Positions 1 through 45,583 of a DNA stretch of 45,583 bases are shown piece by piece. The DNA comes from Clostridia bacterium. GTDB lineage: Bacteria > Bacillota > Clostridia > Christensenellales > Aristaeellaceae. Positions within the stretch are counted from its first letter, which is position 1. Every line of letters begins with the position of its first letter. The DNA lies in assembly GCA_017512905.1 (NCBI GenBank), contig JAFWEL010000078.1, forward strand, positions 1-45,583. Reading direction: 5' to 3'. The position numbers and the translations under genes were made by a program. A model generated the notes under the pieces. That model did not search any database. It was given only the letters and a program-made list of their open reading frames with translations, and was not told the DNA's origin.

Positions 1-24
1 TCGACCAGAGCAAAAAAGGCTTCC

Positions 25-139
25 TTGCAGATTTGCCGCCCGGAAATCGCCTGCGATTTCAGGCAAATCTGAGGAGGATGTATTGAAGGGGGACCTGTCC
101 CCCTTCAAACGGGCGCAAGCCCGCGACAAATCAGAATTT
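25..139. repeat. Left-end nested palindromic repeat (empty version)
   Basis: This block is an inverted copy of the right end of the window (45444-45583). Nested hairpins are visible: CAGATTTGCC (28-37) pairs with GGCAAATCTG (62-71), inside which GAAATCGC (43-50) pairs with GCGATTTC (53-60) around a 2-nt loop. A perfect GAAGGGGGAC hairpin follows at 85-108 and the block closes with CGCGACAAATCAGAATTT (122-139). Compared with the right-end copy it lacks a cassette of about 28 nt in the innermost loop. It probably marks an assembly break in a multicopy repeat. Confidence 0.85.
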
Positions 140-156
140 CCACATCAAACAAACCC

Positions 157-211
157 CAAAAAACGCCCCGCCCGAAACGACGGCTGAACGCCATTGTTCC
201 GGGCAGGGCGT
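157..211 (-). terminator. Rho-independent terminator after the kinase gene
   Basis: Read on the minus strand, a long GC-rich stem (ACGCCCTGCCCGGAAC with GTTTCGGGCGGGGCGT) is followed by a run of six T. It lies just past the stop codon of the phosphotransferase gene and would end the adhE-kinase transcript. Confidence 0.85.
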
Positions 212-223
212 AGGATTCCATGC

Positions 224-973
224 TTATTGATACTCCGCCACGCTGATCCACTTTTCAAGCAATTCGCGCTCGCTCTCCCTGTGCTTGGTCAGCTGGGCCG
301 CGGCCACCACGGGCATCCAGGTCTGGATGTACTGGATGGGCATGTCGGCCTTTTTGCAGAACAGGCGCAGGTACTTCTCCGCCAGCTCCGGGTTATCCAG
401 CGAGAAGCGCATATAGGTGATGGCGGCGTCCGCGCCGGCGTTGCCCGCGCTGGCGTGGGCCCAGTCCAGCACACACCAGCTGCCGTCCTCCTTGATGACG
501 ATGTTGCTGGGCACTAGGTCGCCGTGGCACAGCTTGGAATGCTGGGCCATGCCGTGGATGCGCTGGAGCAGCTCATAGCGGGTGCTGGCGTCGATCTCGG
601 TCATCGCCTTGATGGCGTCCTCCATCTTCAGGCGGGTGTTGCGCAGGTGGCGCACCCGGTAGCCGCCCACCTCCAGCTGGATATCCACCAGTTTTTCCAG
701 GTATTCGTCGATCCTTTCGGGGTGCTCTTTCGCCAGCTCCTCCAGGGTCTTGCCGGCAACGTATTCCATCGAGATGGCCCAGCCGCCGTCCTGCATGCTC
801 ACGCCCAGCAGCTTCGGCACCGGCACGCCGGCGTCCTCCACGCAGGCGTGGATGTAGGCCTCGTTGTACACGTCGGACATGGGATGGGAGGGGGTAAACG
901 CCTTGACGATCACATTGCCCTCCCGGTATACGGTTTTATAGGATTTCTCCTCGAGAATCTGCCTTTCTGCCAT
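224..973 (-). CDS. Aminoglycoside-phosphotransferase-fold small-molecule kinase
   Basis: This 249-residue protein belongs to the APH/choline-kinase fold. The Brenner-type catalytic motif LCHGDLVPSNIVI lies at about residues 149-161, and the metal-binding VLDWAHA follows about 7 residues later. The N-terminal half has the expected nucleotide-binding lobe, with the lysine in VIVKAF. The substrate cannot be told from sequence; choline, sugars and aminoglycosides are all known for the fold. The gene starts 19 nt after the adhE stop, with the ribosome site GAGGGAGGGAAAG before ATG, so it is probably co-transcribed with adhE and ended by the terminator at 157-211. Nothing links it to antibiotic resistance beyond the fold. 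Confidence 0.8.
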   Translation of the reverse strand: MAERQILEEKSYKTVYREGNVIVKAFTPSHPMSDVYNEAYIHACVEDAGVPVPKLLGVSMQDGGWAISMEYVAGKTLEELAKEHPERIDEYLEKLVDIQLEVGGYRVRHLRNTRLKMEDAIKAMTEIDASTRYELLQRIHGMAQHSKLCHGDLVPSNIVIKEDGSWCVLDWAHASAGNAGADAAITYMRFSLDNPELAEKYLRLFCKKADMPIQYIQTWMPVVAAAQLTKHRESERELLEKWISVAEYQ

Positions 974-992
974 TGTCTTTCCCTCCCTCTCG

Positions 993-3623
993 TCAGATCT
1001 TTTCGGCTTCCTTGGTGTCCTTGCCGTAGTAGGCCAGCAGGTACAGCTGCTTGATCTCGCTCATCAGCGGATAGCGGGGGTTCGCGCCGGTGCACTGGTC
1101 GTTGAAGGCGTTCTCGGTCATCTCGTCCAGGGTCTTGAGGAAGTCCTCCTCCTTGACGCCGAAGTCCCTGATAGAGGCCGGGATGCCAATGGTCTTCTTC
1201 AGCTCCTCCAGTTTGTCGATGAGCTTGTCGAAGGTCTCACGGTCGTCCTTGCCCACGATGCCGTTGTAGCGGGCCACGTCGCAGTAGCGCTGGAGCGTGT
1301 GGGGATGGTCGTACTGGGGGAAGGTGCCCATCTTGGTGGGCGTCTCGCTGGCGTTGTAGCGCATCACATAGGTCAGGATCAGCGCGTTGGCCACGCCGTG
1401 GGGAATGTGATGGTACGCGCCCAGCTTGTGGGCCATGGAGTGGTTCACGCCCAGGAAGGCGTTGGCGAAGGCCTCGCCGGCCAGGGTGGAGGCCATGGCC
1501 ATGTGCTCCCGGGCCACCGGGTCCTTCGCGCCGTTGTTGTAGGCCGAGGGCAGGTAGTCGAACACCAGTTGGGTGGCCTTCAGGGCGATGCCGTCGGTCA
1601 TGTCGGACGCCATCACGGAGACATACGCCTCCAGCGCGTGGGTCATGACGTCGATGCCGCTGGCGCTGGTCAGGCCCTTGGGCTGGTTCATCATGTTGTC
1701 CACGTCGACAATCGCCATATTGGGCAGCAGCTCATAGTCCGCCAGGGGCCACTTGGTGCCGGTGGTGGCGTCGGTGATGATGGCGAAGGGGGTCACCTCG
1801 GAGCCGGTGCCGGAGGAGGTCGGAATCGCCACGAAGTAGGCCTTCTTGCCCATCTTCGGGAAGGTGTACACGCGCTTGCGGATGTCCATGAAGTCCATGG
1901 CCATGTCCTCGAAGTTGGCGTCGGGATGCTCGTACATCACCCACATGATCTTGGCCGCGTCCATGGCAGAGCCGCCGCCCAGGGCGATGATCACGTCGGG
2001 GCCGAAGGAGGTCATCTGCTTGACGCCCTCCTGGGCGCACTGGAGCGTCGGGTCGGGGGCCACGTCCCAGAAGCAGGCGTGGGTGATGCCCATCTGGTCC
2101 AGCTTGTCGGTGATGGGCTTGACATAGCCGTTCTGGTAGAGGAAGGTGTCGGTGACGATGAACGCCTTCTTCTTGCCCATCACGGTGCCCAGCTCATCCA
2201 GCGCCACGGGCATGCAGCCCCGCTTGAAGTAGACCTTCTCGGGCAGTCTCAGCCACAGCATGTTCTCTCTCCTCTCGGCCACCGTCTTGATGTTGATGAG
2301 GTCCAGCGCCCCCACGTTGTGGGACACGGAGTTGCCGCCCCAGGAGCCGCAGCCCAGCGTCAACGACGGGGTGAGCCGGAAGTTGTAGATGTCGCCGATG
2401 CCGCCCTGGGAGGACGGGGTGTTCACCACGATGCGGCAGGCGTGCATCCGCGCCGCGTGGGCCGCCATCTTCTCCTTCTCGGTGGTGTTGATGAACAGCG
2501 AGGCCGTGTGGCCGGGGCCGCCGTCCATCAGCAGCTGCTCGGACATATCCAGCGCCTGCTCGAAGGTGTCGGCCCTGTACATCGCCAGCACGGGCGAGAG
2601 CTTCTCGTGGGCGAAGGGCTCGGAGATGTCGGTGGAGGTGACCTCGCCGATCAGGATCTTGGTCTTCTCGGGCACCTTCACGCCCGCCAGCTGGGCGATC
2701 TTATAGGCGCTTTGGCCGACGATCTTCGCGTTGACGCCGCCGTTGATGATGACGGTGTTGCCCACCTTCCTGATCTCGTCGCCCTTCAGGAAGTAGCAGC
2801 CCCGCTTTTCAAACTCGGCGCGGACCTGGTCGTAGATGTCGGAAAGCACGGTCACGCTCTGCTCGGAGGCGCAGATCATGCCGTTGTCGAAGGTCTTGGA
2901 GTGGATGATGGAGTTCACGGCCAGCAGGATGTTGGCGGAGCTGTCAATGATCGCCGGCACGTTGCCCGCGCCCACGCCCAGGGCCGGCTTGCCCGAGGAA
3001 TAGGCGGCGCGGACCATGCCGGGGCCGCCGGTGGCCAGGATGATGTCGGCCTCCTTCATCACCAGGTTGGTCAGGTCCAGGGAGGGCTCGTCGATCCAGC
3101 CGATGATGTCCTTCGGCGCGCCGGCGGCCACCGCCGCCTCGTAGACGATGCGCGCGGCCTCGATCGTGGACTTCTTGGCCCTGGGATGGGGGCTGATGAT
3201 GATGGCGTTGCGGGTCTTCAGGCAGATCAGCGTCTTGAAGATGGCCGTGGAGGTGGGGTTGGTGGTGGGAATGACCGCCGCCACAAGGCCGATGGGCTCG
3301 GCAATCTTCTTGATGCCGAAGGCCGCATCCTCCTCGATCACGCCGCAGGTCTTCGTGTTGCGGTAGGTGTTGTAGATGTATTCCGCCGCGTAGTGGTTCT
3401 TGATGACCTTGTCCTCCACCACGCCCATGCCCGTCTCCTCCACGGCCAGCTTCGCCAGCGGAATGCGGGCCTTGTTGGCTGCCATGGCGGCGGCGCGGAA
3501 GATGCGGTCCACATCCTCCTGGCTGTACCTGCCGTATTCCCGCTGCGCGGCGCGCATCACCGCCAGCTTCGCCTCCAGCGTCTCGACGGTGGTGACAGGC
3601 GTATCGACGTTCTTCTTTGTCAT
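993..3623 (-). CDS. adhE: Bifunctional acetaldehyde-CoA/alcohol dehydrogenase
   Basis: This 876-residue cytoplasmic fusion reduces acetyl-CoA to acetaldehyde and then to ethanol with NADH, the main electron sink of mixed-acid fermenters. The N-terminal half is a CoA-acylating aldehyde dehydrogenase: NTKTCGVIEE, the glycine-rich GVGAGNVPAI, and the catalytic cysteine in GMICASEQS. The C-terminal half is an iron-dependent alcohol dehydrogenase: ALGGGSAMDAAK for NAD, then metal-ligand histidines in NHSMAHKLGAYHHIPHG. An in-frame ATG exists 11 codons upstream, but only the ATG at 3623 has a good ribosome site (AAAGGAAG, 9 nt away), so that start is used. The full length matches the family. A promoter lies at 3690-3718. 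Confidence 0.97.
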   Translation of the reverse strand: MTKKNVDTPVTTVETLEAKLAVMRAAQREYGRYSQEDVDRIFRAAAMAANKARIPLAKLAVEETGMGVVEDKVIKNHYAAEYIYNTYRNTKTCGVIEEDAAFGIKKIAEPIGLVAAVIPTTNPTSTAIFKTLICLKTRNAIIISPHPRAKKSTIEAARIVYEAAVAAGAPKDIIGWIDEPSLDLTNLVMKEADIILATGGPGMVRAAYSSGKPALGVGAGNVPAIIDSSANILLAVNSIIHSKTFDNGMICASEQSVTVLSDIYDQVRAEFEKRGCYFLKGDEIRKVGNTVIINGGVNAKIVGQSAYKIAQLAGVKVPEKTKILIGEVTSTDISEPFAHEKLSPVLAMYRADTFEQALDMSEQLLMDGGPGHTASLFINTTEKEKMAAHAARMHACRIVVNTPSSQGGIGDIYNFRLTPSLTLGCGSWGGNSVSHNVGALDLINIKTVAERRENMLWLRLPEKVYFKRGCMPVALDELGTVMGKKKAFIVTDTFLYQNGYVKPITDKLDQMGITHACFWDVAPDPTLQCAQEGVKQMTSFGPDVIIALGGGSAMDAAKIMWVMYEHPDANFEDMAMDFMDIRKRVYTFPKMGKKAYFVAIPTSSGTGSEVTPFAIITDATTGTKWPLADYELLPNMAIVDVDNMMNQPKGLTSASGIDVMTHALEAYVSVMASDMTDGIALKATQLVFDYLPSAYNNGAKDPVAREHMAMASTLAGEAFANAFLGVNHSMAHKLGAYHHIPHGVANALILTYVMRYNASETPTKMGTFPQYDHPHTLQRYCDVARYNGIVGKDDRETFDKLIDKLEELKKTIGIPASIRDFGVKEEDFLKTLDEMTENAFNDQCTGANPRYPLMSEIKQLYLLAYYGKDTKEAEKI

Positions 3624-3689
3624 ATCGTTGCACTTCCTTTCCGCGACCGGCGGCATGGCTTGCCCGCCCCCGCTCGGTTACCATGGATG

Positions 3690-3718
3690 ATTATAGCAGT
3701 TATTATGCCCGGATGCAA
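3690..3718 (-). promoter_or_regulatory. Promoter of adhE
   Basis: On the minus strand TTGCAT (3713-3718) and TATAAT (3690-3695) are separated by 17 nt, giving a leader of about 60 nt before the adhE ATG. No Rex-type operator was recognised next to it. Confidence 0.65.
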
Positions 3719-3745
3719 ATAAGAAAAAACTTTGGCAGTATAAAA

Positions 3746-5221
3746 TCAATCCAGGGTGAGTTTGAAGACCAGCGGCTTGGCCGATCGCGCCGGGACATGC
3801 AGGTGCAGCCCTGCGCCGTCCCGGGACCAGGCTACGGCCGCGTCGGACCCCAGCAGGCGCACATCCCGGATGATACCGTGGAAATTGGCCTTCCGCGAGG
3901 CGTCCAGCTCGCCCAGGGCGCGCACGCAGTAGGCCCCGTCCGGGGAACACTTCATGGCGGTGACGTACAGCGCGTCGTCCTTCGCAGTAAAGCGAAAATC
4001 GCTGCTGGTGTAGCGCGGCGCCTCGCCGTCTGAGAACTGCCCCTCCTCGACCTGGGTGGGGCCCTCGCCAAAGCTGCGCCAGGGCACCGTGTCGTAGATC
4101 GCTTCGCCGTTGACATCGAGCCACGCGCCAATCTCATTCAGGATTTGCGCGTCCTCGTCCGGGATCGTGCCGTCTGCCCGGGGGCCGATGTTCAACAGGA
4201 AGTTGCCGTTCTTGCTGACTACATCCACCAGGTTCCAGATCAGCTCCTCCGGGGTCTTGTAATCGTTGCCCTCGGTGTAGCACCAGGAATTCCGGGCCAC
4301 AGAGGTATCCGTCTGCCAGACGTAGGGCTTGATTCCGGCGAACTGGCCCCGTTCCACGTCCGGCACAGCGGTGCCGAACAGGAAGGCATCGTGCTTGTAG
4401 TTGATGACGACCTGTTCGCCCCGCGCCGCCGCCGTGTTGTAGTACCAGGCGGCCAGCTTTTTGATCCAGGGCTTGGCCGCGCCGTGCTCGATCCACCAGT
4501 CGAAGTAGAGCACGCTGGGGTGATAACGGTCGATCAGCTCGCAGGTGCGCATCAGCCAGTCCTCGAAGTATTCGCGGCTGGGCGCGGGCACGCCGTCGAT
4601 GTCGTGCCACTCCGGCTCCTGCATCGAAGGCCAGTAGAGGTCCCCCTTCTCCAACGGGTCGCGGATGTCGCTGTCAAATTCCTTGCCGTGCCCCATGAAA
4701 AACCAGTGTTCAAGGCGATGGGAGGACGCGCCCATGACCAGCCCACGGGACCGGCAAGCGGCGCACAGCTCACCCAGCACGTCCCGCTTCGGCCCCATCT
4801 CGTAGGCGTTCCAGTGGGAAATGGCGCTTTTGTACATCTGGAAGCCATCGTGGTGCTCCGCCACCGGCACGACATACCTCGCCCCGGAGCGGCTGAACAG
4901 CGTCGCCCAGGCCTCCGGGTCGAACCGCTCGGCGCGGAACATGGGGATGAAATCCTTGTAGCCGAAATTCCTGTGCGGGCCGTAGGTCTCCACATGGTGC
5001 CTGAATTCCGGGGAGCCCTGCATGTACATGTTCCTCGGATACCACTCGTTGCCGAAGGCCGGTACGCTGTATACGCCCCAGTGAATGAAAATGCCGAACT
5101 TCATCCTGCGATACCATTCCGGCACACGGTAGCCCGACAGGGATGTCCATGAATCGGTAAAAGGGCCGCCTGCGACGCAGGCATCGATCTGTTCCAGGGT
5201 TGGGGGTGCATGGTCTGTCAT
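3746..5221 (-). CDS. Alpha-L-fucosidase, GH29 family
   Basis: This 491-residue glycoside hydrolase would release alpha-linked fucose from host mucin or milk glycans, or from plant xyloglucan. Family signatures run in order: RRMKFGIFIHWGVYSVPAF (39-57), the histidine pair in AEHHDGF (about 123-124), the likely nucleophile Asp241 in VLYFDWW, and the IGPRADGTIPDE segment that ends the barrel. There is no signal peptide, so it acts in the cytoplasm on imported oligosaccharides. The ATG at 5221 is chosen over one 11 codons upstream because CAAGGAGGT lies 7 nt before it. The C-terminal 130 residues form the usual beta-sandwich. No transporter adjoins it. Confidence 0.93.
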   Translation of the reverse strand: MTDHAPPTLEQIDACVAGGPFTDSWTSLSGYRVPEWYRRMKFGIFIHWGVYSVPAFGNEWYPRNMYMQGSPEFRHHVETYGPHRNFGYKDFIPMFRAERFDPEAWATLFSRSGARYVVPVAEHHDGFQMYKSAISHWNAYEMGPKRDVLGELCAACRSRGLVMGASSHRLEHWFFMGHGKEFDSDIRDPLEKGDLYWPSMQEPEWHDIDGVPAPSREYFEDWLMRTCELIDRYHPSVLYFDWWIEHGAAKPWIKKLAAWYYNTAAARGEQVVINYKHDAFLFGTAVPDVERGQFAGIKPYVWQTDTSVARNSWCYTEGNDYKTPEELIWNLVDVVSKNGNFLLNIGPRADGTIPDEDAQILNEIGAWLDVNGEAIYDTVPWRSFGEGPTQVEEGQFSDGEAPRYTSSDFRFTAKDDALYVTAMKCSPDGAYCVRALGELDASRKANFHGIIRDVRLLGSDAAVAWSRDGAGLHLHVPARSAKPLVFKLTLD

Positions 5222-5260
5222 CCGGCATACCTCCTTGAAAGTGTTCAGGTTCACGCTACT

Positions 5261-5289
5261 ATCTTACCATTACAGCCGGCATAGCGCAA
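5261..5289 (-). promoter_or_regulatory. Likely promoter of the fucosidase gene
   Basis: On the minus strand TTGCGC (5284-5289) and TAAGAT (5261-5266) are 17 nt apart, about 40 nt before the start codon. Both boxes are imperfect, so the call is tentative. Confidence 0.45.
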
Positions 5290-5352
5290 GCGGAATGGTG
5301 CTGTTTCCAGTCCCAAAAACAGGCTATTCACGGAAAACTGGGGAATTGAGGA

Positions 5353-5545
5353 GGTCCCCCGCTCCGCCCTACGGTCACCTCTCCCCGTGATGGAGGAGCT
5401 GGCAGCCGAAGGCTGACTGAGAAGGGCATTCCTCAGAATAACGTGAAGAACCCAAAAAGCAGATCCTCCGCAGTGCTCGGGAAAGCGCGAAACGCGTCCG
5501 CCAGGCTGCTTACCGAGCGCAGCGAAGGATCCTCCTGATAAATAT
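5353..5545. repeat. Intergenic repeat pair between icd and the fucosidase gene
   Basis: This gene-free stretch holds two repeat-like units. Bases 5353-5425 carry a segment ending in GGCAGCCGAAGGCTGACTGAG, of a type often seen dispersed in Clostridia genomes. Bases 5449-5545 are an imperfect inverted repeat: AGATCCTCCGCAGTGCTCGG on the left matches, in reverse complement, the right segment around CCGAGCGCAGCGAAGGATC. No ORF is supported here. Confidence 0.5.
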
Positions 5546-5558
5546 CGTCCGTCAAGGG

Positions 5559-5579
5559 GCCTGCGGCGGCCTCGCAGGC
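5559..5579 (-). terminator. Stem-loop after icd
   Basis: GCCTGCG (5559-5565) and CGCAGGC (5573-5579) form a 7-bp stem directly after the icd stop codon. A T-run is lacking, so it may be a transcript-end stabiliser rather than a full terminator. Confidence 0.4.
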
Positions 5580-5580
5580 G

Positions 5581-6699
5581 TCACAGCCGGTATTCGATGT
5601 CCTCGATCAGCCGGTCTGCGAAGTCCTTCGCGGTGTCGCCGCCGTGGGGCACGGTATCCAGCGCGGCGTCGAGGAGGGCGGCCTTGTCAGTGCGGGCGAT
5701 GTGTCTAAGCAGCATGGACGCCGCCCGCAGCAGCGACGAAGGGTTGGCGTAATCTCCCCGGCCGGTTTCGATCATCCGGGGCGCGGAGCCATGGATGGCC
5801 TCGAACATGGCGTACTGGTCGCCCAGGTTGGCGCTGCCGGCGGTGCCCACGCCGCCCTGGAGCTGGGCTGCCTCGTCGGTGATGATGTCGCCGTAGAGGT
5901 TGGGCAGCAGGAACACCTGGAAGCGGCTGCGCACCCGGGTGTCCACCAGCTTGGCGGTCATGATGTCGATGTACCAGTCCTCCGCCTCGATGCCGGGGTA
6001 CTCCGCCGCCACCTCATGGCAGATCTCGGAGAAGCGGCCGTCGGTCTTCTTCATGATGTTGGCCTTGGTGACGATGGCGACGCTCTTCTTGCCGTTGTTC
6101 TTCGCGTACTGAAAGGCCGCCCGGGCGATGCGCTTCGTGCCCGGCAGCGTGGTCACCTTGAAATCCATGCACAGCTTGCCGGGGATCTCCACGCCCCGGC
6201 TGCCCAGCACGTACTCTCCCTCGGTGTTCTCGCGGAAGAAGATCCAGTCGATGCCCTCCTCGGGCACGGACACCGGGCGGACGTTGGCGTACAGGTCCAG
6301 CTCACGGCGCAGGGTGACGTTGGCGCTCTCCATGGTGCCGCCCTTGGGGGTCTCGGTGGGACCCTTCAGCAGCACGTCGCAGGTCTTGACCTCGTTGAGC
6401 ACGTCCTTGGGCACGGCCTCCCCCTTCGCCAGGCGGTTCTCGATGGTGAGGCCCTCGATGGGCTTCAGTACGACGCTGCCCGCGGCGATTTCGTCCTTCA
6501 AGAGCGCCTCAAGCACCCGGGTGCTCTGCTTCGAGATGATCGGTCCAATGCCGTCCCCGTCGATCACGCCGATGGTGACCACCGGCAAGGCGGTAAAATC
6601 CTTCGCCGGGGCGGCGTTCTCCATGCGCCCGGTGCGCGCCAGCTGCTCCTCGAGGAGGGTGCGGAACTGGGCGACGGCGGAGTCGATGTATTCGTTCAT
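5581..6699 (-). CDS. icd: Isocitrate dehydrogenase (isocitrate/isopropylmalate family)
   Basis: This 372-residue enzyme would oxidatively decarboxylate isocitrate to 2-oxoglutarate. Family motifs are IGVIDGDGIGP (43-53), the substrate-binding segment SANVTLRRELDLYANVRPV, RENTEGEYV, the lysine in VTKANIMKKTDG, the metal-binding NLYGDIITDEAAQLQGG, and the cofactor loop EAIHGSAP. The family also contains isopropylmalate and homoisocitrate dehydrogenases; the assignment to isocitrate rests on its place behind citrate synthase and aconitase genes. About 40 residues precede the catalytic core. The ribosome site CAGGAGGCATCC precedes ATG. A 290-bp palindromic element separates it from acn, so full co-transcription is not certain. 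NAD or NADP preference was not decided. Confidence 0.85.
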   Translation of the reverse strand: MNEYIDSAVAQFRTLLEEQLARTGRMENAAPAKDFTALPVVTIGVIDGDGIGPIISKQSTRVLEALLKDEIAAGSVVLKPIEGLTIENRLAKGEAVPKDVLNEVKTCDVLLKGPTETPKGGTMESANVTLRRELDLYANVRPVSVPEEGIDWIFFRENTEGEYVLGSRGVEIPGKLCMDFKVTTLPGTKRIARAAFQYAKNNGKKSVAIVTKANIMKKTDGRFSEICHEVAAEYPGIEAEDWYIDIMTAKLVDTRVRSRFQVFLLPNLYGDIITDEAAQLQGGVGTAGSANLGDQYAMFEAIHGSAPRMIETGRGDYANPSSLLRAASMLLRHIARTDKAALLDAALDTVPHGGDTAKDFADRLIEDIEYRL

Positions 6700-6728
6700 G
6701 TGTGGATGCCTCCTGTTATTTTCGATTG

Positions 6729-7021
6729 TGCAAATACTGATTTGTCGGGCTGATAGCGGAAAAGCAAAGGGTAGTGCAAAGGGAACAGGGAACAGTCAAC
6801 AGGGAACAGGAAAAGCCGCGCACGGAATGTTACCGCTAAGACATAGGATACGTTCCCGCGACGAAAACAAAGCAAGGGATACACCAAAACGCTGTAGCGG
6901 CCCTAAAGGACTAGCTTCGCGTCGCCGCAGCGTTTCGCATGACCTCGGAATGTACGCGGCAGCTGCCATTCCTGTTCCCTGTTCCCTGTTCCCTGTTCCC
7001 TCGTCTCCCCGACAAATCAGC
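6729..7021. repeat. Nested palindromic element between acn and icd
   Basis: Perfect 13-bp outer arms CTGATTTGTCGGG (6737-6749) and CCCGACAAATCAG (7008-7020) enclose tandem GGGAACA units (6781-6810) facing an inverted array of the same unit (6971-7001). In the middle, AAACGCTG (6887-6894) and CAGCGTTT (6928-6935) flank a copy of the constant cassette (6901-6925). The right outer arm contains the aconitase stop codon. No credible ORF is present. It has the shape of a MITE-like non-autonomous element. Confidence 0.8.
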
Positions 7022-8942
7022 CTTTCGCCGTATACGCCAGCAGCCCGCCCGCCTTCAGCATATCCTTCTGCCGTTCGGTAAAATCGCAGGCGAGATCGAA
7101 CCTCTTGCCGGTGGTCAGGTCGGTCAACTGGATGCTGCCCTGATCCATACCCTTGTGGATGTTCCGAAGGACCAGGCGGTCGCCCTGGGCAACTTCGTCG
7201 TAGTCCGCCGGGTTTTTGAAGGTCAACGGCAGTATGCCGGCGTTGATCAGGTTCGCCACGTGGATGCGGGCGAAGCTCTTGGCGATCACGGCCCGAACGC
7301 CCAGGTACAGCGGCACCAGCGCCGCGTGCTCCCGGGACGAGCCCTGGCCGTAGTTGTCGCCGCCCACGACGACGCTCTCCCCCGCCGCCTTGGCCCGCTC
7401 GGGGAAGGTGGGGTCGCAGACGCCGAAGCAGTACTGGGACAGGTGGGGTATGTTGCTGCGGTAGGGCAGGATCTTCGCTCCGGCGGGCATGATGTGGTCG
7501 GTGGTGATGTTGTCCCCCACCTTCAGCGTCAGTTCCGCCTCGATGGCATCCCCCACGGGCCTGCAATCCGGGAAGGGCTTGATGTTGGGGCCGCGCACCA
7601 CGGCCACGTCCTTCGCCTCCTCGGGGGACGCGGGCATCAGCACACCGGAGTCGTCCAGCCGGAAGTCGGCGGGCATTTCGATGGCAGGCATGTCGCCCAG
7701 CAGCCGCGGGTCGGTGATTTCACCGGTCAGGGCGGCGGCCACGGCGGTCTCCGGGGACACCAGATAGACCCCGGCATCGGCGGTGCCGCTGCGGCCCAGG
7801 AAGTTGCGGTTGAAGGTGCGCAGGGAAACGCCGGCGCTGTTGGGGCTGAAGCCCATGCCGATGCAGGGTCCGCAGGCGCACTCCAGCACCCGCGCGCCGC
7901 TTGAAAGGATGTCGGTCAGCGCGCCCCGTTCGGCCAGCATAGACAGCACCTGGCGGCTGCCGGGGCTGATGGACAGGCTCACCGAGGGACAGATGGTCTT
8001 TCCCTTCAAAAGCGCGGCCACCTTCAGCATGTCCATCAGGCTGGAGTTGGTGCAGGAGCCGATGCAGACCTGGTCCACCTTCGTGCCCTTCAGGCTGGAC
8101 ACCTTCACCACGTTGTCCGGGCTGTGGGGACAGGCGATCAGCGGCTCGAGGGTGGACAGGTCGATGTCGATGACTCGGTCGTACACCGCGTCCGGGTCGC
8201 TGGACAGCTCGCGCCAGGCGTCCTCCCGGCCCTCGGCCTTCAGGAATGCCCTCGTGATTTCGTCGGAGGGGAAGATGGACGTGGTCGCGCCCAGCTCGGT
8301 GCCCATGTTGGTGATGGTGGCCCGCTCGGGCACGGACAGGGTCTTGACGCCCTCGCCGCCCCACTCCATGATGGCCCCCACGCCGCCCTTCACGGACAGT
8401 ATGCGCAATATCTCCAGGCTCACGTCCTTGGCGGTGACGAAGGGACGGAGCTTTCCGGTCAGGTTCACCTTGAACATCCTCGGCATGGCGATGTAGTACG
8501 CGCCGCCGCCCATGGCCACGGCCACGTCCATGCCGCCGGCGCCGAAAGCCAGCATGCCGATGCCGCCGCCGGTGGGTGTGTGGCTGTCGGAGCCGATCAG
8601 CGTCTTGCCGGGCACGCCATAGCGCTCCAGGTGCACCTGGTGGCAGATGCCGTTGCCCGGGCGGGAGAAGCGTATGCCGTGCTTCTTCGCCACGGACTGG
8701 ATATAGCGGTGGTCATCGGCGTTCTCAAAGCCACACTGCAGCGTGTTGTGGTCGATGTAGGCCACGCTCAGCTCGGTGCGCACCCGCTCGATGCCCATGG
8801 TCTCAAATTCCAGGTAGGCCATGGTGCCGGTGGCGTCCTGGGTCAGGGTTTGGTCGATGCGCAGGGCGATCTCGCTACCGGGAGTCATGTCCCCGGAAAC
8901 GAGGTGGTCCCTGATGATCTTCTGTGCGATGGTCATGCCCAT
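7017..8942 (-). CDS. acnA: Aconitate hydratase
   Basis: This 641-residue [4Fe-4S] enzyme interconverts citrate and isocitrate. The cluster cysteines are visible as Cys297 in CIGSCTNSS and Cys357/Cys360 in CACGPCIG. Other signatures are GSDSHTPTGGGIGMLAFGAG (118-137) and the swivel-domain loop GGDNYGQGSSREHAAL. The length fits the short (mitochondrial-like) aconitase type common in Clostridia, rather than the 890-residue type. The ATG at 8942 has AAGGAGGA 9 nt upstream; a second ATG two codons on is possible. It overlaps the context of gntR by one base spacing and is clearly co-translated. The stop codon lies in the arm of a palindromic element. Confidence 0.93.
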   Translation of the reverse strand: MGMTIAQKIIRDHLVSGDMTPGSEIALRIDQTLTQDATGTMAYLEFETMGIERVRTELSVAYIDHNTLQCGFENADDHRYIQSVAKKHGIRFSRPGNGICHQVHLERYGVPGKTLIGSDSHTPTGGGIGMLAFGAGGMDVAVAMGGGAYYIAMPRMFKVNLTGKLRPFVTAKDVSLEILRILSVKGGVGAIMEWGGEGVKTLSVPERATITNMGTELGATTSIFPSDEITRAFLKAEGREDAWRELSSDPDAVYDRVIDIDLSTLEPLIACPHSPDNVVKVSSLKGTKVDQVCIGSCTNSSLMDMLKVAALLKGKTICPSVSLSISPGSRQVLSMLAERGALTDILSSGARVLECACGPCIGMGFSPNSAGVSLRTFNRNFLGRSGTADAGVYLVSPETAVAAALTGEITDPRLLGDMPAIEMPADFRLDDSGVLMPASPEEAKDVAVVRGPNIKPFPDCRPVGDAIEAELTLKVGDNITTDHIMPAGAKILPYRSNIPHLSQYCFGVCDPTFPERAKAAGESVVVGGDNYGQGSSREHAALVPLYLGVRAVIAKSFARIHVANLINAGILPLTFKNPADYDEVAQGDRLVLRNIHKGMDQGSIQLTDLTTGKRFDLACDFTERQKDMLKAGGLLAYTAKG

Positions 8943-8943
8943 G

Positions 8944-9591
8944 TCATGCGTCCTCCTTTGAAAGCGCCCGGTCCATGGCGTTGAGTATGTGCTGCTCCAT
9001 CCGCTCGGCGGCCAGGTCGGCGTTACCGGCGCGAATTGCCTCCAATATCGCCTTGTGCTCCCGCACCGAATGGGCCGCCCGGTCCGGCGTGCGCAGGGCG
9101 TTTCGGCGGTACTGCTGCGTCTTCTTGTGCAGCGGTGAGAGGGTATCCCTCAGCACGATGCTGCCGCAGCCATCGTAAATCACTTCATGGAAGCGTCCGT
9201 CCAGGGCCTTGAGTTGATCCACGTTTTCCCGGGTGAGGTAAAATTCCTGGAAATCCACGGCTTCGTTCAGCGCTTTCAGGTTGTCAGTGCTGGCGTTCTC
9301 CACGAAGCCGCGCACAGCCATTTCCTCAATACGCAGGCGAATCTCCGTCATGTCCCGATAGTCCTTCGGCGTGATGCCCAGCACCATCGTGCCCTTGGGT
9401 GTATCCTCGATCAGGTGCTCCTGGAACAGGCGGCGCAGCGCCTCGCGCACGGGGGTGCGGCTGACGCCCAGTTCTGCGCAGAGCTGCAATTCGGTGATGA
9501 TCTCTCCGCGCTCGTACTTGCCGCTGAGAATGTCGTCCTCGAGTCGCTCGAAAACCTGGTCGGACAGCGATACGGTCTTGTAATCTCTCAT
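8944..9591 (-). CDS. GntR-family (FCD/FadR type) transcriptional regulator
   Basis: This 215-residue protein has an N-terminal winged helix, with ELGVSRTPVREALRRLFQEHLI as the recognition region (about residues 34-55), and an alpha-helical FCD ligand domain. Metal-ligand type residues are visible in the C-terminal domain (for example DGRFHEVIYD and H-rich helices). FCD regulators usually bind a small organic acid. It lies inside the citrate synthase-aconitase-isocitrate dehydrogenase operon, so a tricarboxylate or 2-oxoglutarate effector is a fair inference. The perfect TTGTATACAA palindrome on the operon promoter (11031-11040) is the obvious operator, implying autoregulation. Confidence 0.9.
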   Translation of the reverse strand: MRDYKTVSLSDQVFERLEDDILSGKYERGEIITELQLCAELGVSRTPVREALRRLFQEHLIEDTPKGTMVLGITPKDYRDMTEIRLRIEEMAVRGFVENASTDNLKALNEAVDFQEFYLTRENVDQLKALDGRFHEVIYDGCGSIVLRDTLSPLHKKTQQYRRNALRTPDRAAHSVREHKAILEAIRAGNADLAAERMEQHILNAMDRALSKEDA

Positions 9592-9604
9592 GTTTTCCCC
9601 CTCC

Positions 9605-10981
9605 TTACAGCCTGCGGAACCGTCCGGCGGACAATTCTTCGATCTTCGTCTCCAGCTCGGCGGTGGACAGCGTGGTCTGGCGGCCGTCCTCGTACTCCGC
9701 GTCGATCCACTGCTTTAGCGCCACCACCAGCGCATCCTTCTTATCCACGGCCTGGTCGCCGGTCAGCTGGTAATTCTCGTTGATCCAGTAGGCGATGCCC
9801 GCCAGGCCGCTGGCCTTGCCGATCATCACCGCCGGGGCGCGGCCCAGGATCTTGCGGGTGTCGAATATGGTGTACACCTCCGCGTCCTTCAAAAGGCCGT
9901 CGGCGTGGATGCCCGCCCGGGTGGTATTGAACTGGCGGCCCACGAAGGGCGTCATCACCGGAATGTCATAGCCGATCTCATCATGGAAATACCGGGCGAT
10001 GTCGGTGATGGCCGTGGGGTCCATGCCGTCCAGGGAGCCGCGCAGGCTGGCGTACTCCATCACCATGGCCTCCAGCGGGATGTTGCCGGTGCGCTCGCCG
10101 ATACCCAGCAGGGAGCAGTTCACCGCCGAAGCGCCGTACAGCCACGCGGTGGAGGCGTTGGCCACGGCCTTGTAGAAATCGTTGTGGCCGTGCCACTCCA
10201 GCATCTCACTGGGAACATCGGAATAGTGCTGCAGGCCGTAGATGATGCCGGGCACACTGCGGGGCAGCGCCACCTCGGAATAGGGCACGCCGTAGCCCAT
10301 GGTATCGCAGGCGCGGATCTTCACGGGAATGCCCGCGTCCTGGCTCATCTTCATCAGCTCGTTGACGAAGGGCACCACAAAGCCGTAGAAGTCGGCCCGG
10401 GTGATGTCCTCCAGGTGGCAGCGGGGCATGACCCCGGCCTCGAAAGCATCCGCCACGGTTTTGAGGTAGTATTCCATGCACTGCTTGCGGGTCATCTGCA
10501 TCTTCTTGAAGATGTGATAGTCGCTGCAGGACACCAGTATGCCCGTCTCCCGGATGCCCAGGTTCTTGACCAGCTTGAAGTCCTCCCGGGTGGCGCGGAT
10601 CCAGGTGGTAATCTCCGGGAAACGGTAGCCCAGGTCCATGCACTCCGACAGGGCCTTCCGGTCCTTTTCGCTGTAGACGAAGAACTCGGTCTGGCGGATC
10701 ACGCCGTAGGGACCGCCCAGCCGGGCCATCAGCTTATACAGGTCCACGATCTGCTTGACCGTATAGGGCTCCACCGACTGCTGGCCGTCCCGGAAGGAGG
10801 TGTCGGTGATCCATATGTCCTCGGGCATGCCCATGGGCACGCGCCGGTGGTTGAAGGCGATGCGTGGGATTTCGTCATAGGGGTAGATATCCCGGTACAG
10901 GTTGGCCTCGGGCACATCCTGCAGGGAATACTTGTACTGCCGCTGTTCCAGCAGGTTGGTTTTATTGGACATTTCCAGCAT
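9605..10981 (-). CDS. Re-type citrate synthase (isopropylmalate synthase-like family)
   Basis: This 458-residue TIM-barrel protein belongs to the isopropylmalate/homocitrate synthase superfamily. Signatures are ITDTSFRDGQQS near residue 57, EWHGHNDFYKAVANAS, and NCSLLGIGERTGNIPLE. Proteins of this subfamily beside aconitase and isocitrate dehydrogenase genes correspond to the Re-face citrate synthase known from Clostridium kluyveri, which makes citrate from oxaloacetate and acetyl-CoA in anaerobes lacking Si-citrate synthase. Homocitrate synthase is the main alternative, but no lysine-pathway genes adjoin. An in-frame TTG at 11017 is possible; the ATG at 10981 has GGGAG 8-9 nt upstream and an ATG at 10972 also exists. 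It heads the operon, 13 nt before gntR. Confidence 0.85.
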   Translation of the reverse strand: MLEMSNKTNLLEQRQYKYSLQDVPEANLYRDIYPYDEIPRIAFNHRRVPMGMPEDIWITDTSFRDGQQSVEPYTVKQIVDLYKLMARLGGPYGVIRQTEFFVYSEKDRKALSECMDLGYRFPEITTWIRATREDFKLVKNLGIRETGILVSCSDYHIFKKMQMTRKQCMEYYLKTVADAFEAGVMPRCHLEDITRADFYGFVVPFVNELMKMSQDAGIPVKIRACDTMGYGVPYSEVALPRSVPGIIYGLQHYSDVPSEMLEWHGHNDFYKAVANASTAWLYGASAVNCSLLGIGERTGNIPLEAMVMEYASLRGSLDGMDPTAITDIARYFHDEIGYDIPVMTPFVGRQFNTTRAGIHADGLLKDAEVYTIFDTRKILGRAPAVMIGKASGLAGIAYWINENYQLTGDQAVDKKDALVVALKQWIDAEYEDGRQTTLSTAELETKIEELSAGRFRRL

Positions 10982-11029
10982 GGTCTCATCTCCCGCGTCC
11001 GCGTCAATCGCAGACAAAATGTTTGTATC

Positions 11030-11058
11030 ATTGTATACAAGAATCCAAGTATTGTCAA
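11030..11058 (-). promoter_or_regulatory. Promoter and GntR operator of the citrate operon
   Basis: On the minus strand TTGACA (11053-11058) and TACAAT (11030-11035) are exactly 17 nt apart. The perfect 10-bp palindrome TTGTATACAA (11031-11040) overlaps the -10 box, which suits repression by the FCD-type GntR protein encoded in the operon. A half-site-like TTTGTATCA lies just downstream. Confidence 0.8.
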
Positions 11059-11132
11059 GACCGGGAGGGAAAACTTCTGTATATTAACACTTTACCTTTG
11101 TGTTACGCCGAACATGGAAGCAGGTAATTGAA

Positions 11133-11401
11133 GGGGCTGTCTCAAAACCATCATACCACAAGTAGAGCCACCATGAATGAAAAGCAAGCGCCATATGGCG
11201 GCAGATTGCCGCCGCTACATGTACCATAAGTCGCTATTCTACTGCTTTTCACAGGAATGAACATCGCTGCATAAAACAACTGTAGGGGCGCCGTTGCGGC
11301 GCCCGCCCGGGTACGAAATGTATCGTTGTACCCGGCGGGCGGCGCAACGCCGCCCCTGCAATTGCATATCCTTCGTATGTTTATGCTTTTAAGACAGCCC
11401 C
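11133..11401. mobile_element. MITE with GGGGCTGTCTCAAAA terminal inverted repeats
   Basis: The left end GGGGCTGTCTCAAAA (11133-11147) and right end TTTTAAGACAGCCCC (11387-11401) are near-perfect inverted repeats around 269 bp without an ORF. Similar ends occur on known insertion sequences, so this is likely a non-autonomous derivative. A long internal hairpin, starting GTAGGGGCGCCGTTGCGGCG near 11282, is nested inside. The right end stops 1 nt before the stop codon of the following minus-strand gene. Confidence 0.75.
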
Positions 11402-11402
11402 G

Positions 11403-11618
11403 TCAATAGATGGTCTTTATCTCCTCCACACCGATTTCACGCATGAACGCCTCCAGGCCCTTCTGGTCCACGCACATCAGGTCGGTGAATTTGCCGCTGG
11501 CCCTGTCGATGAAGCCCACGGTCATCTCCCCGGTGCAGATGCTTCGGCGCACCGCGGGCTGTTGGGTATTGGGGTCGAAGTGGATTTCTTCCCGCTTCTT
11601 GCGTTTGAACAGGGACAT
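11403..11618 (-). CDS. Small conserved-looking hypothetical protein
   Basis: This 71-residue protein starts MSLFKRKKREEIHFDPN and ends in VGVEEIKTIY-like charged sequence. It has no membrane segment or signal peptide. A CXGEM motif (CTGEMTVGF) is the only distinctive stretch. The ATG at 11618 has GGGAGGT 7 nt upstream and is preferred to an upstream in-frame ATG that would overlap yunG. It lies 20 nt after the YunG-like gene and is probably co-transcribed. I do not recognise a function. Confidence 0.6.
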   Translation of the reverse strand: MSLFKRKKREEIHFDPNTQQPAVRRSICTGEMTVGFIDRASGKFTDLMCVDQKGLEAFMREIGVEEIKTIY

Positions 11619-11638
11619 GGGGATACCTCCCGCGCAAG

Positions 11639-12076
11639 TCATTGAACTGATGTTTTTTCTTTGAGCATGGCCTTCAACCGCTCATACCGCGCCTGCTTTT
11701 CTTCCTTGGCGAAGTGGACCTCCCGGAATTGCTCGGGGCAGCCATCGTATTTCAGCTTCGCGTCGCCAAACTGCTGGCTGGTGAGGTCGAAGGCATGACC
11801 GTCCACCACGTTGAAGCAGTGGAAGCCGCCGTCCTTCAGCGGCACACCGTACACCCGCCCACCGAAGATGTCCTGGACAAGGAAGGCGGTGATGGAGCAC
11901 TGGCCCAGGGTCGGGTTGCCGGGGGTCCACTCCCCCCGCATCCTTGGCGCGCAGGTGTCCGCGCACCAGAGATCCAGCAGCGCGTCGTACAGGTCCCGGG
12001 GTGTCTCGATGCCCGGATAATCATGGTTCAGCGCGGGCACCGTTGCCCGCTCCCAGCCATAGAAATGATCGTTCAT
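11639..12076 (-). CDS. YunG-like protein
   Basis: This 145-residue cytoplasmic protein contains NPTLGQCSITAFLVQDIFGG and HCFNVVDGHAFDLTSQQFG, the pattern of the uncharacterised YunG family (Gln-Cys then His and Asp suggest a papain-like fold, an inference only). The ATG at 12076 is chosen because GGAGGAAAG sits just before it; the upstream ATG overlaps this ribosome site. The gene lies downstream of tRNA-Arg on the same strand, and its leader carries a sequence complementary to the tRNA 3' end (12094-12112). Confidence 0.65.
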   Translation of the reverse strand: MNDHFYGWERATVPALNHDYPGIETPRDLYDALLDLWCADTCAPRMRGEWTPGNPTLGQCSITAFLVQDIFGGRVYGVPLKDGGFHCFNVVDGHAFDLTSQQFGDAKLKYDGCPEQFREVHFAKEEKQARYERLKAMLKEKTSVQ

Positions 12077-12093
12077 GCTTTCCTCCATATCAA

Positions 12094-12132
12094 CCGCCGG
12101 GTACGCTGTACAAAGACGCCACCCATTCGGGT
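12094..12132. repeat. Second copy of the tRNA-Arg 3'-end repeat in the yunG leader
   Basis: CCGCCGGGTACGCTGTACA, followed by a segment ending ACCCATTCGGGT, repeats the left arm of the palindrome at 12219-12292 with one indel and one change. It lies immediately upstream of the yunG ribosome site, so yunG leader RNA would carry the complement of the tRNA 3' end and trailer. Confidence 0.8.
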
Positions 12133-12218
12133 TGCATCGCCTCTTCCCCGGCGGGATGGCGTCGCTTCGCGCCGCGGCCTTCGGCCGAACCCATTGCCTG
12201 CCGCAAGTGGCCCCGCAT

Positions 12219-12292
12219 ATCCCGCCGGGTACGCTGTACAGAAAACGCCACCCATTCGGGTGGCGTTTTCTGTACAGCGTACCCGGCGGGAT
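12219..12292. repeat. Long palindrome built on the tRNA-Arg 3' end
   Basis: Arms of 35 bp around the loop ATTC (12254-12257) form an essentially perfect palindrome. The right arm takes in the last 15 nt of the tRNA gene (T-stem 3' strand, acceptor 3' strand, discriminator). On the minus strand the inner part, GCCACCC-GAAT-GGGTGGC followed by GTTTTCT, is a good rho-independent terminator for the tRNA. Confidence 0.85.
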
Positions 12293-12351
12293 TCGAACCC
12301 ACGGTCTTCAGAGTCGGAGTCTGACGCGATATCCAGCTTCGCTACGGGTAC
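12278..12351 (-). tRNA. tRNA-Arg (anticodon CCG)
   Basis: A complete 74-nt cloverleaf can be folded on the minus strand: acceptor GTACCCG/CGGGTAC, D-stem GCGA/TCGC, anticodon stem TCAGA/TCTGA with loop CTCCGAC (anticodon CCG), a 5-nt variable loop, T-arm GTGGG-TTCGAAT-CCCGC and discriminator G. CCA is not encoded. Confidence 0.95.
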
Positions 12352-12366
12352 ATGCGCAACAATGAT

Positions 12367-12395
12367 ATTATAGCCCATTTCAGGCAAATTGGCAA
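12367..12395 (-). promoter_or_regulatory. Promoter of tRNA-Arg
   Basis: On the minus strand TTGCCA (12390-12395) and TATAAT (12367-12372) are 17 nt apart, placing the transcript start a few bases before the tRNA. Confidence 0.75.
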
Positions 12396-12475
12396 GTTAA
12401 AAAGGGGCAAACGCTCAATTTTTCATATTGTTTACGTTATGTTCCGCCGGGATACCCCCGGGGCCGCCGAATTGC

Positions 12476-12504
12476 TTGCGAATTTACATTGCTTCTGTTA
12501 CAAT
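12476..12504 (+). promoter_or_regulatory. Promoter of the plsX-acpP-rnc-smc block
   Basis: TTGCGA (12476-12481) and TACAAT (12499-12504) are 17 nt apart, about 30 nt before the plsX start. It is divergent from the tRNA promoter. Confidence 0.6.
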
Positions 12505-12534
12505 ATATAGGTAATTCAAAATGGGGGTTTTAGC

Positions 12535-13548
12535 ATGAGCGAATACACCATTGCGCTGGATGCCATGGGGGGCGACCAGGCGCCGGACGCCATCGTCGCG
12601 GGGGCCATCGCCGCGCTGAAGCGGTTCGGGGATATCCGCGTGATCCTGGCCGGTCCGCAAAAGCGGCTGGAGGAGCTGGTATCCGGCGCGGATGAGGTGC
12701 GGGACCGGCTGGAGATCCTGCCCGCGGACGAAGTGATTCAGATGGACGAATCGCCAATGCTGGCCGTGCGCCACAAGATCAATTCGTCGATGGTGCAGGC
12801 CATGCTGGCCGTGCGCGAGGGCCGCGCCGGCGCGGTGGTGTCCGCGGGCAACACCGGCGCGCTGCTGGCCGGCGGCATGCTGCGCATCGGCCGCATCGCA
12901 GGCATCGAGCGTCCGGCCCTGGCCCCGGTGATCCCCGGAGTGAACAAGCCCTTTCTGCTGATCGACGCCGGGGCCAACGTGGATTGCCAGCCCCGCTACC
13001 TGGTGCAGTTCGGCCTGATGGGCTCGGTATACATGCGCTCGGTGATGAACGTGGAAAGGCCCGCGGTGGGTTTGGTGAACATCGGCGCGGAGGCCGAGAA
13101 GGGCAACCGGCTCACCAAGGAGACCTATCAGCTGATGCAGGCTCAGACCAGCTATTACTTCGCCGGCAACGTCGAGGCGCGGGACGTGCCCTCCGGCGAT
13201 TTCGACGTGGTGGTGGCCGACGGCTTCGACGGCAACATCATCCTCAAATACACCGAAGGCCTGGCCAGCGCCATGATGGGCATGCTCAAGAGCAACCTGA
13301 ACGCCTCAAGGGTGACGAAGCTGGGCGCGGCCCTCTCCCGCCCCGCCTTCCGCAAGTTCAAGCGGAGCATGGATTACAACGCCTACGGCGGCGCGCCGCT
13401 GCTGGGCGTGGAAGGCGCGGTGATCAAGGCCCACGGCGCTTCCGGCGAGACGGCCATCATGAACGCCCTTCGCCAGGCCCGCACGATGCTCGCCGGCGAC
13501 GTGGCCGGCAAGATCCTCGACGGTCTCAGCGGCCTGAGCGACCAGTGA
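12535..13548 (+). CDS. plsX: Phosphate acyltransferase PlsX
   Basis: This 337-residue peripheral membrane enzyme makes acyl-phosphate from acyl-ACP for phosphatidic acid synthesis. The start YTIALDAMGGDQAPDAIV, the glycine-rich SAGNTGALLAGG, and VADGFDGNIILKYTEG are diagnostic. Its length is normal. GGGGG lies 8 nt before ATG. The order plsX-acpP-rnc-smc-ftsY is conserved across Firmicutes, but the usual upstream yceD-rpmF pair is absent; tRNA-Arg lies there instead. Confidence 0.97.
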   Translation: MSEYTIALDAMGGDQAPDAIVAGAIAALKRFGDIRVILAGPQKRLEELVSGADEVRDRLEILPADEVIQMDESPMLAVRHKINSSMVQAMLAVREGRAGAVVSAGNTGALLAGGMLRIGRIAGIERPALAPVIPGVNKPFLLIDAGANVDCQPRYLVQFGLMGSVYMRSVMNVERPAVGLVNIGAEAEKGNRLTKETYQLMQAQTSYYFAGNVEARDVPSGDFDVVVADGFDGNIILKYTEGLASAMMGMLKSNLNASRVTKLGAALSRPAFRKFKRSMDYNAYGGAPLLGVEGAVIKAHGASGETAIMNALRQARTMLAGDVAGKILDGLSGLSDQ

Positions 13549-13578
13549 CGATATGACATAATGACAGGAGGTTATCCC

Positions 13579-13818
13579 ATGGATCGCAACGCTATTTTCG
13601 ACAAGGTAAAGGAATACATTCTGATGCAGCTGCCCATCGACGCCAGCCGTATCACGCCGTCCGCCCGCATGGTGGAGGATCTGGGCGCCGACAGCGCCAA
13701 CCTGATGATGCTCATCATGGACCTGGAGACCGAGTTCAACCTGACCGTGGAGGACGAGGCCCTGGGCAGCATCAAGACGGTGGGCGACATCGTGGACTAC
13801 ATTTCAAAGAAGGGCTGA
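13579..13818 (+). CDS. acpP: Acyl carrier protein
   Basis: This 79-residue acidic protein carries fatty acyl chains on a 4'-phosphopantetheine arm. The attachment serine is in LGADSANLMMLIMDLE; the usual DSL is DSA here. The helix II region and the C-terminal TVGDIVDYIS are standard. ATG at 13579 follows AGGAGG by 8 nt; an in-frame ATG 6 codons upstream lies before that ribosome site and is rejected. It stands between plsX and rnc. Confidence 0.93.
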   Translation: MDRNAIFDKVKEYILMQLPIDASRITPSARMVEDLGADSANLMMLIMDLETEFNLTVEDEALGSIKTVGDIVDYISKKG

Positions 13819-13820
13819 TT

Positions 13821-14549
13821 GTGAAGGCACTTTGCAAAAAGCTGGGCTACACCTTCAGCGACATGAAGCTGCTGGAGACGGCGCTGACCCATCCCTCCTT
13901 CGGGGGGGATCATCATGTGCCCCACTACCAGCGGCTGGAATTCCTGGGGGACGCCGTGCTGGAGCTGGCCATAAGCCGATACCTGTACTTTGAGTTCCCG
14001 GAGGTAGACGAGGGCAAGCTGACGCGCATCCGCGCCGGGCTGGTGCGGGAGGAGACCCTCTGCCGCGCCGCCCGGCGGCTGGAGCTGGGCAAATTCATCC
14101 GCCTCTCCGTGGGAGAGGATCGCTCCGGGGGGCGGGACAAGCCCTCCATACTGTGCGACGTGATGGAAGCCGTGCTTGCCGCCGTGTACCTCGACGGGGG
14201 CTTCGACTGCGCCGTGGACGTGATCCGCAGGGCGCTGGGCGACGAGCTGCACCCCCAGATGCTGGAGGACCACCTTGACGCCAAATCCCGCCTGCAGGAG
14301 GTGCTGCAGCGGGACGGCGAGATGCCGGTTTATGTGTTTATATCGATGGAGGGCCCGCCCCACGCCCCGGTTTTCCGCTACAGCGTGACGCTGAACGGCC
14401 AGGAGATCGGCGTGGGCGACGGCACCAGCAAGCAGAACGCCCAGCAGGAGGCCGCCCGGGACGCCCTCAGAAAAATGAGGAATGGGAATCAGGAAGCGGC
14501 TACTTATCTGAAGCCCATCCCACCATCCCAGAACGGAGCGAAACAATAA
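13821..14549 (+). CDS. rnc: Ribonuclease III
   Basis: This 242-residue double-strand-specific endonuclease matures rRNA and processes structured RNA. The signature RLEFLGDAVLEL (catalytic Glu and Asp) lies at about residues 36-47, with the second acidic set in DVMEAVLAAVYLDGG. A double-stranded RNA-binding domain fills the last 75 residues (DAKSRLQEVLQ to QQEAARDALRKM). The start is GTG, 2 nt after the acpP stop, so translation is probably coupled. Confidence 0.96.
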   Translation: MKALCKKLGYTFSDMKLLETALTHPSFGGDHHVPHYQRLEFLGDAVLELAISRYLYFEFPEVDEGKLTRIRAGLVREETLCRAARRLELGKFIRLSVGEDRSGGRDKPSILCDVMEAVLAAVYLDGGFDCAVDVIRRALGDELHPQMLEDHLDAKSRLQEVLQRDGEMPVYVFISMEGPPHAPVFRYSVTLNGQEIGVGDGTSKQNAQQEAARDALRKMRNGNQEAATYLKPIPPSQNGAKQ

Positions 14550-14550
14550 C

Positions 14551-17500
14551 TTGCGACTGAAGAAACTCATATTACACGGCTTCAAATCCTTCGCCGACCA
14601 CGTGGAGATCGTCTTTGAGGACGGCATCACCGGCGTGGTGGGCCCCAACGGCTGCGGCAAGAGCAACATCTCCGACGCGGTGCGCTGGGTGTTGGGCGAG
14701 CAGAGCGCGAAATCGCTGCGCGGCTCGAAAATGGAGGATGTCATCTTCAACGGCACCGAGTCCCGCCGCCGCCTGGCCTATTGCGAGGTCACCCTGGTGT
14801 TTGAGAACGAGGACCACGCCCTGGCCATCGACTTCGCCGAGGTGTCCGTCACCCGGCGGGTCTACCGCAACGGCGACGGCGAATACAAGATCAACGGCGC
14901 GGCCTGCCGCCTGCGGGACATCGTGGACCTGTTCCGCGACACCGGCATCGGCAAGGACGGCTATTCCCTGATCGGCCAGGGCCGCATCGACGAGATCCTC
15001 TCCGCCAAGTCGGAGGACCGCCGGCAGGTATTCGAGGAGGCCGCGGGCATCGTCAAGTTCAAATCCCGCAAGCTGGACGCCCAGAAGCGCATCCAGCGCA
15101 CCCAGGAGAACCTGACCCGCGTCGAGGACATCCTCTCCGAGCTGGAGGAGCGGGTGGAGCCGCTGAAAAAGCAGAGCGAGCAGGCCCGGGAATACCTGTC
15201 CCTGCGGGACGAGCTGAAGGGCCTGGACCTGAACGTGTTCCTGGTGCGCACCGAGCGCTACGAGCAGCGCATCGCCGAGTTGAAGGAATCCGTGCAGACG
15301 CTGGGTGAATCGATCCTCCAGGCCAACCAGACCCTGGAGGCGAAGAGCGCCCAGCGGGACGAGGCCCAGACCCGCCTGGACGCCTTCGAGGTTGAAAGCG
15401 GGGAAAAGCGGGAGACCGTGCAGCGGCTGATCCGCGAGGTCGAGGCCGGCGAGGGCTCGGTGCAGGTCATGCGCGAGCGCATCGCCGCCGGCGAAAAGGA
15501 GCGGGACCGCATCCAGGCCGAGCGGGCCTCCGCCTCCGAGGGCAAGGCGGGCGTGCTGCGCCAGATCGAGCGCATGACCGCGGAAATCGAAGCCGAGACG
15601 AAGGCCATCGAGGCCGCGGCGGCAGAGCTGGCCACCCAGGAGCAGGCCCTCTCGGAATCCGAGGATCGCCTGTCCACCCTGGAGGAGGCCTCTGAAAACG
15701 CGAAGCAGCAGATCATACAGGCCATGAACCGGCTGGGCGACGTGAAGTCCCAGCGGGCGCGTTTGAGCGCCATGAAGACCGCCCTGGAAAACCAGCTGTC
15801 CGGCATGGACGCCGACCAGAGCCGGGAGCGGACCGCTTCCGACGCCCTGGACGCCCATGTACAGTCCGCCCGGGACCAGTTGGACGCCGAGAACACCCGC
15901 AAGGCCGAGCTCCAGAAGCAGGCTGGGGACATCCAGGGCCGGGTGCAGGCCCTGGGCGAGCAGTCCGCCGCCCTTTCCGACCGGGTGACCCGGATGCAGA
16001 CCGAGCGCCAGCAGCGGGATTCCCGGCTGAAGTTGCTGCGGGAGATGCAGCGGGATTACGAGGGCTACAACAACTCCGTCAAGCAGGTGCTGATGCAGGC
16101 CCGCCGCCTGGGCGAGGGCTCCGGCGTGCACGGCGTGGTGGCGGACCTGATCCACGTCCCCGCTCGCCTGGAGCGCGCCATGGACATGGTTCTGGGCGGC
16201 GCGCTGCAGAACATCGTCGTGAACCGGGACGAGGACGCCAAGCGCATGATCGAATACCTGCGCGCCAATCGCTTCGGCCGGGCCACGTTCCTGCCCATCT
16301 CCTCGGTGCGGGGCCGCACCCTGTCCCCCCAGGAGCGCAACGTGCTCTCCCTGCCGGGATGCGTTGGCCTGGCCTCCGAGCTGATCGAGTTTGACCCCAA
16401 ATACCAGGGCGTGGTGGACAACCTGCTGGGCCGCACGGTGGTGGCCGAAAACCTGGACGCGGGCATTGCCATACAGCGGGCGGGCCGCTACCAGTTCCGG
16501 CTGGTGACGCTGGAGGGCGACGTGATGCACTCCGGCGGCTCGATGACCGGCGGCAGTGTGCAGAGCCGCATGACCAGCCTGCTCTCCCGCAGCCGCGAAA
16601 TCGAGGAGAGCGAGCAGGCGCTGAAAAAGCTGGAGGAGCAGTTTGCCCAGGCCCGGGAGCGGTACGCCGCCATCGAGGATGAGCGCAGCGGCCTGAAGCG
16701 GGAGCGCGGAGATCTGTACGACGAGCTGCACAAGCAGGAGGTCATCTGCGCCCGGGCCGAGGCCCAGCTCAACGCCGCCCTGGACGAGCAGGCCAGCAAC
16801 AACGCCCGCCTCGCCCGCGCCGACAGCGAACGGCAGCGCCTGCGGACCCAGCTTGAGGACGTGACCGCCAGCCTGTCCGCCCTGGACGCCCAGCAGCAGA
16901 GCGCCGAGAGCTCCACCGACGACCGCCAGGCCGAGGTGCGCCGCATGTCGGACGAAATCTTCGCCCTCCGCGGCCAGACCGAGTCCCTGCGGAACACCGT
17001 GGGCGAGGCCCGCATCGCGCTGGCCTCCCGCCGGCGCGGCCTCGAGGCCAACACCGGCGAGCGGGACCGCCTGTCCGACCAGGCGGAGAACGCTGAAAAG
17101 CTGATGGCCGAGTCCGAAGTCACCCTGGCGAACTGCCTGCGGGAGCTGGAAGCCAACGCCGCGCTGCTGGAGGGCGACATCGAAGCCCTGAACCGGGGCA
17201 AGGCCGCCCTAGACGCGGCCCGCGCCGCCTTCGACGAGGCGGACGGTCGGCGCACCGGCATACAGAAGCAGCTGCAATCCCTGGCCGAGGAGATCGACGG
17301 CCTGCGCGCCAGCCTGGACGACTTCAGTGACAAGCACCACCGCAGCGAGATCCAGCTGACCCGTGTGGAGGGCGAATTCAAGCAACTCCAGGACCGCATC
17401 TGGGAGGACTATGAGCTGACCTACGCCGGGGCCGAGTCCTTCCGCCAGCCGGATTTCAAGCTGGCGGAATCGGAGAAGCGCATCACCGCCATTCGCCAGC

Positions 17501-18114
17501 GCATCCGCGCCATGGGCACCGTGAACGTGGCGGCGCTGGACGAGTACCGACGCACCGTGGAGCGTGTGGAGGAGCTTTCGAGCCAGCGGGACGACCTGCT
17601 GAAGGCCCAGGCGGACCTGGAGGGCATCGTGGCCGACCTGGAAAGCCAGATGGAAAAGCAGTTCAAGAGCCAGTTTGCGCTGATGAACGACAACTTCCAG
17701 CGCACATTCGTGAAGCTGTTTGGCGGCGGCAAGGCGGAATTGCGCCTTGCCGACCCGAAGGACGCCCTGAACTGCGGCATCGACATCGTGGCCCAGCCCC
17801 CGGGCAAGAAGCTGCAAATGCTGTCGCTGCTGTCCGGCGGCGAGCGGGCGCTGACCGCCATCGCCATACTGTTCGCGATACTCGACCTCAAGCCCACCCC
17901 CTTCTGCATACTGGACGAGATCGAGGCCGCGCTGGACGATGCCAACATCGACACCTACGCCGATTACCTGAAGTCCTATTCCGAGAACACCCAGTTCATC
18001 GTCATCACCCACCGCAAGGGCACCATGGAGCGCTGCGACGCGCTGTATGGCGTGGTGATGGAGGAAAAGGGCGTCTCCAAGACGGTATCGGTGAAATTGA
18101 ACGAGGCTGTTTGA
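14551..18114 (+). CDS. smc: Chromosome segregation ATPase SMC
   Basis: This 1187-residue condensin ATPase has the expected order: Walker A GPNGCGKSN at about 32-40, a first coiled coil rich in Glu/Arg/Gln, the hinge around GVVADLIHVPARLERAMDMV and the glycine pairs GGSMTGGS, a second coiled coil, the ABC signature LLSGGERALTAIAILF, and Walker B PFCILDEIEAALDD. The start is TTG, 1 nt after the rnc stop, encoding MRLKKLILHGFKSF, which is the family N terminus. Its partners ScpA and ScpB are not in the window. Confidence 0.97.
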   Translation: MRLKKLILHGFKSFADHVEIVFEDGITGVVGPNGCGKSNISDAVRWVLGEQSAKSLRGSKMEDVIFNGTESRRRLAYCEVTLVFENEDHALAIDFAEVSVTRRVYRNGDGEYKINGAACRLRDIVDLFRDTGIGKDGYSLIGQGRIDEILSAKSEDRRQVFEEAAGIVKFKSRKLDAQKRIQRTQENLTRVEDILSELEERVEPLKKQSEQAREYLSLRDELKGLDLNVFLVRTERYEQRIAELKESVQTLGESILQANQTLEAKSAQRDEAQTRLDAFEVESGEKRETVQRLIREVEAGEGSVQVMRERIAAGEKERDRIQAERASASEGKAGVLRQIERMTAEIEAETKAIEAAAAELATQEQALSESEDRLSTLEEASENAKQQIIQAMNRLGDVKSQRARLSAMKTALENQLSGMDADQSRERTASDALDAHVQSARDQLDAENTRKAELQKQAGDIQGRVQALGEQSAALSDRVTRMQTERQQRDSRLKLLREMQRDYEGYNNSVKQVLMQARRLGEGSGVHGVVADLIHVPARLERAMDMVLGGALQNIVVNRDEDAKRMIEYLRANRFGRATFLPISSVRGRTLSPQERNVLSLPGCVGLASELIEFDPKYQGVVDNLLGRTVVAENLDAGIAIQRAGRYQFRLVTLEGDVMHSGGSMTGGSVQSRMTSLLSRSREIEESEQALKKLEEQFAQARERYAAIEDERSGLKRERGDLYDELHKQEVICARAEAQLNAALDEQASNNARLARADSERQRLRTQLEDVTASLSALDAQQQSAESSTDDRQAEVRRMSDEIFALRGQTESLRNTVGEARIALASRRRGLEANTGERDRLSDQAENAEKLMAESEVTLANCLRELEANAALLEGDIEALNRGKAALDAARAAFDEADGRRTGIQKQLQSLAEEIDGLRASLDDFSDKHHRSEIQLTRVEGEFKQLQDRIWEDYELTYAGAESFRQPDFKLAESEKRITAIRQRIRAMGTVNVAALDEYRRTVERVEELSSQRDDLLKAQADLEGIVADLESQMEKQFKSQFALMNDNFQRTFVKLFGGGKAELRLADPKDALNCGIDIVAQPPGKKLQMLSLLSGGERALTAIAILFAILDLKPTPFCILDEIEAALDDANIDTYADYLKSYSENTQFIVITHRKGTMERCDALYGVVMEEKGVSKTVSVKLNEAV

Positions 18115-18118
18115 TATC

Positions 18119-18199
18119 AATCGGGAATCGGGAATCGGGAATGGGAATGCTGATTGGGAGGCATCCTCCATTCCCCACGCCCCATTCCCCATTTCATAA
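18119..18199. repeat. Inverted heptamer arrays between smc and ftsY
   Basis: Three and a half tandem GGGAATC-type units (18121-18149) face inverted ATTCCCC units (18169-18190) across a short loop. The design matches the elements at 6729-7021 and 24460-24658, though the unit sequence differs. The ftsY ribosome site starts directly after it. Confidence 0.7.
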
Positions 18200-18214
18200 C
18201 CGGAGGTTATAGAT

Positions 18215-19117
18215 ATGGGACTGTTTGACAAGATCAAAAGGGGCCTGCAAAAGACACGCGAGGCCTTTACCGGCCGCATGGACGAGCTTGTAGAGAATTA
18301 CAAGGAGCTGGACGACGATTTCTACGAGGACCTGACGGACATCCTGATCATGGCCGACGTGGGCGTACCCACCTCTGAGCTGGCCGTGAACCGCCTGAAG
18401 GAGAAGTGCAAGTCCGAAAAGATTGGCAACCCCGAAAAGGCCCGGGAGGCGCTGAAGGGCATCCTGGCGGATATCCTCTGGGCCGAGCCGATGAAGCTGA
18501 CCAGCCCGATGGTGCTGCTGATCATCGGCGTCAACGGTGTGGGCAAGACCACGTCCATCGGCAAGCTGGCCTCCCGCCTGAAGGTCATGGGCCGCCGGGT
18601 CATCATCTGCGCCGGCGACACCTTCCGCGCCGCCGCCGCCGACCAGCTGACCGTGTGGGCCGAGCGGGCCGACGTGCCCATCATCAAGCACAAGGAGGGC
18701 GCAGACCCCGCCGCCGTGGTCTTCGACGGCATACAGGCCGCCAAGGGCCGCCACGCCGACGTGCTGCTGGTGGATACCGCCGGACGCCTGCACAACAAGG
18801 CCCACCTGATGGACGAGCTGAAGAAGATCAACCGCGTCTGCGAGCGGGAGTTCCCCGAGGCCTCCCTGGGCGCATTGCTGGTCATCGACGCCACCACCGG
18901 CCAGAACGGCATGGCCCAGGCCAAGGTGTTCAGCGAGGTTTCCAACCTGGAGGGCATCATCCTCACCAAGCTGGACGGCACCGCCAAGGGCGGCATCGCC
19001 ATCGCCATCCGCAACGAGCTGGGCCTGCCCGTGCGCTACATCGGCGTGGGCGAGCAGCTGGACGACATGCAGCCCTTCGACGCCAAGGAATTTGTCAACG
19101 CACTGTTCGGGGATTGA
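18215..19117 (+). CDS. ftsY: Signal recognition particle receptor FtsY
   Basis: This 300-residue GTPase receives ribosome-nascent chain-SRP complexes at the membrane. The short N domain starts MGLFDKIKRGLQKTREAFTG, lacking the long acidic A domain of enteric FtsY, as is usual in Firmicutes. GTPase motifs are GVNGVGKTTS (P-loop), DTAGRLHNK (G3) and TKLDGTAKGG (G4). GGAGG lies 9 nt before ATG. Ffh is not present downstream; a sugar-kinase-like gene follows 14 nt later. Confidence 0.97.
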   Translation: MGLFDKIKRGLQKTREAFTGRMDELVENYKELDDDFYEDLTDILIMADVGVPTSELAVNRLKEKCKSEKIGNPEKAREALKGILADILWAEPMKLTSPMVLLIIGVNGVGKTTSIGKLASRLKVMGRRVIICAGDTFRAAAADQLTVWAERADVPIIKHKEGADPAAVVFDGIQAAKGRHADVLLVDTAGRLHNKAHLMDELKKINRVCEREFPEASLGALLVIDATTGQNGMAQAKVFSEVSNLEGIILTKLDGTAKGGIAIAIRNELGLPVRYIGVGEQLDDMQPFDAKEFVNALFGD

Positions 19118-19131
19118 CAGGGAGCATCGCC

Positions 19132-20250
19132 ATGACCATCGACAGCAAGCTGAAGGCCGTCATCGACTGCTTTGATTTCCCCGGCCATCTCATCGAGTGC
19201 CTGGAGCTCAAAACCGGGCACATCAACACCACCTGCCATCTGCGCTTCCGGCAGGACGATGGCGCAGTGCGGGATTACGTGCTCCAGCGGATCAACAACT
19301 ATGTGTTCAAAAAGCCCTGGGAGGTCATGGAGAATGTGCAGCTGGTGACAGAGCACATCCGCGCTTCCATGGTCAAACAGGGCCTCGACCCGGAAAACCG
19401 GGTGCTGCGCCTTGTGCCCGCGAAGGGCGGCGGCGCGATGGTGGAGGACGGCGAAGATGGCTATTGGCGGGCCTATGACTTCATCCGCCACGCCACGACC
19501 GTGGACAGGGTGGAAAACCCCGCCCAGTTCCGCCAGATCGGCGCCGCCTTCGGCGCCTTCCAAGGCATGCTCTCCGATTTTCCCATCGAGAGACTCCACG
19601 ACACCATCCCCCACTTCCACGACACCCGCAAGCGCCTGGGCGACTTTGAACGCTCGGTGGCGCTGGACGCGCTGGGGCGCGCCGCCGGGGTGCCGGAGGA
19701 CATCGCCTTCATCCGCGACCGGGGAGAGGCCATGTGCCGCATCGTGGACCTGATCGCGTCGGGCGATCTGCCCCTGCGGGTCACCCACAACGACACCAAG
19801 ATCAACAACGTCATGCTGGACATCGACACCGGCGAGGCGCTGTGCGTGATCGACCTGGACACGGTGATGCCCGGTTCGGCGCTGTACGACTTCGGCGACG
19901 CCATACGCTACGGCGCGTCCACCGCCGCCGAGGACGAGACCGACCTGAACAGGGTCGCCCTGGACATGGACCTGTTCGCCGCCTTTTCCGAGGGCTTCAT
20001 CGCCAACACCGCCGCGCAGTTGACCCCCACCGAGCTGGAAAACCTGCCCCTGGGGGCCATGGTAATGACTTACGAAAACGCCCTGCGCTTCCTGGCGGAC
20101 TACCTGGACGGGGACATCTACTTCAAGATCGACCGGCCCACCCACAACCTGGACCGCGCCCGCTGCCAATGCCGTTTGCTTTCCGATATGGAATCCAAAC
20201 GGGACGCCATGGATGGCATCGTCGCCGGGCTATGCAGGAGGTTTAAATGA
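19132..20250 (+). CDS. Phosphotransferase resembling N-acetylhexosamine 1-kinase
   Basis: This 372-residue protein has the APH fold. The catalytic loop is THNDTKINNVML, where HND replaces the more common HGD, and the metal-binding CVIDLDTVMPGSALYDFGDAIRYGA follows. This pairing is characteristic of NahK-like kinases that phosphorylate GlcNAc or GalNAc at C1 in salvage of mucin or milk glycans. The substrate remains an inference. The ATG at 19132 has GGGAG 7 nt upstream; an upstream extension would run through ftsY in another frame and is rejected. Its stop overlaps the fumC start (ATGA), so the two are translationally coupled. Confidence 0.75.
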   Translation: MTIDSKLKAVIDCFDFPGHLIECLELKTGHINTTCHLRFRQDDGAVRDYVLQRINNYVFKKPWEVMENVQLVTEHIRASMVKQGLDPENRVLRLVPAKGGGAMVEDGEDGYWRAYDFIRHATTVDRVENPAQFRQIGAAFGAFQGMLSDFPIERLHDTIPHFHDTRKRLGDFERSVALDALGRAAGVPEDIAFIRDRGEAMCRIVDLIASGDLPLRVTHNDTKINNVMLDIDTGEALCVIDLDTVMPGSALYDFGDAIRYGASTAAEDETDLNRVALDMDLFAAFSEGFIANTAAQLTPTELENLPLGAMVMTYENALRFLADYLDGDIYFKIDRPTHNLDRARCQCRLLSDMESKRDAMDGIVAGLCRRFK

Positions 20251-21617
20251 ATTACCGCATCGAGAGGGACTCCATGGGCGAGATGCAGGTGCCCGACGAC
20301 CGCTATTGGGGCGCCCAGACCCAGCGCAGCCTTCAGAACTTCAAAATCGGCGGCGACGTAATGCCCCGGGAGATCACCCACGCCTTCGGCATACTGAAGA
20401 AGGCCGCCGCCATTGCCAACCACCGCATACAGCCCCAGCGCATGACCGATGAAAAGCTGCAAGCCATCAGCGCCGCGGCGGACGAGGTGGCCGCGGGACA
20501 GCTGGACGACCACTTTCCCCTCGTCGTCTGGCAGACGGGCAGCGGCACCCAGTCCAACATGAACGCCAACGAGGTCATCGCCAACCGGGGCAACGCCATC
20601 GCCGGGAAAAAGCTGCTGCATCCCAACGACGACGTGAACATGTCCCAGAGCAGCAACGACACCTTCCCCACCGCCATGCACATCGCCGCGGTGCTGGAGA
20701 TCGAGGACACGCTGCTGCCGGTGATGGCGGCGTTCATCGGAACGCTGAAGCGGCTGGAGGGGGAAAACGCCGACGTGGTGAAATCCGGGCGCACCCACCT
20801 TCAGGACGCCACACCCATACGCTTCAGCCAGGAGATTTCCGGCTGGCGGGGCCTGATCGAAACGCCCCTGGAGATGCTGAAGCTGGCCCTGCCTCCCCTG
20901 CGTTGCCTGGCCCTGGGGGGCACCGCCGTGGGCACCGGTCTGAACGCCCCGGTGGGCTTTGACGCCGAGGTGGCAAAGGCGGTCTCCCAGCTGACGGGTA
21001 AGCCCTTCACCACCGCGGAAAACAAGTTCCACGCCCTGACAAGCAAGGACGAGCTGGTTTTCGCCCACGGCGCGCTGAAGGCCCTGGCCGCGAACCTGAT
21101 GAAGATCGCCAACGACGTGCGCTGGCTGGCCTCCGGTCCCCGGTGCGGGCTGGGCGAGATCCACATTCCCGAAAACGAGCCCGGAAGCAGCATCATGCCC
21201 GGCAAGGTGAACCCCACCCAGTGCGAGGCCATGACGATGGTGGCCGTCCAGGTGATGGCCAACGACGTGGCCGTGGGCATGGCCGCCAGCCAGGGAAACT
21301 TTGAGCTGAACGTGTTCATGCCGGTGCTGATCTACAATTTCCTGAAGTCGGTGCGACTGCTGGCCGACGGCATGCGCTCCTTCGACGCCAACTGCCTCAG
21401 CGGACTCACCGCCAACCGGGAAAGGATGCATCGCAACCTGCACGACAGCCTGATGCTGGTCACGGCCCTGAACCCCTACATCGGCTACGACAACGCCGCA
21501 AAGACCGCCAAGCTGGCCTATGATAATGGCATCTCCCTGAAGGACGCCTGTGTACTGCTGGGCTTCCTCACCCCCGAGCGATTTGACGAGGTCTTCCATC
21601 CGGAGGAGATGGCGTAG
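20247..21617 (+). CDS. fumC: Class II fumarate hydratase
   Basis: This 456-residue iron-independent enzyme interconverts fumarate and malate. Signatures are GSGTQSNMNANEV, SQSSNDTFPTAMH, and the superfamily loop GSSIMPGKVNPTQCE, which carries the catalytic serine. The length is standard. AGGAGG is 6 nt before ATG. It shares a transcript with the NahK-like kinase and probably with ftsY. It is not close to the oxidative citrate genes on the other side of the window. Confidence 0.96.
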   Translation: MNYRIERDSMGEMQVPDDRYWGAQTQRSLQNFKIGGDVMPREITHAFGILKKAAAIANHRIQPQRMTDEKLQAISAAADEVAAGQLDDHFPLVVWQTGSGTQSNMNANEVIANRGNAIAGKKLLHPNDDVNMSQSSNDTFPTAMHIAAVLEIEDTLLPVMAAFIGTLKRLEGENADVVKSGRTHLQDATPIRFSQEISGWRGLIETPLEMLKLALPPLRCLALGGTAVGTGLNAPVGFDAEVAKAVSQLTGKPFTTAENKFHALTSKDELVFAHGALKALAANLMKIANDVRWLASGPRCGLGEIHIPENEPGSSIMPGKVNPTQCEAMTMVAVQVMANDVAVGMAASQGNFELNVFMPVLIYNFLKSVRLLADGMRSFDANCLSGLTANRERMHRNLHDSLMLVTALNPYIGYDNAAKTAKLAYDNGISLKDACVLLGFLTPERFDEVFHPEEMA

Positions 21618-21629
21618 GGGCAAGGCGGA

Positions 21630-21671
21630 CAAATTCTGATTTGTCGCGCTGCGACAAATCAGAATTTGTTT
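21630..21671. terminator. Repeat hairpin acting as likely fumC terminator
   Basis: CAAATTCTGATTTGTCGC (21630-21647) and its exact reverse complement (21651-21668) form an 18-bp stem with a 3-nt loop, followed by TTTG. It is 12 nt after the fumC stop. The same sequence occurs at 28228-28265 and half copies lie at 122-139 and 45444-45462. Confidence 0.7.
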
Positions 21672-21716
21672 GATTGAACAGATACGGCGTATCAACAAAC
21701 CCGCTTTTCCTGAATA

Positions 21717-21749
21717 TATAATTGTGCCGCACATTTCTGTGCGGCACAA
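21717..21749 (+). promoter_or_regulatory. -10 box and 5' hairpin before the ParB-like gene
   Basis: TATAAT (21717-21722) has no strong -35 box. Directly after it TTGTGCCGCAC and GTGCGGCACAA form an 11-bp palindrome (21722-21749) at the expected RNA 5' end. It may be a stabilising 5' hairpin or an operator. Confidence 0.5.
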
Positions 21750-21772
21750 AATCATTACCGGAGGTCCTGCCC

Positions 21773-22585
21773 TTGTCCACGTCCACCGGCGACACCCGCG
21801 CCATTGCACGGATTCCACTTTCCCGGATACAGGAATCGCCCGACCGTCCCCGACGCGATTGCAGCGATGAATCCATCGCCCGACTGGCGGAATCCATACG
21901 GCTTCACGGCCTGCTGTCGCCATTGCTGGTACGGCAGGAGGCCGAGGGACAGTATCGCCTGGTGGCGGGTTCCCGCCGGCTGGCGGCGCTGCGGCTGCTG
22001 CACCGGAGCTCAGCGGACGTCATCCTGCTGACGGGCAGTCCCTGCGACTGCGCCATGATCGCGTTGGTGGAGAATCTACAGCGGGAACAGCTGCACTACC
22101 TGGACGTGGCGTCGGCCTGCCGAAGCATACTGGACCGCTACCCCATCACCCAGGAGCGGCTGGCCGCCGGCCTCGCCGTCAGCCCGTCGGCGCTGGCCAA
22201 CCGGCTGCGCCTGCTTCGGCTGCCGCCGAGCGTACAGGCGGCATTGCGCCGGTGCGGTCTCAGCGAGCGCCACGCCCGGGCGCTGCTGCGATTGCCCTCT
22301 GAATCCGACCAGTTGGCCCTCGTCGAGCTGGCCGCCCAGAGGCATCTGAGCGTTGCCCAGCTGGAAAAGCGCGTGGAGGCGCTGCTCGCCCGCCCCGCTC
22401 CTTCAAAGGGAAGGGTGACCGCCGCCCTTCGGGACAGCCGCATGATCGTGAACGCCGTGCTGGACACCGTGCGCCAACTCACCCGCATCGGCGTACCGGT
22501 CCGGAGCAAGGTGGAGGAGGGCGACGACTGCGTCCGGGTGATCGTGACCATCCCCGCAGCCCGGTCAAAGGCCCCTACAGCCTGA
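21773..22585 (+). CDS. ParB/Noc-like DNA-binding protein
   Basis: This 270-residue protein has the ParB N-terminal domain (IPLSRIQESPDRPRR, then SIRLHGLLSPLLVRQ), the ENLQREQLHYLDVA segment, a helix-turn-helix (ITQERLAAGLAVSPSALANRLRLL in part) and a C-terminal dimerisation region. The CTP-binding box, GERRxRA in typical ParB, reads GSRRLAA here. The start is TTG at 21773, 6 nt after CCGGAGGT; upstream codons run through the 5' hairpin and are rejected. No ParA partner is nearby and no parS-like site was seen. It could be a nucleoid-occlusion or plasmid-derived homologue. Its end overlaps the convergent whiA by 11 nt. Confidence 0.8.
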   Translation: MSTSTGDTRAIARIPLSRIQESPDRPRRDCSDESIARLAESIRLHGLLSPLLVRQEAEGQYRLVAGSRRLAALRLLHRSSADVILLTGSPCDCAMIALVENLQREQLHYLDVASACRSILDRYPITQERLAAGLAVSPSALANRLRLLRLPPSVQAALRRCGLSERHARALLRLPSESDQLALVELAAQRHLSVAQLEKRVEALLARPAPSKGRVTAALRDSRMIVNAVLDTVRQLTRIGVPVRSKVEEGDDCVRVIVTIPAARSKAPTA

Positions 22586-23531
22586 CCTCATCCCCGCATC
22601 GCAGCTTTTCGGCGATGGCGGCAATGCGGCGCAGGCGGGCGTTGACGCCGGACTTGCCCAGAGGCGGGTCCATCAGCTCCCCCAGCTCCGCCAGGGGCAT
22701 TTCCGGGTTGTTGGCCCGGATGTAGGCCATGTCCCGCAATGTGCGGGGCAGCTTTTCCAGGCCGAGCTCCGAATCAATGTAGCGGATGTCCCGGATCTGT
22801 GCCTCGGCGGCGTTCATGCTGCGATTGATGTTTGAGTTATCGCAGTTCAGCTGCCGGTTGACCCGGTTGCTGACCTCCTTCTTGACGCGGACGTTCTCAA
22901 AGGCCATCATGGCCTTTGAGGCTCCCAGCAGCGACAGCATGTCCGAGATCTCCTCGGCCCGCTTGAGGTAGACCACGTATTTTTGCTTTCGGGTGGAAAT
23001 CTTCGCCTCGAGGTCAAAGGCGGCCAGCTGTGCCACGACAAATGCCGCCAGGGCTTCGCTGGGCACGGCGATTTCAATGTGGTAATCCCGGTCCGGGTGG
23101 CTGACCGCGCCGCACATGGTGAAGGCCGCCCGCACAAACGACTTCTTGCAGCAGCTGTAGCGAACCGTTTCGGCCGTGGGCAGGGCCCTCAGCCCGAACA
23201 GCGCCCCCTCCTCCAACAGCTCCAGCGCCTGAAGCAGCCCGAGGGCCTCCGCCTCGGGCACCACCAGTTGATAGCGGGTGTTGTTGTTCAGCGTATCGCC
23301 GCTGAGGGCGCGTATCTGGCCGATGATGCCATAGAAGCGCTTGAGCATGGCGAAGTAGCGGCGCACGGTGGACGCCTCCGACGCCGTGAACGTCACGGCA
23401 TAGCGCTCGCGCCCCCGCCAGGCGATGCCCTGGGCGCACAGCAGCGCGGCGGTCAGCTCGCTGCGGGCACAGCAGGCGTCCTCCATGGGCGTGCGGGCCA
23501 GCTCACCCCGAACATCCGAAGCAAATGACAT
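22575..23531 (-). CDS. whiA: Sporulation/cell-division regulator WhiA
   Basis: This 318-residue DNA-binding protein combines a LAGLIDADG-homing-endonuclease-like N-terminal domain with a C-terminal helix-turn-helix (LRDMAYIRANNPEMPLAELG and PPLGKSGVNARLRRI in part). It starts MSFASDVRGELAR, the typical beginning; upstream residues in this frame run into murB and are rejected. GGGAGAGGATTG before ATG is also the end of murB, whose stop is 1 nt from the whiA start. In most Firmicutes rapZ and yvcK lie between murB and whiA; both are missing here. Confidence 0.95.
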   Translation of the reverse strand: MSFASDVRGELARTPMEDACCARSELTAALLCAQGIAWRGRERYAVTFTASEASTVRRYFAMLKRFYGIIGQIRALSGDTLNNNTRYQLVVPEAEALGLLQALELLEEGALFGLRALPTAETVRYSCCKKSFVRAAFTMCGAVSHPDRDYHIEIAVPSEALAAFVVAQLAAFDLEAKISTRKQKYVVYLKRAEEISDMLSLLGASKAMMAFENVRVKKEVSNRVNRQLNCDNSNINRSMNAAEAQIRDIRYIDSELGLEKLPRTLRDMAYIRANNPEMPLAELGELMDPPLGKSGVNARLRRIAAIAEKLRCGDEVRL

Positions 23532-23532
23532 G

Positions 23533-24438
23533 TCAATCCTCTCCCAGAATGCGCACCTCGGTCTCCAGACGGACGCCGAAACGGGCCTGGACCGCGTCCT
23601 GAACGACGCCAATCAGCGTCAGGATGTCCGTCGCCGTCGCGCTGCCGGTGTTCACGATGAAGCCGGCGTGTTTTTCACTGACCTGCGCACCGCCCACGCT
23701 GCGGCCCTTCAGCCCGGCCTGCTCGATCAGCGCCGCGGCGAAGTATCCCTCCGGGCGCTTGAAGGTGCTGCCCGCGCTGGGATAGTTCAGGGGCTGCTTG
23801 TCCCGGCGACGGGCATTCAGCTCCCGCATCCGTCCGGCGATGGCCTCCGGATCGTCCGGCGTGAGCGCGAAGCGGGACGAGATCACGATGCCCCCCTCCC
23901 GCAATGGCAGGGATGTGCGATAGCCCATCTGCATTTCATCCACGGTCAGTTCCCGCACCCCGTCGTCCAGCAGCACCCGGGCGTCGATCAGTACGTCCGA
24001 GAGCTGTCCGCCGTAAGCGCCGGCGTTCATGGCACAGCCGCCGCCCAACGTGCCGGGGATGCCCGAGGCGAACTCCAGCCCGGCGAGGCCGCCGGCCTGG
24101 GCATAGGCCGCCACCCGGGCCAGGGATGCCCCGGCCCATGCGGTGAGGGTATCGCCGGTGCGGACGATGGCCGCCATGCCCTCCCCCAGGGCGATCACCA
24201 GGCCGCGGATGCCCCCGTCCCGCACCACCAGGTTCGAGCCATTGCCGATCACGATGCAGGGTATTCCGGCATCTCTGGCGATGGCGAGGGCCTGGATCAG
24301 CTGTTCCTCGCTCTCCGGCAGGAACAGCACGTCCGCCGGCCCGCCCACCCTGAAGGTGGTGTGCCGGGACATGGATTCGTTTTCGAGGATCTGGTGGGAC
24401 CCTGCGATGGCGAGCAGGTTGTCGATCAGCTGAGTCAT
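23533..24438 (-). CDS. murB: UDP-N-acetylenolpyruvoylglucosamine reductase
   Basis: This 301-residue FAD enzyme reduces the enolpyruvyl group to make UDP-MurNAc for peptidoglycan. The FAD-binding segment FRVGGPADVLFLPES, the IGNGSNLVVRDGG loop, GIPGTLGGGCAMNAGAYGG, the catalytic serine in YPSAGSTFKRPEG, and the C-terminal glutamate in VRILGED are visible. GGAGGTTCT precedes ATG. It is co-translated with whiA. Confidence 0.96.
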   Translation of the reverse strand: MTQLIDNLLAIAGSHQILENESMSRHTTFRVGGPADVLFLPESEEQLIQALAIARDAGIPCIVIGNGSNLVVRDGGIRGLVIALGEGMAAIVRTGDTLTAWAGASLARVAAYAQAGGLAGLEFASGIPGTLGGGCAMNAGAYGGQLSDVLIDARVLLDDGVRELTVDEMQMGYRTSLPLREGGIVISSRFALTPDDPEAIAGRMRELNARRRDKQPLNYPSAGSTFKRPEGYFAAALIEQAGLKGRSVGGAQVSEKHAGFIVNTGSATATDILTLIGVVQDAVQARFGVRLETEVRILGED

Positions 24439-24459
24439 AGAACCTCCATTGAATCGGAT

Positions 24460-24658
24460 AATTCTGATATATCGGGGAGAGGGATTAGGGATTAGGGATT
24501 AGAAATAGTGGCTGCCGCGTGGCAGAAACAGATGCCGTCTTATAAGCAGTGAAAAGGCTCTGTCCCTTAGCGGGAATGGTTGTTTTATCCCTCGCGCTGC
24601 GTTGGTGCGCTTTTCCTGATCCCTAATCCCTGCGCGTCTCCCCAATGATTCAGAAATT
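24460..24658. repeat. Nested palindromic element between murB and the MBOAT gene
   Basis: Outer arms containing ATTCTGATATATCGGGGAGA (24461-24480) and an inverted relative (24637-24658) enclose tandem GGGATTA units (24481-24502) facing inverted CCCTAAT units (24618-24631). The core has no ORF. The right arm contains the MBOAT stop codon. It is the same design as 6729-7021, sharing the GGGGAGA segment next to the arm. Confidence 0.75.
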
Positions 24659-26056
24659 GAAGTAGATGAACGGGTTGTAGCTTCCCACCGCCACATAGGT
24701 GATGGCGAGGAAGGTCAGCCCCAGCAGCGCTGCCGCGCCGGTCACCTTCATCAGGTTGGCCGGCACGCGCAGCTTGTCGCGCATAAACTCCGGCACCGGC
24801 AGGCTGAACAGCACGCCCGCCGCCAGGAAGACACCATACTCCCGCAGGAAGGCCCCGGTGAGCCCGTTCCACACCGGCGCGCCGCTCATGCCGAACATCG
24901 ATCCATAGAATATGCGAGCGACGTGCAGGTTATCCGAGCGGATCATCACGGTGATGGTCACCACCACGAACATGGCGTAGAAGTGGCCGATGGCGCGTTT
25001 GCTCATCCACTTGCCCAGGCCTGTCAGGCGTTCGATCACCAGGAACACGCCAAAACCGAAGCCCCACAGGAAGTAGGTCCAGGCCGCGCCATGCCACAGG
25101 CCGGTCAGCGTCCATACCACCATCATGTTGAACACCAGGCGCGGCTTGCTGACCCGGCTGCCGCCCATGGGAATGTATACATAATCGGTAAACCAGCTAC
25201 CCAAGGAGATGTGCCATCGCTTCCAGAACTCGCCCACCGACTTGCAGATAAAGGGATAGTTGAAGTTCTCCAGGAAGTGGAAGCCGAATATGCGTCCCAA
25301 GCCGATGGCCATGTCGGAATAGCCGGAGAAATCGTAGTACACCTGCATAAGATACGCGCAGGCCGCCATCCAGGCGCTAACCACCGACAGGTTCTTCGTC
25401 TCCAGGGCGAAGGCGGTGTCCACCAGCAGGCCCAGGTTGTTGGCCAGCAGCATCTTCTTGCACAGGCCCTTCATAAAGCGCTGGGTGCCCTCGATGAAGT
25501 CGTCCAGGTTTTCCCGGCGGCCCTCGATCTCATCGGCCACCGTCTGGTAGCGCACGATGGGACCCGCGATCAACTGGGGAAAGAAGGATATGTACAGGCA
25601 TACGTTGATCAGGTTCTTCTGCACCTTGCCGTCGCCGCGATAGACGTCGATCACATAGCTCATGGCCTGGAAGGTGAAAAAGGATATGCCGATGGGCAGC
25701 GTGATCTGGGGCACCGGCAGGTGGATGCTGAACCACTGGTTCAGGCTGGTCAGCAGGAACATCAGGTACTTGTACACGCCCAGCAGCCCCAGGTTGAACA
25801 CCACCATCAGCGTCAGCGCCAGCTTCGATTGCTTCCGGTCGTTCCGGGTCCTGTCCACCCAAAGGCCGAACAGCCAGTTTGCCACGATGGACAGCATCAT
25901 GATCGGGAAGAACTTTGGCGCGCCAAAGGCGTAAAAGCCCAGGCTCATCACCGACAGGAATACGTTCGCCGCCTTGCGCCAGCGCTTCAGGATATAGTAT
26001 CCAATCAGCACCACCGGCAGGAAATAAAACAGGAACTCTATACTGGAAAAGACCAT
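24650..26056 (-). CDS. MBOAT-family O-acyltransferase (AlgI/DltB-like)
   Basis: This 468-residue polytopic membrane protein starts MVFSSIEFLFYFLPVVLIGYYI-like and has about ten hydrophobic segments. The MBOAT core is visible: FFPQLIAGPIVRY, DFSGYSDMAIGLGRIFGF, and the catalytic histidine in LTGLWHGAAWTYFLWG. The C terminus SYNPFIYFNF is typical of AlgI-like members that acetylate extracellular polysaccharides. The usual partner, a DHHW/SGNH acetyltransferase, is not adjacent. The start at 26056 is preferred to an ATG 11 codons upstream because of GGGG 8-9 nt before it. A promoter lies at 26107-26135. Confidence 0.9.
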   Translation of the reverse strand: MVFSSIEFLFYFLPVVLIGYYILKRWRKAANVFLSVMSLGFYAFGAPKFFPIMMLSIVANWLFGLWVDRTRNDRKQSKLALTLMVVFNLGLLGVYKYLMFLLTSLNQWFSIHLPVPQITLPIGISFFTFQAMSYVIDVYRGDGKVQKNLINVCLYISFFPQLIAGPIVRYQTVADEIEGRRENLDDFIEGTQRFMKGLCKKMLLANNLGLLVDTAFALETKNLSVVSAWMAACAYLMQVYYDFSGYSDMAIGLGRIFGFHFLENFNYPFICKSVGEFWKRWHISLGSWFTDYVYIPMGGSRVSKPRLVFNMMVVWTLTGLWHGAAWTYFLWGFGFGVFLVIERLTGLGKWMSKRAIGHFYAMFVVVTITVMIRSDNLHVARIFYGSMFGMSGAPVWNGLTGAFLREYGVFLAAGVLFSLPVPEFMRDKLRVPANLMKVTGAAALLGLTFLAITYVAVGSYNPFIYFNF

Positions 26057-26106
26057 TGGTCGCACCCCTTGCAGCGCATAATAAGTCATTATAAACCCTT
26101 CATATC

Positions 26107-26135
26107 ATTATAGCGCATTTCAAGGGATTTGTCTA
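26107..26135 (-). promoter_or_regulatory. Promoter of the MBOAT gene
   Basis: On the minus strand TAGACA (26130-26135) and TATAAT (26107-26112) are 17 nt apart. Confidence 0.6.
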
Positions 26136-26194
26136 TTTGTGTAGGATTATTTCTCGCGGCTTCCCGTATCCTTCGCTCCGGCGTTTTCGTTTTA

Positions 26195-26353
26195 TACTAA
26201 GCTCAATCTAAAAGTAAACCTATACGGAGCAGATTTTTCGTTCTGCCTAAGCGAAGCGGAGGGAGGCGATGCAGCGCATCGTTGACCGCAGCGAAGCAAC
26301 GGCAGGGCGGAAAAGATGCCCGCAGCGGGTTGCAGTTTGGATTGAAATTTGTA
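26195..26353. mobile_element. 159-bp MITE, copy A
   Basis: Terminal inverted repeats TACTAAGCTCAATCTAAA (left) and TTTGGATTGAAATTTGTA (right, decayed) bound 159 bp that matches copies at 37822-37980 and 45015-45173 almost throughout. The core contains the palindrome CGATGC-AGC-GCATCG and no real ORF. The right end is 5 nt from the stop codon of the HD-GYP gene. A duplicated TA at the tips is possible, but no longer target duplication is clear. Confidence 0.9.
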
Positions 26354-26357
26354 TTAC

Positions 26358-28049
26358 TCACTGGACGAGGGAATAATAGCGTTCCAAACGGCTCCGGCAG
26401 CTCAGGAATACGAGGTACATGTTGGGATCGAACTGGGTGCCCATACCCTCCTGCATGATCTGGGCGGCTTTATCATAGCTCATAGGCTCCTTGTAGACGC
26501 GCTTGCTGACCAGCGCGTCATAGACGTCCGCCACCGCCATGATTCGCGCCTCCAGCGGGATCATCTCCCCCACCAGGCCCTCGGGATAGCCCTTGCCATC
26601 CCAGCGTTCGTGGTGGTAACGGGCGACGTGGTAGGCGGTTTCAACCAGATGCTCCTCCTCCATGCCCTCCAGCAGGATCCGGACCATCTGGCCGCTGATG
26701 GTGGAATGGGTCTTCATGATGGCAAATTCCTCCGGCGTCAGGCGCGCCGGCTTGTTGAGGATGCCGGAATCAATGCTGACCTTTCCCAGGTCGTGCATAG
26801 GCGCGGCCCGGACGATGTCCTTCGCCAGCTCATCGCTGAGGGGAAAATAATGCCCGGCCTGAATATCCTCCACCAGGATCCGGACCACATCGCTGGTCCG
26901 TTTGACATGGCCGCCGGTGTTGCTGTCCCGGTTTTCAACCATGTCCGCCAGGCTCAGGACCAGCTTCTCCTGCATGTTTTCCACGCTGCGGGTCTTTTCG
27001 GCCACCTCCTGATTGAGCCGGGTGTTGAAATCGGAGAGGATCTCCATGTTCCGGGTCTCCTCGGTGGCGTCGCGGATGTCGATCAGGTATCCCTGGACCA
27101 TGCCTTCCCGGTGGAACCTGAAGGGCGTGACCTCATAGGCAAACGTGCGCTCACCCGAGCGGAATGTGGACGTGGTGAGCCCGGTCGAATTATAGTTGTC
27201 TATGACGCTGCCCAGGGTCTTCCCGGCCTGTGTGCGCTCCGATATCGGGGTGTCCGCCCGCTGTTGCCTCAGGTCCGGGAGGAAATCGAAGCATTTCTCA
27301 TTGGCGCACAGGAACCAGCCGTTGAGCCCGATGGCCACATAGCCCCGGCTCATGACCTTCTGGTTGTCGGAAATCAGGCTGGAGATATCGTGGGCCCGCG
27401 CGCGATCATAATTCAGCACCAGCAGCACGTTCCCGGCCATGTACAGGTAGGGCAGCGCCGAAAAATTCATATCCAGCAGGCTTTCGAGGGCATACATCAG
27501 TATGCCGGCGCTGACAAAGGACATATAGAAGGCCAGCATCCGGCGGGAATAGGTCTTTCGACGGGCCTGGAGGATGGCCACGACGCCGATGACCACGATC
27601 AGCAGCGCCAGCGCGAAGGTCATATGCGCGAAGGCGAAGGAACCGCCCACCATGCGTGTGGCATAGCCGACGCCGGTATCGGTGATGCGGATCATGTCCT
27701 CGGGCACGCCCCTGCGAAAGGTCATCCAAACCGGGAACAACTGGGCAAAGGCCATGGCATAGACGAGGAATTTGATCCCGGGGCCCACGGGCATCTCCAG
27801 GTGCCGCAGCATGGAAAACAGGATGATGGCCAGCAGCACCGTCGTGGACAGGTTGATGAACACAAAGAGCACCAGCGCGGCCTCCCGGGTGGTGATCTGG
27901 GCCTTCAGCCAATACCCCATGATGATAAAGGGCAGCAGCAGCGATATGGACCAATCGTAGCTGTTTACACGGTTTTCATTTCGCAGGGCAAACAGAAGCG
28001 TCGCCAGCACCGAGATCAACAGGCAAAACCCAAAGCCGGTTGTTACCAT
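26358..28049 (-). CDS. Membrane sensor with 7TM, PAS and HD-GYP domains
   Basis: This 563-residue protein probably hydrolyses cyclic di-GMP in response to a signal. The first 235 residues hold seven or eight hydrophobic helices of the histidine-kinase 7TM type. A PAS-like domain follows (GYVAIGLNGWFLCANEKCFDF to YLIDIRDATEETRN in part), then a short coiled coil and an HD domain with HVKRTSDVV, APMHDLGKVSID and ARYHHERWDGKGYPEGL, the HD-GYP signature. GGAAAGGAAG lies 9 nt before ATG. No GGDEF enzyme is in the window, so the partner must be elsewhere. It precedes no gene in a clear operon. Confidence 0.88.
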   Translation of the reverse strand: MVTTGFGFCLLISVLATLLFALRNENRVNSYDWSISLLLPFIIMGYWLKAQITTREAALVLFVFINLSTTVLLAIILFSMLRHLEMPVGPGIKFLVYAMAFAQLFPVWMTFRRGVPEDMIRITDTGVGYATRMVGGSFAFAHMTFALALLIVVIGVVAILQARRKTYSRRMLAFYMSFVSAGILMYALESLLDMNFSALPYLYMAGNVLLVLNYDRARAHDISSLISDNQKVMSRGYVAIGLNGWFLCANEKCFDFLPDLRQQRADTPISERTQAGKTLGSVIDNYNSTGLTTSTFRSGERTFAYEVTPFRFHREGMVQGYLIDIRDATEETRNMEILSDFNTRLNQEVAEKTRSVENMQEKLVLSLADMVENRDSNTGGHVKRTSDVVRILVEDIQAGHYFPLSDELAKDIVRAAPMHDLGKVSIDSGILNKPARLTPEEFAIMKTHSTISGQMVRILLEGMEEEHLVETAYHVARYHHERWDGKGYPEGLVGEMIPLEARIMAVADVYDALVSKRVYKEPMSYDKAAQIMQEGMGTQFDPNMYLVFLSCRSRLERYYSLVQ

Positions 28050-28337
28050 GATTCAGCTTCCTTTCCCTGAAGTATTATGCCAGACTCATATTCAATACAT
28101 AAAGATCCTTGGACTTAGCTCAGAATGACAGGCGCGTCGTTGTCCCCCTCAGTGAAGTGTTCACCGAAGGCGTCGCGAAGCACGGGAACGTCTGTATTTC
28201 GATTGAGTGAAAGTCTCCGGTCGTGTGCAAATTCCGATTTGTCGCGTTGCGACAAATCAGAATTTTCCCGCCTGAACATCTACCCATTGAAACAGTATTG
28301 ACTCACATTCCACCGCATGGGGCAGGCGATCCTCGGA
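28050..28337. other. Gene-free stretch with a repeat hairpin
   Basis: No ORF is supported here. Bases 28090-28135 hold GATCCTTGGACTTAGCTCAG, of a dispersed-repeat type. Bases 28228-28265 are a hairpin with arms CAAATTCCGATTTGTCGC and its near-exact complement, the same family as the fumC terminator. It sits 70 nt past the stop of the next upstream minus-strand gene (28338) and could terminate it. Confidence 0.6.
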
Positions 28338-30182
28338 TCAGGCATCCACACCCCCGGCGGAGAGCTTTCCAATCGGCGCGGGGTTCAGCACCCGCTGTTC
28401 GATCTCGAAGTAGACCTCGCCGCGTCCGGCGGGGGTCCGCACGGTCTTCAGCGCCGAGCCCATTCCCGCCAGCAGGCTGGAGACGACCTCCAGGCTCAGG
28501 CCGGAGGCCTCACCGGCGCCCGCCGACTGGGAGAGGATCCGAACGGTGAAGAGCATGTGGATCGTATCCCCCGTCGCCTTGCCGTAGGCGGCGAGCTGGA
28601 GGCTGCCGCCGCCGTCCGCGGGAAGGCTGCCGGCGACCAGGTTGACGAGGACCTCCCTCAGCAGCCGGGCATCCCCCCGCAGCCCGTCGGGCAGCGTTTC
28701 AGAGACGTCCAGCGACACCTCGAGCCGGCCTTCCTCCGCCAGAGGGAGCACCGCCCTGAGGGTGTCGATGAGCAGCTCGCGCAGGGAATAGGGCTTTGCT
28801 TCCGGGCGCCGCCTTCCGGAATCCATGCCCAGGCCGTCCACGAGGCCTTCCGTCAGCATCAACAGCCGGATCGACAGGCTCTGCGCGCCGCGGGCGCGGG
28901 CCCTTACAGCGTCGTCGCGGCTGTCCCGGAGGATCTGGCCGTTCAGCTCGACCAGGTTTTGCAGCGGCCGCTGCATGTCTTCAGCGAGCTCATCCACAAA
29001 CCTGGCCTTGGCCGCGTTGATGGATTCCGCCTTTTCGATCCTGTGGATGATGGCCTCCTGCTCCTTCTTTTCCTCGTCGATATTCTGGACGGTGAAGACC
29101 ACATCCTCCAGCGGCTTGCCCTCGACCCTGTCCATGGCGTAGAAGCGAATGGAGCACCAGCCATAACGGCGGATGGGAAACTCTCCGGCGACGCTGTTGC
29201 GCGTCTTCAACCGGTCCGCCAGGGTGTCAATATCGACGAAGGCCAGCATCCGTTCCCGGTAATTCTCCTCCACGTCCCGCTGGATCAGATCGGTGAACAG
29301 CTCCTTCGCGTTCCTGTTTTTCGGGCGTTCCCGCTCGATTCTCTCGTCGACGGAAACCGGCGTCATCTCCCCGGTCGGCAGGTGGATGATATAAATGACG
29401 TCGTAGATGTCGGACATGCTGAATATGCCCGATTTACGCAGCTCCATCTCCTTCATCGCCCGTCGGTAGGCGACGGCGTCGGCGATGGTCATGACCAGGA
29501 ACAGCAGCCACAGCATGACCAGCGCGGCGAACACATAGAAGGTCACTCCCTGCATGAAGCCCCGGTGGAAATGGAATTGCAGATCATAGTCCGACAGGTC
29601 CAGCTGGTCCAGATAGTAGAAGATCACGCCGATCTTGACGTCCTCGCCGCCATCGATGGGCATCTCGCTGAACCGGCTGTTGGGGTAGTAGATCACATAA
29701 TCGCCCTTTTGGAGGGGAATCAGCAGGTCCCCGTCGTAGCGGTATTCAAAGGCGACCTCCTCCAGCTGATAATCCTGGAGGTTCATCCGCTGGACCCGTT
29801 CCCGGTCCGTGCCGACAAACTGGTGGATCTCCACCTCGCCGTTCCAGGCCTGGTTGATGTAACAGTCCCCGGTGATGTTGATGCGAAGCTCCCAATCCTG
29901 TATGGTATCCCTGCTCTGGTTGCGCAGGGTGCCGTCGATGGTCTGGCCGGTCAGGTCCACCGAGCTGCCGTCATCCAGCACGAAGCCGCGCTTCAGCCAG
30001 GTGCTCGTGCTGTCCTCGCGGGCGTTGATCTCCATTCGAACATCCCTGGTGGTGTCATAGCCGTGAACATCGATCACATGCCGGTTAAACCCGATGAGCG
30101 ACTCAATGTGCACCACCAGGACAGCCATCGAGAGAAAGAAAAGGATGAGGCTGAGCTGCCTTAGCCTGTTCTGATCATTCAT
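28338..30182 (-). CDS. Membrane protein with degenerate histidine-kinase core
   Basis: This 614-residue protein has an N-terminal hydrophobic segment (about 9-27), an outer domain of about 190 residues and a second membrane helix (GVTFYVFAALVMLWLLFLV). The outer domain contains WELRINITGDCYINQAWNGEVEIHQ (in part), the pattern of cellulose-binding CBM2-type sandwiches. After a PAS-like region comes a HisKA-like helix, but ELAEDMQRPLQNL has Glu where the phospho-accepting His should be, and the ATPase N-box NLVAGSLP lacks the conserved Asn. It is therefore probably a pseudokinase. ATG at 30182 follows GAGGAGG by 10 nt; a TTG two codons earlier is an alternative. Confidence 0.7.
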   Translation of the reverse strand: MNDQNRLRQLSLILFFLSMAVLVVHIESLIGFNRHVIDVHGYDTTRDVRMEINAREDSTSTWLKRGFVLDDGSSVDLTGQTIDGTLRNQSRDTIQDWELRINITGDCYINQAWNGEVEIHQFVGTDRERVQRMNLQDYQLEEVAFEYRYDGDLLIPLQKGDYVIYYPNSRFSEMPIDGGEDVKIGVIFYYLDQLDLSDYDLQFHFHRGFMQGVTFYVFAALVMLWLLFLVMTIADAVAYRRAMKEMELRKSGIFSMSDIYDVIYIIHLPTGEMTPVSVDERIERERPKNRNAKELFTDLIQRDVEENYRERMLAFVDIDTLADRLKTRNSVAGEFPIRRYGWCSIRFYAMDRVEGKPLEDVVFTVQNIDEEKKEQEAIIHRIEKAESINAAKARFVDELAEDMQRPLQNLVELNGQILRDSRDDAVRARARGAQSLSIRLLMLTEGLVDGLGMDSGRRRPEAKPYSLRELLIDTLRAVLPLAEEGRLEVSLDVSETLPDGLRGDARLLREVLVNLVAGSLPADGGGSLQLAAYGKATGDTIHMLFTVRILSQSAGAGEASGLSLEVVSSLLAGMGSALKTVRTPAGRGEVYFEIEQRVLNPAPIGKLSAGGVDA

Positions 30183-30216
30183 TCCCAAAAATCCTCCTCA
30201 TCGACCGTTGCGTACC

Positions 30217-30245
30217 AGTATAGCATCACGGTAGGCTTCTGTCAA
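30217..30245 (-). promoter_or_regulatory. Promoter of the pseudokinase gene
   Basis: On the minus strand TTGACA (30240-30245) and TATACT (30217-30222) are 17 nt apart, 35 nt before the start codon. Confidence 0.75.
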
Positions 30246-30531
30246 TTGAGTGGAAACAGAACATTTTGAGGCAATCCTGCGCATCAAAGCAAACTGATCG
30301 ACAGACGTGGAATTAACTCCTGTTATCCCACCGGGAGGAGAAGACCGGGAAACCGGACGACGAAGGCCCGGAAGGCCTGACGGCCGATGTCTCCGGCCTT
30401 CCGACGTTCCATCAATGCAGGCGGCACAAAGATAACCGCGGCGGCGCGTCATTCGCGTCCACCGCGGTTTCGTCATGGCCTATTGCGGCTTTGTGTGTAA
30501 ACCTCTGAAAACGATCGCAACGCCCGCCGGG
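30246..30531. other. Gene-free stretch with stem-loops
   Basis: Two structures stand out. CGGAAGGCC and GGCCTTCCG (around 30368-30402) form a hairpin of unknown role. AACCGCGG and CCGCGGTT (around 30436-30470) form a long stem that on the minus strand is followed by ATCTTTGT, a reasonable terminator for the SH3-repeat gene. No riboswitch class was recognised. Confidence 0.5.
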
Positions 30532-31485
30532 TCACTGGCCGTTCTCGTGCCACTCCGGCTCGAGGTAATCCCAAAGCACGAAGCCGTACTGTCCCTTGTA
30601 TTTCACACAGACGAAGGTGCCGGTCTTGTCGCCGCCATCGCAGTAGTATACATCCTTCAGCGTCGTGCCCAGGGGAATCCTGGCCAGCACATCAGCGCTC
30701 TTCAGAGGCATCCTGCGCAGGGAGATGTATTCATTGCAGTGGGCCACGTAGAAGGTGGCATCGGTCCAGGACTGGATATCGGCGCTGAGGTATTCGCTGC
30801 GAATATAGCCGAACTTTCCGTTGTAGCAGCAATAGCTAAAGGTGTTGTCATAGGGCGTGGCCATGACCACTTCCCCGATGTATACCCGCTCCAGCGACCG
30901 GGAATGGCTGTCGGGCTCCGCCCTCAGGTTGACGTACTCGTCGCACCGGTCGATCTGTCGGATCGCCATGTCCCCATCCTCGCGCTCGTCAGCGGCGAGG
31001 TAATTCCAGAGCACGAAGCCGTACTGCCCGTTGTATTTCACATAGACAAAGCAGTCGGTCGTATCGCCGCCGTCGTGGTAGTATACCGCGTCCAGCTTCG
31101 CGCCCAGGGGGATCCGCGTCCTCACCTCAGCGCCCTTCTCGGGCATCCTGCGCATGGAGATGTATTCCCGGCAATTGGCCACCCGGAAGTAACCATCAGA
31201 CCAGGGCTGGATGTTGGAATTCAGGTATTCGCTGCGAATATAGCCATACTGGCCGTTGTAGCAGCAGTAGCTGAAGGCGCTGTTATAGGGGGTGGCCATG
31301 ACAACCTCCCCGATATAAACCCGTCCCAGCGACCGGGAATGGCTGTCGGGCGCTTCCCTCAGGTTGACATACTCGTTGCAACGGTCGATCTGCCGGGCCC
31401 TGAAGCTTTCAGCGAAGGCGCAAACGGTCCCCGCCAGCAGGCATAGGCATATGGCCAGCACGATTGTGCGTCTGATGGTTTTCAT
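30532..31485 (-). CDS. Secreted protein with four SH3-like repeats
   Basis: This 317-residue protein has a signal peptide (MKTIRRTIVLAICLCLLAGTVCAFAES). The mature part is a tandem duplication: residues about 31-165 and 174-308 share RQIDRC(N/D)EYVNLR, PDSHSRSL(G/E)RVYIGEVV, and FSYCCYNG(Q/K)(Y/F)GYIRSEYL. Each half contains two SH3-type units, so there are four in all. Such domains usually bind cell-wall peptides, but no catalytic domain is attached, so its task is unknown. AGGAGGTT precedes ATG. A promoter is at 31524-31552. Confidence 0.85.
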   Translation of the reverse strand: MKTIRRTIVLAICLCLLAGTVCAFAESFRARQIDRCNEYVNLREAPDSHSRSLGRVYIGEVVMATPYNSAFSYCCYNGQYGYIRSEYLNSNIQPWSDGYFRVANCREYISMRRMPEKGAEVRTRIPLGAKLDAVYYHDGGDTTDCFVYVKYNGQYGFVLWNYLAADEREDGDMAIRQIDRCDEYVNLRAEPDSHSRSLERVYIGEVVMATPYDNTFSYCCYNGKFGYIRSEYLSADIQSWTDATFYVAHCNEYISLRRMPLKSADVLARIPLGTTLKDVYYCDGGDKTGTFVCVKYKGQYGFVLWDYLEPEWHENGQ

Positions 31486-31523
31486 GAATCTGAACCTCCT
31501 GCTTTCATGATTTAGACACTGTC

Positions 31524-31552
31524 ATTCTATCACATCCGCGCTGGAATATCAA
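31524..31552 (-). promoter_or_regulatory. Promoter of the SH3-repeat gene
   Basis: On the minus strand TTGATA (31547-31552) and TAGAAT (31524-31529) are 17 nt apart. Confidence 0.55.
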
Positions 31553-31589
31553 ATCGAAAACGCAGGCCGTGGCGACGAGGAAAAAAACG

Positions 31590-31618
31590 TTGCCGCTTTG
31601 GTAAATCCATGGTAAAAT
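31590..31618 (+). promoter_or_regulatory. Promoter of the nucleoside-kinase-like gene
   Basis: TTGCCG (31590-31595) and TAAAAT (31613-31618) are 17 nt apart. It diverges from the SH3-repeat promoter. Confidence 0.55.
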
Positions 31619-31687
31619 GGTGGAAGGAGAATAAACTGGAGATTACGGCCAATGCCGTTGTGAAGAGATTGGAGGAGGCATCTGCCA

Positions 31688-32428
31688 ATGACTGAACAGA
31701 TGATTGAATACCCCGTAACGGTCAACGGCGTCAAGGTTTTCGCGCAATATACCAGGCGATCCGTGGACGAAATCTTTCTTCCCCTGCTGCAAGCGCTCTT
31801 TGCACTCCAGCATGAAAAGGGAAGGCGAATCCTGGTCATGCTGGCCGCGCCGCCGGGCAGCGGCAAATCCACGCTGCTGAGCTTCCTCGAGAGCTTGTCT
31901 CATGGCTCCATTCAGGTGATCGGTATGGATGGCTTTCACAGGCGTCAGGAATACCTGGTGAGCCATTATACCGAGCGGAACGGCAGGCAAATCCCCATGG
32001 TGGATATTAAAGGCGCACCCATCACCTTTGACCTGGAGCTGCTCACAGCCGGCATAAAAAGAATCGCAGCGGGTGAAACCTGTGGATGGCCCGTATATGA
32101 CCGGATGCTCCATAACCCTGTGGAGGATGCCGTTCTGGTAGACGGCGATATCATTCTGCTGGAAGGAAACTATCTGCTATTGGATCAGGACGGCTGGCGC
32201 GATCTGTCGGGCTATGCTGACTACACCATCTCCATCAGGGCCGACGAGTCACTGCTGCGGTCGAGGCTGATAGACAGGCGCATCAAAACAGGCGTGGAGG
32301 AAGCTGCAGCGACGCGTTTCGTCGATTACAGCGATATGCCCAACGTCAGGCTGTGCCTGGAAAAGACCGCGCGGGCGGATTGCGAGCTATGGATCGATGA
32401 GCGCGGAGATTATCATAAGCGCGGATGA
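31688..32428 (+). CDS. P-loop kinase of the uridine-kinase/FrcK-like family
   Basis: This 246-residue cytoplasmic protein has a Walker A motif APPGSGKST (54-62), the substrate-binding GMDGFHRRQEYL, and a Walker-B-like ILLEGNYLLLD. The DRRIKTGVEEAAATRFVDYSD lid region (in part) fits the nucleoside/nucleotide kinase family that includes uridine kinase, pantothenate kinase and fructose-transport-associated kinases. The substrate cannot be named. GGAGGAGG precedes ATG by 9 nt. Its end overlaps the tail of a broken minus-strand gene by 16 nt. Confidence 0.8.
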   Translation: MTEQMIEYPVTVNGVKVFAQYTRRSVDEIFLPLLQALFALQHEKGRRILVMLAAPPGSGKSTLLSFLESLSHGSIQVIGMDGFHRRQEYLVSHYTERNGRQIPMVDIKGAPITFDLELLTAGIKRIAAGETCGWPVYDRMLHNPVEDAVLVDGDIILLEGNYLLLDQDGWRDLSGYADYTISIRADESLLRSRLIDRRIKTGVEEAAATRFVDYSDMPNVRLCLEKTARADCELWIDERGDYHKRG

Positions 32429-32604
32429 CCTCCCGGATCGGCGTCCACCGAGGTCATCAGCACCGGCGCGTACCGGTTGTAGGCCGCCTGTTCCCGGGGC
32501 ATGCCGTGGATGTTGATGTAGCTATCCCCGGTGAAGGCGACGCGATGCCCATAGTCAATCAGCACCGTTTCGCCCTTCAGGTGCCCGCTCTCTCCCTGAT
32601 ACAC
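32413..32604 (-). pseudogene. Fragment of a metallo-beta-lactamase-fold hydrolase
   Basis: The 63-codon frame reads GHLKGETVLIDYGHRVAFTG, then DSYINIHGMPREQAAYNRY, then APVLMTSVDADP, which resembles the C-terminal part of MBL-fold metallohydrolases. The N-terminal HxHxDH half is missing, and the fragment overlaps the ends of both neighbouring genes. It is best seen as a deletion remnant. The family assignment rests on memory of the pattern and is moderate. Confidence 0.45.
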
Positions 32605-33359
32605 CCGGGCGCACGGCCGTCCCCGAACACGTGTGCCCGGAAAAAGGACGTCGCCCGCTCCATGGCTTCGGCTCTGGCCTGCCCCGTAAATCCATGGTTC
32701 TGTCCCGGCATGACGACCAATTCGGCAGAGGTATAGACCTCCACGGCCCTCTGGGAATACCTCAGCGGCACAATCCCGTCCTCGTCTCCATGGAGGATCA
32801 GCACATCGCCGGTATAGCCTCCGATCACATCATAAATATCAAAGGATACGGCATCCTCGCTGTAGATGCGGCCAATACAGGTCCCCATCACCGTTTCGGT
32901 TTCCGGGAAGGAGCCGTCCGGGTTGGCCCTCCGCCTGGCGTCATCCTGCAGCACAAAGGCCGGAAATTCAAGCACCATGGCTTTCACATCCTCCGGCCGC
33001 CGGGCAGCCACCCAGGATGAGACAAATCCGCCCTGGCTCGCCCCCCACAGGAAGATGCGGTCGAAGCGGTCGTCTGTCCTGAAGTGATCGATAATCGCGA
33101 TCAGGTCTCTGGCTTCCGTCAGCACAGACATCTCCAGCATGGTTCCAGCGCTCTTTGACCCTGATCCGCCGCCGCAGAAATCAAAGCTATAGGCCGCAAA
33201 GCCCTTGTCAAGGAAGTAATCCGCATAATCCCGGTTTCCGTCATGCGTCCCGCCAAAGCCGTGGGACAGTATGACCAGCGGGACAGGGCCCTCCGCCTTT
33301 GGAAGCTGCAGGATGCCGTAAATATCGCCCATACTGCCAGGAATCATGATCTCATTCAT
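32577..33359 (-). CDS. Alpha/beta-fold hydrolase (esterase/peptidase-like)
   Basis: This 260-residue cytoplasmic protein has the oxyanion segment VILSHGFGGTHDGN, the nucleophile elbow GASQGG, an acidic residue in ILHGDEDGIVPL, and the catalytic histidine in MPGQNHGFTGQ. It is a serine hydrolase of the acyl-peptidase/feruloyl-esterase-like group; the substrate is unknown. ATG at 33359 follows GGAGGG by 5-6 nt; the frame extends 25 codons upstream without a ribosome site. A promoter is at 33456-33484. Confidence 0.85.
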   Translation of the reverse strand: MNEIMIPGSMGDIYGILQLPKAEGPVPLVILSHGFGGTHDGNRDYADYFLDKGFAAYSFDFCGGGSGSKSAGTMLEMSVLTEARDLIAIIDHFRTDDRFDRIFLWGASQGGFVSSWVAARRPEDVKAMVLEFPAFVLQDDARRRANPDGSFPETETVMGTCIGRIYSEDAVSFDIYDVIGGYTGDVLILHGDEDGIVPLRYSQRAVEVYTSAELVVMPGQNHGFTGQARAEAMERATSFFRAHVFGDGRAPGCIRERAGT

Positions 33360-33455
33360 ATTGCCCTCCGCTGCCGTGGCCGTTGGCATCAGCGCCTGTA
33401 TTTGAGTCTGCGAAGCGCCACAGCTTCTCCTCATGGTATCAAGTCATTTTTCCCT

Positions 33456-33484
33456 ATTTTACCATACCTGTTCCATGCTGTCCA
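33456..33484 (-). promoter_or_regulatory. Likely promoter of the alpha/beta hydrolase gene
   Basis: On the minus strand TGGACA (33479-33484) and TAAAAT (33456-33461) are 17 nt apart. Confidence 0.5.
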
Positions 33485-33494
33485 TAGGGCAGTG

Positions 33495-33884
33495 TCATCG
33501 TCCTTGGCAACCCTCCAAGAAGGTACACAGTATGCGCGGCTCCTCGCCCCACCAGATGGGATAGCCGATGTAAACGGTGGTGTAACCGGTCAGGTCCACG
33601 TCCTCACCGCCGATCTCGGGGCGGGTATCGGGGTGATCCTGCTCGGAGGTCGCGCGTGTGGAGCGGTCGCTGTAATTCAGGTCCTCTTCGGTGTAGGGCA
33701 CCGCCGGGACGATCTCGTACAGGTCCGCGCCGGTCACGCGCGCCAGCTTCTCCGCCACGCCCCTGGTGGTGCCGGTGCAGGAGAAGTAGATCACCAGCGT
33801 GTCGCTGTGGGCCGCGTCCTCCGCAAACGCGCCCACGCCCATCAGCAGGCAGAGTGCCATCATCAGCGCAAATACTTTTTTCAT
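33495..33884 (-). pseudogene. Secreted flavodoxin, truncated
   Basis: A signal peptide (MKKVFALMMALCLLMGVGAFAED) is followed by a flavodoxin start (TLVIYFSCTGTTRGVAEKLA, the FMN phosphate loop) and YPIWWGEEPRILCTFLEG. The frame then stops after CQGR, at 129 residues, where relatives continue for about 60 more with the second FMN loop and last strand. No continuation was found in the other frames, so the 3' end appears deleted. Its ribosome site (AAGGAGGTC) and place behind the CMD gene are intact. Confidence 0.65.
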
Positions 33885-33908
33885 CTCAATGACCTCCTTA
33901 TCAATGGG

Positions 33909-34250
33909 TTATTCCTCTTCTTTCCAGACTTCCCTGGCCTGCCGGAACACCGCCCAGCCCTTGGGCCAGCCCACATACATCGTGGCGTGGGTGATGATGG
34001 CGGCGATTTCATCCTTCGTCACGCCGTGGGCCTTGGCGTTCTGCAAATGATAAGTCAGGGACGAATCCGTGATGCCCGAAGCCATCAGCGATACGACGGT
34101 GATGATGCACTTGGTCTTGACATCAATGGCCTCCGCGTTCCACACCTCTCCGAACAGCACATCGTCGTTCAGGTGTGCGAACATCGGCGCGAACGCGCCC
34201 AGCTGCTGCCGGCCGGCAGTCTGTGTGATCTTCTCATTCATGTTTTTCAT
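33909..34250 (-). CDS. Carboxymuconolactone decarboxylase-family protein
   Basis: This 113-residue protein has the CMD/AhpD fold pattern (KTKCIITVVSLMASGITDSS, HLQNAKAHGVTKDEIAAII, in part). The CxxC of true AhpD peroxidases is absent, so it is not an obvious disulfide reductase. Such proteins commonly accompany aldo/keto reductases and flavodoxins. GGAAGG lies 11 nt before the ATG used; a TTG one codon earlier is also possible. It lies 29 nt after the aldo/keto reductase. Confidence 0.8.
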   Translation of the reverse strand: MKNMNEKITQTAGRQQLGAFAPMFAHLNDDVLFGEVWNAEAIDVKTKCIITVVSLMASGITDSSLTYHLQNAKAHGVTKDEIAAIITHATMYVGWPKGWAVFRQAREVWKEEE

Positions 34251-34279
34251 CAATCGTTCATCCTTCCACAGTCATCTAT

Positions 34280-35317
34280 TCAGATTTTCTGGTTTCCGGT
34301 CGTCCACACATGCTTTTCCCTTGCGTTCGCGGGCTTGTTCTGCGCCATGACGCCCGCCAGGGGGTGGGCCACATAGGGCGCTTCAAGATATGCCGTCTCC
34401 TCGTCGGTCAACTCCAGGTCCACAGCCTTCGCCGCGCCCTCGATGTGGTGGAACTTCGTCGCGCCTACCACAGGCGCGGTCACCCTGGTCAACAGCCAGG
34501 CCAGCGACACCTCTGTCATGCTCACACCGCGCTTCTCCGCGATCTCCGCCACGCGGTTGATGACGATGTCGTCCTGTTCCTTCGTCGCGTCGTACTTGAA
34601 CTTCGCGTAGGCGTCCTTCTCCAGCCGGGCGGAGGTTTCCCCCGGCTTGCGGGCAAGACGGCCCGAGGCCAGAGCGCTGTAGGGCGTCAGGGCGATGTTC
34701 TCCTCGTGGCAGTAGGGCACCATTTCCCGCTCCTCCTCCCGGAAGATCAGGTTGTAGTGGCCCTGTACGGACACAAACCTCGCCCAGCCCTCCCGCTCGG
34801 CGATGGCGTTGGCCTTGCAAAGCTGCCAGGCGAAGCAGTTGGAGATGCCGATGTACCGCGCCTTGCCCGCCTTCACCTGACTGTTCAGGCCGTCCAGGAT
34901 GTCCTCGATGGGCGTCTGCCAGTCCCACATGTGATAGATGTACAGATCCACATAGTCCATGCCCAGGTTTTCAAGGCTCTTGTTCAGCATCCGCTCGATG
35001 TGCTGCTGCCCGGTGACGCCCGCCGCGATCTCGTCCTGGGTCCTGGGCAGGAACTTGGTGGCCACCACCACCTCGTCGCGCTTGGCGAAATCCCGAAGCG
35101 CCCGTCCCACGTACTGCTCGCTGGTGCCGGACTGGTAGGCGATGGCCGTGTCATAGAAGTTGACGCCCAATTCCAACCCACGCCGGATGATCTCCCGGGA
35201 GTGTTCCTCGTCCAGCGTCCAGGCGTGTTGGCCCTGGCCCGCGTCGCCAAAGCCCATGCAGCCCATGCAGATGCGGGAGACGTTCAATGCGCTGTTTCCG
35301 AGTCTTGCATATTTCAT
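34280..35317 (-). CDS. Aldo/keto reductase
   Basis: This 345-residue NAD(P)H-dependent TIM barrel carries the full tetrad: Asp56 in NFYDTA, Tyr61, Lys88 in VVVATKF, and His129 in LYIYHMW. GISNCFAWQL and the C-terminal cofactor segment VVGATKFHHIEGA are standard. The substrate is unknown. It is the first gene of an apparent operon with the CMD protein and truncated secreted flavodoxin. Its promoter carries two matching palindromes (35352-35364 and 35386-35398), so it is likely under tight repression, for example by a TetR- or MerR-type regulator not in the window. Confidence 0.92.
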   Translation of the reverse strand: MKYARLGNSALNVSRICMGCMGFGDAGQGQHAWTLDEEHSREIIRRGLELGVNFYDTAIAYQSGTSEQYVGRALRDFAKRDEVVVATKFLPRTQDEIAAGVTGQQHIERMLNKSLENLGMDYVDLYIYHMWDWQTPIEDILDGLNSQVKAGKARYIGISNCFAWQLCKANAIAEREGWARFVSVQGHYNLIFREEEREMVPYCHEENIALTPYSALASGRLARKPGETSARLEKDAYAKFKYDATKEQDDIVINRVAEIAEKRGVSMTEVSLAWLLTRVTAPVVGATKFHHIEGAAKAVDLELTDEETAYLEAPYVAHPLAGVMAQNKPANAREKHVWTTGNQKI

Positions 35318-35351
35318 GTTTCTGTCAGCCTCCTGTTCATTATTGCAAAAC

Positions 35352-35399
35352 TGACATCATGTCAATTCATAGTATACACTATATCTGACGCGATGTCAA
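35352..35399 (-). promoter_or_regulatory. Promoter with twin operators before the aldo/keto reductase
   Basis: On the minus strand TTGACA (35394-35399) and TATACT (35371-35376) are 17 nt apart. TGACATCGCGTCA overlaps the -35 box and TGACATGATGTCA lies just past the -10 box. Both are 13-bp palindromes of the form TGACrynnnGTCA, with centres 34 bp apart. Confidence 0.75.
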
Positions 35400-35464
35400 T
35401 ATCATTTTTCAAGTCGCAATATGTTTTTCTTCAGATGCATCTGTCGGATCCTTTTGCACGTGAA

Positions 35465-35680
35465 TCAGATGTAAACCGCGGGTCCCGGCAGTGCCCAGAC
35501 ATCGCTACAGACGGGGTTATGGATGTGCTTGTGCACAAAAGCCATAACAGCCGACATTCCGTCAAAGTGTAAATCCCTCATGTATTGACTATGTGTCACG
35601 CTGACTGTCAAGCCGTTTTCTCCAAACGGGCATCCCACGGTATAGTGGCCGTGAATATGGCGCCTGGGACGCGGAGCCAT
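35465..35680 (-). CDS. Small hypothetical protein after the DUF3237 gene
   Basis: This 71-residue frame (GCPFGENGLTVSVTHSQYMR to CSDVWALPGPAVYI) begins 6 nt after the DUF3237 stop and has protein-like composition. A weak ribosome site (GGAGGGCGG, 11 nt) lies in the end of the previous gene, so translation could be coupled. I recognise no family. It may also be a remnant. Confidence 0.45.
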   Translation of the reverse strand: MAPRPRRHIHGHYTVGCPFGENGLTVSVTHSQYMRDLHFDGMSAVMAFVHKHIHNPVCSDVWALPGPAVYI

Positions 35681-35686
35681 TCCTCG

Positions 35687-36121
35687 TTATCCGCCCTCCT
35701 GATGATCGATCTCATAGAAACGGATGTGCAGGCCGTCCGCCTCGTCCACGCCCTCGCCCACAAACTGGTTGCGGTGCAGGTAGGCCGCCAGCCTGGGGCT
35801 GTCGGTGTAAAAGGTTGGCACGGTATGAAAAGGCATGGATTTGGTCAGGTCGTCAAACCAGCCGTTGTTTTCCACGTAGATGTGGCAGGCATTGCCGTCC
35901 GCGTCTGTGCCTGTGAGCATGTATCTCGCGGACATATGCCGCACATGGGCCGCGTTTACCACCTGGGTGTCCACGCCGCAGGGCTCCACGATGCCCTTGA
36001 AGATCTCACTCTCAACGCTCCCCTTGAAGGGAATCATCAGTACCTCGCCGTTTTCACCGGTCATATGCACCGTGGGACCGTTGGATTCGATCCTGATATC
36101 CAATACAGGTTTCCTGTTCAT
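35687..36121 (-). CDS. DUF3237-family protein
   Basis: This 144-residue protein contains VVNAAHVRHMSARYMLTGTD and GNACHIYVENNGWF, fitting the DUF3237 beta-barrel family of unknown function. It lies 4 nt after the glycosidase-like gene and is surely co-transcribed. A link to carbohydrate metabolism is only suggested by this neighbour. Confidence 0.7.
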   Translation of the reverse strand: MNRKPVLDIRIESNGPTVHMTGENGEVLMIPFKGSVESEIFKGIVEPCGVDTQVVNAAHVRHMSARYMLTGTDADGNACHIYVENNGWFDDLTKSMPFHTVPTFYTDSPRLAAYLHRNQFVGEGVDEADGLHIRFYEIDHQEGG

Positions 36122-36124
36122 GGG

Positions 36125-37645
36125 CTACGCCCTCCTCAACCGAATCGCCATGTACTGATTGCCCGGCAGCTCGATGCGCGTCGCGCCGTGGCGGAGGCCC
36201 ACCGGGGTGACGGTCATATTCCAGGTGTCAATGATCTCCACCTCATAGTCGCCGTCCCCGGGCAGGACCAGCATGCGATACCTGGGCTGGCAAATGCCGA
36301 GATAGTGGATCTGATAATCCTCCGGCGCGTCCACGGCACAGCCCACCACCTCGTCGAAAATGCCCTTGCCCCTGCACAGGCCACGGCCGGGGGTCTGTTC
36401 CAGGATCTTCCTGAGAAACGCGATCCTTGGCGCGCTCTCACCCTTCAGGACGCCGCCATGGGACCACCAGAGGATATCCCTGTCATCCAGATAGGTCTCG
36501 CCGTGTCCCGCGTGCCCACCCCGTAGGAACGCCTCCCAGAAGCGGCGCACCAGCTCCCGGGCCGTGATGTTGCCCCAGCCCAGGCTGATGTCGCCCTCGT
36601 AGCAGATCTCGTCCCACACGGCAGGCTTGCGATACTTCCCGATCAATTCATCGGTGTACTCCGTGGTCCTGTAGAAGTCCGTCCGCTGGAGGGACTGGTG
36701 GGTCACCCAGGGCTTTGAGAAATCATAATACTCAATGCAGTTGTGCACGGAGCACATGTGATGATAGGGGTCATTTTCCGCGATCAGCTTCCCATAGCGC
36801 TCCCAGTCCTCCGCCGTCCTGGTGGGAATGATGTCGTATTCGTTGGCCAACGACCACCAAACGTTGCGGAACGCGCCGTAGCGGGCCACCATGTACCCCA
36901 GGTAGGCGTCGCAGGCCGCGGCGCTCATCTCATTCATGCCCCAACGGTCGTAGGGGTGCATCAGTATGATGTCCGCCTCGATGCCCAGCTCCATCAGCTG
37001 CCGGACGCGCTGGTCGAAGCGCCTGAAGTGGGCCACGTTAGGCCGGGTGTAGTCGAAGCCGTAATCCATCTCCGGCACCTGCTCCAGCGGCCAATAGGTG
37101 CGGTTGGCCTGGATCGCCACGAGGGCCGGGTCCAGCCCCTCGCCGTGGCCGCGCTCAAAGGGATACGTGATGGGCTCCTTTCTGTTGAACTCATAGAACT
37201 TGGGAAAAATACAGAACCGGATCTTGTTGAAGGGCGACTTCGACAGCGTATCCAGCGTCTGTTCCTGCAAATCCATGTCCTGATTCACCCATGCGTAGCA
37301 CGTCGTGCCCACCGAATAATGGGGCGTACCGTCGCCCCAAGCCAGCAGGGTCCCGTCCACCACCCGCACCGGTCCGTGATTGTTGGCTGCCGGCGCGACA
37401 GCCTCAAACGTCCCCGTCACTGGCGAATCGACGGCGCTGCCCTCTATGACATAGGTATACTTTCCCTCGAAGGACGGCATGAATCGCACACGATACACGC
37501 CCTCGCCATCGTAGAAGCCCTTGACCCTCACGCTCTCGTGCTCGCCTGAGAAAGCGCCCACGATTTCGTAATCCAGGAAGGGATTCCCGTCGTCCTTCCC
37601 CTTCAGGGCAATTTCAAATATGCCCCATCGCTCTGTCCGCTTCAT
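36125..37645 (-). CDS. Glycoside-hydrolase-like protein (DUF5060-DUF4038-DUF5605)
   Basis: This 506-residue protein has an N-terminal beta-sandwich (RTERWGIFEIALKGKDDGNP, the DUF5060 pattern), a central TIM barrel (HYSVGTTCYAWVN, then YGAFRNVWWSLANEYD with likely catalytic Glu, and KPAVWDEICYEGD with a second Glu), and a C-terminal sandwich (DUF5605-like) ending in NQYMAIRLRRA. The barrel is related to GH140-type apiosidases. There is no signal peptide. The acidic pair supports real glycosidase activity; the substrate is unknown. It heads an operon with DUF3237. Confidence 0.85.
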   Translation of the reverse strand: MKRTERWGIFEIALKGKDDGNPFLDYEIVGAFSGEHESVRVKGFYDGEGVYRVRFMPSFEGKYTYVIEGSAVDSPVTGTFEAVAPAANNHGPVRVVDGTLLAWGDGTPHYSVGTTCYAWVNQDMDLQEQTLDTLSKSPFNKIRFCIFPKFYEFNRKEPITYPFERGHGEGLDPALVAIQANRTYWPLEQVPEMDYGFDYTRPNVAHFRRFDQRVRQLMELGIEADIILMHPYDRWGMNEMSAAACDAYLGYMVARYGAFRNVWWSLANEYDIIPTRTAEDWERYGKLIAENDPYHHMCSVHNCIEYYDFSKPWVTHQSLQRTDFYRTTEYTDELIGKYRKPAVWDEICYEGDISLGWGNITARELVRRFWEAFLRGGHAGHGETYLDDRDILWWSHGGVLKGESAPRIAFLRKILEQTPGRGLCRGKGIFDEVVGCAVDAPEDYQIHYLGICQPRYRMLVLPGDGDYEVEIIDTWNMTVTPVGLRHGATRIELPGNQYMAIRLRRA

Positions 37646-37687
37646 ACCTTCACCCCTTATTCAATTGCTTATCATCTCATTTTCTAC

Positions 37688-37716
37688 ATTATCCTATATT
37701 CATCCCGACATGTCAA
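37688..37716 (-). promoter_or_regulatory. Promoter of the glycosidase-like operon
   Basis: On the minus strand TTGACA (37711-37716) and GATAAT (37688-37693) are 17 nt apart. Confidence 0.65.
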
Positions 37717-37821
37717 CCCAATCGTGCCACTCCGGCGCCGCCGGACAGCGATGAACGGCGAGGTGGTTTTTTAATGGTTGAAGCAAGACATTGATACATA
37801 ATGGATATATCAACCTGTTAA

Positions 37822-37980
37822 TACCAAGCTCAATCTAAAAGTAAACCTGTGCGGAGCAGATTTTTCGTTCTGCCTAAGCGGAGCGGAGGGAGGCGATGCA
37901 GCGCATCGTTGACCGCAGCGAGGCAACGGCAGGGCGGAAAAGATGCCCGCGGAGGGTTGCTGTTTAGATTGAGTTTAGTA
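37822..37980. mobile_element. 159-bp MITE, copy B
   Basis: The ends TACCAAGCTCAATCTAAA and TTTAGATTGAGTTTAGTA are strong inverted repeats. Length and core match copies A and C. It lies between the glycosidase-like operon and the SH3 gene, with no coding content. Confidence 0.92.
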
Positions 37981-38026
37981 TCAATTATTGGAGGGTCTCC
38001 TGGTACAAATGGGCGGTCCAAAACTG

Positions 38027-38056
38027 GAAAAGCCTGACCCGAAGATCAGGCTTTTC
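38027..38056. terminator. Bidirectional terminator
   Basis: GAAAAGCCTGA (38027-38037) and TCAGGCTTTTC (38046-38056) form a perfect 11-bp stem with A- and T-rich feet on both sides. It follows the SH3 gene at 38140 on the minus strand. A wider 9-bp inverted repeat, GACCTGTTG/CAACAGGTC, lies at about 38059-38131. Confidence 0.8.
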
Positions 38057-38139
38057 AACGACCTGTTGACGATATGGATCCCGAAAGGGCTGCAGCGCGT
38101 GCTTCTAAGATGCCAGGCAGCGCAACAGGTCAATTCGTA

Positions 38140-38640
38140 TCACCTGTGAATCCATCCAACCGCGCCGCGAAGGCTGACCAGATACCAGTCGCCCTCATCT
38201 TTCAGGATGGGAAGCCGGGCATCCTTCTCAAGCAGGGCGACCTTTGGCGCGGCAGTGTCATCCCAGGCGTAGACAGCCGTTTTCTGCTCTGTCACATACC
38301 AGGCCGGGTTGATGACGATGTAGTCTGAATCGATCCAGCCGCAGGGCGAGTCTTCAGAATCACCAAGCGTACAATAAACAAATCCGTTCTCTTCCTCCGG
38401 ACCCGCCGGCAGATCCGCGTTTATCACGATGGGCCGATCTCCATAATTCAGGGAGTGCATCGCTTTGGAGGAAGCGCTCGCCTTTTCCCGCAATGTGAGC
38501 TTTTCGCACAGCACCACGGCCGGGTAACCGATCTGCTGGCCCGGCCCATAAGGCGGTATTACTTCCGCGTGAACGACCCCAATGGATCCAAGCATGACCA
38601 TCAACGCCATCATAATCATCAGCCAACCATACTTTTTCAT
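38140..38640 (-). CDS. Secreted SH3-domain protein
   Basis: This 166-residue protein has a signal peptide (KKYGWLMIMMALMVMLGSIG in part, cut near VHAEV) and two SH3-like units: PAVVLCEKLTLREKASASSKAM and AVYAWDDTAAPKVALLEKDARLPIL (each in part), both in the usual LN(V/L)R-type arrangement. It is shorter than and different from the protein at 30532. ATG at 38640 has GAGGG 9 nt upstream; one two codons earlier is too close to the ribosome site. Function unknown; likely at the cell surface. Confidence 0.8.
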   Translation of the reverse strand: MKKYGWLMIMMALMVMLGSIGVVHAEVIPPYGPGQQIGYPAVVLCEKLTLREKASASSKAMHSLNYGDRPIVINADLPAGPEEENGFVYCTLGDSEDSPCGWIDSDYIVINPAWYVTEQKTAVYAWDDTAAPKVALLEKDARLPILKDEGDWYLVSLRGAVGWIHR

Positions 38641-38668
38641 GTTCATTTTCCCTCTTTCATCATATTCA

Positions 38669-38850
38669 TACTCTTCTCTCAGTCTAAAATAACATCAATC
38701 AAGGGCTGCTATTCCGCCGCTGCTGCGTCCGAAAAAATTGACTTGCGTCCTAAAGGACTGGCTTCGCGTCGCCAGCAAGCCTGCGTTTTCATCCTTGCAT
38801 CGGCGAAAAAACATCTCCTTGCTTGATAACATTTTAGATTGAGAATAGTA
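38669..38850. mobile_element. Divergent MITE relative carrying the constant cassette
   Basis: The right end TTTAGATTGAGAATAGTA (38833-38850) matches the 159-bp MITE family, and a degenerate left end (TCAGTCTAAAAT near 38679-38690) faces it. The core is unrelated to the other copies and holds the constant cassette (38747-38774) between arms CTTGC and GCAAG. Confidence 0.6.
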
Positions 38851-38996
38851 TCAATCATTGGACGTCGGCCCCGGACGTTTTGTTCCGCGCGTGAAATCGG
38901 CGAATGTAGACAAGAACAATCCATTATGGCAAATCCCGGTTCGACAGCTATATGATACCACATCTCTACAGGTTTGAAAACACCGATTTGGTCAGT

Positions 38997-39022
38997 GGGT
39001 TGCAGTTTAGATTGAGATTAGA
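38997..39022. mobile_element. Solo right end of the 159-bp MITE family
   Basis: GGGTTGCAGTTTAGATTGAG and the next bases match the right end of the MITE. No convincing left end exists in 38851-38996, which is otherwise gene-free. It stops 1-2 nt before the stop codon of the NTF2-like gene. Confidence 0.65.
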
Positions 39023-39023
39023 A

Positions 39024-39392
39024 TTAATAGGTCGATGCCCGGGAACTGGCGAACCGCCATAACCCCTGTTCCCTCCGCAGGGTGAAATCCCCCCGCAAGC
39101 GCCAGGTGCTCCTTCGTCCGCCATACACAGCGGCGCACACGCGGCTGCGCCCGATCATCTCGGCCCGATCGCCGTCAATACAGACCTCAATGTCATCGTG
39201 GTCGGCGGAATAGTAGTTGAACGTTCCATCCAACAGCCCCCTCAGGAAAACCTCCGCGGACTGCTTCACGCCGGTCATGTGCATGAGATAGTAATCCTTC
39301 GCCATCAGGCTGCGCAGCCCGTCCGCGTCCTTTTCAATCATGTACCGCCAGTATTTCCGGTACATCTCCCGGATGATCTCTCGCTCGTCCAT
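39024..39392 (-). CDS. NTF2-like (SnoaL/DUF4440) protein
   Basis: This 122-residue protein has the cone-shaped NTF2 fold pattern: REIIREMYRKYWRYMIEKDA, MAKDYYLMHMTG, then alternating strands ending in GDFTLRREQGLWRFASSRAS. It could be a small binding protein or isomerase. The ATG at 39392 is 2 nt after the flavodoxin stop, so translation is coupled. An upstream in-frame start would overlap flavodoxin and is rejected. Confidence 0.75.
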   Translation of the reverse strand: MDEREIIREMYRKYWRYMIEKDADGLRSLMAKDYYLMHMTGVKQSAEVFLRGLLDGTFNYYSADHDDIEVCIDGDRAEMIGRSRVCAAVYGGRRSTWRLRGDFTLRREQGLWRFASSRASTY

Positions 39393-39394
39393 CG

Positions 39395-39916
39395 TCACAT
39401 CATTCCGTTCCCGGACAGCCACTTCCGGACAGAAGCCTTGGAATCTGCCGCCTGGCTGCCGGTGACAGACAGGCCCTTTTTCACCTCAGCGCCGGGGCAG
39501 GCGCGTTTGATGTCGCGCTCGCTGCCGCCCATGCCGCTGCCCTCATTGGTACACAGGGGCAGTATGGTTTTTCCGGAAAAGTCAAAGGCCTCCAGGAAGG
39601 TGAACACCGCCATGGGCATCGTGCCCCAGTAGTTGGGATAGGCCAGCACGATGGTATCGTAGCTGTCAATGGATTCCGGCAGCGAAACCAGCTCCGGCCG
39701 CGCCTTGGCCCGCAAATCGCGCTTGGCCTCCTCGATGCAGGTCATGTAGACCGGGGAATAGGTCTCCTTCATTTCGATTTTGAAAGTGTCTGCGTCGATC
39801 AGTTCCTTCATGAGGTTGCAGACGATCTCGGTGTTGCCCACCTTCACATAGCGCATCGCGCCGCCGAAGTAGTTTTCGTCCGCTCGGGAGAAGTATGCGA
39901 TCAAAGTCCTGGCCAT
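39395..39916 (-). CDS. Flavodoxin
   Basis: This 173-residue FMN electron carrier has AYFSRADENYFGGAMRYVKVG (in part) as its N-terminal phosphate loop region, YPNYWGTMPMAVFTFLEAFDF, and the C-terminal LCTNEGSGMGGSERDI loop. No signal peptide is present, unlike the truncated copy at 33495. ATG at 39916 follows GGAGGATAAAATC. It is divergent from the LysR gene and has a promoter facing that of lysR. Confidence 0.88.
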   Translation of the reverse strand: MARTLIAYFSRADENYFGGAMRYVKVGNTEIVCNLMKELIDADTFKIEMKETYSPVYMTCIEEAKRDLRAKARPELVSLPESIDSYDTIVLAYPNYWGTMPMAVFTFLEAFDFSGKTILPLCTNEGSGMGGSERDIKRACPGAEVKKGLSVTGSQAADSKASVRKWLSGNGMM

Positions 39917-39950
39917 GATTTTATCCTCCAAATCTGATCTTGATGATTGT

Positions 39951-39997
39951 ATTATACGTCAAATATATTGCAAAGTCCAATTCAATTGCTGTATAAT
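39951..39997. promoter_or_regulatory. Overlapping divergent promoters of flavodoxin and lysR
   Basis: For lysR, TTGCAA (39968-39973) and TATAAT (39992-39997) are 18 nt apart on the plus strand. For flavodoxin, TTGGAC (39975-39980) and TATAAT (39951-39956) are 18 nt apart on the minus strand. The boxes interleave, the usual layout for a LysR regulator controlling a divergent target and itself. Confidence 0.65.
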
Positions 39998-40028
39998 TGA
40001 TTTGATTTTTAAATATCCGGAGGCCAAC

Positions 40029-40916
40029 ATGACCACCAAACAGATCGACTACTGCATCGAGCTTGCCCATACCCTCAATTTCAGCAGGGCTGCGGAGAAT
40101 ATGTTCGTCAGCCAGCCAACCTTCTCCTACCAGATCAAACTGATGGAGGATGAAGTCGGCTTTGCCATTTTTGAACGCAGCGGAAAGGGCGCGGCGCTGA
40201 CCCCTGCCGGGTCACAGTTTGTCACGGCACTGGCGAGTTTGCGCGAAGACCTGAAGCGCGCAATCGAGCAGGGTCAGAATTTCAGCTCGAAGTACACAGA
40301 CAGTATTTCCATCAGCCTGATGGTGTTCCAGGCCGTGTATTTCCTCCCCGAAGCCATGCGGCTGTTCGGGGAAGCCTACCCGGATGTGCAGATCACGCCA
40401 GTTTTCCAATACGAAAATGGCGTCGAGGCCTTCCTGAGAAATGAAGTGGACATACTGTTCGCCCTGAAAGAGCAGACGAAGCATATTCCCGGCATTGCTG
40501 TACACGATCTGTTCGAAAGCCGCATCTATCTGATCGCGAACAAAAACGACTCCCTCGCGGCGAAAAACCTGATCCGCGAGGAGGATCTCTACGGGCGCAC
40601 CCTGATGGTGGGCGGCGGCTCGCCCCCGGCACTGCGTGCCGTGCAGCACCGCCTGATCGCCTCCGGCAAAATCCGGTATTTCAACAGCCCGGACCACGAC
40701 ACAACCCGCGTCAACGTCGCCGCCGGGAAGGGCATCTGCCTCGCACCCGGTTTTCTGAATGACCACAGCGGGCAGTTCGCGTGGATCCCCTTTGACTGCA
40801 GGGAGACCTTTTCCTGCGTCCTGTGTACGCATAAGGATGACCATCGTACCGCGCTGAAGGATTTTCTGGCAACCCTGAAAAGACTGTATTCTGACGCGGT
40901 CGCTTTCCCCCTTTAA
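40029..40916 (+). CDS. LysR-family transcriptional regulator
   Basis: This 295-residue protein starts MTTKQIDYCIELAHTLNFSR and has a winged helix (AAENMFVSQPTFSYQIKLME, FERSGKGAALTPAG) and a periplasmic-binding-type effector domain. ATG at 40029 follows CCGGAGG by 6 nt; the 38 codons upstream cross the promoter and are rejected. It probably controls the divergent flavodoxin-NTF2 pair. The effector is unknown. Confidence 0.92.
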   Translation: MTTKQIDYCIELAHTLNFSRAAENMFVSQPTFSYQIKLMEDEVGFAIFERSGKGAALTPAGSQFVTALASLREDLKRAIEQGQNFSSKYTDSISISLMVFQAVYFLPEAMRLFGEAYPDVQITPVFQYENGVEAFLRNEVDILFALKEQTKHIPGIAVHDLFESRIYLIANKNDSLAAKNLIREEDLYGRTLMVGGGSPPALRAVQHRLIASGKIRYFNSPDHDTTRVNVAAGKGICLAPGFLNDHSGQFAWIPFDCRETFSCVLCTHKDDHRTALKDFLATLKRLYSDAVAFPL

Positions 40917-40920
40917 GAAA

Positions 40921-41034
40921 CTACCGCACAATACGCAGCGCATCCGACGGTGTCATTAACGACATCTGCTGCTTGTAGATTTCCTGATAACCCAACAATA
41001 AACCGGTGAAATCCGCAATGGCATCTGTCGAAAA
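40921..41034 (-). pseudogene. Possible C-terminal gene remnant
   Basis: A 37-codon minus-strand frame reads GLLLGYQEIYKQQMSLMTPS then DALRIVR and stops. The composition is protein-like, but there is no start codon or ribosome site and an upstream in-frame stop closes it at 41035. The rest of 40917-41155 shows nothing else. Confidence 0.3.
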
Positions 41035-41155
41035 TCACTCGCCGGCTGCCCCATTCATTGCGCGGTATTTCCTTTGGAAAGAAGCGAGGTGGGTTTCTTT
41101 TCTGCCGTGATCAGCCCGGGAAGCCCTGAAATATATAGAAAGTTGAGACACAGCC

Positions 41156-41899
41156 ATGAGTCTATACGCCATTGGGGATCTTCACCTGCATTTTCAGTCC
41201 CAGCTTAAAGCACCCGGCCAGTTGAAGGAGAGGGTATGGAGAAACCACGAGGAACGATTTCGGAAGAATTGCGCCGCCGTGGTTCACGAGAACGACACCC
41301 TGGTGCTCGTCGGCGATCACAGCTGGGGCCGCACCCTTGCTGAATGTGAGAAGGATCTGCAATACATCATGGATCTACCCGGCACAAAGGTGCTCCTCCG
41401 GGGCAACCACGACATGTTCTGGGATGCGAAGAAAACCGCCGCGCTGAACCACCAATTTGGGAGCCGGCTGTTCTTCCTGCAAAACAACTACTTCCCCTAC
41501 CGCGATTATGCGTTGGTAGGTACCAAGGGCTACACCTTTGAAGGCCCTTTTTACCTGAATCGTCGCGGGCAGATCACCGGCTGGGACGAAAAGGAAGCGG
41601 CGCATGCAGATAAGCTGATAGAGCGGGAGCTGGAACGCCTTCGCGCCTCCTTTGAAGCCGCGAAGCATGACGGATATACCCGCTTTATTATGTTCCTCCA
41701 TTACCCGCCCACCAATATCCTCCAAAGGCGCAGCGGCTTCACGGACATGGCTGAAGCCTACGGCGCGGAGCAGGTCATCTATGCCCACTGCCACGGCCAG
41801 GCCCGCTTCCACGACAGCATCAAGGGACGTTTTCACGGGATCGAATACAGGCTGGTTTCTGGCGATTATCTGGTGTGGAATCCATCAAGGGTCCTGTGA
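41156..41899 (+). CDS. Metallophosphoesterase
   Basis: This 247-residue calcineurin-like phosphoesterase has the ordered metal-binding motifs GDLHLHF, GDHSWG, RGNHDMFW, LHYPP and AHCHGQ. In the second motif GDH(S) replaces the common GD(x)xD, still giving a metal ligand. The substrate is unknown. The ribosome site is weak (GAAAG). Its 3' end overlaps the convergent alpha/beta hydrolase by 34 nt. Confidence 0.88.
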   Translation: MSLYAIGDLHLHFQSQLKAPGQLKERVWRNHEERFRKNCAAVVHENDTLVLVGDHSWGRTLAECEKDLQYIMDLPGTKVLLRGNHDMFWDAKKTAALNHQFGSRLFFLQNNYFPYRDYALVGTKGYTFEGPFYLNRRGQITGWDEKEAAHADKLIERELERLRASFEAAKHDGYTRFIMFLHYPPTNILQRRSGFTDMAEAYGAEQVIYAHCHGQARFHDSIKGRFHGIEYRLVSGDYLVWNPSRVL

Positions 41900-42756
41900 A
41901 CTGACCCAAAAAACGCGCACTGTTCATCATTGCAGCGTCGTCCGGCTTCAGATCTCATATCGCAATGAAACACATGGCCCAGCTCATGCCTTGAATCCCC
42001 GTAGAATCGCATGATATGCGGCACCTGTTTTTCCCTCAGCGCGACCTGCATCGCGTCGGCCTGTTCCTGCAGGAAATCGCCCGTGCAGGTAAACAGGAAT
42101 GTCTCCGGGAAGGCGGGGGTCAGCCAGCGCTTCACATCCACCCATTCCAGGTTTTCAGTTGTAGGCCCTCCGGGCAGCAGGTCCTCCATCAGTTTCATAT
42201 CCTGCTCCTTCCCCTTTTCTATGGTATATACGCCGCAGGCCAGGGAAATCGCCTTCGGTGTGGGGCCAAAGGAGAATGGATAGCGACCTGCGTACTCCGG
42301 ATTGGTACAGGCGGCGCAATACAGGCCCAAGAGGTGTGCGCCGGCGCTGTCGCCAACCGCGAAGAGGTTGTTCGCATCCATGCCATACTGCGCGGCATGG
42401 TTATTGACCCAGTCAAACACGGTCGCGACATCCTCCATCTGGGCGGGATACCGACTCTCAGGCGCAAGACGGTAGGAGAAGTTGATTACGGCAAAGCCCC
42501 GTTGAGCAAGGCTCATCGTGTAATACTGATAGAGCTCTTTATCTCCGTAAACCCATCCGCCGCCGTGAACGCTGACAATGACGGGCAGCAGGCCTGTCGC
42601 CTCCTTCGGCCTGTATATATCCAGCTTTTGCAGCGGATGACTGCCATAGGCAATATCATCAAACCTTTGAATATCGTCCGGCGTCGTCAGTCCCGCGTCG
42701 CGCACGGCATCGCTCGCGGCAAATTCCCTTCTGATTCTATCACTTGTGGCTGACAT
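41866..42756 (-). CDS. Alpha/beta hydrolase of the HSL/carboxylesterase group
   Basis: This 296-residue serine hydrolase has the oxyanion motif VHGGGWVYGD, the nucleophile GDSAGAHLLG, an Asp in TCTGDFL, and the histidine near GHVFHCD. It most resembles acetyl-xylan-esterase-like or lipase members of the HSL group; no signal peptide is seen. ATG at 42756 has GGAGG 12 nt upstream; an upstream extension lacks a ribosome site. It is not adjacent to xylanase genes, so the substrate is open. Confidence 0.87.
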   Translation of the reverse strand: MSATSDRIRREFAASDAVRDAGLTTPDDIQRFDDIAYGSHPLQKLDIYRPKEATGLLPVIVSVHGGGWVYGDKELYQYYTMSLAQRGFAVINFSYRLAPESRYPAQMEDVATVFDWVNNHAAQYGMDANNLFAVGDSAGAHLLGLYCAACTNPEYAGRYPFSFGPTPKAISLACGVYTIEKGKEQDMKLMEDLLPGGPTTENLEWVDVKRWLTPAFPETFLFTCTGDFLQEQADAMQVALREKQVPHIMRFYGDSRHELGHVFHCDMRSEAGRRCNDEQCAFFGSVHRTLDGFHTR

Positions 42757-42825
42757 AATTGATCTGCGGCCTCCTTCAGCGTCCTGGCGAATATAATATG
42801 TGTTCAAGGATTCTGATAAGCGCAA

Positions 42826-43055
42826 GGAATCATACCCTGCACGGTGGCAAATCTCAAAGACGTCCTTCGGGGACAGCCGTCCAGCGCTTTAGGGGCTGTG
42901 GCATGTATATTGCCCTTATAGAATTGCACATCCGGATCAGACAGCTGCATCGTTTGATCTATTTAACCGCAGCCCGCCTGTTGGCTTCATTGTTGCCCTC
43001 ACAGGACCATTATAGCAGTCTGGAGGAGCGATGTCTACAGGAAAAACGGGGATAA
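42826..43055. other. Gene-free stretch
   Basis: A 98-codon plus-strand frame (42759-43055) crosses this region but has no ribosome site and no recognisable composition, so it is not called. Nothing else is seen apart from a TATAAT-like AT-rich patch near 42790-42800. Confidence 0.5.
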
Positions 43056-43061
43056 TAAATC

Positions 43062-43090
43062 CCCGACTGGTTTCGCGAACCAGCCGGGGA
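43062..43090 (-). terminator. Terminator of hsp20
   Basis: CCCCGACTGGTTTCGCGAACCAGCCGGGG-type arms form a stem of about 12 bp; on the minus strand it is followed by ATTTATTAT. It lies just past the hsp20 stop codon. Confidence 0.75.
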
Positions 43091-43106
43091 ACCACCTTTG
43101 TTTCAA

Positions 43107-43544
43107 TTATCCTTCGATCATGATGGTCTTCTTCTCGGGAATCTTCCTGGCATCGGCCTTGGGGATGCTCAGGCTCAGCACACCGTTCTCCAGCTTTGCC
43201 CCAATGTCTGTTTCCGTAAGCGCGTCGCCGACATAGAAGCTGCGCTGCATGCTGCCCACGTACCGCTCCTGCCGGATCGTCTTGCCCTTTGTCTCTTTCT
43301 CAAGGCCCTTTGTCGCACTCACGGTCAGGTAGCCGTTCTGCAGCTCCAGATTGATGTCTTCCTTTTTGAAGCCCGGCAGATCGATGTCGACTTCGTAGTG
43401 ATCCTCGTGCTCATGCACGTCCGTCTTCATCTCACGCGCGGCATTCTTGCCATAGAGCTGGCGGTCCATATTCCGGAACTCGCGATTCCAATCGTTAAAA
43501 AACTCATCAAACAGATTCTCACCAAAGATACTCGGGATCAACAT
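43107..43544 (-). CDS. hsp20: Small heat-shock protein, Hsp20/alpha-crystallin family
   Basis: This 145-residue ATP-independent holdase contains the alpha-crystallin domain from KTDVHEHEDHYEVDIDLPGF through LENGVLSLSIPKAD, with the conserved A-x-LENGVL motif. The C-terminal IxI/V tail is present as TIMIEG. AAGGAGGTATGAGTT precedes ATG. A CIRCE operator and promoter lie 170-190 nt upstream, leaving a leader of about 155 nt, in which a 26-codon upstream frame (ATG near 43691) can be read. Confidence 0.95.
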   Translation of the reverse strand: MLIPSIFGENLFDEFFNDWNREFRNMDRQLYGKNAAREMKTDVHEHEDHYEVDIDLPGFKKEDINLELQNGYLTVSATKGLEKETKGKTIRQERYVGSMQRSFYVGDALTETDIGAKLENGVLSLSIPKADARKIPEKKTIMIEG

Positions 43545-43711
43545 AACTCATACCTCCTTTTGACCCTCTCGCGCTGGTCGCGCATCCGCCGTCGGCCTAT
43601 ACCCCTACAGGTGACATCCTCTTGCGGATTGTCGTGTCGGCGTCGGTCTTTGTATGTCGCTACCCTGAACCTCCGGAGTTCCTTCTTTCATTCCCCCCCG
43701 GTGCATATTAT

Positions 43712-43753
43712 ATTATACGCGTTTTGTTAGCACTGTCAATAGATGAGTGCTAA
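43712..43753 (-). promoter_or_regulatory. Promoter with CIRCE operator (HrcA box)
   Basis: TTAGCACTG-N9-GAGTGCTAA (43727-43753) matches the CIRCE consensus with one change. On the minus strand TTGACA (43734-43739) lies inside it, and TATAAT (43712-43717) follows after 16 nt. HrcA repression with heat induction is expected. Confidence 0.9.
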
Positions 43754-43799
43754 CAAGGTGATGAACACTTCGTGAACGTTTTTGCAGTGTATAATTCAC

Positions 43800-44150
43800 T
43801 GGCGCATCCTTTGATTCAAAGCTCTGATTTGGCGGTTGCGGCATTTCTCCCACACGCCTTCGCTCATGCCCGGCTGTAGCTCCTCCCTTTTTGCAGAAAG
43901 ATCCGGATTATTTGACGGCGGTCACGTGCGTCTTCTATTCCTTTTTCATCAGCTCACCGGCATCGTGCCCACCGATGCAGCCAGGGTCAACGTTTTTTAC
44001 GGGGTTATGCAGGCGAATACGTCAATCCCCCAATCCGCCAGCTTCGCGTATCCGGAACTCATGCCACCGGGCATCATCTTTCCCGGAAATCCTTCCGGCT
44101 TCCACGCCCGGTTCGCTTAATCCTTGAACCGTCCCCTATTGTTTACCGCC
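43800..44150. other. Gene-free stretch, possibly decayed coding DNA
   Basis: Short open frames exist on both strands, but none has a start with a ribosome site and all are broken by stops. The minus-strand frame includes SGYAKLADWGIDVFACITP, protein-like and then interrupted. No element of the repeat families is seen. Confidence 0.4.
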
Positions 44151-44831
44151 TTATATCCGCTCTTTTTTCCCAACCAGCTTCATGGCACATACCAGATACA
44201 TCAGCAGCCATCCAAATGATTCAAAGCCGGAATCCAGGCCTTCCGCGATCAGGTTCATCAATTGTCCCACCAGGGCGATAATCAGCGGATTGCAGATCAG
44301 CGCGATCTTCTTTACCGGCACCATACCCTTGACGACCATGCCGATCCAGCCGACCGTCACAAAGCCATCGCAGACGATAAAGCCGGCGACCATGGGGGCG
44401 GCGATGCTCTTCAACACCCGCAGCATCATACCGACGGAAGCTGCCGCATCACCCGTCGCCTCCATTCCGGCATTGAATACCACCGGTAGCATGCAGATGC
44501 CGATGTGAATGAACGCGAAATAGAGTATCCCGCCCCAGTTTGCGATTTTGAACAGCCTGTACAGCCTTTGATCCTGCAGGCCGTACTTTTTCTCCATCAC
44601 CCTCAGCAGCTCAATCGCGGCGACGGCGAAGAACGGCACACAAAGGAAACCCAGAATCGACGACACCGCATAACGCCAATCCGGTACGACGTTTGCCGCG
44701 ATCCCCATGGAAACATTCGAATCGCCTGTCATGCTGAACGTGCCGAAGCCCAGCAGGAAGTCGCCGATCATAGCGAGCGCCATGGCAAAACATCCGAGCA
44801 GGATCTTCTGTCTGGAGGTCATGTTTTTCAT
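44151..44831 (-). CDS. Polytopic membrane protein (DUF6796-like)
   Basis: This 226-residue protein has six hydrophobic segments (ILLGCFAMALAMIGDFLLGF, the FLCVPFFAVAAIELL segment, ILYFAFIHIGICMLPVVF, and three more). Its pattern, including an early GD(F/L)LLG turn, fits an uncharacterised integral membrane family (DUF6796). No catalytic motif is seen. The ribosome site is weak (GGTGAG). A promoter at 44968-44996 gives a leader of about 130 nt. Confidence 0.7.
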   Translation of the reverse strand: MKNMTSRQKILLGCFAMALAMIGDFLLGFGTFSMTGDSNVSMGIAANVVPDWRYAVSSILGFLCVPFFAVAAIELLRVMEKKYGLQDQRLYRLFKIANWGGILYFAFIHIGICMLPVVFNAGMEATGDAAASVGMMLRVLKSIAAPMVAGFIVCDGFVTVGWIGMVVKGMVPVKKIALICNPLIIALVGQLMNLIAEGLDSGFESFGWLLMYLVCAMKLVGKKERI

Positions 44832-44967
44832 ATATTCTCACCCACAATCCAATATCGCATTCATCATCCCCGGCCACAAGCATAAGCTCCCGGCGCAACG
44901 CGCAGCCGGTGGCCTCTGCCATCCGTTGATCCATCTGGCGCGACGGGACGATTAGTTTACACTTACT

Positions 44968-44996
44968 ATTATAGTCTACCATAGCCTGCTTTTCAA
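44968..44996 (-). promoter_or_regulatory. Promoter of the membrane-protein gene
   Basis: On the minus strand TTGAAA (44991-44996) and TATAAT (44968-44973) are 17 nt apart. Confidence 0.6.
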
Positions 44997-45014
44997 GACA
45001 GTGCCGTTGATTTA

Positions 45015-45173
45015 AACTAAGCTCAATCTAAAAGCAAATAGATGCGGAGCAGATTTTTCGTTCTGCCTAAGCAGAGCGGAGGGAGGCGATGCAGGGCATC
45101 GTTGACCGTAGCGAGACAACGGCAGGGCGAAAAAGGTGCCCGCAGAGGGTTGCTATTTAGATTGAGATTAGTA
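45015..45173. mobile_element. 159-bp MITE, copy C
   Basis: The left end AACTAAGCTCAATCTAAA and right end TTTAGATTGAGATTAGTA bound a core nearly identical to copies A and B. It lies upstream of the membrane-protein promoter. Frames within it are not genes. Confidence 0.92.
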
Positions 45174-45443
45174 TTATTTCACCTGCCTTCAGCGTCGGCT
45201 AAACGCGAAGCTTCTTCCCTGACCCAGATGAGAAGCCAATTCAGTGTCACCCTGTCAGGAGATAATATTCCGTTCAGCATGGACCTGCCTCCGGCCTCGA
45301 ACGGACAGAGGCAATTTTTCGTCAGCTCCCGGATCGTCAAGCAGCGTCCTTTGGCGATACCTCTATCATCAGGGCTCCATCCCCGATAACAGATGGAGCC
45401 CTGACATGTATTGAATCCCCTATCGTAACTGTTCAGCCGTAGG
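45174..45443. other. Gene-free stretch with one hairpin
   Basis: CAGGGCTCCATC and GATGGAGCCCTG (around 45369-45402) form a perfect 12-bp stem without a T-run. No ORF with start signals is present. Confidence 0.5.
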
Positions 45444-45583
45444 CAAATTCTGATTTGTCGCGGGCTTGCGCCCGTTTGAAGGGGGACAGGTCCCCCTTCA
45501 ATACATCCTCCTCAGATTTGCCTGAAATCGTCCTAAAGGACTAGCTTCGCGTCGCAAGCGATTTCCGGGCGGCAAATCTGCAA
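45444..45583. repeat. Right-end nested palindromic repeat (filled version)
   Basis: This is the inverted copy of 25-139. Order: CAAATTCTGATTTGTCGCG, the GAAGGGGGAC hairpin, then CAGATTTGCC (45513-45522) pairing with GGCAAATCTG (45571-45580). Inside, GAAATCG (45524-45530) pairs with CGATTTC (45559-45565) and the loop is the 28-nt constant cassette (45531-45558). The window stops at the end of the repeat. Confidence 0.88.

Follow-up and report, generated by a model that had tools for sequence, protein, structure and literature searches.

Small dispersed repeats, SDR1–SDR8, were reportedly described by Elhai and colleagues in 2008, in Genome Res., from Nostoc punctiforme and its relatives. SDRs are 21–27 nt long, non-coding, dispersed in many copies and nested in other repeats, and they are candidates for the smallest mobile elements; SDR4–6 share a secondary structure that is backed by compensatory changes. 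Rickettsia palindromic elements (RPEs) are longer than the unit described here and palindromic. According to PMC4390886, SDR5 enters HIP1 at one precise point, after its third nucleotide and before its fourth, and Di Nocera et al. (2013) place RPEs in frame within protein genes and mention intragenic REPs too.

The window analysed here, 45,583 nt in length, is one whole contig (C113) of the genome G000 (3,531,800 bases in 209 contigs). A sequence-only reading had noticed in it a cassette of about 28 nt, occurring three times in the loops of unrelated hairpins. All three copies were recovered: a 19-mer occurs twice exactly and once with one mismatch, and not at all in 100 dinucleotide shuffles. 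The length had to be corrected, because empty sites are 24 nt, not 28 nt, shorter than filled ones. The exchangeable unit consists of one pyrimidine followed by the 23-mer CCTAAAGGACTAGCTTCGCGTCG, i.e. [C/T]CCTAAAGGACTAGCTTCGCGTCG. The features are as follows.

25..139, minus strand: composite repeat at the left end, in opposite orientation to its copy at the right
43..60, plus strand: unit-free form of the right-end hairpin, GAAATCGC CT GCGATTTC
6887..6894, plus strand: left hairpin arm AAACGCTG, pairs with CAGCGTTT
6901..6924, plus strand: 24-nt unit, C plus the 23-mer, exact consensus
6928..6935, plus strand: right hairpin arm CAGCGTTT, pairs with AAACGCTG
38742..38746, plus strand: left arm CTTGC, of a repeat family with 1–3 units in other G000 copies
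38748..38771, plus strand: 24-nt unit, T plus the 23-mer, one mismatch (A12G)
38775..38779, plus strand: right arm GCAAG
45445..45583, plus strand: right-end copy of the composite repeat, with the unit
45524..45530, plus strand: left arm GAAATCG
45531..45554, plus strand: 24-nt unit, T plus the 23-mer, exact consensus, inside the right-end repeat
45559..45565, plus strand: right arm CGATTTC

The three differing arm pairs that had been proposed to flank the unit were found, starting at positions 6887/6928, 38742/38775 and 45524/45559, as was the empty hairpin with only CT between its arms. The two window ends are indeed copies of one repeat, in inverted orientation, with 86 nt fully identical and 32 nt at 97% identity, and a unit-free repeat matching 43–60 also occurs in L054 of G000 and in L033 and L169 of G018. 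The unit at 6901 has a counterpart with matching flanks in the congener G010 (L105, 89% over 759 columns), and the CTTGC/GCAAG family includes a member, L062, with unit-free copies in L161 and L169. The GTCC-TTTA-GGAC mini-hairpin that the cassette was said to carry can be formed in two of the three window copies, but requires a flanking GT that lies outside the unit. On its own the unit folds as DNA no better than its shuffled versions (best −0.1 kcal/mol), a stable hairpin inside it is not supported, and positions 13 and 19 co-vary weakly, being changed together in three of 44 distinct variants with the pair kept in all three. There are no terminal inverted repeats within the 24 nt, and Rfam covariance models gave no match at the unit, their sole match in the window being a tRNA at 12278–12351.

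These properties place the unit beside several known systems. Like the GTAG/CGTC REPs and REPINs (RAYT), it is small, dispersed, devoid of an enzyme of its own and in part intragenic; moreover, its last letters are CGTCG, and it can lie within hairpins of REP type. However, CGTC REPs are described as having an 8–9 bp stem and a CCA-like tail, whereas the unit has no stable stem and, unlike REPs, is itself the thing that is inserted into hairpins. The MITE hallmarks, i.e. terminal inverted repeats and a target-site duplication, are not those of the unit, and the MITEs of Thiomargarita are larger.

Copies with up to two mismatches number 164 in G000, against 0 in the control, and 132 in G010, the other 26 congeners listed containing 0–2. 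They occupy at least 153 distinct contexts (88 in G000, 58 in G010 and seven in five other congeners). The unit stands singly or in head-to-tail rows: outside viral contigs, 162 of 172 contexts hold a single unit, and the rows have a 24-nt period. The row at G000:C203, for example, comprises three units, and several G010 places have at least four. In its rows and its variation in copy number it resembles VNTR tandem repeats; unlike these, it is scattered among unrelated places and mostly stands alone there.

The unit is gained as a precise 24 nt or n × 24 nt block, mostly without a recognizable target duplication. A search with 14-nt anchors on each side for flanks with no unit or with less of it (1–27 nt for single units) returned 126 matches, representing 53 distinct filled/matching pairs. 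The net gain was exactly 24 nt per unit in 43 of these, which come from 18 filled contexts, a single context (L060) supplying 14 of the 43. Of the other ten, five come from viral contig L306, and in these the counterpart's filling differs and is shorter by 18 nt. In three the counterpart is itself a filled copy, one lies within a row, and the last shows a difference of 23 nt. Unit-free counterparts were found even on the same contig stretch, for example in L200 and L224. The added base is usually a pyrimidine to the left of the 23-mer (window ends, L029 and the histidine-kinase site), and in the VWA-like gene it stands to the right; some empty copies differ at the base adjoining the insertion. 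A fixed-length target-site duplication, considered at 1 nt (C) and 3 nt, was rejected as inconsistent across the informative pairs, and there is at most an ambiguous 1-nt repeat of C beside the net 24-nt gain. The filled/empty pairs support the proposal of a discrete exchangeable unit, and the outcome that would have made it just part of a larger repeat, the same wide flanks throughout or no empty sites, did not materialize: the flanks vary and empty sites occur. A longer insert was also observed in a G010 gene (L102:1245-1354), approximately 110 nt long and containing a pair of units plus a further hairpin; it is absent from several congeners and has a 4-nt flank overlap that could be a target duplication.

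Units in G010 also lie within open reading frames, where they are tolerated when in an open frame, adding 8 residues. When the consensus is translated in all six frames, stops are absent from just two, which read PKGLASRR and RREASPLG. We compared orthologs for eight genes with ten insertions, namely guaA, an FGE-like gene, a VWA-like/DUF2201 gene, an acyl-ACP thioesterase, an alpha-galactosidase-like gene, a gene for a protein with a sub-threshold solute-binding match, a glycosyl-hydrolase-2-like gene (three insertions) and a NudC-like gene of G000. One of the two stop-free frames is used by all but one of the ten insertions. The exception, a row of units in the glycosyl-hydrolase gene, is read as GDAKLVLQ, a frame that is open because the units of this row have the CCTGAAGG/CCCGAAGG form, by which a stop is removed. 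Of the 11 orthologous guaA loci, from 10 genomes, all lack exactly 24 nt except L316, which aligned untidily, and the VWA-like gene shows a clean 24-nt gap in three of six orthologs. At the thioesterase site there are four units in G010, one in G000 (L336) and none in G008 (L348), the others being untidy, and the NudC-like gene has a clean 48-nt gap in two of five orthologs. A net 24 nt was found in the FGE-like gene (L162, L163 and L164) and in L108 against its one ortholog. At L113, L117 and the three L121 sites the relatives are without units and the alignments are untidy; out of the nine in-gene G010 sites followed up, these three loci yielded untidy alignments only. For the gene sites, an explanation by a larger repeat only was rejected, as the orthologs differ by just 24 nt.

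At the protein level, a Pfam domain spans the insert in three of ten proteins scanned (FGE-sulfatase, DUF2201 and Melibiase_C), and the guaA insert borders GMP_synt_C; the entry of the unit into genes such as guaA in frame thus gives proteins 8-residue peptide inserts. The histidine-kinase site of G010 (L102:5876-5907) has 24 nt more than L180 and L181, and the frame there makes a stop. This gene is probably a pseudogene, since approximately 1 kb is missing relative to four relatives and the unit stands at that place. In-frame insertion into protein genes is shared with RPEs; unlike RPEs, the unit measures 24 nt, is not palindromic and has no stable fold.

The preferred site is of the form YG^C(A/G), often at the 5′ stem–loop junction of a hairpin. 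Among 92 non-redundant sites, position −1 is C in 81 and T in 11, −2 is G in 64 and −3 is C in 37 or T in 30, and to the right +1 is C in 71, +2 is A in 52 and +3 is A in 45 or G in 32, the flanks being of even composition; YG^C (G at −2, a pyrimidine at −1 and C at +1) fits 49 of the 92. Hairpins were scored where a stem of at least 5 ends right at the insertion, a loop to the right defining a 5′ junction and a loop to the left a 3′ junction. Of the 93 sites, 14 showed a 5′ junction, where 500 shuffles gave 1.1 on average and never more than 6; two showed a 3′ junction, against 0.9 expected. The enrichment comes from the GTDB sites (12 of 55 against 0.6), whereas in G000 and G010 together it is not significant (two of 36 against 0.7, with a shuffle maximum of 4); under a looser test the figures were 10 of 54 (1.4 expected) for GTDB, three of 25 (1.1 expected) for G010 and two of 13 (0.5 expected) for G000. 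Hairpins are a preferred but minor target, and the signal stems from other genomes and not from the genus of the window. Entry into hairpin loops, as proposed by the sequence-only reading, is supported for the pooled set but is too narrow a description: the unit also enters protein genes and forms tandem rows, and most sites lie outside strong hairpins.

Among 60 relatives, eight had a match to the unit, namely G000, G010 and six congeners with one or two, and among 200 genomes of the family seven matched at up to three mismatches. Outside the genus, the family contributed one exact copy, in another genus (G228, L132:1501-1523), and two matches with three mismatches; the reversed control, too, matches at that level. 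Among 84,980 species genomes the exact 23-mer occurs in at least 104 stretches, and the matches listed include Pleurocapsales-type cyanobacteria (Hyella, Xenococcus, Pleurocapsa and Myxosarcina), Negativicutes (Anaerovibrio and Selenomonas), Lachnospiraceae, other Clostridia and one Akkermansia assembly. Copy counts for 37 of these genomes range from 1 to 73, exceeding one in 30 of the 37, and the reversed-pattern control gave none. The 73 copies of G263 (RUG12455) belong mostly to a single subfamily in which a loop letter is altered, CTAGCTGCGCG, and which is likely to be a separate burst. A survey of 146 cyanobacterial genomes gave a match in two only, the centre genome, Hyella, and Myxosarcina of its order, and a doubly changed variant, CCTAAAGGACTAACTTCGTGTCG, is common to Hyella, Myxosarcina and G010.

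Many genomes of the survey are metagenome assemblies, but the unit is also present in the cultured strains Anaerovibrio lipolyticus DSM 3074, Hyella patelloides LEGE 07179 and Chondrocystis sp. NIES-4102. In the deposited complete plasmid3 of Chondrocystis it stands in frame in an IS4-type transposase as eight extra residues, PKGLASRR, the protein otherwise aligning with Nostoc and Planktothrix homologs at 47 and 45% identity; given its presence on a complete plasmid, the unit is not a quirk of metagenome assembly. The same transposase has a second insert relative to these homologs, of 16 residues (L378:1606-1653), which may be another small repeat. As to possible carriers, there were no matches in 50,697 phage records, four IMG/VR contigs contain the unit pattern, and 14 plasmid records match the unit dimer, two from Chondrocystis closely (100 and 95.2%) and the other 12 as partial matches of 80–90%.

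SDRs are the closest known kind. They share with the unit its size class, its many dispersed copies and signs of mobility, which for the unit are its filled and empty sites, and SDR5 also its precise, site-preferring insertion. Unlike SDRs, the unit prefers YG^C and hairpin junctions, has in-frame insertions in genes with unit-free orthologs, is common in its exact sequence to Cyanobacteria and Bacillota, and is present in only two of the 146 cyanobacterial genomes surveyed. We call it a new cross-phylum variant of the SDRs, a comparison made with SDR1–SDR8 by description only. Neither the unit nor its peptides are described in the open-licence PMC papers searched.

The explanation that we consider probable is that of a dispersed insertion unit of 24 nt that reaches new places by copying itself or by being copied, its mobility being read from comparisons of filled and empty sites across genomes. 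It would move by way of a short single-stranded DNA or RNA copy, and this copy may join at an exposed 3′ end, loops and broken ends serving as the putative entry points. The YG of the left flank resembles the unit's own end (..CG), so that a second unit could join the first and rows could form; the acting enzyme may be one of the host. A single-stranded copy at a 3′ end suits the precise gain, the site preference, the one-sided loop preference, the rows and the unit at a deletion. Against this explanation, no enzyme or template was found in the genomes searched. The non-significant hairpin signal in G000 and G010, the lack of a stable fold, the varying side of the added base, the one 23-nt pair, the untidy alignments at L113, L117 and L121 and the many metagenome assemblies also count against it. 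If true, the unit would be among the smallest mobile units known, with no room for separate ends and interior, and the filled, empty and multi-unit alleles in related species, together with the cultured carriers, make the movement of such minute repeats directly testable.

Templated addition in the manner of telomerase, in which a reverse transcriptase or a small-RNA-using polymerase copies a 24–25-nt template onto a 3′ end, once or repeatedly, before the ends are rejoined, strikes us as rather unlikely, despite several observations that agree with it. Rows of exactly 24 nt, a left flank resembling the unit's own end and a C or T, both of which can pair with G, before the 23-mer at 92 of 92 sites would all be expected, as would the histidine-kinase unit of G010, which marks the place of approximately 1 kb more in four relatives. 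RNA intermediates are also said to have been proposed for SDRs by Elhai and colleagues. However, the C or T at −1 may simply be part of the unit, no template RNA was found, the Rfam search of the window yielding a tRNA only, and RVT_1 was missing from five of the 21 unit-bearing genomes searched, including G000 with its 164 copies. The remaining 16, one of which, G258, fell below the cut-off, had a match at E ≤ 0.001, as did one of 13 unit-free congeners. The fullest version, a selfish 24-nt sequence with no transposase of its own, added by template to 3′ ends at hairpin tips and breaks, read through in frame in genes and having crossed unchanged between Cyanobacteria and gut Bacillota, we regard as unlikely.

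A Y1 HUH transposase of the RAYT or IS200/IS605 type acting in trans, as the sequence-only reading had suggested, would treat the unit as a minimal REP-like single-strand substrate, joined without target duplication beside a short recognized sequence and preferably in single-stranded loops. The lack of a recognizable target duplication, the loop preference and the short site preference fit, and a Y1_Tnp match was present in 31 of 39 unit-bearing genomes (two in G000 and three in G010). Eight of the 39 had none, including G263 (73 copies) and G243 (17), although these assemblies may be incomplete, so such an agent is not supported as a requirement. Moreover, Y1 genes are widespread in the genus, being present in 16 of its 28 genomes and also where the unit is lacking, as in G002, G014, G016, G019 and G026, no collected unit was found in the loci around the two Y1 genes of G000 (L049 and L050), and the unit has no strong hairpin; we therefore hold this account to be doubtful. 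As shared partners, both RAYT and reverse transcriptase were rejected, neither being present in every unit-bearing genome.

Equally doubtful is a route that needs no dedicated machinery, in which replication or repair slips or switches template between resident copies. It is in keeping with the differing copy number at one site (4/1/0 at the thioesterase), with the unit at the place of a deletion and with the neighbour-gene survey, in which 3,254 open frames of at least 70 amino acids within 1.5 kb of units formed 325 clusters, the 40 largest of which, inspected by eye, held no mobilizing enzyme common to the groups. Copying from a donor should, however, bring along flanks and varied lengths, whereas the block is 24 nt with differing flanks, and the exact 23-mer in several phyla would be left unexplained. 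That larger repeats spread with a shared 24-nt motif, itself not mobile, is highly improbable, for although many G000 copies sit in one composite repeat, often at contig ends, isolated 24-nt gains occur in unrelated genes and hairpins with unit-free counterparts.

Other repeats were also observed. A larger composite repeat with units inside lies at window positions 6732-7025 and at L102:7147-7531, with ends like AAATACTGATTTGTCG...CGACAAATCAGTATTT plus GGGAACAGG runs, and the matches listed for the L102 stretch fall in G000 and G010. At window positions 12219-12292, an inverted repeat with perfect 35-nt arms around a 4-nt spacer overlaps the end of the tRNA gene at 12278-12351. Positions 21623-21668 and 28228-28273 of the window form an inverted pair of the CAAATTCTGATTTGTCG palindrome, which is frequent in the G000 stretches examined.
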